Below are positions 1-64,000 of a stretch of 64,000 bases of DNA, one piece after another. This DNA comes from Ruminococcus sp. AM22-13 (lineage in GTDB: Bacteria; Bacillota; Clostridia; Lachnospirales; Lachnospiraceae), in contig NZ_QRIL01000011.1 of the NCBI RefSeq assembly GCF_003471165.1, forward strand, positions 50,049 through 114,048, written 5' to 3'. How positions within the stretch are numbered: the stretch's first letter is position 1; every line of letters begins with the position of its first letter. The notes below the pieces were generated by a model that made no database searches, was not told where the DNA came from, and worked only from the letters and a program-made list of their open reading frames with translations. A program made the position numbers and the translations under genes.

Positions 1-24
1 TCTCTCAAACTTAGCTTTTGCCAT
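1..24 (-). CDS. tuf: Elongation factor Tu, first 8 codons only
   Basis: The reverse complement of the first bases reads MAKAKFER, the usual EF-Tu N-terminus, preceded by AGGAGGACGTTTTAAA as ribosome-binding site. The rest of the gene lies left of the window. EF-Tu delivers aminoacyl-tRNA to the ribosome as a GTPase. The position after fusA fits the conserved rpsL-rpsG-fusA-tuf order. The identification rests on few residues but the context is strong. Confidence 0.85.
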
Positions 25-103
25 TTTAAAACGTCCTCCTTAAAACATTTGGCTCTTATATTATTATAGAGCGCCTTTTTCGGTTTTAAACTTGCTATCC
101 TTG

Positions 104-132
104 ATTATATTGCATAACCAGAATATTTGCAA
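104..132 (-). promoter_or_regulatory. Sigma-A promoter of tuf
   Basis: On the minus strand TTGCAA and TATAAT are separated by exactly 17 bases, about 80 bases upstream of the tuf start codon. tuf can therefore be transcribed on its own as well as by read-through from fusA. Confidence 0.75.
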
Positions 133-209
133 GCATTTTATACAATTTGATAAGTTTCACACTATAAACAGTGTATCATTATCAATTGTTGTATCATTAC
201 AGTCCACAC

Positions 210-236
210 ATTACTGAGAACATAGTGAACAGTAAC
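210..236. repeat. End fragment of intergenic repeat family 1
   Basis: The stretch TTACTGAGAAC..AGTGAACAGTAAC is, in reverse complement, nearly the left end of the elements at 17138-17281 and 29366-29504 (GTTACTGTTCACTCCGTTCT then CAGTAAC). Only about 27 bases remain, between fusA and tuf. It is probably a decayed copy or solo end. Confidence 0.5.
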
Positions 237-253
237 TTTATATCTCCTACACC

Positions 254-276
254 CTGCCGGCTTTAAACACCGGCAG
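254..276. other. Hairpin between fusA and tuf
   Basis: A 7-bp GC-rich stem (CTGCCGG / CCGGCAG) with a 9-base loop lies just after fusA. No T-run follows on the minus strand, so it is not a canonical terminator. It may stabilise or pause the fusA transcript. The rest of the fusA-tuf gap holds only the tuf promoter and the repeat fragment. Confidence 0.4.
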
Positions 277-297
277 ACTGCAGATGATCAATAATTA

Positions 298-2418
298 TCA
301 GTCTTTCTTAGAAAGGATCTTTTCCTGTACAGACTTCGGAACCTGCTCATATTTCTCAAAGAACATAGAGTAGTTACCACGTCCCTGTGTTCTGGAACGA
401 AGGTCTGTAGCATATCCGAACATTTCGGAAAGCGGAACGTATCCACGGATCATCTTACCACCGCCGATATCTTCCATACCCTCGATACGGCCACGACGAG
501 AGTTGATGTCACCGATAACGTCACCCATGTAATCTTCTGGTGTAGTAACTTCGACCTTCATGATTGGCTCAAGAAGAACCGGAGCTGCTTTCTGCATAGC
601 ATCCTTGAATGCAAGAGAACCTGCAATGTGGAATGCCATTTCAGAAGAGTCGACTTCATGGTAAGAACCATCGTATACATTAGCATGTACGCCGACTACC
701 GGGAATCCGCCAAGGATACCGGCTTTCATAGCCTCTTCGATACCTTCACCAACTGCCGGGATGTATTCCTTCGGAATAGCACCACCAACAACTGTGGATT
801 CGAACTTGTACAGTTCTTCTCCGTTGGCATCCATAGGTGTAAATTTAACTTTACAGTGACCATACTGTCCACGACCACCGGACTGTTTTGCATACTTGCT
901 GTCTACATCAACAGGTTTGGTGATTGTTTCTTTGTAAGCAACCTGAGGAGCACCTACGTTAGCCTCTACCTTGAATTCACGAAGGAGACGGTCAACGATG
1001 ATATCCAGATGAAGCTCACCCATACCAGCGATAATGGTCTGTCCTGTTTCCTGATCTGTATGTGCACGGAATGTCGGGTCTTCTTCTGCAAGTTTTGCAA
1101 GAGCTTCACCAAGTTTTCCCTGTCCAGCTTTTGTCTTAGGCTCGATAGCGAGTTCGATAACTGGTTCTGGGAATTCCATGGACTCCAGGATTACCGGATG
1201 CTGCTCGTCACAGATTGTATCACCAGTTGTTGTGAATTTGAATCCGATAGCTGCAGCGATATCACCAGAATATACTTTATCAAGTTCCATACGTTTGTTA
1301 GCATGCATCTGAAGAATACGTCCAACACGTTCTTTCTTGTCCTTAGTAGCGTTAAGTACATAAGAACCGGAATTCATTGTACCGGAGTATACACGGAAAT
1401 ATGCAAGTTTACCAACGAATGGGTCTGTCATAATCTTAAATGCCAGAGCTGAGAATGGTTCTTCATCAGAAGAATGTCTCACTACTTCGTTACCATCCAG
1501 ATCAGTTCCCTGAATTGGAGGAATATCTGTAGGAGCCGGCATATACTCAAGGATAGCATCAAGAAGTTTCTGAACACCTTTGTTTCTGTAAGCAGAACCA
1601 CAGCAAACCGGAACAGCAGTACATTCGCATGTAGCTTTTCTTAATGTTGCTTTCAGTCTTTCTACAGTTGGTTCTTCACCTTCAAGATATTCCATCATTA
1701 AGTCGTCATCAAGCTCACAGATTTTCTCAACGAGCTCTGTATGATAAAGCTCAGCATCTTCCTTCATGTCTTCAGGAATGTCAACGATGGAGATGTCATC
1801 ACCTTTTTCATCGTTGTAGATGTAAGCTTTCATTTCGAATAAGTCAATGATTCCTTTGAAATCATCTTCTTTTCCGATTGGCAGCTGTAAGCAGATTGCG
1901 TTTTTACCAAGACGAGTCTTGATCTGCTCTACTGCACCGTAGAAGTTTGCACCAAGGATATCCATCTTGTTGATGAATGCCATACGTGGTACATTGTAAG
2001 TGTCGGCCTGACGCCATACGTTTTCAGACTGCGGTTCAACACCACCCTTAGCACAGAAAACGCCGACAGCACCGTCAAGTACACGAAGAGAACGCTCAAC
2101 TTCTACTGTGAAGTCAACGTGACCTGGGGTATCAATAATGTTGATACGATGTTCCAGAGCACCTGGCTTCGGTTTGCAGTTCTCTTCCAGAGTCCAGTGA
2201 CATGTTGTAGCCGCTGAAGTGATTGTGATACCTCTTTCCTGCTCCTGTTCCATCCAGTCCATGGTAGCAGTACCTTCATGAGTATCACCAATCTTATAGT
2301 TGACACCTGTATAATACAGGATACGTTCTGTAAGAGTTGTTTTACCCGCATCGATATGAGCCATAATACCAATATTTCTGGTACGCTCTAATGGATATTC
2401 TCTTCCTTCTTTAGCCAA
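298..2418 (-). CDS. fusA: Elongation factor G
   Basis: Encodes 706 residues, normal for EF-G, the translocation GTPase of the ribosome. The G domain shows the P-loop AHIDAGKTT near residue 20, RGITITSAA (switch I), DTPGHVDF and NKMD; the C-terminal domains carry YKETI and RGRIEGME. The start codon is TTG: AGGAGG lies 8 bases upstream of TTG GCT AAA and no in-frame ATG is nearby. It lies 17 bases after rpsG in the same transcript. Ribosome-protection proteins (TetM-like) share the fold, but the sequence and the rpsL-rpsG-fusA-tuf context fit housekeeping EF-G. Confidence 0.98.
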
Positions 2419-2435
2419 TGGATTTTCCTCCTATA

Positions 2436-3130
<695 letters not shown>

Positions 3131-3547
3131 TTATTTCTTTTTCGGTCTCTTAGCGCCGTATTTAGAACGGGCCTGTTTTCTGTTAGCAACACCTGCAGTA
3201 TCAAGAGTACCTCTGATGATGTGGTATCTTGTACCAGGTAAGTCCTTAACCCTTCCACCACGGATAAGAACAACGCTATGCTCCTGAAGGTTGTGACCTT
3301 CTCCTGGGATGTAGCTTGTTACTTCGATTCCGTTGGAAAGACGAACTCTGGCGATTTTTCTAAGAGCTGAGTTAGGCTTCTTAGGAGTTGCAGTCTTAAC
3401 TGCTGTACAAACGCCACGTTTCTGTGGTGCAGACTGTTCAACTGCTTTCTTTCTTAAAGAGTTGAATGTTTTCTGAAGAGCCGGAGCTGTAGATTTCTTT
3501 ACAGTTGTCTGGCGTCCCTTTCTTACTAACTGGTTGAATGTTGGCAT
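3131..3547 (-). CDS. rpsL: 30S ribosomal protein S12
   Basis: 138 residues starting [12 protein letters not shown] and ending KRPKKK, typical S12, the decoding-centre protein. The streptomycin-site segment [11 protein letters not shown] is intact, with the usual Lys of a sensitive protein, and so is the second site around [11 protein letters not shown]. It is the first gene of the str transcript, about 110 bases downstream of a consensus promoter. Confidence 0.98.
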
Positions 3548-3654
3548 TCCATTTCACCTCCCGATTTATTTCTCCATAGCTTACTATGGGGCCTTGCGGT
3601 TGCTATTCATGTAAATACGCGCAAAAAATCAACGTTCTCTTTGCACGCTTGCTC

Positions 3655-3683
3655 ATTATATCCCGTAAAATCCACGCTGTCAA
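3655..3683 (-). promoter_or_regulatory. Sigma-A promoter of rpsL operon
   Basis: Minus strand: TTGACA, 17-base spacer, TATAAT, a perfect consensus, as expected for a ribosomal operon. Its presence shows the str operon is transcribed separately from rpoBC, which lies 14 kb upstream here. Confidence 0.9.
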
Positions 3684-4104
3684 GGGATTTCGCATGAAAT
3701 TTACATGATTTTTTCTAATTTTTATCATTACTATAAATTTCTTTTTTCATACACCACATCACCGCAATAAACTTATCAGACAATACCCCTTCCCCAAAAA
3801 TCTTAACTGCCATCTCTCCCCAAATGTATCCCGACCAGACACTATTCTCTTCCTATTATAAGTGACTGACCATGTGAACTCCTAAAAGCAAAATACACCA
3901 AAAACTCACCAAGCCTCCAAACGCAGCTGCCGATAACAGCTCCCATAAATCCACATATGCTGCAGGAATAATTTTCCCATATAGTCCCAGCCAACAGTCA
4001 GCGCCGGATAATATTTTATTTTTGATGCCTTAGAATATCTTAGTGTCCGAAACCGCACGCAAAATAAAATATTATCCGGCGCGTCCCTCCTCCCCTATTC
4101 ACAA
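3684..4104. other. Intergenic region with perfect inverted repeat
   Basis: The region separates the divergently oriented rpsL and amidase genes (minus to the left, plus to the right). Apart from the 22-bp inverted repeat at 4001-4082 I see no gene, RNA or promoter in it. The stretch 3690-3990 is A+T rich with no convincing ORF. Confidence 0.5.
4001..4082. repeat. Perfect 22-bp inverted repeat
   Basis: Arms at 4001-4022 and 4061-4082 are exact reverse complements: GCGCCGG followed by the A+T-rich run ATAATATTTTATTTT. The loop is 38 bases. No T-run follows either arm directly, so it is more likely a small palindromic mobile element or DNA/RNA structure than a standard terminator. No second copy was seen in the window. 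Confidence 0.7.
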
Positions 4105-4133
4105 TTGCATTTTCCCTCCCCTTTCATTATAAT
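4105..4133 (+). promoter_or_regulatory. Sigma-A promoter of the amidase gene
   Basis: TTGCAT, 17-base spacer, TATAAT on the plus strand, about 50 bases upstream of the amidase start. It probably drives both envelope genes. Confidence 0.75.
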
Positions 4134-4181
4134 AACAACCAAAGCAACACTTTTCAAAATCTCAAGAAAGGACACCCAAAA

Positions 4182-5192
4182 ATGAAGAAACCCAGCATGA
4201 TCAGCGTACTTCTATTCCTGACAGGCCTCCTATGCATCATAGCCCTTATCTTCTTCAATAAAAGTACCCTGAAACAAATCACCACCACCGAAAAAGAAGT
4301 CGACACCATGTCCGAGCAGCTCACCGCCAAACGCGACGAAGTCAAACAAGCCGTCAATAAATATGCAACTGCCATAGACACCGTTCAATCAAACATCGAC
4401 CGCATGAAACAAAAACAACAGACAGCCTCCCAGAAGAAAACACAGGAAAAAGCCGAAATCACAGAAGAACCATCCAAACCATCCGTTTTCAACGAAGCCA
4501 ACACCTCTTCCGGTTCAAGCTCAAACACCAGCGTTTTCTCCTCCCAGCCAGAAGGCAACGGCCATATAGTAGGAATAGACCCCGGACACCAAAGCGAATC
4601 CGTAGATATGAGCGCATTAGAGCCAAACGGTCCCGGCTCCTCCGAAATGAAAGCCAAATGCTCCACCGGTACCCAGGGAACCTACAGCGGCGTACCCGAA
4701 TATCAGCTCAACCTTGAGATTTCTCTCCAATTAAGAGACGAACTCGAACAGCGAGGCTATCAGGTCGTAATGACCAGAACAGACAACGAAACAGCAATCA
4801 GCAACATGGAGCGAGCTCAATATGCTGCTGCACAGGGATCAGAAATCTACGTCAGAATCCATGCAAACGGAGATGACTCCCACACAGCATCCGGAGCCCT
4901 GACAATGTCACCATCCCAGAACAACCCCTATATTCCACAGCTGTTCGACCAGTCCAATCATTTATCCCAGTGCATCATCGATTCCTACTGTGCCGCAACC
5001 GGTTTTCAAAATCTCGGAATCCAATACACCGACACCATGACCGGAATCAACTGGAGCACCATTCCTGTCACAATCCTGGAAATGGGCTTCATGACAAGTC
5101 AGAATGATGACCTGAAAATGAACGATACCGAATTCCAGAAGACCATGGTACAGGGAATCGCAAACGGAATTGACAGCTATTTCGCATCATAA
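4182..5192 (+). CDS. Membrane-anchored N-acetylmuramoyl-L-alanine amidase
   Basis: 336 residues. An N-terminal membrane segment (about 7-25) is followed by a charged, probably coiled-coil stretch (30-90), a Ser-rich linker (95-125) and an Amidase_3 domain to the end. Zinc and catalytic residues are visible: H136 in IDPGH, E173 in VPEYQLNLE, H227 in RIHANG and E300 in ILEMGFM. The family cleaves the amide bond between MurNAc and the stem peptide. AGAAAGGA precedes the ATG. The next gene follows after 45 bases and also encodes an anchored envelope enzyme, so a joint role in wall remodelling is likely. Confidence 0.9.
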   Translation: MKKPSMISVLLFLTGLLCIIALIFFNKSTLKQITTTEKEVDTMSEQLTAKRDEVKQAVNKYATAIDTVQSNIDRMKQKQQTASQKKTQEKAEITEEPSKPSVFNEANTSSGSSSNTSVFSSQPEGNGHIVGIDPGHQSESVDMSALEPNGPGSSEMKAKCSTGTQGTYSGVPEYQLNLEISLQLRDELEQRGYQVVMTRTDNETAISNMERAQYAAAQGSEIYVRIHANGDDSHTASGALTMSPSQNNPYIPQLFDQSNHLSQCIIDSYCAATGFQNLGIQYTDTMTGINWSTIPVTILEMGFMTSQNDDLKMNDTEFQKTMVQGIANGIDSYFAS

Positions 5193-5237
5193 TCATACCG
5201 CAATTTCTTCTATATTAATATGAAAGGAAACAATCAA

Positions 5238-6377
5238 ATGAGCATGAAAAACTCTGATAACAACAATAATGAAACTGACAGATTTTCCAAAAGCGAAAAA
5301 CCAGTTTTCCTGTATACAGTGATTGGCGTACTGACAGTTGCTGTTATTGCACTGGCTGCAGTCTCCTTCTTATCACTGAACCATCTTGTCACCCTCCAGC
5401 AGAAAGTACAGACACTTTCCAACACCGTACAGGATATCTCAACTGATGCGAACACCCTTATCAGCCAGGCAGATCAGCTGGATGAACTAAGAGAACAGGA
5501 AAGTTCCGTTCAAACAACAACAGGAGAAACAACTGCTGCCGCCCAATCTGAATCACCAGAACCCGCTCCAGGATCAGAACAGGAAGGAACACTTTCCCCT
5601 TCTTCCGGCACCACATTCACTGACAACACAGACTCCAGTATGGATAATCTTCTGAATCAGGTACAGTCACTACTCCCAACAGATAACGGAACCTGGTCCG
5701 TATATGTCTGCAACCTGCTGAAAGATTCCGATGGAACGATCAATGACACTCCAATGCAGGCTGCCAGCCTGATCAAACTTTATATCATGGGTGCTGTCTA
5801 CGAAAATTATGGAACAATTGCCCAGTCCCATAACAGCGAAGAAATAGACAGCAATATTTCTGCCATGATCTCCGTCAGCGATAATGATGCTGCCAATACT
5901 CTGGTAAACTGGCTCGGAAACGGCAATGATGCCGCTGGTATGGCAAAAGTAAATAATTTCTGTCAGGAACATGGTTTCACCAGCACACAGATGAACCGGC
6001 TCCTTCTCGCCGGTAAAGAAAATGGTGACAATTATACATCCGTCAAAGACTGTGGAACATTCTTAAAACAGATTTATCAGGTAGTCAATGGAACTCTTCC
6101 ATCATCTACTCTCACAAATGCAGACGCCATGTACTTCCAGTTAAAAACACAGCAACGCAAGAATAAGATTCCGGCTCAGCTCCCTGAGGGCGTTGGCACC
6201 GCTAACAAAACCGGCGAACTCGACACAGTAGAAAATGATGCAGCGATCATCTATGACACTGCCAAAGGCATTGATCTTGTTGTATGCTTCATGTCACAGG
6301 ATCTCACCGATACCGGCGCAGCCCAGAGCACCATTGCTGCAGATGCACGCGCTATCTACGGATATTATAATGAATAA
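5238..6377 (+). CDS. Membrane-anchored class A beta-lactamase-like serine hydrolase
   Basis: Start chosen at 5238 (MSMKNSD) because AAAGGA sits 9 bases upstream; ATG at 5220 lacks a site. The 379-residue protein has a membrane segment (about 22-46), a coiled linker, a Ser/Pro/Glu-rich stretch and a C-terminal serine hydrolase domain. Motifs are S177-L-I-K180 (SxxK), S214-D-N and K324-T-G-E, the triad of class A beta-lactamases and related PBP-like enzymes. No Glu166-type loop was identified with certainty, so resistance is not claimed; a peptidoglycan-related role beside the amidase is as likely. Confidence 0.8.
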   Translation: MSMKNSDNNNNETDRFSKSEKPVFLYTVIGVLTVAVIALAAVSFLSLNHLVTLQQKVQTLSNTVQDISTDANTLISQADQLDELREQESSVQTTTGETTAAAQSESPEPAPGSEQEGTLSPSSGTTFTDNTDSSMDNLLNQVQSLLPTDNGTWSVYVCNLLKDSDGTINDTPMQAASLIKLYIMGAVYENYGTIAQSHNSEEIDSNISAMISVSDNDAANTLVNWLGNGNDAAGMAKVNNFCQEHGFTSTQMNRLLLAGKENGDNYTSVKDCGTFLKQIYQVVNGTLPSSTLTNADAMYFQLKTQQRKNKIPAQLPEGVGTANKTGELDTVENDAAIIYDTAKGIDLVVCFMSQDLTDTGAAQSTIAADARAIYGYYNE

Positions 6378-6421
6378 ACACTATCTTCTGAATCTACAGT
6401 CTATCCAGATAATTGTCATAA

Positions 6422-6470
6422 ATCAGATAGATATTCACAGTTGAAACAAAGAACTTACTTGATTCGATTA
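6422..6470. repeat. Deletion remnant of repeat family 2
   Basis: GATATTCACAGTTGAAAC followed by GAACTTACTTGATTCGATTA resembles the two ends of the elements at 49113-49278 and 49382-49548 joined with the middle missing. A weaker echo occurs at 7612-7646, so both flanks of the LacI gene may carry traces. Confidence 0.4.
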
Positions 6471-6511
6471 AAAGAAGGAGGCACATCCCTTAACGGGTTG
6501 TGCCTCCTTCT
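6467..6511 (-). terminator. Terminator of the fructan operon / lacI-type gene
   Basis: A 13-bp perfect stem (AGAAGGAGGCACA / TGTGCCTCCTTCT) is followed by TTTTAATC on the minus strand. The upstream arm overlaps the last codons of the regulator gene. On the plus strand there is no T-run, so termination of the serine-hydrolase transcript here is less certain. Confidence 0.8.
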
Positions 6512-7488
6512 GCAAATTCAACAGGAAGAATCGTCAATGTTTCTATCTCTTCCCCTTTTATTTTCTTTAATAAAAGTTCCACAGCCTTTCGTGCCATATC
6601 CGGTACAGGCTGTACGATCGTTGATACCAGATATTTTCCGCTGTTCATCCACTGCATTCCATCATGTCCCACAAGCTGAACTTCCTCCGGAACTTCCACA
6701 CCAAGAAACTGCAGCTGTTCCAGTAAAGCTTTCGCAAGCAGATCTGTGCTGGTATAGATACCATCGTACCTCATTTTTCCGGTCTTTCTTGCAGATATGA
6801 TAAAATTCCTTAATACATCTTCCACAGAAGCTTTTCCTCTGACCAGGTCAAAATCGTCTCCAAGATTTAATGTTTCACAGTAGACTCCATGAGCATCACA
6901 ATAGCTCTTAAATCCTTTCCCCCGCTTCAACGTCTCTCCGGAAATCTCTGACCCATTTCTCAGATAGAGCAGATGTCTGCTTCCTGTTGAAATCATTTTC
7001 TGTGCAGCAAGTTCTCCTCCATGATAGTTATCTGAACTGATACAGCTTACTTTTTTGTGAAAATGTCTGTCCAGAGAGATAAGAGGAATATTTTCCGATA
7101 CATATGGCTCAACATCCTGATATGTAACACAGATAATGCCATCCACTTTATTCTGCTCTGCCATACGATAATAATATTCTTCCTTCTCAGGCATTCCCTG
7201 TGTATTACACAGCAACAGTTTATAACCATTTTTATACAATTCCTGCTCAATATAGTAAACCCACTCTGCAAAAAAAGGATTCAGTATTTCAGGTACAAGT
7301 GCCGCTACTGTGTAGGTATTCTTTGTTTTCAGACCTCTGGCATAGAAGTTCATCTGATACCCAAGCTTTTTTACAGAAGCTTCTACTTTTATTCTGTTTT
7401 TCTCACTTACATACTGTCCGTTCAGCACCTTGGAAACAGTTCCAACAGCTACCCCTGCATCCTGTGCCACATCTTTAATTGTTACCAT
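6490..7488 (-). CDS. LacI-family transcriptional repressor
   Basis: 332 residues. The N-terminal helix-turn-helix reads VTIKDVAQDAGVAVGTVSKV, followed by the hinge and a periplasmic-binding-protein-like effector domain. Start at ATG 7488 with AGGAG 6 bases upstream; a TTG two codons earlier touches the Shine-Dalgarno and is rejected. It is the last gene of the fructan operon and most likely represses it through the three TGAAACG-type operators near 12.5-12.7 kb. Effector (fructose, sucrose or a phosphate of them) cannot be told from sequence. Confidence 0.9.
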   Translation of the reverse strand: MVTIKDVAQDAGVAVGTVSKVLNGQYVSEKNRIKVEASVKKLGYQMNFYARGLKTKNTYTVAALVPEILNPFFAEWVYYIEQELYKNGYKLLLCNTQGMPEKEEYYYRMAEQNKVDGIICVTYQDVEPYVSENIPLISLDRHFHKKVSCISSDNYHGGELAAQKMISTGSRHLLYLRNGSEISGETLKRGKGFKSYCDAHGVYCETLNLGDDFDLVRGKASVEDVLRNFIISARKTGKMRYDGIYTSTDLLAKALLEQLQFLGVEVPEEVQLVGHDGMQWMNSGKYLVSTIVQPVPDMARKAVELLLKKIKGEEIETLTILPVEFAEGGTTR

Positions 7489-7560
7489 ATACAACTCCTG
7501 ATATTTTTTACTGTATATTGCTTATAAAACGGACAAAGTCATCTACTTCCACTATATGCT

Positions 7561-7594
7561 CATGAACGCAGACGTTTCGCGATCTGCGTTCATG
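7561..7594. other. Strong hairpin between GH32 and lacI-type genes
   Basis: A perfect 12-bp inverted repeat (CATGAACGCAGA / TCTGCGTTCATG) with a 10-base loop. No U-run follows on the minus strand. It may lower read-through into the regulator gene or protect the upstream mRNA; a regulator-binding palindrome is another option. Confidence 0.6.
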
Positions 7595-7653
7595 TTTCTC
7601 ATCCGGACAGACTATAGTTGAAACAGGATTCTTACCTGATCCGGTAAAAATCT

Positions 7654-9189
7654 TTATTTATACAGACACATTTTTTCTGAAACTTTTAAATCTTCTGTTC
7701 TGAAAACTTCCCAGTCCATACCCAGAATATTCTCTTCTGTTTCCGCTGCTCCATATACCTTTCCGTTTTCTGCAAATACCTCAATAACTTCCTGATCAAA
7801 AATGAAGCTGATTTCCTGTTCTGTTGAGATTCTTTCCCTCATATAATATACATGTGTTTCTGTATCCTCAATACTCAGGATATTGCTGTAAAAATCCACT
7901 ATCAGTCTCAGGCTTCCTATTGTCAGTCTCCACTCTCCCTTAGTACCTGCTTCCGGAGTCAGAACGATCTTGCATGCCTGTCCCTCAGGAGAAATCGTAT
8001 TTTTAAGATTATCATACCATTCTGTTTCAAGATTCTCAAGTTCTTTGGCAAGTGCAAAACAGATTTTATAATCACTGCCTTCTTTTACCAGGGATAATTC
8101 TGTTGGAAGGGACATCAGTCCTCTGTAATTTCCTCTGTCATTCTTCATACGGAGCCATGCCATACTGATCACCCTGTCATCTACACCACTGAATGTCTGA
8201 GCTGCATAGGGCAGTACAGAGCTATACCCGGATTTACGGCATCCGTCAGGTTTAAACTTATACCCGTCAAATTCTCCGGTCATATAGTAACCATCTGCGG
8301 ACCAGAATACCCATCTCTTTTCTCCTGGCACATTTTTAACTTCCAGTTCAAGAAGATCCGGACACTCCCACATTCCAGGCTCTGAAATTCTCTGAGTTTC
8401 CTCCCAGTTCAGCAGATCTGTTGAGCGATAGACAGCAAAATCATATCCGTCCAAGTATAATACCATAATAAATGCTTTGCTTTCTTTATGATAAAAAACC
8501 TTAGGATCTCTGTTCTCATTTACAATATGAGGCATACAGAATTTTTCTGATCTCTGAAGAGTTTTTCCTCCATCTGTAGAATACGCCAGTCTCTGGGTAA
8601 ACAGATTTCCTGCATCTACAGACCACTGATTTCTGCCGCCTGCAGCTGTATAGAAGTACAACAAAGTTCCTTCGCCATAGCCTGTCAGATTATCTTTATC
8701 CTGAATTCCGCAGCCGGAGTAAACAGTTCCTGTTTCATCCGGTGCAATAGCCAGTCCTTCCTGTTCCCAGTGATAGAGATCCTTACTCTTTACATGACCC
8801 CACTGCATATTTCCCCACATACTTCCATATGGATTCCACTGATAATAGAGATGATAAAATCCATCTGCATAAACCATACCATTAGGGTCATTATGCCATC
8901 CTGTTGCAGGTGCAGCATGCAGTTTCGGACGATAAGGATATACATTATCATAAGGTTTCCCGTAACAGAAAATTCCTTCCAGAAGTTCCTTGTCTGCACC
9001 TTCTACCTGCAGATCTTTTCCTAAGAACGCAGAAGCATCCCAGCATCCGTAAAATTCACAATCTGTTTTTCCAAGATGAATATCGATCTCCTGGATTTTT
9101 TTTCCTTCTATATAAAAATGCAGCTTTCTTTCCGGTGCATTTTTGCTTACCGGGAGCCAGATATACGGTTTTTCAACGTTTAATATCAT
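7654..9189 (-). CDS. GH32 beta-fructofuranosidase / levanase-type enzyme
   Basis: 511 residues, no signal peptide, so probably cytoplasmic. GH32 signatures: WHNDPNG with nucleophile D101, RDP at 227-229, and WECPDL with acid/base E275. It hydrolyses terminal fructosyl bonds in sucrose or short fructans. About 90 residues precede the five-bladed propeller, longer than in simple sucrases; a C-terminal beta-sandwich follows. GGAGG lies 7 bases before the ATG. With the ABC importer upstream it would act on imported, unphosphorylated oligosaccharides. Confidence 0.93.
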   Translation of the reverse strand: MILNVEKPYIWLPVSKNAPERKLHFYIEGKKIQEIDIHLGKTDCEFYGCWDASAFLGKDLQVEGADKELLEGIFCYGKPYDNVYPYRPKLHAAPATGWHNDPNGMVYADGFYHLYYQWNPYGSMWGNMQWGHVKSKDLYHWEQEGLAIAPDETGTVYSGCGIQDKDNLTGYGEGTLLYFYTAAGGRNQWSVDAGNLFTQRLAYSTDGGKTLQRSEKFCMPHIVNENRDPKVFYHKESKAFIMVLYLDGYDFAVYRSTDLLNWEETQRISEPGMWECPDLLELEVKNVPGEKRWVFWSADGYYMTGEFDGYKFKPDGCRKSGYSSVLPYAAQTFSGVDDRVISMAWLRMKNDRGNYRGLMSLPTELSLVKEGSDYKICFALAKELENLETEWYDNLKNTISPEGQACKIVLTPEAGTKGEWRLTIGSLRLIVDFYSNILSIEDTETHVYYMRERISTEQEISFIFDQEVIEVFAENGKVYGAAETEENILGMDWEVFRTEDLKVSEKMCLYK

Positions 9190-9272
9190 TTTGTATCCTC
9201 CATTTAGCTGTTCCGTTCAAAAATCTTATACTTCCAGTTGTTGCTCATTTCATTTTTTATGGCTTCAGCCGA

Positions 9273-10118
9273 TTAGTTTTTCGCTCCTGTAGATGCAATT
9301 CCTGCCACATAGTATTTCTGAAGACTAAGGAAAATGATCAGTACCGGAATTGTTACCAATGTCAGACCAGCCATAACATTTCCATAGTTAACCGGCTGGA
9401 TACTGAACAGACTGCTCAGAGCCATCTGGATGGTCTGTTTGGAGCTGTCTGAGATTACCATAACCGGCCATACAAAATCATTCCAGCAGGCAATAAATAC
9501 AAGAATACCAACAGTTGCATACACCGGTTTTGCCAGAGGCACGACCAGCTGGAAAAAGGTTCTAATCGCACTGGCGCCATCCAGCTTGGCAGCTTCTTCA
9601 ATACTCTCAGGAATTCCCATAAAGTTCTGTCTGAACAGGAAGATATACATAGGGCTTGCGATCGCCGGCAAGATCAGTGCAAGATAAGAGTTTGAAAGTC
9701 CCATCTTATAGATAATAGAGAACTGCGGAAGCATAACTGTCTGAGCCGGAATGATCATAACTGCCAGGATCAGTGCAAAAAGCAGATTTTTCTTTGGGAA
9801 TTTTAATCTGGCAAATGCATAACCTGCCATAGAATTTACGATCAGTCCCAAAGCAATGATGACTATAATATATGACAGTGAATTCAGCATTGCTTTTACA
9901 AGAGGAAGCTTTGAGATAACCTCTTTATAGTTAAAAAATACGTCTTCTTTGAATGCCGGTACAAAAGCCTTCAGACTGGTAATATCTGAAAAGATCATGG
10001 CATCATCTTTAAAAGAAGAAACGATCATCCAGATCAGTGGAAACATAAAAATTAATGCTACCACTGTCATACCAATATATATAAGAAACTGTTTTGGCAG
10101 AGATGGTTTTTTATACAT
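9273..10118 (-). CDS. Carbohydrate ABC transporter permease, MalG type
   Basis: 281 residues with about six membrane segments and the EAA loop (EEAAKLDGA, near residue 175) that docks to the ATPase. It pairs with the MalF-type permease 12 bases upstream and the binding protein before that. No ATPase is encoded in this operon; such CUT1 systems commonly share an MsmK-type ATPase encoded elsewhere. Likely substrate is sucrose or fructo-oligosaccharides, inferred from GH32. Confidence 0.92.
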   Translation of the reverse strand: MYKKPSLPKQFLIYIGMTVVALIFMFPLIWMIVSSFKDDAMIFSDITSLKAFVPAFKEDVFFNYKEVISKLPLVKAMLNSLSYIIVIIALGLIVNSMAGYAFARLKFPKKNLLFALILAVMIIPAQTVMLPQFSIIYKMGLSNSYLALILPAIASPMYIFLFRQNFMGIPESIEEAAKLDGASAIRTFFQLVVPLAKPVYATVGILVFIACWNDFVWPVMVISDSSKQTIQMALSSLFSIQPVNYGNVMAGLTLVTIPVLIIFLSLQKYYVAGIASTGAKN

Positions 10119-10130
10119 TTATTTTTCCTC

Positions 10131-11021
10131 CTAATCTTCGTTACTCTTATTTGTCAGCTTGTTCTGAATCAATGTAAGGATCAGTACCATAACTGTAAAT
10201 ACCAGTGCCATTGCAGAACCATATCCCATCTTGTTGTATTTGAAACCAGTCTGATAGATTTCATATACGATCGTCATGGTAGAATTTTGCGGACCACCGG
10301 CAGTCATCATCATTGGCTGGATGATCAGCTGGAAGGCACTTACTACAATAGACAGAGAAATAAATACTGTTATATTTCTTAATCCCGGAATTGTGATATT
10401 CCAGAACTGATTCCACTTTGTTGCGCCGTCCACTGCTGCTGCCTCATACAGATACTGCGGAATATCCTGAAGACCGGATAAGAAGATCATCATCTGGAAA
10501 CCACAGCCCTGCCATGCTGACAGAATAACAATACACAGCATTGCGGTCTTTGGATCATTCAGAAATTTAAACGGCCCAATTCCCACACTTCCAAGTAAGG
10601 AGTTCAGCAAACCATTGTTCGGATTGTAAATATATGTCCAGAGAATGGAAACTACAACCAGAGATAATACAGTTGGTGCAAAAAATGCAAGTCTGTAAAC
10701 TGAAATTCCTTTCATCTTACGGTTGATCATTAAAGCCAGGCCAAGTGCCAGGCATACCTGAAGCGGAACTACCAGGATTACGAATACAAATGTATTCACA
10801 ATACTCTTCATAAATACTGTATCCTGAGTCAGGCGGATAAAGTTCTTCAATCCAACGAATTCCATTCTGTCTGGTTTCAGAATATTGTAATTAGTAAAAC
10901 TATATCCAACCGTCATAAAGAACGGAACAAACAGGAAAATAGCAAGAAGTACAAATGCAGGTGCAACAAATGCCAGTCCCGTCCAGTTTTCTTTTGTCAT
11001 TTTTTTTCTGGGTGCTTTCAC
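10131..11021 (-). CDS. Carbohydrate ABC transporter permease, MalF type
   Basis: 296 residues, six predicted membrane segments and the EAA motif (YEAAAVDGA). The sequence begins with a short basic cytoplasmic tail. It forms the heterodimeric channel with the MalG-type partner downstream. It follows the binding-protein gene after 176 bases that contain a stem-loop. Confidence 0.92.
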   Translation of the reverse strand: MKAPRKKMTKENWTGLAFVAPAFVLLAIFLFVPFFMTVGYSFTNYNILKPDRMEFVGLKNFIRLTQDTVFMKSIVNTFVFVILVVPLQVCLALGLALMINRKMKGISVYRLAFFAPTVLSLVVVSILWTYIYNPNNGLLNSLLGSVGIGPFKFLNDPKTAMLCIVILSAWQGCGFQMMIFLSGLQDIPQYLYEAAAVDGATKWNQFWNITIPGLRNITVFISLSIVVSAFQLIIQPMMMTAGGPQNSTMTIVYEIYQTGFKYNKMGYGSAMALVFTVMVLILTLIQNKLTNKSNED

Positions 11022-11096
11022 CGGAAACCCTCCTTTTTACTCATATCAGAGATTCAGCCAGTAAAGCGGAAATTTGTGATCCGCCTTTACAATTCA

Positions 11097-11134
11097 AATT
11101 CCGGGACACCTTTCATGTATGATGCCCCGGAATT
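11097..11134 (-). other. Stem-loop between binding protein and permease genes
   Basis: A 12-bp stem (AATTCCGGGACA with TGCCCCGGAATT, one G-U pair) and a 14-base loop, with no T-run. Such intercistronic hairpins commonly keep the binding protein more abundant than the permeases by stabilising the upstream message or causing partial termination. Confidence 0.6.
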
Positions 11135-11197
11135 CTGTCACAGGAAATTCGAAACTTTTTTATGGAGTTCAGCAAACTCTGCAGTCACAATTACTGA

Positions 11198-12472
11198 TTA
11201 GTAAATATCTGCCTGGAAGTTATACTGCTCTACAGCCTGATCCAGAGCTTCATCTACTTCCATACCTGTAAGTACGTTCTGTAATGCAGTTGCAAACTGA
11301 TTGCTGAGGATCGGATAGTATACAGATACAGGTCTTGCTTTTGCTGTGTTCTGTAACTGATAGCTGAATACGTTCAGTGGTTCTTCATTGAATGCGTCAA
11401 TTTTCTCAAATGCAGAACTTCTTGCAGGCGGCATTGCGTTTGCTTCGTACATTCTTGCACTGGCATCTGTGCTTGTCATAAAGCGAATCAGCTCTGCTGC
11501 GCCTTCTTTTTTCTCATCAGAGCAGTTGCTGCTCATTGCAAATGTCCAGGAACCGCAAGCAGATGCCGGAGTAGAATTCTCATCATAAACAGGCATTGGC
11601 ATCAGACCCCAGTTAATATCATATTTTGCAAGATTACCTGGTTCCCAGGATCCTGTCAGAGCCATTGCAGCCTGACCAAGTTCAAAGCTGTTCTCTGCAG
11701 GTGTTGCACTTGCATATCCATTGTCTGCCATGTCCTTGATCCAGTTAAATACATTCTTAGTTGCATCACCGTTAAGGAAGCCTTCTGCTGTTTCTCCGTC
11801 TTTGTCCAGTACGCTGCTGTCCTGAGAGTAGATCAGTGGAAGGAAGAAGTAGATACATGTCTCATCTTTTGCATCCAGAGACATTGTGATTCCATAGCAG
11901 TCATCTGTTGTCAGTTTTTTAGCTGCATCCTCAAGCTGTGCAAGAGTCCATGGTTTTTCTGCTGTAGCAGGCTCAATTCCTGCTTTTTCAAACATATCTT
12001 TGTTATAGAAAATACCTACAGAGGAGTCCATAGCACCTAATGTATATAATTCATCATTGTATGTACCCTGCTGGATAATAGACGGGTTGAAATCAGCTAA
12101 TTCGTCTTCTTTGAAATAATCACCGATCGGTACGATTGCATTTGCATCTGCATACTGTGCAACTGCAACGCCATCTACTGTGAATACATCCGGAAGTCCG
12201 CCGTTTGTGATCGCTGCATTAACTTTATCATCATATCCACCTGCGTCACCGCTTCTTGCGATCTGAGTTAAAGTTGCATGATAAGTTCCCTCATATTCCT
12301 TATTAAATTCATCGATCAGTGTTTTATAAAGCTGTCCTTCCGGTGAGTCTGTCTCATGAACCCAGATAGTAAGTTCTTCTGCATCTGCTGCAGAAGCTGT
12401 AACAGCTGTTACGCTGAATACAGATGTCATCATAGCTGCTGCCATTACTACGCTCAATACTTTTTTCTTCAT
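11198..12472 (-). CDS. Carbohydrate ABC transporter substrate-binding protein
   Basis: 424 residues from ATG 12472 (MKKKVLSVV), with GGAGG 9 bases upstream; an earlier in-frame ATG lacks a site. A cleavable signal peptide (VTASAADAEE region) leads into a family-1-like binding protein with LTIWVHETDSPEG and MALTGSWEPG. Unusually for a Gram-positive cell there is no lipobox cysteine. It is first in the fructan operon and captures the sugar for the two permeases. Residues typical of fructo-oligosaccharide binding cannot be judged by eye. Confidence 0.9.
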   Translation of the reverse strand: MKKKVLSVVMAAAMMTSVFSVTAVTASAADAEELTIWVHETDSPEGQLYKTLIDEFNKEYEGTYHATLTQIARSGDAGGYDDKVNAAITNGGLPDVFTVDGVAVAQYADANAIVPIGDYFKEDELADFNPSIIQQGTYNDELYTLGAMDSSVGIFYNKDMFEKAGIEPATAEKPWTLAQLEDAAKKLTTDDCYGITMSLDAKDETCIYFFLPLIYSQDSSVLDKDGETAEGFLNGDATKNVFNWIKDMADNGYASATPAENSFELGQAAMALTGSWEPGNLAKYDINWGLMPMPVYDENSTPASACGSWTFAMSSNCSDEKKEGAAELIRFMTSTDASARMYEANAMPPARSSAFEKIDAFNEEPLNVFSYQLQNTAKARPVSVYYPILSNQFATALQNVLTGMEVDEALDQAVEQYNFQADIY

Positions 12473-12516
12473 TGTTCGTCCTCCTGATTTTTGAGTTTGG
12501 TTATGTGGATTGATTT

Positions 12517-12528
12517 TGAAACGTTTCA
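12517..12528. promoter_or_regulatory. LacI-type operator 1 (perfect palindrome)
   Basis: TGAAACGTTTCA is a perfect 12-bp palindrome with the central CG typical of LacI-family sites. It lies inside the leader about 120 bases downstream of the predicted start point, where a bound repressor could loop with operators 2 and 3 or block elongation. Confidence 0.75.
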
Positions 12529-12632
12529 TTTTTGCTTTTATTTTTTGCATTCACAAAAGTATTTTTCCATCTGCCGGATTCAGATAAGCACTTTTATGAA
12601 TGCATTATTGATATCAATGATTGCTTCAAAAA

Positions 12633-12644
12633 TGAAACGATTCA
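12633..12644. promoter_or_regulatory. LacI-type operator 2
   Basis: TGAAACGATTCA, one base from a perfect palindrome, placed just after the expected transcription start of the binding-protein gene. Confidence 0.75.
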
Positions 12645-12656
12645 TTTGATGGTTTT

Positions 12657-12685
12657 ATTATATAGTTGAAACGATTCATAGTCAA
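12657..12685 (-). promoter_or_regulatory. Sigma-A promoter of the fructan operon
   Basis: Minus strand: TTGACT, 17-base spacer, TATAAT. Operator 3 (12667-12678) lies entirely within the spacer, so repressor binding would exclude RNA polymerase directly. Confidence 0.88.
12667..12678. promoter_or_regulatory. LacI-type operator 3 within the promoter spacer
   Basis: TGAAACGATTCA, identical to operator 2, centred 34 bp from it and thus on nearly the same helix face offset by about three turns. It occupies the spacer between -35 and -10. Confidence 0.78.
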
Positions 12686-12792
12686 GAGACAATTATGCTG
12701 TTTTTTACTTTTCTAATATTTTCAACAATATTATATATCTTTTTTTATATATTATGCACAAAGCGCAGTTCTTTTTACAAAATAATAAGAGC

Positions 12793-12881
12793 AAAAAAGA
12801 AGCCCTCTGCCTATGCAGAATAGAACAATCTATGTCCGGCAATCCCGAACTGATTTATCCTGCTTAAAGCAAAAGGCTTCT
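12793..12881 (-). terminator. Terminator of the kinase-phosphatase cassette
   Basis: AGAAGCC (12799-12805) pairs with GGCTTCT (12875-12881), and TTTTTTGC follows on the minus strand. The long interval can fold internally. It starts 14 bases after the stop codon of the 12895-14124 gene. Confidence 0.6.
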
Positions 12882-12894
12882 CCTGTTTATACCA

Positions 12895-14124
12895 TTATGC
12901 CTCTTCAGCTTCTCCCTCTTCATAGGACTTCTCCCATATCTCCGAGAACACTGCCAGAGGGCAGTCCGTCAGGAGACACATAAGAAGGAAACATTCATAA
13001 GGATTCACTATGTAGATTTCGCCCATTCCGCATCGAAGCAGGATGTCCTGAATCTCATCAAGGAAATTCTTGTATCTGTTAAATGGATCATCATCCTCCA
13101 TCTCCTGCGATACAATAAAAAACTCCAGCGTGATCAGGTCAAATCGCTCCACCGGGAGTTTGTGGCTAAGGATGTTCGTGATTCTCTGTCTGCTGAAACG
13201 CTTCTGGCTGAAATGTTTTGCGAGAATGGAAGCCGACATCTTTTTCAGATTTCCCATTTTGTTAATCGGAATCCCGCTGCAGATTACTTTTTCCACATCG
13301 GACGGTGTGATTCTCTCTGCTGTCCACACTTTATCCCCGCCTTTTTCCTCCTCATCATGTTGATAAAGTCCGGCGATAATCTGTTTTGCATGATAAAGCA
13401 GTCTCGTAAATTCCTGGAATGCCTGGCTTTTCTCGGATATCGGATCTACTCGTTTAGCCTTCAGTTTTGCAAGATAATCTATCAGCTTCTCTTCTGTATC
13501 CAGATAGAGACTATTTCCGTATAGAACCTGAGTATTATCCATTTCTACCGGAGAGAGCGTTTCATATTTCTTCTTTAACTCCTCTGCTTTGTGATATCCC
13601 TGCTGGGTACTGTAACAATACCAGTAGATTACCTCATCCGGATTGTGGAAATCAAAATCCTGCTCTTTTAATACTCTGGTCAGAAAATCCGAAACATCTT
13701 CGGCTGTCATTTTTAATCCGAATCCAAGCAGGAAAACGGTTTCTCTTTTTACTGAAGCCTGATTCAGCCAATTATTGACCAGCGCCGATAATTTCGTTGA
13801 GGTAGGATTCATTGACTTGGGGGTATAGGTCTCTTTAAATGAATCCAGTATGATTTCCTTATATACCTCCTGTGGAACTTCTGAGAAAGGTTCTTCCAGT
13901 TCTGCTCTCTCATAAATGTAACGCTTCAGGTGATCGCCAAAGGATACCAGCTCCATCTCTTTATATAAATAATGAAAAATAACATCTGAATCCTCATCTT
14001 CGAAACTGTCAAGGCTTACTACCTGGCGGAATCTCTGAGCTGCCCTTCTGGTAAATTCATAATCCTGTACTTTATCAAATGCCACCGTCTGCTCAAAGTC
14101 CAGATCCTGCATACGATTTTTCAT
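12895..14124 (-). CDS. Uncharacterised protein of the Ser/Thr kinase - PP2C cassette
   Basis: 409 residues from ATG 14124, which has AGGTGAAGG 4-5 bases upstream; ATG 14142, overlapping the PP2C stop codon as ATGA, would add six residues. No family recognised. The protein is acidic, lacks a signal peptide or membrane segment and looks largely alpha-helical, with a strongly charged middle part and a hydrophobic C-terminal segment (YECFLLMCLLTDCPLAVF). Translational coupling to the phosphatase gene suggests it is a target, adaptor or regulator in the same signalling pathway. Function is unknown. Confidence 0.85.
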   Translation of the reverse strand: MKNRMQDLDFEQTVAFDKVQDYEFTRRAAQRFRQVVSLDSFEDEDSDVIFHYLYKEMELVSFGDHLKRYIYERAELEEPFSEVPQEVYKEIILDSFKETYTPKSMNPTSTKLSALVNNWLNQASVKRETVFLLGFGLKMTAEDVSDFLTRVLKEQDFDFHNPDEVIYWYCYSTQQGYHKAEELKKKYETLSPVEMDNTQVLYGNSLYLDTEEKLIDYLAKLKAKRVDPISEKSQAFQEFTRLLYHAKQIIAGLYQHDEEEKGGDKVWTAERITPSDVEKVICSGIPINKMGNLKKMSASILAKHFSQKRFSRQRITNILSHKLPVERFDLITLEFFIVSQEMEDDDPFNRYKNFLDEIQDILLRCGMGEIYIVNPYECFLLMCLLTDCPLAVFSEIWEKSYEEGEAEEA

Positions 14125-14138
14125 ACTGCCTTCACCTC

Positions 14139-14954
14139 TCATTTTTTATCTTTCAGATTTTTCATCCATGTTTTTACCATTCGGACCGTATCTAACTTCT
14201 GCACTTCGCAAAGCACGATCGTCACATTGTCTCTTCCGCCTTTATCCAGTGCAGTCTGTAAAAGAGTATCTACCATTTCTGAAAGCCCCAGACCTCCCGA
14301 CAGAATTTCTTCGATTTCTCTGTCCGAAAGCATATCCGTCACCCCATCCGAGCACAGCAGATATTTATAACCTTCTTTATGCTCGATTTCTGCCACAGAT
14401 GGTTCCAGCATCTGCAGATCCTCGGGAAGTCCCAGATACTGTGTTAATGGAGCTTTTCCCACCATCGACCTTCCCAGAACATGATCGGTAGAAATCTGGC
14501 GCAGTTTATTTTCACCCCAGAGATAGATTCTGCTGTCTCCGAGATTGCAGGCAAACATAGACTCCGGCGTAAATAGAACCATCGCCATGGTACTGCCCAT
14601 ACTCTGAATATGGTTGTCCGTCCCATAACTGCATACTGCCTGATTCATCTTCTTACATATTCCATCTATGAACTCTTCCGGGATATCTCTCAGCATTCTT
14701 TTATTTGTATTGTAAAATTTTCCAAATTCTTCGGAAGCGAGAAAAGCTGCTACTTCTCCACAGCTTTCTCCTCCCATGCCGTCAAATACTGCCATTGCCG
14801 GTACTCTGCTTCCGGAAATAATCTTCGAACAGATGCCTTTTGTCCCCTCATTGTTCATTGGGAGGGATTCTCCAAAGCACCAGAAATTATCCTCATTATT
14901 TGCCCTGACATTTCCCATATGGCAGGTATATGCACACTCAATCTGATACGCCAT
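14139..14954 (-). CDS. PP2C-family Ser/Thr protein phosphatase
   Basis: 271 residues, a complete PP2C domain. Metal-binding motifs are visible: NNEDNFW (E21, D22), FDGMGGE (58-63), LCSDGVTDM and GGRDNVT near the C-terminus. It removes phosphate from Ser/Thr residues and would reverse the kinase encoded immediately upstream, whose gene it overlaps by 17 bases. No membrane segment, so cytoplasmic. The 17-base overlap and the shared transcript indicate balanced expression of kinase and phosphatase. Confidence 0.93.
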   Translation of the reverse strand: MAYQIECAYTCHMGNVRANNEDNFWCFGESLPMNNEGTKGICSKIISGSRVPAMAVFDGMGGESCGEVAAFLASEEFGKFYNTNKRMLRDIPEEFIDGICKKMNQAVCSYGTDNHIQSMGSTMAMVLFTPESMFACNLGDSRIYLWGENKLRQISTDHVLGRSMVGKAPLTQYLGLPEDLQMLEPSVAEIEHKEGYKYLLCSDGVTDMLSDREIEEILSGGLGLSEMVDTLLQTALDKGGRDNVTIVLCEVQKLDTVRMVKTWMKNLKDKK

Positions 14955-16986
14955 CGTCTGTCTTTGTACCTTCTCCCTTCAATGCTTTCAGTGAATTATT
15001 CCAGTATTTCTCGCCACGTTTTACAAACTCATCATTATCTGTTTCATTGTCATGGCATTTGCCATTGGAATCGATCCAGCGGATCAGCTCACCGTCATCA
15101 TAATAATAGTATTCTGAAGTTTCATCATACCAGATATATGCAAAGAAAAGCCTCTCACCCCAATAGAAATATTCCTCATAAACACCGTCTTCTGACTCTG
15201 CCGGGTAAACCAGAGCTTTCATGCATTCGCTTTCAATGTCCATATTTCCGTCTGACTGCTGAGTAGTCTTAACTCTGCGCAGATATCGTAAAACAGTTCC
15301 CTCTGTACCAACCCAGTCATAGCTGTCCAGATTGTCCGTAATCGTTGTTGCCTGCTCCTTGATTGTATCCAATGTCTTTGAGAAATCTTTGGAATCAGAT
15401 TTCGAGGAGCTGTATTTCTTATCCTCCAGAATTGCAATCGGATTATCTTCCTGATTTGCCTGCTGGTTACGCAGACTTACTTTATAGTAAATGCCTGCCA
15501 TACCCAGTATTGCTGCTCCTGCTACGATTGCAACCAGTGCCCTTCGCAACAACTGCTTCTTTCTGCGTCTGCGTTTTCTGGCTTCTACCGCCCTGGCAGA
15601 TCTCATCGCAACTGTCTCTGATGGTGTTTCCTGAGTAATTGTACTTCTAACCGCTGAGGCTGTAGCACTCGTATTTCTGACCGTTGAAACTGTAGCACTT
15701 GTTGCTGCGCCTGCATTTCGCTGCTGCGTTTTATCTGCTGATACAGCAGTCTGTACTGATGCATCTGCTGTTCTCGTCCTATTCGGATTTTGCCCTGATG
15801 TAACAGCTGCTGTCTTTCTATTTACGGAACTGCGTGATGGAGCATCTGATAATCTCTTTCTGTCTGAAATATTTTGTCCACTTGACTGGCTTTTCTTTTT
15901 AGACACATTCTGCTCTTGTACATCCCGTATCTCTGATCCCGTTTTCTTTTCATTTTGGCTCTTTGAGCTCTGTTCGAATGTAATTTGTGGTGTCCTATAC
16001 CGGTTTCCAACAGTTGATGCAATCTTAGATGAAGGCATCTCGCTTTGCGATATCTGCCGATTCTTTATAATTCTTCCATTCTTCAGATCATCTAGCGCAC
16101 GATAAAACTCCTCCGGAGTCTGGTATCTCTCCGCAGGATCATAGGCACAGGCTTTCAGAATAATCTGCGCGAACAACTCTCCTGCATCCGCCGGAACGCT
16201 CATCTTCTCACCTGCGACACGCTTATTTAATGCATTCTCTTTATCTCTGTATGTAATAAACTGCTTTTCCAAACTCATAAATGGCAGTCTGTTGTGGTTC
16301 ATCAATTTGTATAGTACAATTCCAAGGGAGTAAATATCCACTCTGCTGTCATATTTCTCGCCCTTATACATCTCCGGAGCCATATAGGAGTAAGTTCCCT
16401 TCTTGGAAAATCCGCTCATTGTCCGCTCAAGTTCACGGGCAATTCCGAAATCTCCAAGCTTAAAATCGCCAAATCTGGATACAAAAATATTCTCCGGCTT
16501 GATGTCTCTGTGAATAATCTTAAGTTTCCGGCAATACTCCAGTGCTTTACTCAGATCCATTCCAAGCTGTATCACTTCATTTTCAGTCAGCTGTTTCTCT
16601 GCACAATAATCAATAAAACTGGTAAGATATTCCATTCGTATGGAGATTTCCCAGCCTATGGCATCCAGATATTCCATAACCTTGAAGTCTTCTACAGAAA
16701 CAATATAAGAATTTCCCCGGAAATACTCCATGGTGCTGATTTCCTGGATACACTCCTCTACCAGATTCTGAAAATACTGTCTGGTGGACTGGTCATCTCC
16801 CGTTTCGGAACGTACACTGTTTAGCTCGCTCTGGCTTCCGGGTATGTTGATGATCTTAATGGCTGAATAGAAAGATTTTCCACGTTCTGTTCTCTGCGCT
16901 TTGTAAACTTTTCCAAAAGAACCTTCGCCGATCTTCTCTATGATCTTCCATTCCGGCCATGCCGAAACCGGCAATTCTTTATCCAT
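14938..16986 (-). CDS. Transmembrane Ser/Thr protein kinase
   Basis: 682 residues. N-terminal kinase domain (about 12-300) with GEGSFG (20-25), catalytic K44, HRD (159-161), DIKPEN, DFG (179-181) and APE (203-205), all intact. A Ser/Thr/Gln/Asn-rich linker (305-465) could be an autophosphorylation region. A basic patch RKRRRR (470-475) precedes one membrane segment (about 483-501), and about 180 residues lie outside. The outer part has no PASTA repeats and no family I recognise; it is rich in Tyr/Asp/Glu. So it differs from the PrkC/StkP type and may sense another signal. Confidence 0.94.
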   Translation of the reverse strand: MDKELPVSAWPEWKIIEKIGEGSFGKVYKAQRTERGKSFYSAIKIINIPGSQSELNSVRSETGDDQSTRQYFQNLVEECIQEISTMEYFRGNSYIVSVEDFKVMEYLDAIGWEISIRMEYLTSFIDYCAEKQLTENEVIQLGMDLSKALEYCRKLKIIHRDIKPENIFVSRFGDFKLGDFGIARELERTMSGFSKKGTYSYMAPEMYKGEKYDSRVDIYSLGIVLYKLMNHNRLPFMSLEKQFITYRDKENALNKRVAGEKMSVPADAGELFAQIILKACAYDPAERYQTPEEFYRALDDLKNGRIIKNRQISQSEMPSSKIASTVGNRYRTPQITFEQSSKSQNEKKTGSEIRDVQEQNVSKKKSQSSGQNISDRKRLSDAPSRSSVNRKTAAVTSGQNPNRTRTADASVQTAVSADKTQQRNAGAATSATVSTVRNTSATASAVRSTITQETPSETVAMRSARAVEARKRRRRKKQLLRRALVAIVAGAAILGMAGIYYKVSLRNQQANQEDNPIAILEDKKYSSSKSDSKDFSKTLDTIKEQATTITDNLDSYDWVGTEGTVLRYLRRVKTTQQSDGNMDIESECMKALVYPAESEDGVYEEYFYWGERLFFAYIWYDETSEYYYYDDGELIRWIDSNGKCHDNETDNDEFVKRGEKYWNNSLKALKGEGTKTDDGVSD

Positions 16987-17137
16987 GCTGCACCTCCTTC
17001 TTTGTCTTATATCTATAATACTTTCATTATGATATCAAAATCATAAAACAAATCTTCGTCTTATCTGCAAATTATAACACAAAACCCGACTTCTTTGTAT
17101 TTTTCTCTTTTTATCTCCACTGGAATCTTTTGGTTAA

Positions 17138-17281
17138 GTTACTGTTCACTCCGTGCCCAGTAACACGCTTCGCGATGCACAGACTTTATGCTAATCGCAT
17201 AAAGTCGCGCGGTATGTCTCGGGTTTTCTGTGACCTTCGCTCACAAAAAACACCTCGCGGGATACTACCTGTGAACAGTAC
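17138..17281. repeat. Repeat family 1, full-length copy A
   Basis: A 144-base element beginning GTTACTGTTCAC and ending GTGAACAGTAC, which gives terminal inverted repeats of about 11 bases. It aligns along its length with 29366-29504 (shared blocks CACGCTTCGCGATGCACAGA, TTATGCTAATCGCATAA, ATGTCTCGGG, CACCTCGCGGGATA). An internal hairpin varies between copies. It has no ORF, which is typical of a MITE. Confidence 0.8.
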
Positions 17282-17304
17282 TTGGTTAAATCTTTTATAA
17301 TATC

Positions 17305-17352
17305 AAAAAGAGAACTACCATACCAGCAATTCTGTCAGTATAATAGTCCTCT
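17305..17352 (-). terminator. Terminator of the rpoBC transcript
   Basis: Minus strand: AGAGGACTA ... TAGTTCTCT (one G-U pair) followed by TTTTTG, about 70 bases after the rpoC stop codon. Confidence 0.6.
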
Positions 17353-17423
17353 TATCATTCATATTAAAGCGAATATTCGCAATTCAATCAATCCAGATAA
17401 AAATCCTGTGCCGAAATCAGGAA

Positions 17424-20400
17424 TTATTCGTTATCTTCTGTATCATCAGCATCTTCCACATCATCAGCTTCATCTGCATCAAATTCTTCAATATCGAATT
17501 CTTCCTCTTCCGGAAGTTCTTCATCCATTGTGATCATCTCATCGTCTTTGATCTCTTCATCCTGAAGTTCCTCTGCTGTTTCTTCAACAGGAGCTTCTGG
17601 CTCAGGCATTGTACTGTTCAGTCTTACATCTCTGTAACGCTTCATACCAGTACCAGCCGGGATCAGTTTACCGATGATTACGTTCTCTTTCAGACCGATC
17701 AACGGGTCAACTTTGCCCTTGATAGCAGCCTCTGTCAGAACCTTAGTTGTTTCCTGGAAGGAAGCGGCTGACAGGAAGGAGTTTGTAGCAAGAGATGCCT
17801 TGGTGATACCAAGCATAACCTGTTTTCCATCTGCAGGCTGTTTGCCTTCTTTTTCCATCTGTTCGTTAACATCCTCATATTCAAGGAAGTCAACCAGTGT
17901 TCCAGGAAGGAATTCTGTATCTCCGTTATCTTCGATACGGATCTTCTTCAGCATCTGACGAACAATAACTTCGATATGCTTATCACTGATCTCAACACCC
18001 TGGAGACGATATACACGCTGTACTTCACGGATCATGTAATCCTGAACTGCACGTACACCCTTGATTCTCAGGATATCATGCGGATTTACGCTACCTTCTG
18101 TAAGCTCATCACCGGCTTCAAGAATCTGTCCGTCTGTGATCTTGATACGGGATCCGTAAGGAATAAGGTAAGTCTTGGATTCACCTGTTTCCTGATCTGT
18201 AACGATAACTTCACGTTTCTTCTTAGTGTCATTGATAACAGCAACACCAGGAATCTCTGTGATGATGGCAAGACCTTTCGGCTTTCTTGCCTCGAAAAGC
18301 TCCTCGACACGAGGAAGACCCTGTGTGATATCTCCACCGGCAACACCACCACTATGGAATGTACGCATGGTAAGCTGTGTACCAGGCTCACCGATAGACT
18401 GTGCTGCGATGATACCAACAGATTCACCAACCTGAACAGCTTCACCTGTTGCAAGGTTCGCACCGTAACATTTCGCACAGATACCAACTTTACATTTACA
18501 TGTAAGAATTGTACGGATCTTAACTCTCTCGATAGATCCGCCAGTCTGGTTGTCCACGCCTTCTTTCATGATACGGGCTGCACGTTTTGGTGTGATCATA
18601 TGGTTAGCTTTAACGATAACTTCGCCATCTTTATTCTTAATTGTCTCACAGGAGAAACGACCTGTGATACGCTCCTGAAGTCCTTCGATCTCTTCTTTAC
18701 CGTCTGTAAAGGATTCTACATACATACCTGAGATCTCATCTCTGTTCTCACAGCAGTCTGTCTCACGTACGATCAGATCCTGAGAAACGTCAACCATACG
18801 TCTTGTCAGGTAACCTGAATCGGCTGTACGAAGAGCGGTATCGGACATACCTTTTCGAGCTCCATGCGCAGACATGAAGTATTCCAGTACGTCAAGACCT
18901 TCACGGAAGTTTGACTTGATAGGCAGCTCGATTGTGTGACCGGTTGTATCGGCCATCAGTCCTCGCATACCTGCAAGCTGTTTGATCTGTTTATCGGAAC
19001 CACGGGCACCGGAGTCAGCCATCATAAAGATGTTGTTGTATTTATCAAGTCCGGACAACAGAGCATGTGTCAGCTCATCGTCAGTCTTCTTCCATGTATC
19101 AACAACTTCTTTGTAACGCTCTTCTTCAGTGATAAGACCACGTTTGTAGTTCTTTGTGATAAGGTCTACAGTATCCTGGGCCTGTTTGATCATTTCCGGT
19201 TTCTGAGGCGGAACGGTCATATCGGCGATGGCAACAGTCATGGCTGCACGTGTGGAATATTTATAACCTGTAGCTTTGATTGCATCAAGAACCTCAGCAG
19301 TCTTTGTAGCACCGTGAGTATTGATAACTTTTTCAAGAATCTGTTTCAGCTGTTTCTTAGCTACCAGGAAGTCAACCTCAAGAAGAAGTTCATTTCCTGG
19401 AATACTTCTGTCTACGAAACCAAGATCCTGAGGAAGGATTTCGTTGAACAGGAAACGTCCAAGTGTAGATTCTACTGTACCGGTCAGAACAGTTCCGTCC
19501 GGCATTGTCTTGCTGCAGCGAACGTGAATTCTGGACTGCAGTGTGATTACTTTATTTTCATAAGCAAGGATTGCTTCGTTTACACTCTTGAAATATTTGC
19601 CTTCACCCTTGTTTCCAGGTCTTTCCTGTGTCAGATAGTAGATACCAAGTACCATATCCTGTGAAGGAACGGCTACAGGACCACCATCAGAAGGTTTCAG
19701 CAGGTTGTTCGGTGATAACAGAAGGAAACGGCACTCTGCCTGTGCTTCCTGTGAAAGCGGAAGATGTACGGCCATCTGGTCACCATCGAAGTCAGCGTTG
19801 AACGCAGTACAAACCAGCGGATGCAGTTTGATTGCTTTACCTTCTACAAGGATCGGTTCGAATGCCTGGATACCAAGACGGTGCAGTGTAGGTGCACGGT
19901 TCAGCATAACCGGGTGTTCTTTGATTACATCTTCCAGAACATCCCATACAGCCGGCTCCAGCTTCTCAACCATTTTCTTAGCGTTCTTAATATTGTGTGC
20001 AGTTCCGTTTGCAACAAGCTCTTTCATAACGAATGGTTTGAACAGCTCAATTGCCATTTCTTTCGGAAGACCACACTGGTAAATCTTAAGTTCCGGTCCT
20101 ACGACGATAACGGAACGTCCGGAATAGTCAACTCGTTTACCAAGAAGGTTCTGACGGAAACGTCCGGATTTACCTTTCAGCATATCAGAAAGAGATTTCA
20201 GGGCTCTGTTTCCAGGACCTGTTACAGGACGTCCACGACGACCATTGTCTATCAGGGCATCAACTGCTTCCTGAAGCATACGTTTCTCGTTACGAACAAT
20301 GATATCCGGTGCACCTAACTCCAGAAGTCTCTTCAGACGGTTGTTACGATTGATGATTCTTCTGTAAAGGTCATTTAAGTCAGATGTTGCGAAACGTCCA

Positions 20401-21164
20401 CCATCCAGCTGAACCATCGGACGAAGGTCTGGCGGGATTACAGGGATAACAGTCATGATCATCCACTCAGGACGGTTTCCTGACTCACGGAAAGATTCTA
20501 CAACTTCGAGACGTTTGATGATTCTCGCACGTTTCTGTCCGGTAGCATCTTTTAATTCTTTCTTAAGTTCTGCGGAATCTTTCTCAAGATCGATTGCTTC
20601 GAGAAGCTCTTTGATAGATTCTGCACCCATACCTACGCGGAAATTATATCCGTAAGCCTCGCGGGCATCCTGATATTCTCTCTCTGTAAGTACCTGTTTG
20701 TACTGGAGTCCGGAATCTGCCGGATCCAGTACGATATAGTTTGCAAAGTAAAGAACTTTCTCCAGAGTTCTCGGAGAAATGTCAAGGATCAGACCCATAC
20801 GGGACGGAATTCCTTTAAAATACCAGATGTGGGATACCGGAGCAGCCAGCTCGATATGTCCCATACGCTCTCTACGTACAGAAGATTTGGTAACTTCTAC
20901 ACCACATCTGTCGCAGACAACGCCTTTATAGCGAATCTTTTTGTACTTTCCACAGTGGCACTCCCAGTCCTTGCTCGGTCCAAAGATTCTCTCACAGAAA
21001 AGTCCGTCTTTCTCCGGTTTCAAGGTACGGTAGTTGATGGTCTCAGGTTTTAAAACCTCGCCTCTTGACCACTCTCTGATTTTCTCAGGGGACGCCAGTC
21101 CGATTTTGATGGCATCGAAAGTCATTGGCTGATATGTTTCATTGGCGTTAGTTGTTTCTGCCAT
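17424..21164 (-). CDS. rpoC: RNA polymerase beta' subunit
   Basis: 1246 residues, normal for Firmicutes RpoC. It contains the N-terminal zinc ribbon ([20 protein letters not shown]), the catalytic Mg site [12 protein letters not shown], the trigger-loop region [20 protein letters not shown] and the second zinc site ([13 protein letters not shown]). The C-terminus ends in a long Asp/Glu-rich tail of about 50 residues. It follows rpoB by 17 bases. AAAGGGG lies 8-9 bases before the ATG. Confidence 0.99.
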
Positions 21165-21181
21165 GTATTCTTTCCCCTTTC

Positions 21182-24100
21182 TTACTCTTCGTCATTGTCT
21201 TCAAGAACTTCATCCAGTTCATTGAAGTCGTCTTCCTCATCTTCGTCCTCTTCAACGTCAACGAGTTCTTCTCCGTCAAACTCCTGCTTTGTATAGCCGT
21301 GTTTGCCGTAGTCTTCTTCTCTGTCGTGATGTCTTCTTGAATCTCCCTCGATGACAGAACGAAGGTCTGTGTCACCGTAGTCTACAGATTCGAGAAGATG
21401 TACTTCTGTATTGTCATCCTTGAGTACCTTCACGTCCAGACCAAGAGACTGAAGCTCTTTTAAGAGAACCTTGAAGGATTCCGGAATACCCGGCTCAGGA
21501 ATATTGTCACCTTTGATGATTGCTTCGTATGTCTTAACACGGCCAACAACATCATCGGACTTAACTGTCAGGATCTCCTGCAGTGTGTAAGATGCACCGT
21601 AAGCTTCCAGTGCCCAAACCTCCATCTCACCGAAACGCTGTCCACCGAACTGAGCTTTACCACCCAGAGGCTGCTGTGTTACCAGAGAGTAAGGACCTGT
21701 AGAACGTGCATGGATCTTATCGTCTACCAGGTGATGCAGTTTCAGATAGTGCATGTGACCGATTGTTACAGGGCTGTCGAAATATTCGCCTGTACGTCCG
21801 TCACGAAGACGCACTTTACCATCTCTGGAGATCGGAACGCCTTTCCACAGTGCTCTGTGGGCTTTATTCTCATCCAGATACTGCATTACATCCGGTGCTA
21901 AAATATCTTTATATTTCTCACGGAACTCTTCGAAATCTTCTGTGTTTACATAGTCATTTGCAAGTTCCAGTGTATCCTGGATATCATGCTCATTGGCACC
22001 CTGGAAAATAGGTGTGGCAACATTAAATCCAAGTGCTTTCGCAGCAAGGCTTAAGTGAATCTCCAGGACCTGTCCGATATTCATTCGGGAAGGCACACCC
22101 AGAGGGTTCAGCACGATATCAAGAGGACGTCCGTTCGGAAGGAATGGCATATCTTCTACAGGAAGTACACGGGAAACAACACCCTTGTTACCGTGACGTC
22201 CGGCCATCTTATCACCAACGGAAATCTTTCTCTTCTGTGCGATATAGATACGTACGGACTGGTTTACACCAGGGGACATCTCATCGCCATTCTCTCTTGT
22301 AAATACCTTGGCATCTACGACAATACCGTATTCACCATGAGGTACTTTCAGAGAAGTATCACGTACTTCACGTGCTTTCTCACCGAAGATCGCACGGAGA
22401 AGTCTCTCTTCTGCAGTAAGCTCTGTCTCTCCCTTAGGAGTAACCTTACCAACAAGGATATCACCGGCACGAACTTCTGCACCGATACGGATGATACCAC
22501 GTTCATCAAGATCCTTCAGTGCGTCATCGCCGACACCAGGAACATCACGTGTGATCTCTTCCGGTCCGAGTTTGGTATCACGGGCTTCTGCCTCATATTC
22601 TTCAATATGAACAGATGTATAAACATCGTCCATAACAAGTCTTTCGCTAAGAAGTACAGCATCCTCGTAGTTGTAGCCTTCCCATGTCATAAATCCGATC
22701 AGCGGGTTCTTACCAAGAGCAAGCTCTCCGTTTGCTGTGGAAGGACCATCTGCGATAACCTGTCCGGCCTCTACGTGTTCACCCTGGAATACGATTGGCT
22801 TCTGGTTGTAGCAGTTACTCTGGTTACTTCTTAAGTATTTAGTCAGATGATAATCATCTTTTGTACCATCATCGTTCTTGATGCTGATATCTGTAGATGT
22901 GGAACGAAGTACAGTACCGGATTTCTTTGCAACTACGCAGACGCCGGAGTCAACTGCTGTCTTCACTTCCATACCTGTACCAACTACAGGAGCTTCCGTT
23001 GTCAGAAGCGGTACGGCCTGACGCTGCATGTTTGATCCCATCAGCGCACGGTTAGCATCGTCGTTCTGCAGGAACGGAATCAGAGCAGTAGCAACGGAGA
23101 ATACCATACGAGGAGATACGTCCATGTAATCGAACATATGACGCTCATACTCCTGAGTCTCTTCGCGGAAACGACCGGATACATTCTTATGAACGAAATG
23201 TCCTTCTTCGTCCAGAGGCTCGTTGGCCTGTGCTACATGGTAATTATCCTCTTCATCAGCGGTCATATATACAACCTCATCTGTTACACGAGGATTCTTA
23301 GGATCTGTTTTGTCGATCTTACGGTAAGGTGCCTCGATAAATCCGTACTGATTGATTCTTGCATAAGATGCAAGGGAGTTGATCAGACCGATGTTAGGAC
23401 CTTCAGGGGTCTCAACAGGGCACATTCTTCCGTAATGGGAGTAATGGACATCTCGAACCTCGAATCCGGCTCTGTCTCGTGACAGACCGCCAGGTCCCAG
23501 GGCGGAAAGACGTCTCTTATGGGTCAGCTCACCAAGAGGATTGTTCTGATCCATGAACTGTGACAGCTGGGAAGAACCGAAGAACTCTTTCACTGCTGCA
23601 GTTACAGGTTTGATATTGATTAAGGACTGCGGAGAAATATTGTCCGTATCCTGTGTTGTCATTCTCTCACGAACCACACGTTCCAGTCTGGAAAGACCGA
23701 TTCTGTACTGGTTCTGAAGCAGCTCACCTACCGCACGGATACGACGGTTTCCAAGGTGGTCGATATCATCGGCATTGCCAAGGCCATATTCCAGATGCAT
23801 ATTGTAGTTGATAGAAGCAAAGATGTCTTCTTTTGTGATATGCTTCGGAATCAGATCGTGGATATCTCTGTGGATCGCTGCGATTCTGTCTTCTAATGTG
23901 TCATTTTCTTCCAGAATATTCTCGAGAACAGGGTAGTATACTGATTCTGTAACACCGATGCTCTTCGGATCTTCGATCTCCGGAAGGTAGTGGCGGATAT
24001 CCACCATTAAGTTGGAAAGAACCTTGATTCTGCGTTCTTCCTCGCCAAGGATCCATACATATGGAACGGCGCTGTTCTGGATGGTATTTGCCATTTCTTT

Positions 24101-25045
24101 TGTTACAACAGCTCCCTCTTCTGCCAGGATCTCGCCTGTAGAAGCATCAACAACATCCTCAGCCAGTTTATGACCAACGATTCTCTTGTTGAAGTGGAGT
24201 TTCTTGTTGAATTTATAACGTCCAACCTTCGCAAGGTCATATCTTCTCGGATCAAAGAACATTGCGTTGATAAGGCTCTCTGCGCTGTCAACAGCAAGCG
24301 GCTCACCCGGGCGGATTTTCTTGTATAATTCAAGAAGACCTTCCTGATAGTTAGTGGATGTATCTTTTGTAAAACTTGCAAGGATCTTTGGCTCTTCGCC
24401 GAAAAGATCAATGATCTCTGCATTGCTTCCTACGCCAAGTGCACGGATCAGAACAGTAATCGGAACCTTTCTTGTTCTATCAACACGTACGTAGAAAACA
24501 TCATTAGAGTCTGTCTCATATTCCAGCCATGCACCTCTGTTCGGGATTACAGTACTGGAGAACAGTCTCTTACCAAGTTTATCATGCGCGATTGCGTAAT
24601 AGATTCCAGGGGAACGTACTAACTGGCTGACAATTACACGCTCTGCACCATTGATGACAAAGGTACCTGTAACTGTCATGATAGGTAAATCTCCCATGAA
24701 AATCTCGTGTTCGTTGATTTCCTCTGTTTCTTTGTTAATCAGTCTCACTCGAACCTTCAAAGGTGCGGCGTAAGTTGCATCACGTTCTTTACACTGTTCG
24801 ATATTATATTTTGCATCTTTCTCGTCAAATGTAAAGTCGATGAATTCCAGGCTGAGCTTTCCGGCGTAATCCGCGATCGGAGAAATATCATCAAAGACTT
24901 CCTTCAGTCCTTCATCAAGAAACCATTTATAAGAATCTCTCTGGACTTCGATCAGGTTTGGCATTTCCAGGACTTCTTCTTGTCTCTGGTAGCTCATACG
25001 CATGCTTTTTCCAGTTTTTACAGAACGAATTCTGTTTTTTTCCAT
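21182..25045 (-). CDS. rpoB: RNA polymerase beta subunit
   Basis: 1287 residues. The rifampicin-binding region reads [20 protein letters not shown] then [10 protein letters not shown], which looks wild-type. Other marks are [20 protein letters not shown] and an acidic C-terminal tail rich in Glu/Asp. It forms the catalytic core with RpoC. It has its own consensus promoter because a beta-helix gene separates it from rplL. Confidence 0.99.
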
Positions 25046-25142
25046 TGACGTTTCACCCCTGTTTTTTCTTTAAATTTATTATAACTTGACCCTTTTTGCC
25101 AAAAGACATAAAGGCACATCTTGCCATAATATAGCATTCTTC

Positions 25143-25171
25143 ACTATAGCACAGCAAGTTGCGCCTGTCAA
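25143..25171 (-). promoter_or_regulatory. Sigma-A promoter of rpoB
   Basis: Minus strand: TTGACA, 17-base spacer, TATAGT, about 100 bases upstream of rpoB and inside the spacer after the beta-helix gene. It makes rpoBC independent of rplJL transcription. A T-rich stretch immediately upstream could act as an UP-like element. Confidence 0.85.
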
Positions 25172-25293
25172 TCACTTTTTTTGATTTTTTTATACTTTTT
25201 TAAAAATTGGATTACTGTTTTTTCTCTATATAAAAATCTGCGATTCTTTATCAATAACGTCTTTGTTATTATTGTTCACAGTGTACATAATAA

Positions 25294-27393
25294 CTATTCC
25301 TCAGAAATTTTGCTGTTCTTTGTGCGGATATTGTCGGAATGACCATTTTCATTGAATTCATTATCCTTATTGCTGTTAATGCGGGAGTTGATGAATTCGG
25401 CCGCATAGTCCTTATTGCTGTCAAATGTGTTTCCATCCACAGAAATCCCTTTTGAATCTGTAATGCACAAACCTGATTTGCTATTTGATCCACATATATT
25501 CCCCTGAATTCTGGAATTATCGCTTTCTGCATTGATTTCGATCCCATTGCTGCCATTTCTGGAAGAAAAATTATCCGTTATATCCGCTGACGGACATCCC
25601 TGTAAAAGTATTCCTTTTCCTTTATTTTTATAAGTATAGTTTCCATTAACAATACTATTTTCTGTATATTTAATAAGAATACCGTTTCTAAGATTTGAAC
25701 TTACCCTGTTTCTCTCAATCCGGCCTCCTGCTGCAAATCGCAGCGCACAGATTCCATCTTTTGAAAATCCGGATATGGTATTTCTATAAACCAGGCAGAT
25801 TTTCTTTGCTGCCTCTGTTCCATTTATATAGATTCCATAATCGTTTCCACCAGACATATCATTATATAAAATCCGGATATTGCTGCCTTTCGCAACTCTG
25901 ATTCCCGTATTGCTGTACATCTGATTTTGTGAAAGCCTTATTGTGTTTCCCCGGCATATACAATCCTCGGCCCAGGTAAGCTTAATTCCATCCCCATATC
26001 CACTGATCATATTGTTTTTGGCAGTAACGCCCCGGACAATATATCTCCCTGCCGGAACACCATTTGCCGCCGAGCTTGCAGTGTTTTCCAGATCATCATC
26101 TTCAGACGGTTTATTCTCTCCGGCTGACCCCTGAGATATTTCCCCGGTGATCCAGATACCATATCCATCCCACTGCTTATTATCTATCAGGGCCGGATCC
26201 GCAATTGCGATCTGGTTATTCTCGATCAGAATATTCTCCGCATACTGGTTTCCGGCCGCTGAAAGTTCCTGACCTTCCAGAGTGTGCGAATTTCTGGTAT
26301 AAACGGAACGCACATAGATTCCGCCACCAACATTACTCATGACGTTTCCGGTTATCACCGTATCCTGATAATTCAGACACCAGATTGCTCTCTTTCTCAG
26401 ATTAGCAAACTGATTGTCACAGATCGTAATGTTCTTATATGGTCTGTCAAACACCATACTGTGACTGCCGATTCCTGCAAATACATCCTCAAAAGTGTTA
26501 TCCTTTATCACGATATTCTCACAGACACTTCCATCATATGGAAGATATCCTGGAAAAATCTTCGGCATACAGGCATCCAGCTGAATACATTCCTGACCGC
26601 CGCCTTCATAATCTTTCCAGTAGCCTCTGAATGCACATCCTGTGATTTCTGCATCCTTTACGCCCGCAAGCTCCAGAAAATGGGATTTGAGATTGTTAAG
26701 AAATGTAGCATTCTTTATTGTGACATTTGTAGCATGTCCTATTCTGAAACCTACAAAACCACCAGATTCTTCTTTGTTTTCCACCGATTCATAGTTTGCA
26801 TCCCAGATACCGCCATCGATTGTTATATTGCGATATCCTTCATACCCGCCTTCTGATGTCTGACTGTCTCCCAGACGAAGTAAAATCTCTTTTCTCGGTG
26901 AAGTTTTCTTTATCGTGGCACCTTCTGCGTACAGATAAATGTTACTGTACATATGAAGGGTTCCTGTAAGTATGTAGTTCCCCGGCGGAATAATCACTTT
27001 GCATGGTTTTTCATCGGTTGCACGGTCTCTTGCCTGAGCCAGCAATGTATTTAATTTTACAGTGATGTCTTCTCCATCCTGCACATTCAGCACAAGCTCC
27101 TGCATCTCTTTCTGAGTCTGATCGTCATCTCCCGCGGAAAAACTCTCCGTATTTCCGTCATCAAAGCCATCCACTTCAGATTCATTTTCTGTAAATTCAT
27201 TCGCAGGATTCTCTGCTGATTGCACATCCGCGTCGGAAACATCTTCAAAAGATCCGTCACTTTCAGATGCGTCTTCAAATAACTGCTCTTCCTCTTGCTG
27301 GGCAGCCTGTACATTTACACCTGCGTATGGGGTCAGACAAAGCTGCGCCGCCATAATAATGCCAAATATCCCTGCTGCTGTCCTGTTCATCAT
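25294..27393 (-). CDS. Secreted right-handed beta-helix repeat protein
   Basis: 699 residues. Signal peptide (about 1-31, ending NVQAAQ), a highly acidic Asp/Glu/Ser region (32-95), then a parallel beta-helix: repeated short NxI/GNxI units such as ITGNVMSNVGGGIYVR, NILIENNQI and GILIKYTENSIVNGNYTY. This is the pectate-lyase/right-handed beta-helix fold, often polysaccharide lyases or epimerases, but the catalytic residues cannot be assigned by eye. No cell-wall anchor seen. It lies between rplL and rpoB, behind the rplJL terminator, a rare place for such a gene. GGAGGG lies 9 bases before ATG 27393. Confidence 0.85.
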   Translation of the reverse strand: MMNRTAAGIFGIIMAAQLCLTPYAGVNVQAAQQEEEQLFEDASESDGSFEDVSDADVQSAENPANEFTENESEVDGFDDGNTESFSAGDDDQTQKEMQELVLNVQDGEDITVKLNTLLAQARDRATDEKPCKVIIPPGNYILTGTLHMYSNIYLYAEGATIKKTSPRKEILLRLGDSQTSEGGYEGYRNITIDGGIWDANYESVENKEESGGFVGFRIGHATNVTIKNATFLNNLKSHFLELAGVKDAEITGCAFRGYWKDYEGGGQECIQLDACMPKIFPGYLPYDGSVCENIVIKDNTFEDVFAGIGSHSMVFDRPYKNITICDNQFANLRKRAIWCLNYQDTVITGNVMSNVGGGIYVRSVYTRNSHTLEGQELSAAGNQYAENILIENNQIAIADPALIDNKQWDGYGIWITGEISQGSAGENKPSEDDDLENTASSAANGVPAGRYIVRGVTAKNNMISGYGDGIKLTWAEDCICRGNTIRLSQNQMYSNTGIRVAKGSNIRILYNDMSGGNDYGIYINGTEAAKKICLVYRNTISGFSKDGICALRFAAGGRIERNRVSSNLRNGILIKYTENSIVNGNYTYKNKGKGILLQGCPSADITDNFSSRNGSNGIEINAESDNSRIQGNICGSNSKSGLCITDSKGISVDGNTFDSNKDYAAEFINSRINSNKDNEFNENGHSDNIRTKNSKISEE

Positions 27394-27416
27394 AGTCTGT
27401 AACCCTCCGGCTCTGT

Positions 27417-27450
27417 AAAAAAAGCAGGAACACCACTGGCATTCCTGCTT
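27417..27450 (-). terminator. Terminator after rplL
   Basis: Minus strand: AAGCAGGAA, 11-base loop, TTCCTGCTT, then TTTTT. It lies 30 bases after the rplL stop codon and isolates rplJL from the beta-helix gene. Confidence 0.85.
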
Positions 27451-27480
27451 GTAAATCTTCTATATATAATAGGAAGATAA

Positions 27481-27855
27481 TTATTTAAGGTTAACCTTAG
27501 CACCTTCAGCTTCAAGTTTTGTCTTGATGTCTTCAGCTTCAGCTTTGGATGCGCCTTCTTTAACAACCTTCGGAGCACCGTCAACCATTTCTTTAGCTTC
27601 TTTAAGACCTAAGCCAGTTACTTCACGAACAACTTTGATAACTTTAACTTTGTTTGGTCCAACTTCTGCAAGTTCTACGTCGAACTCATCTTTTTCTTCA
27701 GCTGCTTCTCCAGCTGCTCCAGCTGCTGCTACTACAACACCTGCTGCTGCGGATACACCAAATTCTTCTTCACAAGCTTTTACTAAGTCGTTTAATTCTA
27801 ATACAGATAATTCTTTGATTGCTGCAATAAATTCTTCTGTTGTTAATTTTGCCAT
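27481..27855 (-). CDS. rplL: 50S ribosomal protein L7/L12
   Basis: 124 residues. N-terminal dimerisation domain, Ala/Gly-rich hinge ([20 protein letters not shown]) and C-terminal factor-binding domain with [16 protein letters not shown]. Four or six copies form the stalk that recruits EF-Tu and EF-G. It follows rplJ by 67 bases. Confidence 0.98.
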
Positions 27856-27922
27856 TTTAAATTCCCTCCATATAATATTATTTTAGATTCGTTCTTTTTG
27901 TGCCCTTGGGCATTAATGAAAA

Positions 27923-28426
27923 TTATTCAGCTGCTGCTTCAGAGCCGTTTTTCTCAGCGATCTGATTAAGCACACGAGCGAAGTTTGTAATCGGAGACTG
28001 GATGCTTCCAAGCAGTTTGCCAAGAAGTTCTTCTCTGGACGGGATTCCAGCCAGTGCCTGAATACCTGCCTGATCGTTGTAGTTTCCTTCAACGACACCT
28101 GCGATTAACTCTAAAGCCGGGTTCTTCTTTGCGAATTTATCAAGAATTCTTGCCGGAGCAGTTGCGTCTGTAGCAGAGATTGCCAGAGCGTTTGTTCCAT
28201 GTAAGTGCTGGATAAGTTCTTCGCACTGAGTACCTTCGAATGCACGATGCATCATTGTGTTTTTGTATACTTTGTATACAACACCAGCTTCTCTTAATTC
28301 CTTACGTAAAGCAGTATCCTGTTCAACTGTAAGACCGCTGTAGTTAACGAGTACTACAGATTCTGCATCTTTCACGTTGTTGATAATTTCTTCTACGATC
28401 GGTTGTTTAAGTTCTACTTTTGCCAT
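27923..28426 (-). CDS. rplJ: 50S ribosomal protein L10
   Basis: 167 residues from ATG 28426 (MAKVELKQ), with AAGGAGG upstream; an upstream in-frame GTG lies inside the Shine-Dalgarno and is rejected. L10 anchors the L7/L12 stalk to 23S rRNA. Features include VVLVNYSGLTVEQ, the ELREAGVVYKVYKNT segment and the C-terminal helix that carries L12 dimers. Expression is controlled by the L10 leader upstream. Confidence 0.98.
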   Translation of the reverse strand: MAKVELKQPIVEEIINNVKDAESVVLVNYSGLTVEQDTALRKELREAGVVYKVYKNTMMHRAFEGTQCEELIQHLHGTNALAISATDATAPARILDKFAKKNPALELIAGVVEGNYNDQAGIQALAGIPSREELLGKLLGSIQSPITNFARVLNQIAEKNGSEAAAE

Positions 28427-28475
28427 GAAATGGTACACCTCCTTATAGATTTTGTATACCGCTGCAAATGAGTAA

Positions 28476-28505
28476 AGAAAAAGCCTTACTGCATGACAGT
28501 AAGGC
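28476..28505 (-). terminator. Attenuator hairpin in the rplJ leader
   Basis: Minus strand: GCCTTACTG, short loop, CAGTAAGGC, then TTTTTCTTT, 50 bases before rplJ. Placed right after the L10-binding structure, it suggests control by premature termination as in other Firmicutes. Confidence 0.8.
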
Positions 28506-28600
28506 GTGCGTAATCTTCCATAAACATAAAGAATACTTAGTCCTCGGTAGGCGTTTATAACTTATGCCTTACGGCACCTACTGTCTTCGGCAGCGTTCTG
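28506..28600 (-). ncRNA. L10 leader (autoregulatory 5' UTR of rplJL)
   Basis: The untranslated leader contains the characteristic segments CGCTGCCGAAGACAGTAGGT and CGCCTACCGAGGACTAAG on the minus strand, which form the L10(L12)4-binding kink-turn structure of class Firmicutes L10 leaders. Excess L10-L12 complex binds it and lowers expression. Confidence 0.85.
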
Positions 28601-28604
28601 GCAT

Positions 28605-28633
28605 AGAATAGCACATTGACTTTATATTGTCAA
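28605..28633 (-). promoter_or_regulatory. Sigma-A promoter of rplJL
   Basis: Minus strand: TTGACA, 17-base spacer, TATTCT, immediately upstream of the L10 leader and just after the upp stop codon. Confidence 0.85.
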
Positions 28634-28652
28634 GAGTGATTTTTAATATTTT

Positions 28653-29282
28653 TTATTTTGTTCCGAAAATTCTGTCTCCGGCATCGCCGAGTCCCGGGCA
28701 AATATAAGCGTGGTCATTTAATTCACGATCAAGATGTCCGCAGTAAATCTGCACATCCGAATGTGCTTCGTGGAGACGTTTGAGTCCTTCTGGTGCTGCG
28801 ATGATACACATGAATTTGATGTTTTTGCCACCCTGTTTTTTGACAAAATCGATAGCTGCTTCTGCGGAACCGCCGGTTGCAAGCATTGGGTCTACGATAA
28901 CTGCAATTCGTTCATCAATGGATTCCGGAAGTTTACAGTAATATTCGTGCGGTTCGTGTGTTACAGGGTCGCGATAAAGTCCTACATGACCGACTTTTGC
29001 AGATGGAACGAGAGTCAGGATGCTGTTGACCATTCCAAGACCTGCACGCAGGACCGGTACAATTGCCAGTTTCTTTCCGGCGATCATTGGTGTCATACAG
29101 GTTTCGATCGGAGTTTCCACTTCTACGTCTTCTACAGGAAGATCTCTTAAAGCTTCGTAACCCATGAGGATTCCAATTTCCTCTACCAGTTTACGGAATT
29201 CATTTGTTCCTGTGTTTTTATTTCTCAGCATGGAGATCTTGTGCTGGATCAATGGGTGATCCATGATATAAACATTTTCCAT
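28653..29282 (-). CDS. upp: Uracil phosphoribosyltransferase
   Basis: 209 residues, normal length. Converts uracil and PRPP to UMP in pyrimidine salvage. Visible motifs: [22 protein letters not shown], the PRPP loop [13 protein letters not shown] and the uracil-binding [16 protein letters not shown]-terminus. GAGAGGA precedes the ATG. A TATAAT box at 29327-29332 (minus) with a poor -35 may be its promoter. Confidence 0.97.
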
Positions 29283-29365
29283 TATCTTTTTCCTCTCTTA
29301 GTTATACATTGTAACTGTTTTCCCCTATTATAATGCCTGATGGCATTTTATAAAAGGAATATTTT

Positions 29366-29504
29366 GTTACTGTTCACTCCGTTCTCAGTAACACGCTTCG
29401 CGATGCACAGAATTTATGCTAATCGCATAAACTCGCGCGATATGTCTCGGGATTTTGGCATTTTCATGCCAAAACACCTCGCGGGATAGTGGCGTGTGAA
29501 CAGT
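29366..29504. repeat. Repeat family 1, full-length copy B
   Basis: 139 bases starting GTTACTGTTCACTCCG and ending GTGTGAACAGTAAT. Terminal inverted repeats and internal blocks match copy A at 17138; the variable inner hairpin here is TTTTGGCAT / ATGCCAAAA. It lies between upp and the DUF6472 gene. Confidence 0.8.
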
Positions 29505-29513
29505 AATAATATT

Positions 29514-29696
29514 TTACATCTGCTTACGAACAATACGATATTCATCGCCCATCTTGAAATATGGACACTGATGGAAGTTTCCGGTGATAAATTTCACCAT
29601 CTCGTCTTCATCGAGATTTACTTCGCAGGTATAACATTCGTAATCGTCGTCATAACTGTAGTTTACACAATATTCGCAGTTTACTGCATCGGACAT
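29514..29696 (-). CDS. DUF6472 family small Cys-rich protein
   Basis: 60 residues with five cysteines: C7-x2-C10, C21-x2-C24 and C44, suggesting a small zinc or iron-sulfur knuckle. The ending DEYRIVRKQM is typical of this family, which I know from Lachnospiraceae and relatives; its function is unknown. TAGGAGG lies upstream of the ATG. It is 16 bases after the first AAA-ATPase gene and may be in the same transcript. Confidence 0.8.
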   Translation of the reverse strand: MSDAVNCEYCVNYSYDDDYECYTCEVNLDEDEMVKFITGNFHQCPYFKMGDEYRIVRKQM

Positions 29697-29712
29697 CGTC
29701 TGGTTCCTCCTA

Positions 29713-31314
29713 TCATTCTTTACTTTTACTAATTTCTAACTTCTCAATCTCGCAGCTATGCCTTTTCGTATTTTTATCATAATTTACTGCCACAAGCAAA
29801 AGATTTCCCTGATAATCCTTCAACGCATCCACATATCTCTTCTCTTTTATCTGAGAGATTGCTCCTTCCACACTTTTATTCCATTTCAGTTCAATAACTG
29901 CCGCAGGTTTATCTGCATATATCTTTCGTGGTATCAGGCAAATATCCGCAAATCCTTTCCCGGCAGGCAGTTCACGAATAATCGTATAGTATTCTCTCGC
30001 AAAGTAAAACGCCAGATTAATCGTACAACTGAGCGCATTTTCATCATTATATTTGAGAATTGAGATTTCCTGATGCGCTCTGTCAATTCCCTGAGCTACT
30101 GTATCTCCGTCCATGTTCCACATTGCTTCCAGAAGTTTTCTTGATTTTTCTATGGAGTCCATTACTTCCTTCCACCCCATAGTTCCAATCGCGTTTACAT
30201 ACTCCTGAGCAACTTCTTTATTTGGAATGGATACTGTTTTTTCCTGCCAGTGATAGCTTAAATATCCCAAATGTATAAGAAGTGTCAGCACATCATCCTT
30301 TCCCTGAAATGTAGTCATATCATTAGAAAAAGTTCCCGTATTAACCAACACTCTGTCTCCCGCCAACATCCGTATCACATCATCTTTCAGACCGTCATAG
30401 TTCATACGTATATAAATTTTCAGCGCATCATAAGTCTCTGTCTGATTCCAGTAATTATCAAACATTCCACTTATCATAGCATCTACGACCGATTTAGGAT
30501 TGTACATAGAATATGTTTTCAATCTTCCGTTTTCTACAGCAGTCAGTTCATATCCATCATACCATGCACTCATCTCCTCGAAGCTTCTCCCATATTCTTC
30601 GCATAATTCCTTCACTTCTCCCTCTGTAAACCCAAAGTACTCTGCCATTTCTCTTGGATTTGTCATAGAGTATTCTGTGAACATATTCAGCGCAGAATGA
30701 GTGCCATACTTCTTTACGGGTAAAATTCCTGTCATATATGCCAATGCTACATATTCTTTATCCTTCAGCCATGCTCTCAGAAAATCCAGATATTGTTTTT
30801 GCGCCTCATGATCATTCTCATATTCTCGGAAAAGACAATCCCACTCGTCAATCAGAATTACAAAAGGATGCTGCGTATGTGCATAAATATCCTGCATATC
30901 AAATACAAGATAATTGCTGCTGACAAACTCAGGATATTTATTTTTCAGTTCCTGCACAAGTCTTTTCTGCAACATCAGAAGCATAGCATTCACATCTGAT
31001 GATGCACTTAAAAACTCTTGCATATTTACCTTTATCACATCATATTGATTCAGGTGATTCTTATAAGAACTGCTCTTCGCTATTTTATATTTTTCAAAGA
31101 GTTTTCTTGAATCTGTTTCACGATCATAGTACGCCGCAAGCATATCTGCCGCCATGGATTTTCCGAATCTTCTCGGTCTGCTGATACATACATATTTCTG
31201 TCTGGTATCCAGAACAGCATTCAGTTTATCTATCAGTTCCGTCTTGTCCACATAAATAGCAGACTGTATACTCTCCCGGAATCCCTTATTGCCCGGATTT
31301 AGATAAATTCCCAT
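29713..31314 (-). CDS. AAA-ATPase-like / PD-(D/E)XK nuclease domain protein (copy 1)
   Basis: 533 residues from ATG 31314 (MGIYLNPGN), with AAGGAG 8 bases upstream; a GTG further upstream is inside the ribosome-binding region and rejected. N-terminal AAA-ATPase-like domain: nucleotide loop RRFGKSMAADM and Walker B FVILIDEWD. C-terminal PDDEXK_9-like nuclease core: FADICLIPRK followed by AAVIELKW (D...ExK). No membrane segment. The family is abundant and multicopy in gut bacteria, with no agreed function. The neighbour upstream is a close paralogue. Confidence 0.9.
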   Translation of the reverse strand: MGIYLNPGNKGFRESIQSAIYVDKTELIDKLNAVLDTRQKYVCISRPRRFGKSMAADMLAAYYDRETDSRKLFEKYKIAKSSSYKNHLNQYDVIKVNMQEFLSASSDVNAMLLMLQKRLVQELKNKYPEFVSSNYLVFDMQDIYAHTQHPFVILIDEWDCLFREYENDHEAQKQYLDFLRAWLKDKEYVALAYMTGILPVKKYGTHSALNMFTEYSMTNPREMAEYFGFTEGEVKELCEEYGRSFEEMSAWYDGYELTAVENGRLKTYSMYNPKSVVDAMISGMFDNYWNQTETYDALKIYIRMNYDGLKDDVIRMLAGDRVLVNTGTFSNDMTTFQGKDDVLTLLIHLGYLSYHWQEKTVSIPNKEVAQEYVNAIGTMGWKEVMDSIEKSRKLLEAMWNMDGDTVAQGIDRAHQEISILKYNDENALSCTINLAFYFAREYYTIIRELPAGKGFADICLIPRKIYADKPAAVIELKWNKSVEGAISQIKEKRYVDALKDYQGNLLLVAVNYDKNTKRHSCEIEKLEISKSKE

Positions 31315-31347
31315 CTGAGGTCTCCTTTCTTCCACATCTGCGGAATT

Positions 31348-32940
31348 TTAGTATTCCAACTTCTCGATCTTGCAACTATGCTTCTTCGTCTTTTTATCAT
31401 AGTTTATTCCCGCAAGAATCAGATTTCCCTGATAGTCTTTCAATGCTTCTACATACTGTTTATCTTTTATCTGGGTAATTGCTCCTTCTGCACTTTTATC
31501 CCATTTAAGTTCAATTACAGCTGCCGGTTTATCTGCGTATAATTTCCTTGGAATAAAACATACGTCAGCAAATCCCTTCCCGGATGGTAATTCACGAATA
31601 ATCGTGTAGTATTCCCTTGCAAAATAAAATGCCAGATGTATGGTGCAGCTCAGGGAATTCTCATCATTGTACTGCAAAATAGAAATTTCTCTATGCGCTT
31701 TATCAATTCCTTCTGCCACAGCGTTTTCATCCAATTTCCATAATGCTTCTAATAATTTCCGGGAATTCTGTATGGATTCTGCCACTTCATGCCAGTCCAT
31801 AGTTGTAATAGCATTTACGTATTCCTGTGCTACCTCTCTGTCAGGAACGGAAACACTTTCCTTCTCGCCATCATAAGTCAGGTACCCCAGATGAACAAGC
31901 AATGTCAGGACATCATCTCTGGTTGCGAATGTAGTCATGTCGTTGCTAAACGTACCAATATTAATCGGAATACTTCCACCTGCAAGCATTTCAACCACTG
32001 CATCTTTCAGACCATCCATATTCATCTGAATATAAATCTTAAGAGCTTCATATGTTTCCGTCTGATTCCAGTAAGTTCCAAATTTATGACGAAGCATTGA
32101 TTCCACAACAGATTTCGGATTATATATGGAATACCTCTGATCTCCATTCTTGCTATGTGTAATGAGATGATAACCATTATACCAGGCCTTCGCCTCTTCA
32201 AAATTCATAGAATATTTTTGACATAAAGTACTTACTTCTTCCTCAGTAAATCCAAAATATTCTGCCATATTTCCCGGGTCTGTCATAGAATATTCCGTAA
32301 ACATATTCAACGCAGAATGTGAACCGTATTTCTTTATCGGCAAGATACCTGTCATATACGCCAGTGCTACATAAGCCTTGTCCTTCAGCCACGCTCTGAG
32401 AAAATCCAGATATTTTCTCTGTGCCTCTTTATCCTCTTTATATTCCCTGAAAAGACAGTCCCATTCATCAATGAGTATCACGAAAGCATGTTTTGTAGCA
32501 GTATAAATATCCTTCATGACCTGTACAAGATTTTCTTCATCCCGGAAACGAACCTGTCCGTAAGATTCCTTCAGATCAAAAATCAGATATTTTTTCAGCA
32601 TCTGAAGCATTTCATCTATATTTTGTGTTGCACTCAGAAATTCCTGCATATTGATTTTCAGGACATCATATTGATTTAAATGTTTCTGAAATGATTCTGC
32701 CTTACCGATCGCAAAGTTCGCAAATAACTCTTCTGCATCTTCTCCACGTTCATAATAAGCAGCCAGCATATCCGCTGCCATGGATTTTCCAAATCTTCTC
32801 GGCCGGCTGATACATACAAACTTCTGCTTGGTACGCAGAACTGCATTTGTTTTCTCGATCAGGCCGGTTTTATCTATATAGATTTCTGAATTAAGGCTTT
32901 CCTGAAATTCAATCGTTCCAGGATTTAAATAACTTCCCAT
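31348..32940 (-). CDS. AAA-ATPase-like / PD-(D/E)XK nuclease domain protein (copy 2)
   Basis: 530 residues with the same layout as copy 1: SRPRRFGKSMAADM, FVILIDEWDCLFRE, and the C-terminal FADVCFIPRK ... AAVIELKW nuclease core. By eye about two thirds of the residues match copy 1, with the nuclease end and ATPase loop most conserved and the segment around residues 120-150 most divergent. AAAGGAG precedes the ATG. The 33-base gap indicates one transcript. This looks like a tandem duplication followed by divergence. Confidence 0.9.
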   Translation of the reverse strand: MGSYLNPGTIEFQESLNSEIYIDKTGLIEKTNAVLRTKQKFVCISRPRRFGKSMAADMLAAYYERGEDAEELFANFAIGKAESFQKHLNQYDVLKINMQEFLSATQNIDEMLQMLKKYLIFDLKESYGQVRFRDEENLVQVMKDIYTATKHAFVILIDEWDCLFREYKEDKEAQRKYLDFLRAWLKDKAYVALAYMTGILPIKKYGSHSALNMFTEYSMTDPGNMAEYFGFTEEEVSTLCQKYSMNFEEAKAWYNGYHLITHSKNGDQRYSIYNPKSVVESMLRHKFGTYWNQTETYEALKIYIQMNMDGLKDAVVEMLAGGSIPINIGTFSNDMTTFATRDDVLTLLVHLGYLTYDGEKESVSVPDREVAQEYVNAITTMDWHEVAESIQNSRKLLEALWKLDENAVAEGIDKAHREISILQYNDENSLSCTIHLAFYFAREYYTIIRELPSGKGFADVCFIPRKLYADKPAAVIELKWDKSAEGAITQIKDKQYVEALKDYQGNLILAGINYDKKTKKHSCKIEKLEY

Positions 32941-33241
32941 CTGGAATCTCCTTTCCGAAAAGATTGTTTTCTGCCTGTGCAGAGTATGTCTTTTCTGATA
33001 TACTAAAGTGTGTTTCTATAATGATAAATTGTTATCAACAATATTGTCTGAATCTGTAATATCCGTATATTACACTATTCATTATAAACGTGTTTGAAAA
33101 AAGCTTTCTACAAAATATGCTACAAAGTCGCTATTCATCCGTAAAGAACTGCCAACGGCAGGTCCTGTAAGCGGAACATACAGATCGCGGAAATAATTCT
33201 TCAAACACGCTATAGACATACTTATTAAAGAGGTTACATTT
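32941..33241. other. Gap with long-range inverted ends upstream of apbE
   Basis: CGTGTTTGAA at 33089-33098 is the reverse complement of TTCAAACACG at 33200-33209, bracketing about 100 bases with a small internal hairpin (GCCAACGGC region). It may be a small structured RNA or a decayed element. A 6-bp inverted repeat (ATTGTT ATC AACAAT) lies at 33028-33042 upstream of the AAA-ATPase gene. No consensus promoter was identified. Confidence 0.4.
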
Positions 33242-34345
33242 ATGACATTATATCATATATCTATAAAAAAAATAATAAAGCACTGTACTTTTTCAATACT
33301 CGCAGGAACTCTTATTCTGTCTTCTGCGATTATGTCCGGATGTTCTGTAAAAACAAACACCGCACAAACCGCTGATTCAGAATCTCAGGAACCAATCTCC
33401 ACTACCGCGATTAAACTGAATACTGCAGTTACTGTCACTATTTATGATTCCCAGGACAGAAATCTCCTTACCGAATGTATGAATTTATGTGATAAATATG
33501 AGAAAATATTCAGCCATACTGCAAGCAACAGTGAATTATATAAACTAAACCACAGACAGCTTACACCAGTGAATGGGACAAATCATACCTATCAGGTATC
33601 AGATTCTCTGGCGGAACTGATTCAGAAGGGACTTTATTATTCTGATTTGTCAGATGGTGCTTTCGATATCGCGATTGAGCCATTAACTTCCTTGTGGGAT
33701 TTTACCGCAGAAGATCCGCAGATTCCGGAAGACAGTCTGATTCAGACTGCTCTGTCAAAATGTGATTATCATAATGTCTCTGTTGGTGGAAAAGACAATA
33801 ATGAGATTACATTAAAAACTGACGACACTGCCATAGAGTTAGGTGCTATTGCCAAAGGATATATTGCGGACCGATTAAAAGAGTACTTGATTTCTCAGGA
33901 TGTGAAAAGCGCGATTATTAATCTTGGTGGAAATGTTCTCTGTATCGGTGGGAAACCGGATGATTCTTCATTTAAGATTGGAATTCAGAAGCCATTTGCG
34001 GATCGAAGTGAAACGATCGCTGTTATGGATATTAAAGATAAATCTGTTGTTTCTTCGGGAGTTTATGAGAGATGTTTTGAACAGGACGGAACTTTATACC
34101 ATCACCTGCTGAATCCCAAGACAGGATATCCTTATGACAATGGACTAATCGCAGTTACGATTATCTCTGATCAGTCTGTAGATGGAGATGCACTAAGCAC
34201 GACTTGCTTCGCGCTTGGGCTTGAAGATGGATTGAAACTGGCTGAATCTCTGGATGATGTGCAAGCATTTTTTGTGACATCAGATTATGAGATACATTAT
34301 ACAAAAGATTTCCAGAAAGAAATTACAGTTACGGAAACTGGCTGA
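33242..34345 (+). CDS. apbE: FAD:protein FMN transferase, lipoprotein
   Basis: 367 residues. A lipoprotein signal ends at the lipobox IMSGC (C34), so it sits on the outer face of the membrane. ApbE signatures: SDGAFDIAIEPL, the conserved ELGAIAKGYIAD, INLGGNVLCIGG and HLLNPKTGYP. The enzyme moves FMN from FAD onto Thr residues of extracytoplasmic redox proteins such as Rnf/Nqr subunits or secreted flavoreductases. No target gene is nearby. AAGAGG lies 9 bases upstream of the ATG. Confidence 0.95.
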   Translation: MTLYHISIKKIIKHCTFSILAGTLILSSAIMSGCSVKTNTAQTADSESQEPISTTAIKLNTAVTVTIYDSQDRNLLTECMNLCDKYEKIFSHTASNSELYKLNHRQLTPVNGTNHTYQVSDSLAELIQKGLYYSDLSDGAFDIAIEPLTSLWDFTAEDPQIPEDSLIQTALSKCDYHNVSVGGKDNNEITLKTDDTAIELGAIAKGYIADRLKEYLISQDVKSAIINLGGNVLCIGGKPDDSSFKIGIQKPFADRSETIAVMDIKDKSVVSSGVYERCFEQDGTLYHHLLNPKTGYPYDNGLIAVTIISDQSVDGDALSTTCFALGLEDGLKLAESLDDVQAFFVTSDYEIHYTKDFQKEITVTETG

Positions 34346-34361
34346 CACTCTTCACAAATGA

Positions 34362-34407
34362 AATAAGAGAGCTGCTATACCAAAAGTTATACGGCAGCTC
34401 TCTTATT
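34362..34407. terminator. Bidirectional terminator between apbE and the SGNH gene
   Basis: A 14-bp perfect stem (AATAAGAGAGCTGC / GCAGCTCTCTTATT) followed by T-rich sequence on both strands, placed between two converging genes. Confidence 0.82.
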
Positions 34408-34547
34408 TTCACTATTTTTCTCAATTTTTCCACAACTATGTTAAGTTTTTTATCTGCACAATCATATTCACAGACACGCAAATGATATAGTTATTTTGAA
34501 ATCAATATGATAACGTACTGGCTGCCAGATATCAGATGATTCGTACA

Positions 34548-35333
34548 CTATCCCCATATTCCACTTCTCTGCTCTTCCAGATGATCGAGAATAAAGTTAT
34601 AAATATCTATGGATACGCCGTCAGGATAGTGTGTTCCATCTACGGTTGAAAATCCTTCTGATACCAGATGAGAATACACATCTATATAAGTAACACCACT
34701 TAAATTCGCCTGCATTGCTGCATTGAAGCTCTCAATCTCCGTATTGCTACAATACGGATCATTCTGCACTGGTCCTACGGAGACAAAATATGTCTGTGCT
34801 CCACGATTAGCCCATTCAGCTGCTTTGGAATTGATATAGCTGAGATAATCATTGACATGATACAGGTCATTAACTCCCATCAGAATAATGACTGCAGTGT
34901 TATCTTCTATCTGATCTTCTACCTGCGGCACGCCTGTTGATACCATCCAGTCATAACCCATGGAAGAAAGACAGGACCAGACGCTGTCATCGTTCACTGC
35001 ATCTCTGAGTCCTTCTGTTCTGGAATCTCCGATGAAAACAAGCTTGTCTGCTGAGACTGTATCCGGATGATTTGGTTTGCTCAGCGTTCCCTGATCTGCC
35101 GGATTCTGTTTAGCTGCTTCTTGTGTCGCTGTCGGTACTGGTGTTGACGTCGGCTTCGGTGTTGCTGTCGGTTTTGGTGTTGCCGTTGGTGTAGGTGTTG
35201 ATGTTGGCTTCATCGCAGCCGGTCTTGGTGGGCCTGCAACTTCTGACGCATAAACATTTGAGAATATACAAATTGCTGCAATGCCTGCTGCTAATATTAT
35301 TAATTTGATTTTATGTTTTTTCGTCGTACTCAC
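34548..35333 (-). CDS. Secreted SGNH/GDSL-type hydrolase
   Basis: 261 residues. Signal or anchor segment (about 9-29), then a Thr/Pro-rich linker made of TPTxTPKPT-like repeats (42-70), then an SGNH domain with FIGDSRTEG (S104), GVNDL and the C-terminal DGTHYPD. The family includes esterases that deacetylate polysaccharides or peptidoglycan. The start is uncertain: the only plausible codon is a GTG at 35333 nearly touching GAGGGGA; no in-frame ATG lies upstream of the signal sequence. Confidence 0.85.
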   Translation of the reverse strand: MSTTKKHKIKLIILAAGIAAICIFSNVYASEVAGPPRPAAMKPTSTPTPTATPKPTATPKPTSTPVPTATQEAAKQNPADQGTLSKPNHPDTVSADKLVFIGDSRTEGLRDAVNDDSVWSCLSSMGYDWMVSTGVPQVEDQIEDNTAVIILMGVNDLYHVNDYLSYINSKAAEWANRGAQTYFVSVGPVQNDPYCSNTEIESFNAAMQANLSGVTYIDVYSHLVSEGFSTVDGTHYPDGVSIDIYNFILDHLEEQRSGIWG

Positions 35334-35385
35334 TCCCCTCAGAATGAATTCTCACATAATTACCTAATGGATATATCTGACATCT

Positions 35386-35546
35386 ATTACAGCGAAAATT
35401 AAGTTTCTGCTATATTGACGCAGGATGATTTCTTCATCTGCAAGGCGGAGGAATGAGGCGTAGCGGTGGCTACGGCGATTGACGACAACGCCGCAGATGA
35501 AGAATCAGACAAGTCAATATAGCAGTTACTTAATATTCGCTGTAAT
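35386..35546. repeat. 161-bp long-hairpin element
   Basis: Arms 35386-35441 and 35493-35546 are almost exact reverse complements over about 54 bases (outer ends ATTACAGCGAA / TTCGCTGTAAT). The central 51 bases fold further (CGTAGC GGTG GCTACG, enclosed by GGCG / CGCC). The whole unit would form one long cruciform or RNA hairpin. It has no ORF and looks like a palindromic MITE. Confidence 0.8.
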
Positions 35547-35557
35547 ATATATCGTAA

Positions 35558-35812
35558 TTACATCCCCGGCATCATATCCGGCCATGAGAGGATTTCTTTA
35601 GAGATAATTTCTTCATAATCACCCTCAATATCCTGGCTTCTGCCTGCTTCGAATACGTTTGTCTCTGCTCCCCAGACACGGTCTTCGTATTCCCACACAT
35701 GGAATCTCAGACCACGGAACATAAAGTCAAGGCTTCCACATCCATTTTCTTCTGTGTATTCATAATGAATATTTTTTGTTTTTAATGCTTCCTGCACTTT
35801 TTCTAATCGCAT
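35558..35812 (-). CDS. Small conserved protein of unknown function
   Basis: 84 residues from ATG 35812 (MRLEKVQEAL), with GGAGG 7 bases upstream; a longer in-frame ORF to 35899 has no site and unlikely sequence. The protein is acidic, with HYEYTEENGCGSLDF, FRGLRFHVWEYED and a C-terminal EEIISKEILSWPDM. I recall similar short proteins in Lachnospiraceae but know no function. It stands alone between a palindromic element and a repeat-derived region. Confidence 0.7.
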   Translation of the reverse strand: MRLEKVQEALKTKNIHYEYTEENGCGSLDFMFRGLRFHVWEYEDRVWGAETNVFEAGRSQDIEGDYEEIISKEILSWPDMMPGM

Positions 35813-36120
35813 CGAAATACCTCCCGTTTGGATGATCAGTATATTTTCATACTGATTATTTTTACTGTAAAAATCACTACAACTATTAAGCATATACACA
35901 ATTATCTGCTTAATATCTCTAAGATACGAAAGATAAATACAAATAACTGCAAATAGCTATAGTTTGCATCCCCATGTATACCCCATTACATAGAGATTAT
36001 TATACCATACTCTGCAATATCCCATGTAATCTGAATACAACTTGGGGCATTCCGAAAATAGATATTGTATTACGGTTCACTCCGTTCTCAGCGGCATAAT
36101 AACGCACGAACAGCAGCTAC
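35813..36120. other. Intergenic region with repeat-derived sequence
   Basis: No gene is supported in these 308 bases. The right end (about 36068-36118) derives from repeat family 1; the rest is A+T rich. Confidence 0.5.
36068..36118. repeat. Internal-deletion derivative of repeat family 1
   Basis: ATTACGGTTCACTCCGTTCT then CAG matches the left end of copies A and B, and CGCACGAACAGCAG resembles the right end (GTGTGAACAGTA). The middle of about 90 bases is missing. Confidence 0.5.
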
Positions 36121-37050
36121 TCAATTCTTATTCTTCTTTGCCGGAACCGCCAGAATAATGATCGTCACAATTACAAGCAAAGTTCCGATCAGATCTGGTG
36201 TCGTAAAGCTTACTTTCATCCAGACCGCGGTCAGCACCATCGAAGCTACCGGTTCCACACAGGAGAAAAGACTGGCTTTTACGGAGCCTATCATCTTCAC
36301 ACCTGTCAGGTACATGGAAAATCCGGCCATCGTTCCAAAAATAATAATAAAAGCCAGTGCCACAAATGTTTCTCCGTCAAAAATCACCTGATAGTTCCAC
36401 GGACGAAATACTGCCATAAGCACCACGCCGCCAATCAGCATCCCCCATGCCAGTACAAGTGGTGTATCAAACTGCGCCTGCAATCTGGCTGGTTTTATCG
36501 TATATATGACTACTGAAACTGCCGAAATTAGTCCCATAATCAGTGCTTTCTGTGATAGTGCCAGTGAAGTAGGATTTCCATGTGTTGCGATCAGAAAAAT
36601 TCCTGTCACCGCAAGGGTTACGCCCAGCACTTCTTTTTTCTCAGGAAGACGTTTTGTACGCAGACATACCCACACAACGATCAGCGCAGGTCCGAGATAC
36701 TGAATGACTGTTGCAGTTCCGGCATTTGACCACTCGATTGTCTGAAAATAGCTGTACTGACACAACATCATTCCCGCCAGCCCGTAAATGATAATATCCC
36801 CCCTGTTTCTCTTACTTCTCCAGATATCGAAGGTTTTTCCCTTAATTCTGATGAAATAGTAGCACAGAAGCAGAACTCCTGCTGTTACCAGACGTATCGG
36901 CACCAGCCAGGAGGCCGTTACCTCTTTGTTCTGAAACAGGAACTGACCACAGACACCGGAGATTCCCCACAAAATGCCGCCAATGATCGTCAGAAATGTT
37001 CCCAGAATCACCTCTCGTTTTTTGTTGTTTGAATTTGTTTTCTCATTCAT
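36121..37050 (-). CDS. EamA/DMT-family transporter
   Basis: 309 residues with about ten membrane segments in two EamA halves (GILWGISGVCGQFLF near the start, SVVIYTIKPARL and FAYLTG-like SMYLTGVKMIGS in the second half). Such proteins export or import small metabolites; the substrate cannot be predicted. It lies just downstream of the cys operon terminator on the same strand and is not obviously linked to sulfur metabolism. Confidence 0.88.
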   Translation of the reverse strand: MNEKTNSNNKKREVILGTFLTIIGGILWGISGVCGQFLFQNKEVTASWLVPIRLVTAGVLLLCYYFIRIKGKTFDIWRSKRNRGDIIIYGLAGMMLCQYSYFQTIEWSNAGTATVIQYLGPALIVVWVCLRTKRLPEKKEVLGVTLAVTGIFLIATHGNPTSLALSQKALIMGLISAVSVVIYTIKPARLQAQFDTPLVLAWGMLIGGVVLMAVFRPWNYQVIFDGETFVALAFIIIFGTMAGFSMYLTGVKMIGSVKASLFSCVEPVASMVLTAVWMKVSFTTPDLIGTLLVIVTIIILAVPAKKNKN

Positions 37051-37135
37051 AACGTATATATCCTGTCTACACTAATATAAATCAGAGATGAGTATAATCC
37101 GCAATACCAAAACTTGTCAAGGAATCAATTTGGGT

Positions 37136-37177
37136 GCAAAAAACCGCCACAGAAATGTTCGTTATCTGTGACGGTTT
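37136..37177 (-). terminator. Terminator of the sulfate assimilation operon
   Basis: Minus strand: AAACCGTCACAGA, 11-base loop, TCTGTGGCGGTTT (one G-U pair), then TTTTGC. It lies about 90 bases after the cysN stop codon. Confidence 0.88.
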
Positions 37178-37269
37178 ATATTATTTTTCGGAATTTATTC
37201 TGCAATAGTTTACTCACATACTTACACAGACCGTTTTCCATACGCTGTCTTTACATTTTTCTGATTCGA

Positions 37270-38910
37270 TCAGATATAGTTTCCATCCTGTGCATTCTGT
37301 ACTGCAAATGCAGATTTCTTCTTTACGAAGTCTACTGCGTCTTTCACCGTAAGTCCATCCAGCTGCCAGTTTGTATAGAATCCATCCAGTCCTTTAAGTG
37401 TCTCGTCTTTTGCTGTGTTTTCATCAAGGACAAGAAGTACGATCAGTCCGGCTGCTTTGAGGTGGCGGACGGTTTCTGCATAGTTTTCACTTGCTGCCGG
37501 GTGATACAGATAGGTATGTCTTCCAAGTACAGTCAGCCCTTTTTCTACCTGCTCTGCAAATTCAAGTGTGATTCCTTCTTTGCCGATTGGGAATTCTACG
37601 ACAACCGGGGTCTGACCCTTAAGTCCGGCACGAACCTGCTCGTCTACTTTACCAATCTGGGATTTATCCTGGGAAACGAGAGTTTTTCTCACAACACCGC
37701 AGGCAGATGTCATGTTTGTGACACGGTCGATCAGAATCAGTTCTCCAAGTGTTCTGTGCTTGTCAAATTCGTCTACCACGATCTTCTCTGAGAACTCCAG
37801 AGTACAGGAGGCAATCTCATTTTTATTTAAAGTATAGGCGTTTTTCTTTTCGCCTGTGTTTACGTCTACGGAATAATTAATCTTTGTAACCAGACCTGGA
37901 ATCATCTTTGTGCCAATCTTTACAAAGAAATTCTTGCCGTCTGTCAGGGCATTGTCGTCCATCCAGAGGATATCTGCTTCCACAGAGTCTGTCAGGACTG
38001 CACCGGAATCGATTGTGAGCACGCATCCTCGGGAAACGTCCACTTCTCTGTCAAGCTGGATGGTGACAGGCTGTCCCTGTACTGCTTCTTCGGCTTCTTT
38101 GTTTCCAACCAGAATGCTCTTTACATGAGCTTCTTCCTTGCTCGGAAGTGTAGTTACAAGGTCACCGACTTTAATAGAGCCATTCTCGATCTGTCCCTGA
38201 AATCCGCGGAATTCATGGTTTGGCCGGCAGACTCTCTGTACCGGCATGTAGAAACCTTTTTCTGTGTCTTCCTTGATATCTACGGTTTCCAGATGTCTAA
38301 GGAGTGCTTCGCCTTCATACCATGGCATATTGTCAGATTTTGTTGTGACATTGTCACCCTCTGTGGCAGATACCGGAATAATGGTTACATTGGCAAGTTT
38401 TAATTCCTCTACCAGTGCTGCGATCTGATTCTCGATCTCGTGGAAACGCTTCTCATCATAACCGATAAGATCCATTTTGTTTACTGCGAATACAAAGTAA
38501 CGGATTCCCATCAGTGCGCAGATTCTTGCATGGCGTCTTGTCTGAACCAGAACGCCCTGGGAAGCATCCACAAGGATAACTGCCAGATCTGCAAAAGAAG
38601 CACCAACTGCCATGTTTCTGGTATATTCTTCATGTCCCGGTGTGTCCGCAACGATGAAGCTTCTGTTATCTGTTGTAAAATATCTGTATGCAACGTCGAT
38701 TGTGATACCCTGCTCACGTTCTGCCATCAGGCCATCCAGAAGAAGTGAATAATCAATGGCGCCGCCTCTGCTTCCTACCTTGGAATCCAGCTCCAGAGCT
38801 TTTTCCTGGTCTGCATAGAGAAGCTTTGCATCATAAAGAATATGTCCGATCAGAGTGGATTTTCCATCATCCACACTTCCGCATGTAATAAATTTCAATA
38901 ATCCTTTCAT
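37270..38910 (-). CDS. cysN: Sulfate adenylyltransferase subunit 1 with degenerate APS-kinase-like tail
   Basis: 546 residues. The GTPase subunit of ATP sulfurylase, which with CysD makes APS from sulfate and ATP. P-loop GSVDDGKST (11-19), DTPGHEEYT, NKMD and the EF-Tu-like beta-barrels are intact. From about residue 432 a 115-residue tail resembles APS kinase (LGRHTYLYHP, HLKAAGLIVLLVLDE), but its P-loop position reads FPIGKEGIT instead of GLSGSGKST, so no kinase activity is expected. This fits a pathway that reduces APS directly. It starts one base after the cysD stop. Confidence 0.93.
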   Translation of the reverse strand: MKGLLKFITCGSVDDGKSTLIGHILYDAKLLYADQEKALELDSKVGSRGGAIDYSLLLDGLMAEREQGITIDVAYRYFTTDNRSFIVADTPGHEEYTRNMAVGASFADLAVILVDASQGVLVQTRRHARICALMGIRYFVFAVNKMDLIGYDEKRFHEIENQIAALVEELKLANVTIIPVSATEGDNVTTKSDNMPWYEGEALLRHLETVDIKEDTEKGFYMPVQRVCRPNHEFRGFQGQIENGSIKVGDLVTTLPSKEEAHVKSILVGNKEAEEAVQGQPVTIQLDREVDVSRGCVLTIDSGAVLTDSVEADILWMDDNALTDGKNFFVKIGTKMIPGLVTKINYSVDVNTGEKKNAYTLNKNEIASCTLEFSEKIVVDEFDKHRTLGELILIDRVTNMTSACGVVRKTLVSQDKSQIGKVDEQVRAGLKGQTPVVVEFPIGKEGITLEFAEQVEKGLTVLGRHTYLYHPAASENYAETVRHLKAAGLIVLLVLDENTAKDETLKGLDGFYTNWQLDGLTVKDAVDFVKKKSAFAVQNAQDGNYI

Positions 38911-38911
38911 C

Positions 38912-39811
38912 CTAGAAATACCCCTCTCTCTTTCTTCTCTCCATGCTGCCTGCTGCCTCGTGGTCGATCACACGGCTGGTACGTTCAGAGGAAACAGCAC
39001 TTAATGTCTCATCAATAATCTCGTCCAGTGTATCTGCCTCAGATTCGATACCACCTGTCAGCGGATAACATCCAAGAGTACGGAATCTGACTTTTTTGTG
39101 CTCGATCTTTTCACCTGGGCGAAGTTTTAATCTGTCATCATCTACCATGATAATGTTTCCATCTCTGTAGATGACCGGTCTTTCTTTTGCAAAATATAAT
39201 GGTACGATTTCGATATTTTCACGCTGAATATATTGCCAGATATCCTTCTCTGTCCAGTTGGAAATCGGGAATACTCGCATGCTTTCACCTTTCTGGATCT
39301 TGGTGTTGTAGAGTTTCCACATTTCCGGTCTCTGGTTCTTCGGATCCCATGCCTGAGCAGAATTACGGAAAGAGAAAATTCTTTCTTTCGCTCTGGATTT
39401 TTCTTCATCACGACGGCCACCGCCAAATGCTGCTGTGAAACCATATTTTGTCAGGGCCTGTTTTAATGCCTGTGTTTTCATGACATCTGTGTATGCAGAA
39501 CCATGATCGAACGGGTTGATTCCTGCTTTCACACCTTCTTCATTGGTGTATACCAGCATATCGATTCCGTTTTCTTTTGCGACTCTGTCACGAAATTCGA
39601 TCATTTCGCGGAATTTCCATGTTGTATCAATGTGCAGGAACGGGAAAGGTGGTTTCTCCGGGTAAAATGCTTTCAGCGCCAGATGGAGCATAACGGAGCT
39701 GTCCTTTCCTATAGAATAAAGCATAACCGGCTTTTCACACTCGGCTGCTACTTCTCGCATAATATAAATTGCTTCTGCCTCAAGCTCATCAAGATGAGAT
39801 AAGTTACTCAT
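38912..39811 (-). CDS. cysD: Sulfate adenylyltransferase subunit 2
   Basis: 299 residues. PP-loop ATP pyrophosphatase-type subunit that forms the adenylyl-sulfate bond. The PP-loop reads SIGKDSSVM (33-41); other marks are [29 protein letters not shown] and the C-terminal [15 protein letters not shown] lies 8 bases before ATG 39811. It is followed one base later by cysN, as in most bacteria. Confidence 0.97.
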
Positions 39812-39909
39812 TGCATTATCCTCCTCTGTTTGTTAAATATATTTTGAAAAATCTGGCGGATATTTTTCTGCCATATTCTTGGAAAATTTTCTTTCAAAGT
39901 TAATACCTG

Positions 39910-40224
39910 TCAATATTTATTGGCATCCTTCTTATTAACCTGAATCGTAATCTTTGTACCGTCCGGCTTCTCCACTGTCCATGTGGAAATGTCCGGCTTT
40001 TCTGATACGACCATGCTTGCGCCTCTGCCGCCCACATCAGCTCCAAGGAAGAATCGGATGGCGTCGTGGCTGCATTCTTTGATACAGGAAGTACATCCCC
40101 AGCAGTCTCTTACCTGACGGATGAAGGCTTTTCCTTCTTTGTCCTTTTTAATCAAATTTCCGGGACAGGCTTCGATGCATTTGCCACATCCTACGCATTT
40201 GCTTTTCTGAATCCGAATGCTCAT
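39910..40224 (-). CDS. aprB: Adenylylsulfate reductase beta subunit (ferredoxin-like)
   Basis: 104 residues with two [4Fe-4S] motifs, CVGCGKCIEACP and CWGCTSCIKECS, as in AprB. It passes electrons to the flavin of AprA. It is shorter than the roughly 150-residue AprB of dissimilatory sulfate reducers, lacking most of the C-terminal arm. Its ATG overlaps the aprA stop by four bases (ATGA), so the subunits are translationally coupled. Confidence 0.92.
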   Translation of the reverse strand: MSIRIQKSKCVGCGKCIEACPGNLIKKDKEGKAFIRQVRDCWGCTSCIKECSHDAIRFFLGADVGGRGASMVVSEKPDISTWTVEKPDGTKITIQVNKKDANKY

Positions 40225-42032
40225 CTTTCACCTGCTCCTTTCTCTGCTGTATTTGCTGTTTCCTGCTTACCAGCGTTCTCTTTTGTTACCAGATCTCTAT
40301 ATAAAATTTTGATCTCACCATTTTCCATACAGGAGTTTACATATTTCATCCAGTCTTCACTCTGATCCGGATAATCTGTATTCTCTCCGAAGCTGTGCCA
40401 TCTGGTTTCCTTTCTTGCTGCCAGATGTGCGATAACTGCGCGGCATATGATCAGTCGCTCACGAAGTTCATAGATCTGCATCAGCTCATAAGCATCTGTC
40501 GCTGCCAGTGTATCTACAACAGGAAGCAGTGCTGCGATCTTTTCATCTGCTTTCGCAAGGCTTGTCTCACTGTATCTGTAATCGGTTCCGATTCCGCCTG
40601 CATACTGATCCATGATCTTCTGCATTGCTTCTTCAAGCTGTTCTGCATTCATCAGGGAACGTGGAGCATTTAAGTGAGATTCATACTCTGCTTTCTTTGC
40701 TTCTGCTATTTCAGAAAGCTTTTTATCTTCTGCTATTTCTGTATCTTTGGTTATTTTTGTTACGGTTTTCTCTTCTGCCTGTCCAGATGCCTCTCTCTGG
40801 TTTTCAGGTGTCCCTTTGTCTCTGGTTTCGGCATCTTTATTACCCAGATATTCCAGAATCGCTTCTGCGGCGATCTCACCCTCTGCCAGTGCACCGGTTA
40901 CATATTTCTGCGGGCATCCGCCTGCAACATCTCCGGCTGCATATAATCCCTCGATTGTTGTGGCTCTGTTATTGTCTACCCAGTAACCGCTGGCTGTATG
41001 TCCGCCTACGATATATGGCTCTGTACCTTCAATCTCTACATTTTCTTCCGAAGGACCCTTGCCGGCTTCCATCCATTTCAAGGTCTGAGATGGTGCCATA
41101 TTCAGGTATGCTTTGTAGAGATCCTGTTCCTGTTCTTTGGAAATTCCTTCTGTTCTGAGATAGCAAGGACCATTTCCTTCCCGGTTCTCCATGACCGTAC
41201 CATAAACACGCTGAGAAGTTGTCAGGCCGTATTTTGTCTCATAAATATCGCCATGTGCATTAACCTGTCTGGCTCCTACGCCCTGCGCGATAGTTCCTGT
41301 CGGAGCGATCGTATCTTTACATCTCAATGCGATGAAACGCATCTCGAAAGTTGTCATCTCTGCGCCGGAAAGTAATCCCATTGCATATCCTGCACCTGTG
41401 TTAAATGGCGGATACCACATCTTATGTCTGGAAAATCCCGGATTGTTCGGTCTGTAAAGTCCTGCCGCACCGCCTGTCGCACAAAGGACTGCTTCTGCGT
41501 CGATATCATAGAAAATATCTTCATTTACGCTAAATCCCACTGCACCTGTGATCTTTCCGTTTTCTTTTTTGTAGTCTGTAATGTTTACGTGGTTTAAAAC
41601 TGTGACATTTTCCTGCTCAGCTGCCGCTTTTGCCAGGATTGGCTTCATGTTCTCGCCGTTGATCTTGATGTTTCGATTTCCTCTGGCAACGTATTTGCCA
41701 TTTTCATCTTTCAGGATGACCAGACCCAGATCTTCCATCACTTTTGTCACGTGATTCAGTCTCTCCGACATGCTCAGAAGAAGATCTTCTCTGACGATTC
41801 CATGGGCATCCTTTTTGGCATAATCCACGTAATCCTGTGGAACTCTGCCTTCTGTGATGTATGCGTTTAAGGCGTTGACACCTGCTGCCAGGCATCCGCT
41901 TCTTTTAATATTTGCTTTCTCTGCGATCAGAACTTTTCTTTCGCTTTTCTGACCGATAACATATGCTGCAAAACAGCCTGCTGTTCCACCGCCGATGATC
42001 AGTACGTCGGTCTTGATTCTCTCTGTTCTCAT
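40221..42032 (-). CDS. aprA: Adenylylsulfate reductase alpha subunit (FAD)
   Basis: 603 residues. An FAD-binding protein of the fumarate reductase fold: VLIIGGGTAGC at 10-20, ATGGAAGLYRPNN, and YAAGDVAGG near 364. AprA features include GCLAAGVNALNAY and PTGTIAQGVGARQ. It reduces APS to sulfite and AMP. Unusual is a highly charged Lys/Glu/Thr-rich stretch at residues 398-448 between the FAD domain and the helical C-terminal domain. Gene context (sulfate transport, CysDN, sulfite reductase) indicates an assimilatory role. No DsrAB/QmoABC genes are present. Confidence 0.93.
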   Translation of the reverse strand: MRTERIKTDVLIIGGGTAGCFAAYVIGQKSERKVLIAEKANIKRSGCLAAGVNALNAYITEGRVPQDYVDYAKKDAHGIVREDLLLSMSERLNHVTKVMEDLGLVILKDENGKYVARGNRNIKINGENMKPILAKAAAEQENVTVLNHVNITDYKKENGKITGAVGFSVNEDIFYDIDAEAVLCATGGAAGLYRPNNPGFSRHKMWYPPFNTGAGYAMGLLSGAEMTTFEMRFIALRCKDTIAPTGTIAQGVGARQVNAHGDIYETKYGLTTSQRVYGTVMENREGNGPCYLRTEGISKEQEQDLYKAYLNMAPSQTLKWMEAGKGPSEENVEIEGTEPYIVGGHTASGYWVDNNRATTIEGLYAAGDVAGGCPQKYVTGALAEGEIAAEAILEYLGNKDAETRDKGTPENQREASGQAEEKTVTKITKDTEIAEDKKLSEIAEAKKAEYESHLNAPRSLMNAEQLEEAMQKIMDQYAGGIGTDYRYSETSLAKADEKIAALLPVVDTLAATDAYELMQIYELRERLIICRAVIAHLAARKETRWHSFGENTDYPDQSEDWMKYVNSCMENGEIKILYRDLVTKENAGKQETANTAEKGAGER

Positions 42033-42053
42033 ACCCTTTCCTCCAGAAGTGTG

Positions 42054-43112
42054 TTAGATAATTACCGAATCATCTCTTACAGCTTCATTCTCAATCAGCT
42101 GTACCGTATCGCCTCTCAGTGCAAAAATCCTGTACAGGAACACATTAACGATTTCCCCTTCCCTGACATCTGCTTTCTCAAGGCTTCTTCTTGCTGTTAC
42201 CACCGAATTGTTCACTCTGATCTGAAGTTCCAAATTATCTCCCCGGAAGGAAACCCGTTCAACCACTCCCTGAGATACGGAAGATCTGAACTTTTCTACT
42301 TCATCCAGTCTGGAAACTTTTACGAATTCCGGACGGACAATAATCTTGTCTGCACCCTCCGCCTGAGTAAATGTGTGGAAATCATCTGCATTTTTCAATA
42401 TAGATGGCTGTCCGAAGAAAGATGCGGTAAAAGCTGTCTCCGGGTTTCGGTAAACTTCTACCGGAGTGCCTTTCTGCTCAAGCCGTCCTGCATTGGTAAT
42501 GATGATCTCATCCGCTACCTCGATTGCTTCATCCTGATCATGTGTAACGAAAATACTGGTAATTCCCAGCTTCTCGATCATTTCTTTCAACCAGCTTCTC
42601 AGCTCCTGACGAATCTTTGCATCAATCGCTGCAAACGGCTCATCCAGAAGCAGCACCTGTGGATTCGGTGCAAGGGCTCTGGCAAATGCTACCCTCTGTC
42701 TCTGTCCACCAGACAGCTGACTCGGATACCTTTTCTCCAGTCCTTCCAGACCTACCAGCTTTACCAGCTCTCTGACCCGGGTGTCTATTGTTTTTTTATC
42801 TACTTTCTGAACTTTCAGACCAAATGCTACGTTATCATAAACAGTCATATAACGGAACAGCGCATAATTCTGAAATACAAATCCGATTCCTCGCTCACTG
42901 GCCGGCACATCGTTGACTACTTTTCCATCGATAATGATCTCGCCGCTGTCCGGAGTTTCCAGACCTGCGATCATTCGAAGAATGGTTGTTTTTCCACTTC
43001 CACTCGGTCCCAGCAGGCCGATCAGCCTGCCTTTTTCGATTCCGAAATTTACATTCTTTGATGCCTGGTAGGAACCATAGGTCTTATTTATATTTTTTAA
43101 CTCTACATACAT
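42054..43112 (-). CDS. cysA: Sulfate/thiosulfate ABC transporter ATPase
   Basis: 352 residues. Walker A GPSGSGKTT (35-43), signature LSGGQRQRVAFARAL, Walker B LLLDEPFAAID and a C-terminal TOBE-like domain. It powers the CysT/CysW channel. It starts one base after the cysW stop codon, and aprA follows 21 bases later. Confidence 0.95.
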   Translation of the reverse strand: MYVELKNINKTYGSYQASKNVNFGIEKGRLIGLLGPSGSGKTTILRMIAGLETPDSGEIIIDGKVVNDVPASERGIGFVFQNYALFRYMTVYDNVAFGLKVQKVDKKTIDTRVRELVKLVGLEGLEKRYPSQLSGGQRQRVAFARALAPNPQVLLLDEPFAAIDAKIRQELRSWLKEMIEKLGITSIFVTHDQDEAIEVADEIIITNAGRLEQKGTPVEVYRNPETAFTASFFGQPSILKNADDFHTFTQAEGADKIIVRPEFVKVSRLDEVEKFRSSVSQGVVERVSFRGDNLELQIRVNNSVVTARRSLEKADVREGEIVNVFLYRIFALRGDTVQLIENEAVRDDSVII

Positions 43113-43113
43113 A

Positions 43114-43938
43114 TCAGGCTTCCTTCTTTCCTTTGTATTCGATCACGCTTTTGACCACCAGAATGATAACTGCCATGATCACCAGCAATGAAGATACGGC
43201 AAACGCCGGAACATACTGAAACTCGTTAAATAAAATCTCGACATGGAGAGGAAGGGTATTGGTCTTTCCTCTTAAATGCCCGGAAAGGACGGATACTGCG
43301 CCGAACTCTCCCATGGCTCTTGCCGTACAGAGCACAACTCCATAAAGCAACGCCCATTTAATATGAGGAAAAGTAATCTTCCAGAAGATCGTCCAGCCGT
43401 TCGCTCCCATCAGTGCTGCGGCTTCTTCCTCGTCTGTTCCTTCTGTTTCCAGAACCGGAATCAGTTCTCTGGAAATAAAAGGAAATGTTACAAATACAGT
43501 TGCAATGATGATTCCCGGTACAGAGAATACAACTTTAATTCCGAATTTAATAAGTAAAAAGTAGACAGGACTCTGACGTCCGAAAATCAGAAGAAAAATC
43601 AGACCTGCGATGACCGGTGAAATCGTAACCGGAAGATCAATCAATGTGGTCAGCAGTTTTTTGCCCTTGAACTGAAACTTAGTCAGTGCCCAGGCTGCGA
43701 AGATACCAAAAATGGTATTAAAGATGACTGCGATCAGTGTTGCTTTGACCGTAAGGAGAAGTGCTTTAATTGTGTACTCATCCGTTACCGCCTCAAGGTA
43801 AACTTTCCAGCCGCTTCGCAGAGCCTCTGTGATCACAGTGATCAGCGGGAGGAGAAGCATTACTGCCAGAAACAGGACGCTGATACCGATCAGCAGCCAT
43901 TTTGTGATTTTCTCTGAAGTCTTTACATTGTTGTCCAT
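43114..43938 (-). CDS. cysW: Sulfate ABC transporter permease CysW
   Basis: 274 residues, six membrane segments and the EAA-type loop EEAAALMGANGWTIFW. Its start overlaps the cysT stop by one base (TGATG). Forms the sulfate channel with CysT. Confidence 0.94.
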   Translation of the reverse strand: MDNNVKTSEKITKWLLIGISVLFLAVMLLLPLITVITEALRSGWKVYLEAVTDEYTIKALLLTVKATLIAVIFNTIFGIFAAWALTKFQFKGKKLLTTLIDLPVTISPVIAGLIFLLIFGRQSPVYFLLIKFGIKVVFSVPGIIIATVFVTFPFISRELIPVLETEGTDEEEAAALMGANGWTIFWKITFPHIKWALLYGVVLCTARAMGEFGAVSVLSGHLRGKTNTLPLHVEILFNEFQYVPAFAVSSLLVIMAVIILVVKSVIEYKGKKEA

Positions 43939-44774
43939 CAGGCATTTCCTCCCCTTAAGATTCTCGCGTTTCTCTGCTGGATCACATTATTGAGAAACAG
44001 AATGAAAAATGAAACCGCCAGCATCACCAGTGCGATCGCCGTTGCGCTGGAATAATCAAATTCCTGAAGTTCTGACATAATGATCAGCGGTGTGATTTCT
44101 GTGTAATATGGCTTATTTCCTGCGATAAATACGATGCTTCCATATTCACCAAGGCATCTGCCAAAAGCAAGTCCGGTTCCTGCAAAAATCGCCGGTTTCA
44201 GTTCCGGAAAAATGACTTTCCAGAAAATCATTGATTTCTTTGCTCCCAGCACTCCAGCTGCTTCGCTGTAGAAATTGTCCATCTTCTCCAGAACCGGCTG
44301 TACGCTTCGTACAACAAACGGAATTCCTACGAAGATCATGGCTACTGTAATACCGATCCTTGTGTATGCGATCTTAATACCGAATCTGGCAAAAAAGCTT
44401 CCGACGAGTCCGGAATCGGAAGTTAAGGATGTCAGCGCGATACCTGCAACTGCGGTTGGCAGTGCGAACGGAAGCTCAATCATTCCATCCATGATCCGCT
44501 TGCCCGGAAATTCATACTTTACAAGTACCCATGCAAGGATAGTTCCCATAATTCCATTGATCACTGCTGCTGCAAAAGCGGATATGAAGCTTGTGTAAAA
44601 GGAAGCCAATACTCTGGCTCTTGTAATGGTTTCAATGAAATCTTTAAAGCTCATCTGTGCTGTGTAGATCACCAGACTGGCAAGTGGGATCAGAACCACC
44701 AGACTTAGTATGGAAATGGTAATTCCCATGGAGAGTCCGAATCCTGGAATCACTGGTTTATTTCTTTTTTTCAT
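43938..44774 (-). CDS. cysT: Sulfate ABC transporter permease CysT
   Basis: 278 residues from ATG 44774 (MKKRNKPVIPG), with AGGTGG 9 bases upstream; a TTG two codons earlier is less well placed. Six membrane segments; loop YSEAAGVLGAKKSMIFWKV. The family partner CysW follows with coupled translation. Confidence 0.94.
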   Translation of the reverse strand: MKKRNKPVIPGFGLSMGITISILSLVVLIPLASLVIYTAQMSFKDFIETITRARVLASFYTSFISAFAAAVINGIMGTILAWVLVKYEFPGKRIMDGMIELPFALPTAVAGIALTSLTSDSGLVGSFFARFGIKIAYTRIGITVAMIFVGIPFVVRSVQPVLEKMDNFYSEAAGVLGAKKSMIFWKVIFPELKPAIFAGTGLAFGRCLGEYGSIVFIAGNKPYYTEITPLIIMSELQEFDYSSATAIALVMLAVSFFILFLNNVIQQRNARILRGGNA

Positions 44775-44936
44775 AATCAATTACCACCTCTCTGTCTCGT
44801 ATGTCCTGCTGTCATTATCCTCGTCAATCTTTCATTTCATGCTTGTAAGTAAATGCACCAATTTCTTTTAACATTTTGCGGTTTATTCTGATTTGATTCC
44901 CATCTGAAAGCTGCTCTCAATCTACATATAGATGTT

Positions 44937-45935
44937 TTATCTCTCATAGATCTCATCAAAGATTCCGCCATCTGTGAAGTGCTTTTTCTGTACTTCATCC
45001 CATCCGCCGTAGTCGCTGATGTTTACCAGATCTACGCTCAGGTCAAACACATCATTGTGTTCTTTCAGGATCTTTTCATTGGTCGGACGGAAGTAGTTCT
45101 CTGCTTCAATCTCCTGCGCTTCGTCGGAATACAGATATTTTAAATACTCAGTTGCCACATCTCTCGTTCCTCTGTAATCCACTACTTCATCTACCACTGC
45201 TACAGACGGCTGTGCCAGAATACTCACACTCGGAGTAACGATCTCGTACTCATCCGGATAGTCACGCATGGAAAGATATGCTTCATTTTCCCATGCCACC
45301 AGCACATCGCCCTGTCCGTTCTCTACGAAAGAAGTGGTTGCCCCTCTTGCGCCGGAATCAAGAACTACTACATTCAGATAAAGCTTCCTGATAAAATCCT
45401 TCATCCGGGTTTCATCTCCGTCATACTTCTTATCTGCGTAAGCCCATGCTGCCATGTAGTTCCATCTCGCACCTCCGGATGTCTTAGGGTTCGGAGTTAC
45501 CACACCCACACCATCCTTTATCAGGTCATCCCAGTCTTTGATGCCTTTGGGATTTCCCTTCTTTACCAGAAATACGATGGTCGAAGTATACGGAGAACTT
45601 TCATTGTCAAACTTATCCTGCCAGCCTGTCTCAATCAGTCCTGCGTTTTCAATGGATTCTATATCGTATTCCAGTGCCAGTGTTACTACATCTGCATCCA
45701 GACCATTGGCTACTTCCAATGCCTGTTTCCCGGAACCGCCATGGGACTGTGTCACTTCTACATCTTCCCCGGTTTTCTCCTTCCAGTGTTCTTCAAATAT
45801 TTTGTTGTACTGTTCAAACATTTCTCTGGTAGGGTCATAGGAAACATTGGTGATTGACACTGTTTTTCCAAAAGCCTGTACCGGTGTCAGTGCCAGTACA
45901 GCTGCCAGGCCAAATGCAAATAATTTTCTGATCAT
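44937..45935 (-). CDS. sbp: Sulfate-binding protein
   Basis: 332 residues. Signal peptide (about 1-23, VQAFGKT), mature protein with YDPTREMF, QSHGGSGKQA, NPKTSGGARWNY and GARGATTSF, the sulfate-contact segments of the Sbp/CysP family. As with the two sugar-binding proteins in this window there is no lipobox cysteine. It precedes cysT by 162 bases, which hold no obvious hairpin. Confidence 0.94.
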   Translation of the reverse strand: MIRKLFAFGLAAVLALTPVQAFGKTVSITNVSYDPTREMFEQYNKIFEEHWKEKTGEDVEVTQSHGGSGKQALEVANGLDADVVTLALEYDIESIENAGLIETGWQDKFDNESSPYTSTIVFLVKKGNPKGIKDWDDLIKDGVGVVTPNPKTSGGARWNYMAAWAYADKKYDGDETRMKDFIRKLYLNVVVLDSGARGATTSFVENGQGDVLVAWENEAYLSMRDYPDEYEIVTPSVSILAQPSVAVVDEVVDYRGTRDVATEYLKYLYSDEAQEIEAENYFRPTNEKILKEHNDVFDLSVDLVNISDYGGWDEVQKKHFTDGGIFDEIYER

Positions 45936-45956
45936 TTATTTCTCTCCTGCTTTGCT

Positions 45957-46367
45957 TTACAGTAATACAAGTTCTTCCTTCTCAGATTCCGTTCCTTCTA
46001 TATGGAAAGAATTCAGAACAGGATTCTCATTGTCCATCAGAGAAAGAATCATATAGCTTGCTGTGCTGTCATAAGCCAGTCGTTTATCTTCTTCTGAAGG
46101 TCTGGACGGGCTTTCCGGATGGGAATGCCAGTTTCCAAGAGGTACCAGACCATTCGCACGCATATCTTTTACTGCTGCAAGCTGTTCTTTCGGATCCAGC
46201 GAAAAGTGCTCATTGGAATGATCGATGTTTGTCAGGCAGTAAACCTTTTTGATAGATTTATCATTTCCATCCTTAGTTCCTGCGATCAATCCGCAGGCTT
46301 CTTCCGGAAGATTTTCTCTGGCGTGTTTTAAAATTATTTCGTAGTCATTCTTTGACATTGTGATCAT
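45957..46367 (-). CDS. JAMM/MPN-domain metalloprotease (sulfur-carrier processing)
   Basis: 136 residues. A complete JAMM motif: E22/E23 in LPEEACG, H81-S-H83, S91 and D94 (HSHPESPSRPSEED). Members of this M67 group remove C-terminal residues or amino acids from ubiquitin-like sulfur carriers (Mec+ of mycobacteria, HcyD of Wolinella). Here the carrier encoded two genes upstream ends GGGR, so removal of the final Arg to expose Gly-Gly is the obvious inferred role. GGAG lies 11 bases before the ATG. Confidence 0.88.
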   Translation of the reverse strand: MITMSKNDYEIILKHARENLPEEACGLIAGTKDGNDKSIKKVYCLTNIDHSNEHFSLDPKEQLAAVKDMRANGLVPLGNWHSHPESPSRPSEEDKRLAYDSTASYMILSLMDNENPVLNSFHIEGTESEKEELVLL

Positions 46368-46392
46368 GATTTTTCTTGCTCCTTTATCTCCA

Positions 46393-46468
46393 GCCGATAT
46401 TTACGATCCGCTTTCGCTGCTTACTTATTGCTCTTTGTAGCCGAAGCAGAAGGCTTATCTGAATCGAC
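46393..46468. repeat. Degenerate copy of repeat family 2
   Basis: CCGATATTTACGATCCGCTT and GCTTACTTATTGCTCTTTGT, then CCGAAGCAG..GGCTTATCTGAATCG, follow the same order as in the full copies at 49113 and 49382, with the middle missing. It fills the gap between the ThiF-like and JAMM genes inside the operon. Confidence 0.6.
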
Positions 46469-46477
46469 CAAAGCGAA

Positions 46478-47284
46478 TCAGATTCCGTCACATTCTGCCT
46501 GTTCATAGTCGATCAGCTCTGTGATTGTCGGATGCTCACCGCATACCGGGCAGTTCTTTACGTGTTTCGGAAGTTTGATCTTACGGAATTCCATTGTAAG
46601 TGCATCATATGTAAGAAGATATCCTGTAAGAAGATCGCCAACTCCCAGAAGATATTTGATTGCTTCCATCGCCTGAAGGCTTCCGATAACGCCTCCCATC
46701 GCTCCGATAACGCCGGCCTGTTTACAGGTAGGTACGGCATCCTTTGGCGGCGGATCTTTGAATATACATCTGTAACATGGCCCTTCTCCCGGAACATATG
46801 TCATCAGCTGTCCCTGGAAACGAAGGATTCCTGCGTGAGAAAATGGTTTCTTTGCCATAACGCAGGCATCATTGATCAGGAATTTTGCCGGAAAATTGTC
46901 GGTTCCATCAATGATAAAGTCATAATCTTTGATCAGATCCATGATTGTCTCGGAATCTACGAAAGTCTGGTAAGTTTTAACTGTCACATCCGGGTTGATG
47001 GCTTCCATGGATTCTTTTGCGGAAAGTACCTTTGGTTTGCCGATGTCTTTTGTTGCGTGGATGACCTGACGCTGAAGATTGGAAAGGTCTACCTCATCTG
47101 CATCTGCAATTCCAATCGTTCCCACACCTGCTGCCGCAAGGTAAAGAGCTGCCGGTGCTCCAAGTCCGCCTGCTCCGATGATCAGAACACTGGAATTGAG
47201 CAGTTTTTTCTGTCCTTTTGCTCCAACCTCTTTCAGAATGATATGTCTGGAATATCGTTCGAGCTGATCATTTGTAAATGCCAC
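46478..47284 (-). CDS. ThiF/MoeB-family E1-like adenylyltransferase
   Basis: 268 residues. ATP-binding GAGGLGAPAA (37-46), DADEVDLSNLQRQ, DGTDNFPAKF, a zinc site made of CYRC and C-terminal CPVC, and a conserved PTCKQAGVIGA segment. It activates the C-terminal Gly of a ubiquitin-like sulfur carrier as acyl-adenylate. The start is GTG, overlapping the carrier gene's TAG stop by one base; its Shine-Dalgarno GGGAGGTGG is also the codons for the carrier's Gly-Gly-Gly tail. Assigned to the carrier next door rather than to thiamine or molybdopterin synthesis because of the sulfur operon. Confidence 0.93.
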   Translation of the reverse strand: MAFTNDQLERYSRHIILKEVGAKGQKKLLNSSVLIIGAGGLGAPAALYLAAAGVGTIGIADADEVDLSNLQRQVIHATKDIGKPKVLSAKESMEAINPDVTVKTYQTFVDSETIMDLIKDYDFIIDGTDNFPAKFLINDACVMAKKPFSHAGILRFQGQLMTYVPGEGPCYRCIFKDPPPKDAVPTCKQAGVIGAMGGVIGSLQAMEAIKYLLGVGDLLTGYLLTYDALTMEFRKIKLPKHVKNCPVCGEHPTITELIDYEQAECDGI

Positions 47285-47490
47285 TATCTTCCACCTCCCA
47301 TGAAGTACAGGAATTCAACGCTGTCGCCTTCTTTTAATGCGTAAGTTTCAAATTCTGCCTTGTCGATAAAGTCATCGTTTACAGATACTGTTACATACTG
47401 AGGAGTCTCTACATCTTCCTGTACGATCAGTTCTGCCACTGTGATTGCGTCTTTTACTTCTTTTTTATCTCCTGCTACTGTGATAACCAT
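47284..47490 (-). CDS. ThiS-like sulfur carrier protein ending GGGR
   Basis: 68 residues, beta-grasp fold by family: MVITVAGDKKEV ... TVSVNDDFIDKAEF ... LKEGDSVEFLYFMGGGR. Classical ThiS/MoaD end exactly at Gly-Gly; here Arg68 follows Gly67, so the tail must be trimmed before adenylation. With the E1-like and JAMM genes downstream it forms a sulfide-carrier module. Placement between sulfite reductase and sulfate uptake points to capture of newly reduced sulfide for cysteine, homocysteine or cofactor synthesis. Confidence 0.88.
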   Translation of the reverse strand: MVITVAGDKKEVKDAITVAELIVQEDVETPQYVTVSVNDDFIDKAEFETYALKEGDSVEFLYFMGGGR

Positions 47491-47534
47491 AATCTCTGTT
47501 CTCCATTTCTGTATGTTTTTATATGTGTAATTTT

Positions 47535-47852
47535 TTAAAGATTTTTATCAATGATTTCTTCCAGATCTGCCGCTTTCTTTGCTCCGGTCAGCTTCTCGAT
47601 CTGTTCTCCGTCTTTCAGGAAAATCAGTGTCGGCGCCGACATAACTTTGTATTCTTCTACAAGTTCCTGCTCGTAAGCTACATTTACTTTTCCTATATAA
47701 ATCTGATCACCGTATTTCTCTTCCAGCTTTGCAAATACCGGAACCATTCTCTTACATGGTACGCAGCTATCGGAATAGAAATCAATCAGTGTAAGTTTTC
47801 CTGGCTGGAAAGCTTTCTCTTTAAAAGTCTCTCCGTTTAATCTCTCTGCCAT
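47535..47852 (-). CDS. Thioredoxin-family protein with CVPC active site
   Basis: 105 residues, single thioredoxin domain. The active site is C30-V-P-C33 (context FYSDSCVPCKRM) rather than the usual CGPC, which shifts redox potential in related proteins; cis-Pro is in MSAPTLIFL. No signal peptide. In this operon it may supply electrons to APS or sulfite reduction, or reduce persulfide on the TusA-like protein. AGGAG lies 9 bases upstream. Confidence 0.92.
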   Translation of the reverse strand: MAERLNGETFKEKAFQPGKLTLIDFYSDSCVPCKRMVPVFAKLEEKYGDQIYIGKVNVAYEQELVEEYKVMSAPTLIFLKDGEQIEKLTGAKKAADLEEIIDKNL

Positions 47853-47943
47853 GATAGTTCACTCCTGTCAGTTCCTGTCTTTTTTATTCAGCCTCTTATT
47901 CTCAGTCTCTTGTCTTTTTTATCCGGCTTCCCGCTTTCACGGA

Positions 47944-48189
47944 TCAGTCTCCTGCTTTCTTCACATAAAGTGTGTAGGTTCCATCTTCATTATCATCAAG
48001 TTTCAGGATCTGATGTCCTTCCTCTTTGATACTTCGTGGTACATTCTGTACCGGCTCTCCGTCATTCATGCGGATGGATAAGATCTGGCCTTCATCCAGT
48101 TCCTCCAGTGCTACCTTTGCTTTTACAAAAGTTACCGGGCAGACAACATCGGTAATATCTACAGTATCATCAAATTTAATCTCACTCAT
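47944..48189 (-). CDS. TusA/SirA-family sulfurtransferase-like protein
   Basis: 81 residues from ATG 48189 (MSEIKFDD), 9 bases after GGAGG; ATG 48195 is too close. The start overlaps the sulfite reductase gene by eight bases. The TusA signature is present as VDITDVVCPVTFVKAK, with C17 as the likely persulfide carrier; the second Pro of CPxP is replaced by Thr. Such proteins hand sulfane sulfur between enzymes. A role downstream of the sulfite reductase is inferred from coupling. Confidence 0.88.
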   Translation of the reverse strand: MSEIKFDDTVDITDVVCPVTFVKAKVALEELDEGQILSIRMNDGEPVQNVPRSIKEEGHQILKLDDNEDGTYTLYVKKAGD

Positions 48190-49042
48190 TTTCATATGCC
48201 TCCAGGATTTCTTTATTGAATTCGTCCTCGCCTACGCGGTCAATCGTAAATTTCAGTCTCTCACCGGCTTTCGCATTCTTCTCGAAGAATCTGATTGCTG
48301 CATCACACACCTTGAGAAGTTTTTCGTGATCTTCGATAAATGGAATCACTGTTTTTCCTTTATTAATGTGATTTCCGAAGATTCCTCCGAAAGAAACGAT
48401 ATATCCGTGAGTGTTGTCATAAGCGTCTGTCGGACAGGCTTTTGTACATCTTCCACAGAAGTTACATTTGGAAGAATCTACTGTGATCTTTCCATCTTCT
48501 AATGTGATGGCACTTTCACGACAAGCTTTCACGCAGACACCACACTGGATACATTTATCTTCCTGCCATGCTACTTTGATACCACCTTTGATTCCTACAT
48601 CGTTCTCCTCTGCTTTTAAGCAGTTGTTCTGGCATCCGGTAACACCAAATTTAAATTTGTGAGGAAGCTCACGTCCGAAGTATCTCTCATCCAGTTCCTG
48701 TGCCAATGCGTAAGTATCGATACATCCGCTTGGACAGATGGCTACACCCTGACAGGCTGTGATGGTACGAACTCTCGGTCCGCACACACCCGGAACTACA
48801 TCTCCCTCTTCCAGTGCCGCCTTCACTTCATCAATCTGGCTTAATTTGATGAATGGGATCTCCACACCCTGGCGGGAAGTAAGATGTACGTAGCCCTCAC
48901 CATATTTCTCTGAAACCTCAGCTACTTTCGCAAGCTGTTTCGCATCCAGATGTCCGCCAACTACACGGATTCTTAATGAAAAATTATCTTTCTGTTTCTG
49001 GCGCATGAATCCGCCTTTTTTTAATGTTGCATAATCTGCCAT
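48182..49042 (-). CDS. Small siroheme sulfite reductase with ferredoxin domain
   Basis: 286 residues. Siroheme/[4Fe-4S] cysteines C97, C103, C137 and C141 fit C-x5-C / C-x3-C (ACQGVAICPSGC, TGCQNNC). Two further [4Fe-4S] motifs lie at C164-C174 and C193-C203. The HLTSRQGVEIPF segment is typical of the sulfite/nitrite reductase fold. About half the size of CysI and without a flavoprotein partner, it resembles single-fold small (assimilatory type, AsrC/Fsr-like) enzymes and is probably ferredoxin dependent. First gene of the sulfate operon; CAGGAGGG precedes the ATG. Confidence 0.9.
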   Translation of the reverse strand: MADYATLKKGGFMRQKQKDNFSLRIRVVGGHLDAKQLAKVAEVSEKYGEGYVHLTSRQGVEIPFIKLSQIDEVKAALEEGDVVPGVCGPRVRTITACQGVAICPSGCIDTYALAQELDERYFGRELPHKFKFGVTGCQNNCLKAEENDVGIKGGIKVAWQEDKCIQCGVCVKACRESAITLEDGKITVDSSKCNFCGRCTKACPTDAYDNTHGYIVSFGGIFGNHINKGKTVIPFIEDHEKLLKVCDAAIRFFEKNAKAGERLKFTIDRVGEDEFNKEILEAYENE

Positions 49043-49112
49043 TTCTCTTTCCCTCCTGTCAGAGTTTCCCTTGATTTTTGTTTACTTTTCTTTCTCTCGT
49101 TCACTTTACTGC

Positions 49113-49278
49113 AGTCAATCGGATATTCGCAATCCGCTTTCGCTACGTGGCTCTACACCGAATAACTGCTCCGCAGTTTATCAGGAGGGGCTTGTACCCT
49201 TCCTGATACAAGCAAGTCCCACCCACTGCTTATTGCTCCTCGCAATTGAAGCAGGGAACTTACTTGATTTGGTTAACT
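49113..49278. repeat. Repeat family 2, full copy 1 (in the sulfate operon leader)
   Basis: 166 bases starting AGTCAATCGGATATTCGCAA and ending TTGATTTGGTTAACT. Ends are imperfect inverted repeats (AGTCAATCGGAT versus AGTTAACCGAAT). Inside lies a 12-bp stem TATCAGGAGGGG / CCCTTCCTGATA with one wobble. It is over 90% alike to copy 2 by eye. Confidence 0.85.
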
Positions 49279-49325
49279 TGATGGCTATTTTCTACTTTTC
49301 ATAGTTATTCGGTAGGTTTTCTATG

Positions 49326-49354
49326 ATATTACACGAAATGACATTATTTGTCAA
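49326..49354 (-). promoter_or_regulatory. Sigma-A promoter of the sulfate assimilation operon
   Basis: Minus strand: TTGACA, 17-base spacer, TAATAT. Just downstream is CATAG..CTATG (49299-49325), an interrupted inverted repeat around the expected start point that could bind a repressor (for example an Rrf2-type sulfur regulator); this is inference. Confidence 0.8.
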
Positions 49355-49381
49355 TAGTGTATTAAAATAAATACAATGCTT

Positions 49382-49548
49382 AGTCAATCGGATATTCTCA
49401 ATCCGCTTTCGCTACGTGGCTCTACACCGAATAACTGCTCCGCAGTTTATCAGGAGGGGCTTGTACCCCTCCTGATACAAGCAAGTCCCCACCCACTGCT
49501 TATTGCTCTTCGCAACCCCCGTAGGGGACTTACTTGATTCGGTTAACT
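49382..49548. repeat. Repeat family 2, full copy 2
   Basis: 167 bases in direct orientation to copy 1, separated from it by about 100 bases that carry the operon promoter. The internal stem TATCAGGAGGGG / CCCCTCCTGATA is perfect here. A variable part near the right end (AACCCCCGTAGGGGACT) differs from copy 1. Confidence 0.85.
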
Positions 49549-49575
49549 GCCAGGGTTACTGCTTACTACTAACGG

Positions 49576-49617
49576 TAAAAAGGCTATTGTTTCACATTTT
49601 TTAATAAAACAATAGCC
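49576..49617 (-). terminator. Terminator of the toxin-antitoxin operon
   Basis: Minus strand: GGCTATTGTTT, 14-base loop, AAACAATAGCC, then TTTTTACC. It lies about 40 bases after the toxin stop codon and shields the sulfate operon promoter from read-through. Confidence 0.85.
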
Positions 49618-49658
49618 TCTTCCCATATCGAATGTTTTTATAGAAACACCAGGAAATA

Positions 49659-49973
49659 CTACCCCAGTTTATTCCCATAATCCTCTAACTGGTGAAATAT
49701 CCCCAATATATTCACAATATTTTCTTCTATACCAAAGATTATCACATAATCCATTTGAGGAATTAATGCCTCTCTATAGTTCTTACTTGCCAGATAACTG
49801 TCCCTGCTGATTGCAAATTGCTGTGGATTTGTTTCCATCCGTTCATATACATTCTCAACTCCATTCAGCAAATGTTTCGCGGCCTGCTCATTTTTTAGTT
49901 TATAAAGCAGATAATAAATCAGGTTATCCAACAATTCCTCTGCATGTTCAGTAATTACAAGCCTATATTCCAT
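49659..49973 (-). CDS. RelE/ParE-family toxin
   Basis: 104 residues: YRLVITEHAEELLDNLIYYL, an alpha-helical hairpin, then NYREALIPQMDYVIIFGIEE and a C-terminal ILGIFHQLEDY. Family members cleave mRNA on the ribosome (RelE) or poison gyrase (ParE). Its start overlaps the antitoxin gene by 11 bases, the usual toxin-antitoxin layout. The helical N-terminal part favours the ParE-like branch but the target cannot be decided by eye. Confidence 0.88.
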   Translation of the reverse strand: MEYRLVITEHAEELLDNLIYYLLYKLKNEQAAKHLLNGVENVYERMETNPQQFAISRDSYLASKNYREALIPQMDYVIIFGIEENIVNILGIFHQLEDYGNKLG

Positions 49974-50223
49974 ACTTTGCCCTCATCCCCTGTAATGCAG
50001 ATTTCGCTTCCTTTACTTTTCCTTCTTCAATCTCTTTTTCTGAGACTTCAATATCCTTATATTTTAGATATTTGCGCATATTTTTCTCATAAGTTTCCAT
50101 ACTCATAATAACCATATCACCGTATCCATTCTTTGTAATATAGATAGGTTCTTCAGAATTATGACACATATCTGAAATCTCTGCTGTCTTTTTTAAATCT
50201 CTGATAGGTATGATCTGCGGCAT
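49963..50223 (-). CDS. Phd/YefM-family antitoxin
   Basis: 86 residues. Phd-like fold: IPIRDLKKTAEISDMCHNSE, EPIYITKNGYGDMVIMSMETY, then a charged C-terminal helix that would wrap the toxin. AAGGAGG precedes the ATG. Such proteins bind their own promoter; no clear operator palindrome was seen in the short upstream region. Confidence 0.88.
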   Translation of the reverse strand: MPQIIPIRDLKKTAEISDMCHNSEEPIYITKNGYGDMVIMSMETYEKNMRKYLKYKDIEVSEKEIEEGKVKEAKSALQGMRAKYGI

Positions 50224-50394
50224 AGCTTTTCCTCCTTTCTCCTTTTATTTTTTATTTTATACCATAATAATATCATAATTAAGTCACAATTTCAATGTGT
50301 ACTTCTATTTATTACATGATTTTCCTCTGCCACAATGTATTCCACCCTGAGGACTTTTGCTATCACGAAAATATTTATAAAGTTTTCTGGTATG

Positions 50395-50427
50395 AAAAAG
50401 CAGCATCCTGCGAATACAGAATGCTGC
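50395..50427 (-). terminator. Terminator of the DUF2798 gene
   Basis: Minus strand: GCAGCATTCTG ... CAGGATGCTGC then TTTTTC, about 20 bases after the stop codon. Confidence 0.82.
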
Positions 50428-50444
50428 GGTCAAATCTCAATATT

Positions 50445-50933
50445 TTATTCAGCAGAAGCTGCTGCTTTTTCTTTTTCCGGGAAAAGTTTTCCGAATACGA
50501 ATCTTACGAACGGACCTGCATAAAAGATCTGCCAGAAGAATGCCATCGGGAAGTTCATTGCTGTTGTCTGAAGCCATGTCGGGATGATCTGGCTTACCGG
50601 TGCATGTTTGATCAGTACAGTTGCCGCAAAGCTCATGCACGGGCACATAAATGCAACTGACACTGCTGAAATTGCAAGTACAAGGTGGAACGGATTATCT
50701 CTTCTCATATCCACAATACCAAATGCAACCTTCTTTGCAAGAGCACCGATGATAAAGAAATCAAGGATAAACGCGATCGGTCCCATAAATACTAATTCAT
50801 GAAACGCTAAGAGAAATGTCTCATTCGTCATTGTTCCTGTATTTAATACAATATTGTAGCAGATCATTGCATAAACCATCACAAATACCATGATGATCGT
50901 AAAAATTACTTCCTGAAACTTGTTTTTTGGCAT
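50445..50933 (-). CDS. DUF2798 family membrane protein
   Basis: 162 residues with four likely membrane helices, arranged as two similar halves (IFTIIMVFVMVYAMICYN and later LAISAVSVAFMCPCMSFAAT). The FHELVFMGPIAFILDFFI and WQIFYAGPFVRFVF segments are typical of DUF2798. Function unknown; perhaps a small transporter or sensor. TTAAGGAGG lies 9 bases upstream. It is transcribed alone. Confidence 0.85.
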   Translation of the reverse strand: MPKNKFQEVIFTIIMVFVMVYAMICYNIVLNTGTMTNETFLLAFHELVFMGPIAFILDFFIIGALAKKVAFGIVDMRRDNPFHLVLAISAVSVAFMCPCMSFAATVLIKHAPVSQIIPTWLQTTAMNFPMAFFWQIFYAGPFVRFVFGKLFPEKEKAAASAE

Positions 50934-50944
50934 AAAAAATCCTC

Positions 50945-51040
50945 CTTAAATAGTACATGAATAACATAAACAGAAATTTGTGTTGTTCATAACCATCCAG
51001 GGAGGATGTACCGTTTCCAATAAAACCAAATATCTTTCTC
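50945..51040 (-). promoter_or_regulatory. Structured leader of the DUF2798 gene
   Basis: The roughly 120-base untranslated leader contains two possible hairpins: CATCC TCCCT GGATG and GAACAACA ... TGTTATTC (one mismatch). The second ends close to the Shine-Dalgarno. No known riboswitch class was recognised; regulation by this leader is only a possibility. Confidence 0.35.
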
Positions 51041-51058
51041 TTAAATTTACCGTTGGTT

Positions 51059-51087
51059 ATTATACGGATTCCGGATGGAAAAGTCAA
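51059..51087 (-). promoter_or_regulatory. Sigma-A promoter of the DUF2798 gene
   Basis: Minus strand: TTGACT, 17-base spacer, TATAAT. Confidence 0.82.
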
Positions 51088-51175
51088 GAATTTTTTTCAA
51101 TATCCATTTTTTTGTTTCTTATATCACTTTTGTAACTTATATACAAAGAATATGGAGAGATATTGTTTAAATATA

Positions 51176-51892
51176 CTATAAATATGGTACTCCAGGGATT
51201 TCCGGGTAGCTGCCCATTCCGATCAGCAGTTCCAGTCCTATCTGTCTGGCATTCAGTACCGCTGTTTTTGCCGCACTGGCATCACCGGAAACCGCCAGGA
51301 TCACCTCATTAGAATGGCTGGTGCCTTTATCAGGAGTCATATATTTTGCAATGGAAAGAGAAGCCGACTTCATCGCCGTATCTGCCATCACCAGCCCGAT
51401 TGCAGCCGGAGAACCTGCCATGAATCCAAATGCCTCTCCGATTGGCGCTCCGAACGCTTTATTCAGTGCCTGTCCTGCACTGGCTGAGTAAGCAAATTCT
51501 AAATGGCCACTCTCACTGATATACAGTTCTCCTGCATATTTATTGGTCAGCTCCAGAGCCATAGACACCGCATGTCGTACATCAGAGACATCCGTTCCAC
51601 CAAGAACAATATAATTTCCATGTCCACCCCAGCCCTTAGTATCTCTCGGTAATTCTATAGAAAGGACCTCTGTGTTGGTCGCTTTTACCGCATCGTCAAT
51701 GGCAGTGATCTGTCCTGCTGCTCCGGTACGGGAACTAAATAGTCCCAGACAGTGGTATTTCGTTCCTATATTCATTTCATTAAGCAACGTGTCATCGATT
51801 CCGGAAATTACCAGCCCGATCGTATCCAGAACTGCAGTCCCCACAAATTCACTACGTGTACAGTGTGTACTGATATTGTGTACGTCTATCAT
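51176..51892 (-). CDS. PduB-like bacterial microcompartment shell protein
   Basis: 238 residues, two fused BMC domains (BMC-T trimer). PduB/EtuB-like signatures: FVGTAVLDTIGLVISG, TEVLSIELPRDTKGWGGHG, SGHLEFAYSASAGQALNKAF, GAPIGEAFGF and MADTAMKSASLSIAKY. Such trimers form shell facets with a gated pore. No other microcompartment gene (PduA/EutM-like hexamer, pentamer, signature enzyme) lies within the window. The N-terminus is short, without the usual PduB extension. AGGGGG lies 6 bases before the ATG. Confidence 0.88.
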   Translation of the reverse strand: MIDVHNISTHCTRSEFVGTAVLDTIGLVISGIDDTLLNEMNIGTKYHCLGLFSSRTGAAGQITAIDDAVKATNTEVLSIELPRDTKGWGGHGNYIVLGGTDVSDVRHAVSMALELTNKYAGELYISESGHLEFAYSASAGQALNKAFGAPIGEAFGFMAGSPAAIGLVMADTAMKSASLSIAKYMTPDKGTSHSNEVILAVSGDASAAKTAVLNARQIGLELLIGMGSYPEIPGVPYL

Positions 51893-52295
51893 TTTGTACC
51901 CCCTCCATGTTTACCCCATAGCATTTTATATATATGATTTTATCCAAAGTAGATTTTTATATTTTTAGCTTATCATGCTCCGAGATGATAAGCAATAAAA
52001 TTATAAAATATGTGATGTCAAACCTCTGCTTCATCTGGAATACTATCCCTGTCCTTTCCGAAACAGAAGAACTCTATGGGCTCATTATAACGCAAACACT
52101 CAAATTCAACAAGAAAAAGTTTTCGACAAAAAACCCGCCTCCCGCAGATTTTCTCTGCAGAAGCCGGGATTTTTATGTAAGTATAGTAATGAGAATATGT
52201 CAGATACATGGCTGAGGTTCATAGGGCCATATACATCTGTAACAATTGAATATCGTAAATATCCATCTGCCATAGCCTGAGCCATGAAAAAAACT
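51893..52295. other. Gap between BMC gene and sugar ABC operon
   Basis: Holds the sugar operon terminator (52134-52168) and an A+T-rich upstream region of the microcompartment gene without a convincing consensus promoter. No ORF is supported. Confidence 0.5.
52129..52168 (-). terminator. Terminator of the sugar ABC transporter operon
   Basis: Minus strand: CCCGGCTTCTGCAGA, short loop, TCTGCGGGAGGCGGG (one mismatch, two wobbles), then GTTTTTTG. On the plus strand it is followed by ATTTTTA and could act both ways. Confidence 0.85.
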
Positions 52296-53255
52296 TTATT
52301 TAACAATCATACCAGTCTTTCTGTCACTGAAGATTGCTACCTCAATCAGGAAGATGATACCAAGGATGAGCTGCTGTAACTGTGTCGGCATCATCAGCAT
52401 TACCAGACCACTGGAAAGTACTTTGTATGTCATAACACCAAGGATGATGTTATAGAATCTTACTTTAGCACCACCGTTTACAGGCATTCCGCCAAGTACC
52501 AGAGCGATCATGATCTGTGTTTCCAGCTGGTTACCTGCTGTAGATGTAACGGAACCTACTTTGATGGCATTTACGAATGCTGCAAGTCCTGTGATACATC
52601 CTGCTGCCACAAATACGAGGATCTTTGTAGTCTCTACACGGATACCTGCGAATCTTGCTGCTGTTTCACCAGCACCGATTGCTTTCAGTCTGGAGCCCAG
52701 ACCTGTGTAAGTAAATACAAGATATGCCACTACGAAGATGATCACTGTAAAAGTAAGCATGAATGGCAGTGTGTTGTATTTGGAAATATCACTTACTGCA
52801 TAAACAGGTGAGTTAGTTGTTGCATAAGCACAAACTCCACGGAACAGATACATGGTACAGATTGTAACAATGAAGCTTGTGATTTTTCTCTTAACATTGA
52901 AGTAACCATTGATCAGTCCGATCAGTCCGCCTGTTACCACACCACCCAGAGCTGCCAGAACCATGTTGTAATGGGAAAGGTAGCAGACTACGATGGAAGC
53001 AACACCAAGCATGGAACCCTGGGAGAAATCCAGGCCACCCATTGTCATGACCATGAACACGCCGATAGATGAGATCAGCAGCATGTATGACTGGCTCAGA
53101 AGCAATGATATATTTTTCGGCTGAAACAGTCTGCCGTCTGTGAGGAATGCAAATAATACACAGATGATCACGAATCCTGCAATAGGAAGAATCGTACGCA
53201 CAATGGGACGTTCCAGAAATGGTACTTGCTCAGTTGATTTTTTTGTTGTACTCAT
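52296..53255 (-). CDS. Sugar ABC transporter permease (RbsC/XylH type), second
   Basis: 319 residues, about eight to ten membrane segments; MTMGGLDFSQGSMLGVASIV and ALVLGGMPVNGGAKVRFYNI are typical of the CUT2 permease family. Works with the other permease and the double ATPase of this operon. It follows the ATPase gene by 12 bases. Confidence 0.92.
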   Translation of the reverse strand: MSTTKKSTEQVPFLERPIVRTILPIAGFVIICVLFAFLTDGRLFQPKNISLLLSQSYMLLISSIGVFMVMTMGGLDFSQGSMLGVASIVVCYLSHYNMVLAALGGVVTGGLIGLINGYFNVKRKITSFIVTICTMYLFRGVCAYATTNSPVYAVSDISKYNTLPFMLTFTVIIFVVAYLVFTYTGLGSRLKAIGAGETAARFAGIRVETTKILVFVAAGCITGLAAFVNAIKVGSVTSTAGNQLETQIMIALVLGGMPVNGGAKVRFYNIILGVMTYKVLSSGLVMLMMPTQLQQLILGIIFLIEVAIFSDRKTGMIVK

Positions 53256-53267
53256 TTTTTTACCCCC

Positions 53268-54764
53268 TTAAATCATATTGTCAATCAGATCTGTGTCTTT
53301 CAGATCCGGAGAGCGAAGGAATTCACCATTGATCTTACCGTCTTTCATGATCAGAATACGGTCTGCCATACCCAGAAGCTCCATAATCTCCTCAGAGATC
53401 ATAATAATGGATTTTCCTCTTTTTCTCATATCGTTCATCATGGCGTAGATATCAGCTTTAACTTTGACATCAATACCACGTGTAGGGGAGTCAAGGATGA
53501 TCAGGTCGGAATCCTTTCCAACCCAGCGTGCAAGAACGACTTTCTGTTTGTTACCGCCGGAAAGAGCGGATACAAACTGGTCAACGCCTGTCATTTTTGT
53601 ACTCATCTGTTTTGCAAATTTATTGGCAAATTCATTCATTGTCTTTGCACGAAGGAATCCATGAGTTTTCAGATCCTCCAGAGATGGAAGACAGATGTTA
53701 TCGCCAATTGTGTCATTGATGACCAGAGACTCATTGTCTCTGTCTTTGGAAGCATATGCAATACTGTGTTTAATGGCATCCGGAATGGAATTGATCGGTG
53801 TGCCATCTCCCAGAGTTACACTTCCCTGACGGAAATAGGAAGCTCCGAAAAGTGCCTTTCCAACCTCATGCATACCACATTCAGAAAGTCCTCCGATACC
53901 AAGAATCTCCCCTTTGTGAAGATCAAGGTTCAGGTTCTCGATCTGTCCTTTTACTGTCACATTCTTAGCTGAAAGAACAACTTCATCAGATACCTTTTCA
54001 CCGTAGTCTGTACGATAGTAGCTGTCGCCGATCTCACGGCCTACCATTAAGGCTTTCAGTCTGTCAGGTGTAGCTTCTTCCTTTGTGATGGAACCGATCT
54101 TCACACCATCTCGAAGTACGCTGATGTTATCAGACTGCTCAATAACTTCCTCAAGGTCATGGGAAATAAAGATTACGCAGTTTCCTGTATCACGAACTTT
54201 GTGCATTACCTTGAAAAGCTCTTCACGGCCTTTCTGGCCAAGTGCTGTTGTTGTCTCGTCTACAACCAGAACCTTTGGATTAAAGTAAGTGGATTTTACG
54301 ATCTCTACCAGCTTACGATCCTCGAAGTTGTAATCATCGATTACTTTAGTTGCATCAATATAATTAAATCCATAGCTGTCCAGATATTCCTGGGCTTTCT
54401 TGTTCATTGCTGCGGTATTTTTGATACCACATTTGGTAAACTGATCCTCGTTTCCAAGGAAAATATTCTCTGCCACAGTCAGTCCGGAAAGTGTTCCGAT
54501 CTCCTGTACGATGATGGCTACACCCTGATGGTTGGCTTCAACCTGGTTTGTTGCGGTGATCTCTTTTCCTTCAAGGATAAACTTACCGGAATCTTTCTGG
54601 TAAATACCTGTCAGACAGGATGTCAATGTGGATTTACCGGAACCATTTTCACCGATCAGTGCGTGGATCTCACCTTTATTGAATGTAAAGGAAACGTTGT
54701 CCAGGGCGTGTGTGATGCCAAAATGTTTATCAATATTTTCTGCTCTTAATAATATTTCACCCAT
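53268..54764 (-). CDS. Sugar ABC transporter ATPase (RbsA/MglA type)
   Basis: 498 residues with two fused nucleotide-binding domains. The first has Walker A GENGSGKST and Walker B VLVVDETTTAL; the second lacks a canonical Walker A (IGGLSECGMHEV) but has signature LSGGNKQKVVLARWV, as usual for the group. CUT2 systems import pentoses, galactose or AI-2. AAGGAG precedes the ATG. Confidence 0.94.
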   Translation of the reverse strand: MGEILLRAENIDKHFGITHALDNVSFTFNKGEIHALIGENGSGKSTLTSCLTGIYQKDSGKFILEGKEITATNQVEANHQGVAIIVQEIGTLSGLTVAENIFLGNEDQFTKCGIKNTAAMNKKAQEYLDSYGFNYIDATKVIDDYNFEDRKLVEIVKSTYFNPKVLVVDETTTALGQKGREELFKVMHKVRDTGNCVIFISHDLEEVIEQSDNISVLRDGVKIGSITKEEATPDRLKALMVGREIGDSYYRTDYGEKVSDEVVLSAKNVTVKGQIENLNLDLHKGEILGIGGLSECGMHEVGKALFGASYFRQGSVTLGDGTPINSIPDAIKHSIAYASKDRDNESLVINDTIGDNICLPSLEDLKTHGFLRAKTMNEFANKFAKQMSTKMTGVDQFVSALSGGNKQKVVLARWVGKDSDLIILDSPTRGIDVKVKADIYAMMNDMRKRGKSIIMISEEIMELLGMADRILIMKDGKINGEFLRSPDLKDTDLIDNMI

Positions 54765-54775
54765 AATCGTTCTCC

Positions 54776-55714
54776 TTATTTTACTACAAGACCTTTAACC
54801 GGTTTGGTTGTCAGTGCAACGATTGCCAGCAGTGCAACACCTGTTACCACGTTCTGGATAGTAGTCGGAGCACCAAGTGCAACGAAACCGTTGAACATAA
54901 GCTGGATAATCATCTCACCGATCACGATAGCGATAACCGGATGGCCGTATTTCTTAAATGCCAGTCCAAAGAAGGTTCCCATCAGAGGAGTAAAGTTACG
55001 GCTCATAGAGGAAAGGTTGGAAGCTGATGTCATGGAAGTACCAAAGCTGATTGTCAGGATTGCCTGAAGTCCGAAGAAGAAACCTGCAAGAGTAAAGGCT
55101 ACGATTTTATATTTGGAAACATTTACACCCATGTTCTTTGCAACAACTTCATTGCTTCCGATGGCATATGTATAAGTACCGATCTTTGTGTATTTCAGAA
55201 TGAATGCACAGAGCAGATATGCGATCAGTGCCAGGATCAGGTTGACCGGATAATCACCGAATGCTCTGTAGCTTGTGGAAAGGATTACGTTCTTTCCGTT
55301 TGTGGCATATACACTGAATGCCTCGTATATCAGGGACAGGGCACATGTAACAATCAGAGAAGAAATATGTAATTTGATATAAACCACACCATTGATGAGA
55401 CCAATGATCGTACCACAGATCAGCGGTGCAATGATAAGACCGGCATAACCGAATTTCTCACTTGCATTGCAGGCGATAATGGATGAAAGTACGATATTGG
55501 CACCAACGCTCATATCGAAAGGTCCCATTACGCAGATAAAGTAGAGGCCGCATCCGCCAACTGCGTAAATTAATGCTGATTTCATATAAGTGGCCAGTTT
55601 CTCCGGGGAACCGAAAGTAGTTGGTGCCAGTACTTTAAATACTGCCCAGAAAACTACAAGCATAAGAACCAGAAGGCCGATTCCATAATACTGGCTTTGT
55701 TTGAGTTTTTTCAT
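54776..55714 (-). CDS. Sugar ABC transporter permease (RbsC type), first
   Basis: 312 residues from ATG 55714 (MKKLKQSQ), 7 bases after AAGGAG; an ATG two codons earlier is too close. Multiple membrane segments with GPFDMSVGANIVLSSIIA and PLMGTFFGLAFKKYGH. Two different permeases in one operon imply a heterodimeric channel. Confidence 0.92.
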   Translation of the reverse strand: MKKLKQSQYYGIGLLVLMLVVFWAVFKVLAPTTFGSPEKLATYMKSALIYAVGGCGLYFICVMGPFDMSVGANIVLSSIIACNASEKFGYAGLIIAPLICGTIIGLINGVVYIKLHISSLIVTCALSLIYEAFSVYATNGKNVILSTSYRAFGDYPVNLILALIAYLLCAFILKYTKIGTYTYAIGSNEVVAKNMGVNVSKYKIVAFTLAGFFFGLQAILTISFGTSMTSASNLSSMSRNFTPLMGTFFGLAFKKYGHPVIAIVIGEMIIQLMFNGFVALGAPTTIQNVVTGVALLAIVALTTKPVKGLVVK

Positions 55715-55825
55715 AACCATTCTCCTTATTCATTTCTCCGCCCGCCAAAAGCAGGAGGTCAGACACTTCCTCAGGGTTTGGCCTTTTGCTTCGAACGGGC
55801 ACTGACAATTACCTCTTAAAAGTTT

Positions 55826-55857
55826 CTCCACTGCCCTTTGGAGAAAAGGCAGTGGAG
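55826..55857 (-). other. Stem-loop after the sugar-binding protein gene
   Basis: A perfect 10-bp stem (CTCCACTGCC / GGCAGTGGAG) with a 12-base loop, followed on the minus strand by AAACTTTT. It lies 16 bases after the binding-protein stop codon and may give partial termination so that the permeases are made in lower amounts. Confidence 0.65.
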
Positions 55858-55872
55858 CATAAGTTCATCATA

Positions 55873-57015
55873 TTAGTTGCTGTGACGGGAAATAACATCA
55901 TCAATAGAAAGTGATGTAGCTGCTTTGTTCAGATCATCAAAGCTGTATCCTGCTAATTCAACAAGTTCTTCATCTGTGTATGGATCGTCATCTACAAAGT
56001 ATTTCTTGTAGTTTTCATAGTCTTCAGAGGAAGATACATACAGGTATGGGAACTGGATCTCATATCCAAAGGATCCTTCATCTTTTACATAGTTGCCTTT
56101 GATTGCGTTATATGTGATAAGGAATGCATATAACGGGTCGCAGAAGTGTCCGCCTGATTCAGCAAACATTCCGCCTGATTCAAGCTGCTCGCCAAGGTCA
56201 TCAAGGAAGTCTGTGGAAACAACGTCGATCTTTCCTGTAAGTCCTTCGTTTGCCAGAGCACCGATGGAACCAACAAGTGGGTCACCGCCGCCACCTGCAA
56301 CGATCAGAGCGTCCATATCAGGATTGGAGTTGTAAAGGGAAAGCGCTGCTGCTGCACCTTCTTCAGAAGATGTGTTAGCGTATACAGGCTCTGTGATTGT
56401 TGCCTGGTCATCCGGGTTTGCTTCGTTCCATTCATCAACAGCCTGTTTGTAACCTTTCCATCTCTGCTGGAATGTAGCATCACCAACTGTCCATGCTTCA
56501 AGACCGATGTTTCTGTCACCGTTCTCAAGAAGCAGGTTAACCAGTGTATAACCATTTGTTACTTCGTCTTCATGAACTGCACCAAGATAGTACTGGGAGT
56601 TGCATGCTGTCTGATATACTTCCGGGCTGTTCTCTTCGGAGATGATACGGTAGAACTGTGTAAGGTAAACCTGGTTTGCATCGCAGGTCTGGATTGCAGA
56701 TGTCATTTCAGAGTCTGCGGAGTTACAGATTACGATACCGTTACATCCTGCTGCGCAAAGCTGTTCAACAGAAGCTGTAACCTGCTCAGATACGTGACCC
56801 TGGTCAACATACATTACATTAACACCAAGAGCATCAGCTGCTTTGTCGATGATCTTTTTACTCTGGCTTCCAAGTACGTCTGTGGAGCTCCAGATGGAAA
56901 CACCAATTGTGATGTCGTCGTCAGCTGCCTGTGTTGTAACTGCGCTCATTGGTAAGGAACCAACCATTGCTGCTGTTGCTGCGATAGCAACGGCTTTTCT
57001 CATTCTTTTTTTCAT
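55873..57015 (-). CDS. Sugar ABC transporter substrate-binding protein (periplasmic-binding type 1)
   Basis: 380 residues. Signal peptide (about 1-31, TTQAADDD) and a mature type I binding protein: ITIGVSIWSSTDVLGSQ, GCNGIVICNSADSEMT, DALIVAGGGGDPLVGSIG. No lipobox cysteine. It is the first gene of the transporter operon. Substrate is probably a hexose or pentose, perhaps galactose given galK nearby. GGAGGG lies 9 bases before the ATG. Confidence 0.92.
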   Translation of the reverse strand: MKKRMRKAVAIAATAAMVGSLPMSAVTTQAADDDITIGVSIWSSTDVLGSQSKKIIDKAADALGVNVMYVDQGHVSEQVTASVEQLCAAGCNGIVICNSADSEMTSAIQTCDANQVYLTQFYRIISEENSPEVYQTACNSQYYLGAVHEDEVTNGYTLVNLLLENGDRNIGLEAWTVGDATFQQRWKGYKQAVDEWNEANPDDQATITEPVYANTSSEEGAAAALSLYNSNPDMDALIVAGGGGDPLVGSIGALANEGLTGKIDVVSTDFLDDLGEQLESGGMFAESGGHFCDPLYAFLITYNAIKGNYVKDEGSFGYEIQFPYLYVSSSEDYENYKKYFVDDDPYTDEELVELAGYSFDDLNKAATSLSIDDVISRHSN

Positions 57016-57102
57016 GTTGTAAAACCCTCCTTGAAAAAATTTGCTTTTTTGATTTTTGTGAGCGGAAGTTTAAGTTCACGGGACTTCCGTTCCTCTGTGA
57101 TT

Positions 57103-57131
57103 CTATTAAACCATACTTTGGCTTTGTTCAG
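57103..57131 (-). promoter_or_regulatory. Possible promoter of the sugar ABC operon
   Basis: Minus strand: CTGAAC, 17-base spacer, TAATAG. Both boxes deviate from consensus, as expected for a promoter that needs the YesN-type activator encoded upstream. Confidence 0.4.
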
Positions 57132-57355
57132 TTAGGACATATTTGGAAAATTTTGTTGCACATTTTTGACCAGTTTGTATATAAAAGTTGGACAAATTAT
57201 GAATAGCTTGTGCAAAATGATGCTAAATTATCCAATTTTGAAATCCTGCTATTGTTATTTTCCAATATATAATAATAGGAAAGAATCCTGACCGCACAGC
57301 TTTGTTAAGCTCATAAAAAACTATATCGGAATATTCCAGAATGTACCAGACATAG

Positions 57356-57382
57356 AAAAAGATCTTCTGCGTTAGAAGATCT
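57356..57382 (-). terminator. Terminator of the two-component system genes
   Basis: Minus strand: AGATCTTCT, 5-base loop, AGAAGATCT, then TTTTC, 45 bases after the response-regulator stop. Confidence 0.8.
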
Positions 57383-57426
57383 CCCTCTGAATTTTCTATG
57401 CTATATTTAAATGAGCTCATTTATCA

Positions 57427-59046
57427 TTAGACAAGATTATTTCTGTACTCCCGCGGGCTGCTTCCCATCTTTTTGCGGAATACTCTGCTGAAGTAATTAT
57501 AATCGTCATATCCCACCAGGAACGAAATCGTCTCAAGTTTTTTATCCTGATCCTTCATAAGTTCTGCCGCTTTCTCCATCCTGATTCTGGTAAGGAAAGC
57601 AATGATTGTCTCACCATATTTCTGGCTGAATATCCTTGAAAGATAGCTGGCATCCATATGATACTCCTCTGCCAAGGCAGTAAGGGTGATATTTTCATGA
57701 TAGGAGCGTTCAATATATTTGTGAATCTGCTCTACCTGCTGCACGATGGAATTGGAATCCGACTCTTTATCTTCTCCGTTCTCCCATAAACTGTTCAGCA
57801 GAATTTTCAGCGCGGCAAACAGAGATGGTGCATTGAGACATTTCATATAATAATCAATATTATCCATTGCCTCCTCTGCCTGTGCGGTAAGTTCCGGGCA
57901 TTTTTCCTGCACATAACGGTACAAAATCCCGGTAATTCTGCCTACATACTGTTTCACATCCAGATAACTCCAGGTACCGTCATCACACGCACCGAACTTA
58001 CAAGTCTTAAAGATCAGCTTCTCTGTCTCTGATCTCTGCCCTGTCTCCAGTAAATGATACAGTTCTGTTTCCATATGAACAGGTGCTGACTTCCCGATCG
58101 TCTGATTCTCACCACTTTTATCTTCCGGACACAACAGAACACAATGACTTCTGCTGAACGGACGGGTAACCAGCGCAGAAATCAATTCTCTGTAAACCGT
58201 TCCGATGTCATCCAACGAGCTGGTCTGTTCATGAATGGCCACAGAAACCGGACCGTACTCTTCCATAGAAAATTCCTTCAGAATATTGTCGGCAAGTGTC
58301 TTGAGTGCTTTCGCATCCGCTGTCTCTACGATTAGAAATTCACTCATTTTATTACTGTTGTTAAAAATAATCGGATTTCCGGCATCACCTGTGAGTTCTT
58401 TTAAACACGACTTAATCTTCCATGACATCTGAAGATTATCATGGTCGAACCGCTCTGCAATTTCTGTAATGTTATAAAATTTCACCATCAGGGTAGCTAC
58501 TTCTGAGAAAGTACTTGTGCTGGATACATGAGTCTGAGCCGCAGACTGACCATACAGCTTTCCGGAAAGTAATGCTGAGTATTCACTGTCCTCCAAAAAC
58601 GAGGAAAGCTTATGCTCCTGAATACGGCTGGTCTCATCCTGCCTTTTTGCATTCTCCCGTTCTTCCAGAACTCCCAGTGCTTTGGTCAGAACTTTAACCA
58701 TTTCTTCTTTTCCTACCGGCTTCAGAAGATAATCCAGGCCACCGGACACAAACACACCTTTTACTTTCTCGAAATCATCATAGCCACTAATTGCAATCGT
58801 TACAATATCCGGATATTCTGTCTGAAGTTTCTGCAGCAATTCCAGACCACTTAAGAATGGCATATTAATATCCGTAAGAATAATATCCGGATGCTCCTCC
58901 GGGATTCTCTCGATAACCTCCTCACCGTCGCAGGCTGGCTCCAGAAATTCCAGAGAATATTCTTCCCATGGAATCAGACTCCGGATATTTTCGCGGCTCC
59001 AAAATTCATCGTCCGCTGCAAGAACTTTGTATTTCATGGATTTCAA
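57427..59046 (-). CDS. AraC-type response regulator (YesN-like)
   Basis: 539 residues. N-terminal receiver domain with ADDEFW and phospho-acceptor D59 (ILTDINMPF), a long middle region, and a C-terminal AraC helix-turn-helix pair (about 435-535; AEEYHMDASYLSRIFSQKYG and FLVGYDDYNYFSRVFRKKMG). The start is a TTG, 9 bases after GGAGGGG; the later ATG (59037) is too far from any site. It probably activates the sugar transporter operon that follows. The sensor gene is 25 bases upstream. Confidence 0.93.
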   Translation of the reverse strand: MKSMKYKVLAADDEFWSRENIRSLIPWEEYSLEFLEPACDGEEVIERIPEEHPDIILTDINMPFLSGLELLQKLQTEYPDIVTIAISGYDDFEKVKGVFVSGGLDYLLKPVGKEEMVKVLTKALGVLEERENAKRQDETSRIQEHKLSSFLEDSEYSALLSGKLYGQSAAQTHVSSTSTFSEVATLMVKFYNITEIAERFDHDNLQMSWKIKSCLKELTGDAGNPIIFNNSNKMSEFLIVETADAKALKTLADNILKEFSMEEYGPVSVAIHEQTSSLDDIGTVYRELISALVTRPFSRSHCVLLCPEDKSGENQTIGKSAPVHMETELYHLLETGQRSETEKLIFKTCKFGACDDGTWSYLDVKQYVGRITGILYRYVQEKCPELTAQAEEAMDNIDYYMKCLNAPSLFAALKILLNSLWENGEDKESDSNSIVQQVEQIHKYIERSYHENITLTALAEEYHMDASYLSRIFSQKYGETIIAFLTRIRMEKAAELMKDQDKKLETISFLVGYDDYNYFSRVFRKKMGSSPREYRNNLV

Positions 59047-59071
59047 TTTTTTTCTCCCCTCCGTGTTATCT

Positions 59072-60880
59072 TCACTCTGTCAATCGGATATTCGCAGTGT
59101 TTTCCGTCGCAATAGCCGGCACAGTGATCGTTACCGTCGTTCCCTCTCCCATTGTACTCTCAATATGTAATCCATATTCATCGCCAAAGAGCTTTTTCAG
59201 ACGCGCATTGACATTCAGGATTCCGATAGAAACACCAGATTCCACACGTTTCATATCATTTTGTTCCAGCAACCGGTTCATAGATTCCGCATCCATTCCG
59301 GCACCGTTATCAGAAACTGTGATGACCAGATTTTCATCTATATGCTCTGAACGTATCAAAAGCTTCTTGTCTTTACGGCGTACATTTCTAAGCCCATGTG
59401 ACAGTGCATTCTCCACAACCGGCTGGATGCAGATTCGCGGCATCTCATCCTGAAGTGTATCGCTGTCTATCTGGTAATCATATGCAATCGCAGAGCCATT
59501 TCTCACATCCATTACATAGAGGTAATTCCTCACATGAGCCATCTCATTCTGCATAGTGGAAAGCTCGTCCGTCATATTCAAACTATAACGGAAAATCGCA
59601 GACAGGGAACGGCACATTCCACTTACCAACGGACAATTCTGTGCATTCGCGATACCACTCATCGTGTCCAGTGTATTATAAAGGAAGTGTGGATTGATCT
59701 GTGCCTGAAGCATTTTATATTCTGTGCGCTCCACCAGCATTTTGTGCTGTAGTTCTTCCTGTGCCATCACTTCTATACGGTCAAGCATTTCATTAAACTC
59801 TGTCCCCAGAGTCGTCAGCTCCTGTGACCATCCGACCGGCTGCACACGAAGTGTGGTTTCTCCATTCTTAATCCGCGTAATCGTACTGCTCATTTCCTCT
59901 ACCGGTTTTGTCATCCACTGCGATACAAACAATACCAGCACCATGATGGCAAAAATCATAGCCGTCATTATAATAAGAAGTGTTCTGATCAGTGCCTTCT
60001 GTGCCGCTGTAAGAAGTGACTGCGAAACAAGCACAAACGCTTCCAGATTATAATTCTCCTGTGGCACCTGGATCAGATAATTTCCTTCATATTCCTGTTC
60101 CAGATCATTCGATTTATAATAGCCCTCAATTACCTTCGCAAGCTGCTTTTGGATTCTGCGCTGAGTTTCTGAAGCCTGACCGGTGATCGCTATTACCTGG
60201 TCATTCAATGGCTGAAGCCATAAGCAAACCTGCTCCACATCTACATATTTCGCCATAATAGAGGTAAATGCAGCACTGTTGATGTCACAGACAAGATATC
60301 CCAGACTGCTCCTGTCTGCATCATAATTATGAAGCTTCAGGACAAACCGGATAATATCTTTTTTCGCAACAGGATTATGATAGCCTGAAATCATCAGGTC
60401 TGTACGGTCCCCATGTACATAATCATAAACCCGGTCTGCATTGTCATCATAGTCTGCCTTATAAATATTTCTCGGATAAGTAACTGAATTATAACGATAA
60501 GTACTGATCAGCTTATCCTTCGTATCATAGAGATACATAGCCAGAACCTGATCCTCCTTCGTAAATCGTCTTCTCGCAAAATACCAGCTTCTCCAGTAAT
60601 AGTCCTTCAGACTGACATCCTTCTCTGCCGCATCGCGCATAGCACTTATCAGATCCTGTTCACTGTAAATTGTGAGCATTTCACCACGTATCGTATGGAT
60701 AAAATCAGACAGATCTGTCTGCATTTTATTCAACGACAGCTCATGGTCTGAAATACTCTCCACCCGGATTTGTCTGCGCAATGACTGATGAAACAGAAAT
60801 GTCTGTAAAAGCAGTGCAAATACTACGCTGCTGATACACAAAACGAGCAGAGCTTTTCGCATCGTCCATCTTTTCTCCAT
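59072..60880 (-). CDS. Sensor histidine kinase (YesM/LytS family)
   Basis: 602 residues. Two membrane segments (about 8-29 and 299-320) flank an extracellular dCache-like sensor, followed by a HAMP linker, the His_kinase motif QINPHFLYNTLDTMSGIA with H398, and an ATPase domain (VVENALSHG, DNGAGMD). Partner of the YesN-like regulator. The last codons (ANIRLTE) lie in an 18-base stretch identical to the end of repeat family 2. AGGGG lies 9-10 bases before the ATG. Confidence 0.93.
   Translation of the reverse strand: MEKRWTMRKALLVLCISSVVFALLLQTFLFHQSLRRQIRVESISDHELSLNKMQTDLSDFIHTIRGEMLTIYSEQDLISAMRDAAEKDVSLKDYYWRSWYFARRRFTKEDQVLAMYLYDTKDKLISTYRYNSVTYPRNIYKADYDDNADRVYDYVHGDRTDLMISGYHNPVAKKDIIRFVLKLHNYDADRSSLGYLVCDINSAAFTSIMAKYVDVEQVCLWLQPLNDQVIAITGQASETQRRIQKQLAKVIEGYYKSNDLEQEYEGNYLIQVPQENYNLEAFVLVSQSLLTAAQKALIRTLLIIMTAMIFAIMVLVLFVSQWMTKPVEEMSSTITRIKNGETTLRVQPVGWSQELTTLGTEFNEMLDRIEVMAQEELQHKMLVERTEYKMLQAQINPHFLYNTLDTMSGIANAQNCPLVSGMCRSLSAIFRYSLNMTDELSTMQNEMAHVRNYLYVMDVRNGSAIAYDYQIDSDTLQDEMPRICIQPVVENALSHGLRNVRRKDKKLLIRSEHIDENLVITVSDNGAGMDAESMNRLLEQNDMKRVESGVSIGILNVNARLKKLFGDEYGLHIESTMGEGTTVTITVPAIATENTANIRLTE
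59078..59095. repeat. 18-base match to the end of repeat family 2
   Basis: GTCAATCGGATATTCGCA is identical to the start of the element at 49113. It covers the last codons of the sensor kinase gene. It may be a solo end left by an element; chance or convergence cannot be excluded. Confidence 0.4.
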
Positions 60881-60917
60881 TATCCGTATCCCCTCAAAAA
60901 CTATCGTGATTTATATA

Positions 60918-60946
60918 ATTATAATACAGAAATTTCCCCTTGAAAA
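60918..60946 (-). promoter_or_regulatory. Possible promoter of the two-component genes
   Basis: Minus strand: TTTTCA, 17-base spacer, TATAAT, directly after the galK terminator. Confidence 0.5.
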
Positions 60947-60949
60947 GAA

Positions 60950-60980
60950 AAAAGAAAGCAGCGGGAACCCACTGCTTTCT
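60950..60980 (-). terminator. Terminator of galK
   Basis: Minus strand: AGAAAGCAGTGGG, TT loop, CCCGCTGCTTTCT, then TTTTTCTTTTC, about 20 bases after the stop. Confidence 0.88.
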
Positions 60981-61002
60981 AAAATATGAATCTATATATT
61001 TT

Positions 61003-62241
61003 TTACAGTTCGATATGTACTGCACCAACCGCGCGGATATTCATCGGATATACATTCTCTTTTCCTGCAAATTTAGAAATGTAGGAAACGTAATTCTCTG
61101 TCTCTTCTTCCGGTACTACGCACATGATAACTCCGGCAAATCCGCCACCATGAATACGGCAGATACCTTTGCCCAGTTTCTCAAGGAAGAGATCTGTAAG
61201 AGCAAGTGCGACAGAAATTTTCTGCTCTGTGTAGGCTTTGATCGGATAACAGTTCTGAAGTAATTCCCATGAAGATTTTCCGGATTCGCTGAGAAGTCTC
61301 AGTACAGTCTCTCCGTCTTTCTCCTCAACAGCCTTTGCAGCTCTTTCTACACGTTCATTCTCTTTGAAGAAATGAATCGCTCTTAAGATTGCTCTGTCAT
61401 TTTCAATCTCAGACATATGCGCCAGCACATCTTCAAGAGTTGTCTCGCAGAGAAGTTCTGCGCCTGCTGCTTTTGCTGCCTCTCTCATTTCCATCGGAAT
61501 TTCAGAGTATTCCTGGCTTAAATCAGCATGGCCTTTTCCTGTATTTACGATTACAAGGTGGTGACCATAGTCATGGAAAGAGAAGTTTACTTTTTCATAT
61601 TTCGGGTTCTCTTTATCAGAGAAATCAAGAAGAATCGGTCCGCCTACTGCACATGCAAGCTGATCCATTAATCCGGAAGCTTTCAGCCAGTATACGTTCT
61701 CAGCGTACTGTCCTGCTTTTGCATAGTTAATATATGTCATTGCACCATCATTAAAGAAATAGTTAATGATAGAACATACAAGCATTTCAAAAGATGCAGA
61801 AGAACTTACACCTGCTGCACGGATTACATTTGTTGTCACGTAAGCATCAAATCCTGCTACCTTGAAGCCAAATTTCTGGATAGCTTCTACCATACCAGCT
61901 ACAAGAGATACTGTTCCCTGAGCCTTCGGTACATCAGAAAGCTTCTCAATATCAACAACAACTTCTTTATCATATCCCTCACTTGTGATGCGAATGATGC
62001 TGCTGTTGTTCGGATAAGCGGCACCAATGGTATCCATATCAATACTTCCTGCGATTACGCGGCCGCCATTATGATCTGTGTGGTTTCCGATAATCTCTGT
62101 TCTTCCTGGTGCTGTAAAAAATTCTGCTGTATCATGATGGTAAATTTCTGCGAAGTGATCAGCGACTACCTGAAAACGGGCTGCTGATTTCTCTGCTTCG
62201 CCGTAAATACGTGTTAATTCATTTTTATTTGGAATATTCAT
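61003..62241 (-). CDS. galK: Galactokinase
   Basis: 412 residues, a GHMP kinase. The galactokinase signature GRTEIIGNHTDHNGG (46-60) and the ATP loop AAGVSSSASFE are intact; the third motif reads RIHGGGFAG near 352. It phosphorylates galactose to galactose-1-phosphate, the first Leloir step. galT and galE are not in the window. CGGAGG lies upstream. The neighbouring AraC regulator is divergent and the sugar ABC system lies downstream, together suggesting galactose or galactoside use. Confidence 0.95.
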   Translation of the reverse strand: MNIPNKNELTRIYGEAEKSAARFQVVADHFAEIYHHDTAEFFTAPGRTEIIGNHTDHNGGRVIAGSIDMDTIGAAYPNNSSIIRITSEGYDKEVVVDIEKLSDVPKAQGTVSLVAGMVEAIQKFGFKVAGFDAYVTTNVIRAAGVSSSASFEMLVCSIINYFFNDGAMTYINYAKAGQYAENVYWLKASGLMDQLACAVGGPILLDFSDKENPKYEKVNFSFHDYGHHLVIVNTGKGHADLSQEYSEIPMEMREAAKAAGAELLCETTLEDVLAHMSEIENDRAILRAIHFFKENERVERAAKAVEEKDGETVLRLLSESGKSSWELLQNCYPIKAYTEQKISVALALTDLFLEKLGKGICRIHGGGFAGVIMCVVPEEETENYVSYISKFAGKENVYPMNIRAVGAVHIEL

Positions 62242-62652
62242 TTCAAAAATCCTCCGGATATTTTCCGGTCTGGCCGCTGATATACAGGCTTATAAACAGC
62301 TGTATACTCTTACTTTTCGTTGTTTACAGTGGCAGTGTATGAAAAGCCAGCGGCAGACGGGAATATGTGTATGAAAGTTTGGAGTAACCGTTACTGTTAC
62401 CAGTAACGAAGCAGCCTTATTACGGCTTCACTCTTGGAATTAAGTATACCTTCGTGAACTGGAAAATTCCTTAATAATTTAAGGAAGAAATAGTAAAATC
62501 TTGCGTTTATCACTCTATGCGTGTACAATAAAAATATAGTTACTTTCAGTTTATCATTCATCAGGTCTTTTGACATAAATATAAGCTTCAAAGTATATAG
62601 AAAACCAAGATTGAACTGAAATATGTTATGTTGCATCAGGAGGATTTTTATA
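62242..62652. other. Divergent promoter region of galK and the AraC regulator
   Basis: 411 bases. A promoter for the AraC gene is at 62570-62599. A short palindrome CGTTACTG..CAGTAACG lies at 62388-62408, resembling the end of repeat family 1. No clear galK promoter was identified; one dependent on an activator is plausible. Confidence 0.5.
62570..62599 (+). promoter_or_regulatory. Promoter of the AraC-family regulator
   Basis: TTGACA, 18-base spacer, TATATA on the plus strand, about 50 bases before the start codon. Confidence 0.6.
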
Positions 62653-63549
62653 ATGGCGGAAATTATAACAGATGGCTCGCAAAAAGAACTCAAAAAACAC
62701 GGCAGTGACGAATTTCCTCTGCTGGTAAGCTACGAGCAGCTTTCCGGCTATAAATCTGGTTCTTTTTTATGGCACTGGCATCCGGAAATAGAGATCACAC
62801 TTGTCTTAGACGGTCAGATTCTTTATAAAGTAAATCAATGTACTTACCATATGAAAACCGGAGATATCCTTCTCGGAAACGCTAATGTCCTTCATGCCGG
62901 TTTCATGGAAGATATGCAGGATGGAAAATATGTTTCCATTACCTTTCTTCCGAAAATCATTTATGGTTCTTATGAAAGCGTCCTGCGCCGAAAATATGTA
63001 GAACCATTTGTACAGAACTTCTCACTTCCCGCAATTTACATTGACCACTCCCAGCCATGGCATCAGCTTTTTGCCGGATATGTAAAAGACATCATACGTC
63101 TGTATGAAGAAAAGAATGCTTTTTATGAACTGGATATCACCGGAACTTTGCAGAAGCTGTGGCGCTGCATGCTGCAAAATCTTCCGGAAGATCTTCCCTA
63201 TACTGAACACAGTAAACTGGAACGTAATCGTATACGTGAGATCATGGACTACCTGGAACACAACTATATGAACAAAATCCAGATGAAAAATATCGCAGAG
63301 GAAATCCACCTCTGCGAAAGTGAATGCAGCCGCTTATTTAAGCGCTACATGAATGTATCTTTATTTACATTTTTGCAGGAATACCGCGTAGAACGAAGCC
63401 TGGAATTTCTCTTAAGTTCCGGCGACAGCATCATGGAAGTCGCTCAGAAATCCGGATTCACAGACTCCAACTACTACGCTAAGGTCTTCTCCAAGGTCAA
63501 AGGCTGCAGTCCACAAAAATATAGGAAGCAAAACATGAGAAAAGAATAG
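62653..63549 (+). CDS. AraC-family transcriptional regulator with cupin domain
   Basis: 298 residues from ATG 62653 (MAEIITDG), 9 bases after AGGAGG; a longer ORF start at 62623 has no site. N-terminal cupin sugar-binding domain (LWHWHPEIEITLVLDG, MKTGDILLGNANVLHAG) and C-terminal AraC helix-turn-helix pair (MKNIAEEIHLCESECSRLFK, FTDSNYYAKVFSKVKGCSP). Divergent from galK, so probably its activator. Confidence 0.92.
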   Translation: MAEIITDGSQKELKKHGSDEFPLLVSYEQLSGYKSGSFLWHWHPEIEITLVLDGQILYKVNQCTYHMKTGDILLGNANVLHAGFMEDMQDGKYVSITFLPKIIYGSYESVLRRKYVEPFVQNFSLPAIYIDHSQPWHQLFAGYVKDIIRLYEEKNAFYELDITGTLQKLWRCMLQNLPEDLPYTEHSKLERNRIREIMDYLEHNYMNKIQMKNIAEEIHLCESECSRLFKRYMNVSLFTFLQEYRVERSLEFLLSSGDSIMEVAQKSGFTDSNYYAKVFSKVKGCSPQKYRKQNMRKE

Positions 63550-63550
63550 C

Positions 63551-63955
63551 ACAATTTCCGGCGATTCCTATGAGAACCTTCCAGACACTTATGTCATCTT
63601 TATCTGTGATTTTGATCCTTTTGGTGATGGGCTTTATCGCTATACTACAAATACTGTCTGCAGAGAAACTGGTAATTCTATAAATGATGGTATTGTAACA
63701 ATTTATCTCAATGCCCACTGCAAAAATAACACTGATATTCCCGATGAACTATTACAGTTTCTGGATTACGTAAAAAATACCGGGCGTAAAGAAAACACTA
63801 CAGAAGGAAAACAAAAAGTTCTCCTTGATTCTCTCGAATCTAAATTTGCCGTATCTCCTGAATTAAAAGAAATAATTTGCGCTGAGACTAACCCTGCAAA
63901 ACTTAAATCCTGGTGTGAATTATATCCTCACATGACTGAAGTCACGTGCTTCTAG
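63551..63955 (+). pseudogene. 5'-truncated Rpn-type nuclease / transposase remnant
   Basis: A reading frame of about 134 codons with no start codon begins right after the AraC stop: TYVIFICDFDPFGDGLYRYT ... TIYLNAHC ... ELLQFLDYVKNTGRK and ends at TAG 63953-63955. This matches the C-terminal part of the Rpn family recombination-promoting nucleases (PDDEXK, PF12784-type), which are usually near 300 residues. The N-terminal nuclease core is missing; an in-frame TGA lies at 63536. It is a decayed mobile gene. Confidence 0.75.
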
Positions 63956-64000
63956 ACGCTTTAGGCGTCAGACTAAATATCGGCGGATACGCCTGTAACT

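Follow-up and report, generated by a model that had tools for sequence, protein, structure and literature searches.

This locus raises the question of which molecule finally receives the sulfur that its genes would draw from sulfate. The window (the whole stretch of 64,000 nucleotides that was analysed) comes from a bacterium close to Blautia wexlerae. We read its gene cluster, with a probability of roughly 70%, as an assimilatory operon that would carry sulfur from sulfate onto a protein as a thiocarboxylate, from which homocysteine (methionine) would be made.

Organization of the operon

The initial annotation had described a fourteen-gene operon. All 14 open reading frames (ORFs) were found on the minus strand at 37270-49042, with Pfam/NCBIfam domains as described, and the gaps between neighbours were −14 to +156 bp. 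The 14 genes probably form one transcript. The features are as follows, from upstream to downstream.

49326..49354, minus: probable promoter TTGACA-17-TAATAT; ~90 nt around it almost unchanged in B. wexlerae
48182..49042, minus: minimal siroheme sulfite reductase (SIR), 286 aa, two [4Fe-4S] ferredoxin motifs; NIR_SIR
47944..48195, minus: TusA-like sulfurtransferase (CPVTFVK); Pfam/NCBIfam
47535..47852, minus: thioredoxin-like protein (CVPC); Pfam/NCBIfam
47284..47490, minus: ThiS-like sulfur carrier precursor ending EFLYFMGGG-R; ThiS-type match
46478..47284, minus: E1/ThiF-MoeB-like adenylyltransferase without rhodanese; Pfam/NCBIfam
45957..46367, minus: JAMM/Prok-JAB metalloprotease; E23, H81, H83, S91, D94
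44937..45935, minus: sulfate-binding protein; NF008022, 460 bits
43938..44780, minus: CysT permease; BPD permease, Pfam/NCBIfam
43114..43938, minus: CysW permease; BPD permease, Pfam/NCBIfam
42054..43112, minus: CysA ATPase; ABC ATPase, Pfam/NCBIfam
40221..42032, minus: AprA/MtPAPSR-type FAD (P)APS reductase alpha; substrate loop N119-R120-N121
39910..40224, minus: AprB-type ferredoxin subunit; 8 cluster Cys, Trp42, motif by eye
38912..39811, minus: CysD, ATP sulfurylase small subunit; NF009214, 521 bits
37270..38910, minus: CysN, ATP sulfurylase large subunit (GTPase) with C-terminal extension; Pfam/NCBIfam
37273..37698, minus: CysN C-terminal domain, residues 405-546; predicted APS-kinase fold without P-loop
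37136..37177, minus: intrinsic terminator; hairpin and T-run

All 14 genes recur in B. wexlerae with their order unchanged, at 85–98% identity. Complete 14-gene sets, each on a single strand, were present in 15 fetched stretches. The exact window order, for which the initial annotation had proposed a search, occurred in 5 of the 15 (L024, L054, L033, L039, which is B. wexlerae, and L097; L024 and L054 are one contig fetched twice), and 10 were ordered differently. The promoter placed at 49354-49326 is probably real because it lies in a patch conserved in B. wexlerae, beyond which the sequence diverges, although promoter-like sites were no commoner in the region than in shuffles (19 against a mean of 21.7). 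The terminator placed at 37177-37136 was borne out by a hairpin that a T-run follows. It folds at −19.2 kcal/mol (z −4.1), a stability equalled in 0 of 200 shuffles. The pattern scan omitted it since the scan took loops of 3–8 and this loop has 11. Control by a riboswitch or T-box was rejected: the sole Rfam match in the window was the L10 leader (28468-28608), and the Rfam search of 14 relatives' loci returned one tRNA only and no riboswitch linking them to methionine.

The CysN C-terminus, on its predicted fold, is a degenerate APS-kinase domain, which the initial annotation had not noted. The first hhalign comparison, with all CysN tails pooled, matched APS kinase weakly (prob 35), since the pool combined two kinds of tail that are not related. 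When the types were separated, the window type matched APS kinase at E 7e-8, whereas the other type scored no better than controls. The P-loop GxxxxGK[S/T] is absent from the window's domain, and a second P-loop occurred in 0 of 59 complete CysN rows.

The sulfur carrier and its likely acceptor

All 95 complete carrier rows (70 distinct) extended at least two residues beyond MGG, the window carrier ending MGGGR. Such carriers would have to be trimmed, a task consistent with the JAMM protease, whose metal and catalytic residues were invariant in 8 of 8. A contrast between tail and JAMM was not available, since every complete carrier found had a tail. Among 80 loci with the sulfite reductase, the 62 with 3 kb on both sides were counted. 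ThiS and E1 were present in 47 of them, and JAMM and TusA in all 47; TusA occurred in only 1 of the 15 carrier-less loci, where carrier-less refers to the fetched stretch. The initial annotation had tied its proposal to the carrier, E1 and JAMM genes being kept in most relatives with the rest of the operon. This was the case, as the carrier was found in these 47 of the 62 loci and in 31 of the 45 that have AprA. Among 200 Lachnospiraceae genomes (200 genus labels), 18 had the sulfite reductase, 17 of them with JAMM, and 18 had AprA, 11 of them with JAMM.

No homocysteine or cysteine synthase matched in the 64-kb window with two clusters as queries, which agrees with the initial annotation that the operon has none. 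It had left the final acceptor open, but the relatives show a specialized homocysteine synthase travelling with the carrier. A distinct O-acetylhomoserine sulfhydrylase clade, here named MetY-c1, adjoined the cluster in 46/47 carrier loci and 2/15 carrier-less loci (48/62 overall). MetY-c1 and carrier occurred together in 46 loci, MetY-c1 only in 2, carrier only in 1 (L039, Blautia) and neither in 13; the association (Fisher p 1.7e-10) is confounded by descent, as the 80 loci include near relatives. The ORF-cluster version of the same table gave 45/1/2/14. One of the two MetY-c1-only stretches (L110) starts within an E1 gene that JAMM follows, and the missing carrier thus probably lies immediately outside it; in L118, MetY-c1 stands without a carrier within 19 kb. 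Some of the 13 loci with neither may also have a carrier further off, because JAMM (76%) and an E1-like end (60%) lie at the edges of L099 and L092.

The genomes gave a similar picture. MetY-c1 (E<=1e-120) was found in 15 of the 200 and JAMM (E<=1e-30) in 20, and 14 had both, against 1.5 expected. The fifteenth MetY-c1 genome (G030) had ThiS and E1 beside MetY-c1. AprA was absent from 5 of the 15, which indicates that MetY-c1 follows the carrier and not the sulfate genes. MetY-c1 was below threshold in 6 of the 20 JAMM genomes: for three (G148, G152, G193) the contig is under 6 kb, G192 has a remnant only, beside SIR, G177 has a MetY-like gene at 37%, and G100, with JAMM, carrier and AprA, has no such gene in 20 kb. 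MetY-c1 is absent from the window but present in 14/20 JAMM-bearing Lachnospiraceae and in B. wexlerae, where it lies apart from the operon (G201:C108:107441-108673) and falls within the cluster-linked clade of the tree. We infer that the window's own genome also holds MetY-c1. The most likely acceptor, newly identified here from sequence comparison, is the MetY-c1 homocysteine synthase.

The PDPSYHG loop was absent in 35/35 tree rows of the MetY-c1 clade (at most 33 distinct) and in the Wolinella MetY (3ri6). All 7 loop positions were retained in three genomic paralogs and in four sulfhydrylases or related proteins of solved structure, and 6 in two Fibrobacter canonical copies. Lyases, too, may be without this loop. 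The Wolinella MetY formed a long branch that was not nested in the MetY-c1 clade, its exact place in the tree being unsettled. Membership of the MetY-c1 clade together with the missing loop would allow carrier-dependent homocysteine synthesis to be recognized from sequence.

Two other uses of the carrier were considered. As in the CysO/Mec+ system, carrier-COSH might react with O-acetyl- or O-phosphoserine through a CysK/CysM homologue, JAMM releasing cysteine. A CysK cluster was present in 14 of 99 clustered loci, B. wexlerae encodes CysK as well as a canonical MetY, in G177 both CysK and a MetY-like gene of divergent sequence lie close to JAMM-E1, and the R. bromii annotation, in the available text of PMC6378601, names the JAMM protein 'CysO-cysteine peptidase'. 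We consider this unlikely, because MetY-c1 and not CysK stands beside the cluster in all but one of the carrier loci, and the one CysK tested was cysteine synthase A by NCBIfam, above cut-off. Service in thiamine or molybdopterin synthesis, which the initial annotation named as the use that would undo its proposal, is very unlikely indeed. TIGR01683 (thiS) matches the window carrier above cut-off, and the carrier is the sole or near-sole ThiS-family match in about 4–5 of 16 genomes (single match in G100, G104, G145 and G003). However, at least two ThiS-family matches occurred in 12 of the 16, no thi or moa gene is among the 14, and B. wexlerae has a separate, tail-less ThiS ending VGGG beside ThiG-/ThiH-like ORFs (named by reading the ORFs).

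The reductases and the proposed route

The initial annotation had AprAB, better known from dissimilatory metabolism, serving assimilation. The assimilatory route was supported, but the enzyme is nearer to an assimilatory archaeal PAPS reductase than to dissimilatory AprA: the window AprA scored 598 bits to MtPAPSR alpha (8a8o) and 298 to Archaeoglobus AprA. It scored 330 bits to TIGR02061, below the cut-off of 642, and 916 bits to NF005331 (adenylyl-sulfate reductase subunit alpha; cut-off 557). Neither mark of dissimilatory AprAB, namely greatest closeness to Archaeoglobus/Desulfovibrio AprA and a Gln equivalent to 145, was found in it.

The substrate of the reductase is likely APS, because 16 of 19 AprA genomes had no full-length APS-kinase match. 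Such a match was present in 3/19 and not in B. wexlerae; 3 further genomes of the 19 had weak partial matches (20–25 bits). Reduction of PAPS instead, as by the nearest solved relative, is suggested by the bit scores to MtPAPSR, but the scarcity of APS kinase makes it rather improbable. MtPAPSR of Methanothermococcus thermolithotrophicus is PAPS-specific, with K120-R121-S122 for the 3′-phosphate, according to the available text of PMC10322725. These residues also speak against PAPS, as the equivalent of K was kept in 1/66 rows, that of S in 0/66 and all three in 0/66 (N-R-N in the window). The AprA Gln that would clash with PAPS is replaced by Asn in 66/66 rows, and the choice between APS and PAPS therefore cannot be made on the pocket alone.

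In the sulfite reductase, C97, C103, C137, C141 and the eight Cys of the ferredoxin motifs were conserved without exception (10 of 10), and its nearest solved relative was the C-terminal half of F420-dependent sulfite reductase (159 bits, against 82 for the best dissimilatory subunit). The marks of the dissimilatory route are DsrAB/DsrC, Qmo and Sat, none of which was noticed here. Dissimilatory sulfate reduction, with sulfate as electron sink, would agree with the presence of AprAB and a siroheme enzyme, and it is the interpretation given for the R. bromii cluster in the available text of PMC6378601. It is highly improbable here, since the sulfite reductase is a single 286-aa gene product nearer to the F420-dependent type, the APS reductase is nearer to the assimilatory archaeal enzyme, and the cluster ends with a sulfur carrier and a homocysteine synthase.

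In the assimilatory route that we prefer, Sbp-CysTWA would import sulfate, CysDN would convert it to APS, the AprAB-type flavoenzyme would reduce APS to sulfite, and the small siroheme enzyme would reduce the sulfite. JAMM would trim the carrier precursor behind Gly-Gly and E1 would adenylate the newly exposed C-terminus. Sulfide, or possibly TusA with thioredoxin as reductant, would supply the sulfur for carrier-COSH, from which MetY-c1 would pass it to O-acetylhomoserine. JAMM may then free homocysteine, as is reported for Wolinella. Gene content and co-occurrence support the earlier claim that the route from sulfate to a carrier-bound thiocarboxylate is encoded as one unit, but the idea had already been published as class 4e (Iyer, Burroughs & Aravind 2006) and reportedly for Wolinella as well.

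In fungal ATP sulfurylase, a P-loop-less C-terminal domain senses PAPS. A more specific form of our reading is tentative, and possible rather than probable. In many gut Firmicutes and Fibrobacter, methionine sulfur would stay wholly on protein, from SIR to TusA, the E1-activated carrier and a carrier-only MetY, with little free sulfide. The chain would draw on a bacterial APS reductase that is FAD-type and of methanogen lineage, and ATP sulfurylase would be gated by the dead APS-kinase domain sensing APS.

Comparison with known systems

Such clusters were found in B. wexlerae, R. bromii, Anaerobutyricum hallii and Ruminococcus callidus, which are common gut species. One survey, in its available text, included aprAB in a general count of H2S genes, both assimilatory and dissimilatory, and did not name Blautia there. 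If the sulfur stays on the carrier and ends in homocysteine, such counts need care for these species and the dissimilatory reading for R. bromii needs changing. The R. bromii L2-63 cluster 01134-01158 was co-regulated in the transcriptome (PMC6378601, available text), and its content and order fit our locus from R. bromii ATCC 27255 (L048) from hemA on. The protein thiocarboxylate route was not in MetaCyc or KEGG in November 2017, according to the available text of PMC5764234.

The AprAB architecture in assimilation is shared with MtPAPSR, the nearest solved sequence, unlike which the window's reductase lacks the specificity residues and belongs to a group with little APS kinase. The mycobacterial CysO/Mec+/CysM system combines carrier, E1 and JAMM chemistry. 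These three are common to both, but the present cluster has a homocysteine synthase instead of a CysM-type partner, for which the window gave no match with the CysK cluster of the 14 loci as query.

In Wolinella succinogenes, HcyS/HcyF/HcyD/MetY reportedly (Krishnamoorthy & Begley 2011) comprise a carrier precursor with one extra residue at its C-terminus, JAMM, E1 and a carrier-using MetY, with sulfate-to-sulfide genes nearby. The carrier extending beyond Gly-Gly, JAMM, E1 and a MetY without the PDPSYHG loop are common to both. In contrast to what is reported for Wolinella, the present clusters include TusA and thioredoxin, in many relatives TrxB too, and have a different MetY lineage and different reductases. 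Later papers, in their available parts, cite Wolinella methionine sulfur as derived from a protein thiocarboxylate.

The operon type is in print as class 4e, with a ThiS/MoaD-like protein, JAB, E1 without rhodanese, SirA/TusA, a sulfate ABC transporter, ATP sulfurylase and sulfite reductase; the ThiS-like protein was already inferred there to be where the sulfur arrives in the end (PMC1779556, available text). The window has this core together with sulfate-assimilation genes. The PAPS reductase, adenylylsulfate kinase and OAH sulfhydrylase also listed for the class, not all of them required, are absent from the window: the first two are replaced by a reductase of the AprAB type and by a kinase domain that lacks the P-loop, and in Blautia the sulfhydrylase lies outside the operon. 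Among the papers listed by our literature search, mostly those open without subscription, we recognized none that brings AprAB, carrier and MetY together for gut Clostridia. Overall, the operon type is already in print, and the present version is widespread in gut bacteria and differs from it in several enzymes.

Organization of the operon and its flanking sequences

The features of the operon region in the window are as follows:

37270–49042, minus strand: sulfur operon of fourteen genes
49326–49354: proposed operon promoter
49113–49278 and 49382–49548: two copies of a ~166-nt repeat, flanking the promoter
49659–50223: ParE/Phd-type toxin-antitoxin pair, directly upstream of the operon

Family profile matches confirmed all fourteen ORFs and the families named in the initial annotation, and the gaps between adjacent genes range from −14 to +156 bp. 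Blautia wexlerae, the nearest named relative, showed the identical 14-gene order at 85–98% identity. The predicted terminator forms a strong hairpin (z −4.1). The promoter is probably real: the stretch is near-identical in B. wexlerae, although promoter-like sites in the region did not exceed chance in a pattern scan. Of the two, only the window has a repeat-bearing stretch between promoter and first gene, the repeat being missing from the corresponding place in B. wexlerae. The repeat copies share 98% identity over 108 nt and 85% over the remainder. An exact 29-mer of the repeat was found in 0 of 182 loci compared, and the repeat is perhaps a small mobile element.

Distribution of the cluster and the MetY-c1 clade

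A profile scan with the small siroheme sulfite reductase (SIR), one genome per species, yielded at least 576 confirmed relatives. By record titles, the best 80 of these came mainly from Clostridia of gut and rumen, and some from Fibrobacter. The cluster consists of modules: the uptake-AprAB-CysDN part and the SIR-TusA-thioredoxin-carrier-E1-JAMM part swap positions among loci. Many loci also carry siroheme genes (hemA, hemC, hemB, hemL, cobA/hemD, cysG-N), a thioredoxin reductase and an Rrf2 regulator. The window's exact order occurred in 5 of 15 stretches with all 14 genes (4 distinct contigs). Among 200 Lachnospiraceae genomes, AprA was found in 18 (E ≤ 1e-100), JAMM in 20 (E ≤ 1e-30), SIR in 18 (E ≤ 1e-80) and MetY-c1 in 15 (E ≤ 1e-120). 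JAMM was present in 17 of the 18 SIR genomes and 11 of the 18 AprA genomes, and six genomes had SIR and JAMM without AprA, which ties the carrier part to sulfite reduction and not only to sulfate.

ORF clustering of 99 loci gave one unnamed family (68/99; median 413 aa), here called MetY-c1, a candidate for the acceptor step left open in the initial annotation. It is an O-acetylhomoserine sulfhydrylase-like PLP enzyme matching PF01053, with a TIGR01326 score of 380 bits, below the cut-off of 495. In 62 SIR loci with 3 kb either side, from the best 80 of at least 576, MetY-c1 and the ThiS-like carrier occurred together in 46 (p = 1.7e-10), MetY-c1 alone in 2, the carrier alone in 1 (Blautia) and neither in 13. 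One MetY-c1-only stretch (L110) starts inside an E1 gene, so its carrier probably lies just beyond. Two "neither" stretches, L099 and L092, have JAMM and an E1-like end, respectively, at their edges. MetY-c1 was not found in the 64-kb window; B. wexlerae encodes it elsewhere in the genome. In the tree, this copy falls within the clade of cluster-linked sequences (99/97, with 100/99 at the inner node); genomic paralogs and the solved sulfhydrylases stand outside it (100/98). A loop of seven residues, reading PDPSYHG in 8sf5, has been lost both from this clade and from Wolinella MetY (3ri6), as has one residue beside an SKE-like motif. In Wolinella, methionine sulfur comes from a protein thiocarboxylate (PMC6271081). 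All 35 clade rows and 3ri6 keep no loop residue; three paralogs and another four solved chains keep all seven, and two Fibrobacter copies keep six.

Genome G192 retains a MetY-c1 remnant (L161:7426–7824, residues 227–358) adjoining SIR, with TusA, thioredoxin, carrier, E1 and JAMM all present. A canonical MetY paralog is near-identical in G001 (L121) and B. wexlerae (G201, L122), with branch lengths of 0.0075 and 0, reflecting either transfer or contamination; SIR identity to the window is 66% in G001 versus 95% in B. wexlerae.

Carrier processing, TusA and the reductase substrate

Of 97 carrier rows, 95 include a stop codon (70 distinct), and all 95 extend beyond MGG: 94 end in MGGG plus 1–7 residues and one in MGGRR. 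B. wexlerae has a second ThiS, whose neighbours are ThiG- and ThiH-like ORFs and whose sequence ends at VGGG. Since the residue that E1 adenylates is a terminal Gly, the precursor needs trimming. The cluster JAMM has a complete set of metal-binding residues and would be the obvious agent, cutting behind GG or GGG. A second system with an E1-like gene (43–52% identity) and a distant JAMM (24–34%) occurs in L028 (same genome as L170), L165, L094, L096 and L103; several of these loci also have SufS-like and serine acetyltransferase genes next to it. By reading of its sequence, the E1 of L028 carries a ubiquitin-like part at its N-terminus and a rhodanese-like one at its C-terminus.

TusA was present in 47/47 carrier loci versus 1/15 others (same 62 loci). 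Many carrier-less loci keep SIR, AprAB and CysDN without TusA, from which we infer that TusA probably serves carrier loading rather than sulfite reduction. Other assimilatory sulfite reductases are reported to release zero-valent sulfur (PMC13188885), which would suit this role.

The window AprA scored 598 bits against the Methanothermococcus thermolithotrophicus PAPS reductase alpha subunit and 298 against Archaeoglobus AprA. In the M. thermolithotrophicus enzyme, Lys120, Arg121 and Ser122 were described as marks of PAPS use, and for AprA a clash between its Gln145 and PAPS is expected (PMC10322725). The window and its relatives read X-R-N at the equivalent positions (N-R-N in 53/66 rows; Asn third in 66/66), matching neither pattern. 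Among 19 AprA genomes, APS kinase gave a full-length match in 3, a weak partial match in 3 and no match in 13, including B. wexlerae (G021 is only 67% complete). With the kinase mostly absent, APS is the likely substrate. A kind of CysN C-terminal domain (~157 aa) unlike the window's P-loop-less APS-kinase fold occurs in 41/56 CysN rows (L070:10924–11394 and 40 others). No Pfam match was obtained in two tested, and its confident AlphaFold2 model (pLDDT 87) had no PDB match; it is possibly a new fold.

Comparison with known systems

Twenty Ruminococcus bromii genes in one cluster were all down 1.4–3.3 log2 in Blautia hydrogenotrophica co-culture, among them genes for sulfate transport and siroheme, thioredoxin, a sulfur carrier, moeZ, 'mec', TrxB, ifcA, a ferredoxin and cysDN (PMC6378601). 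The order matches R. bromii ATCC 27255 (L048) from hemA onward; loci 01147–01149 lie outside the part of the published listing compared, and L048 carries MetY-c1, SIR and TusA at their positions. The authors considered the cluster dissimilatory, but its gene content argues for an assimilatory role. The operon type, with sulfur proposed to end on a ThiS-like protein, was already described in 2006 as class 4e (PMC1779556). To that description, our sequence comparisons add the proposed acceptor clade, the C-terminal extensions of the carrier precursors, the reductase lineage and its probable substrate, an apparently dead kinase domain of CysN and the spread across gut species.
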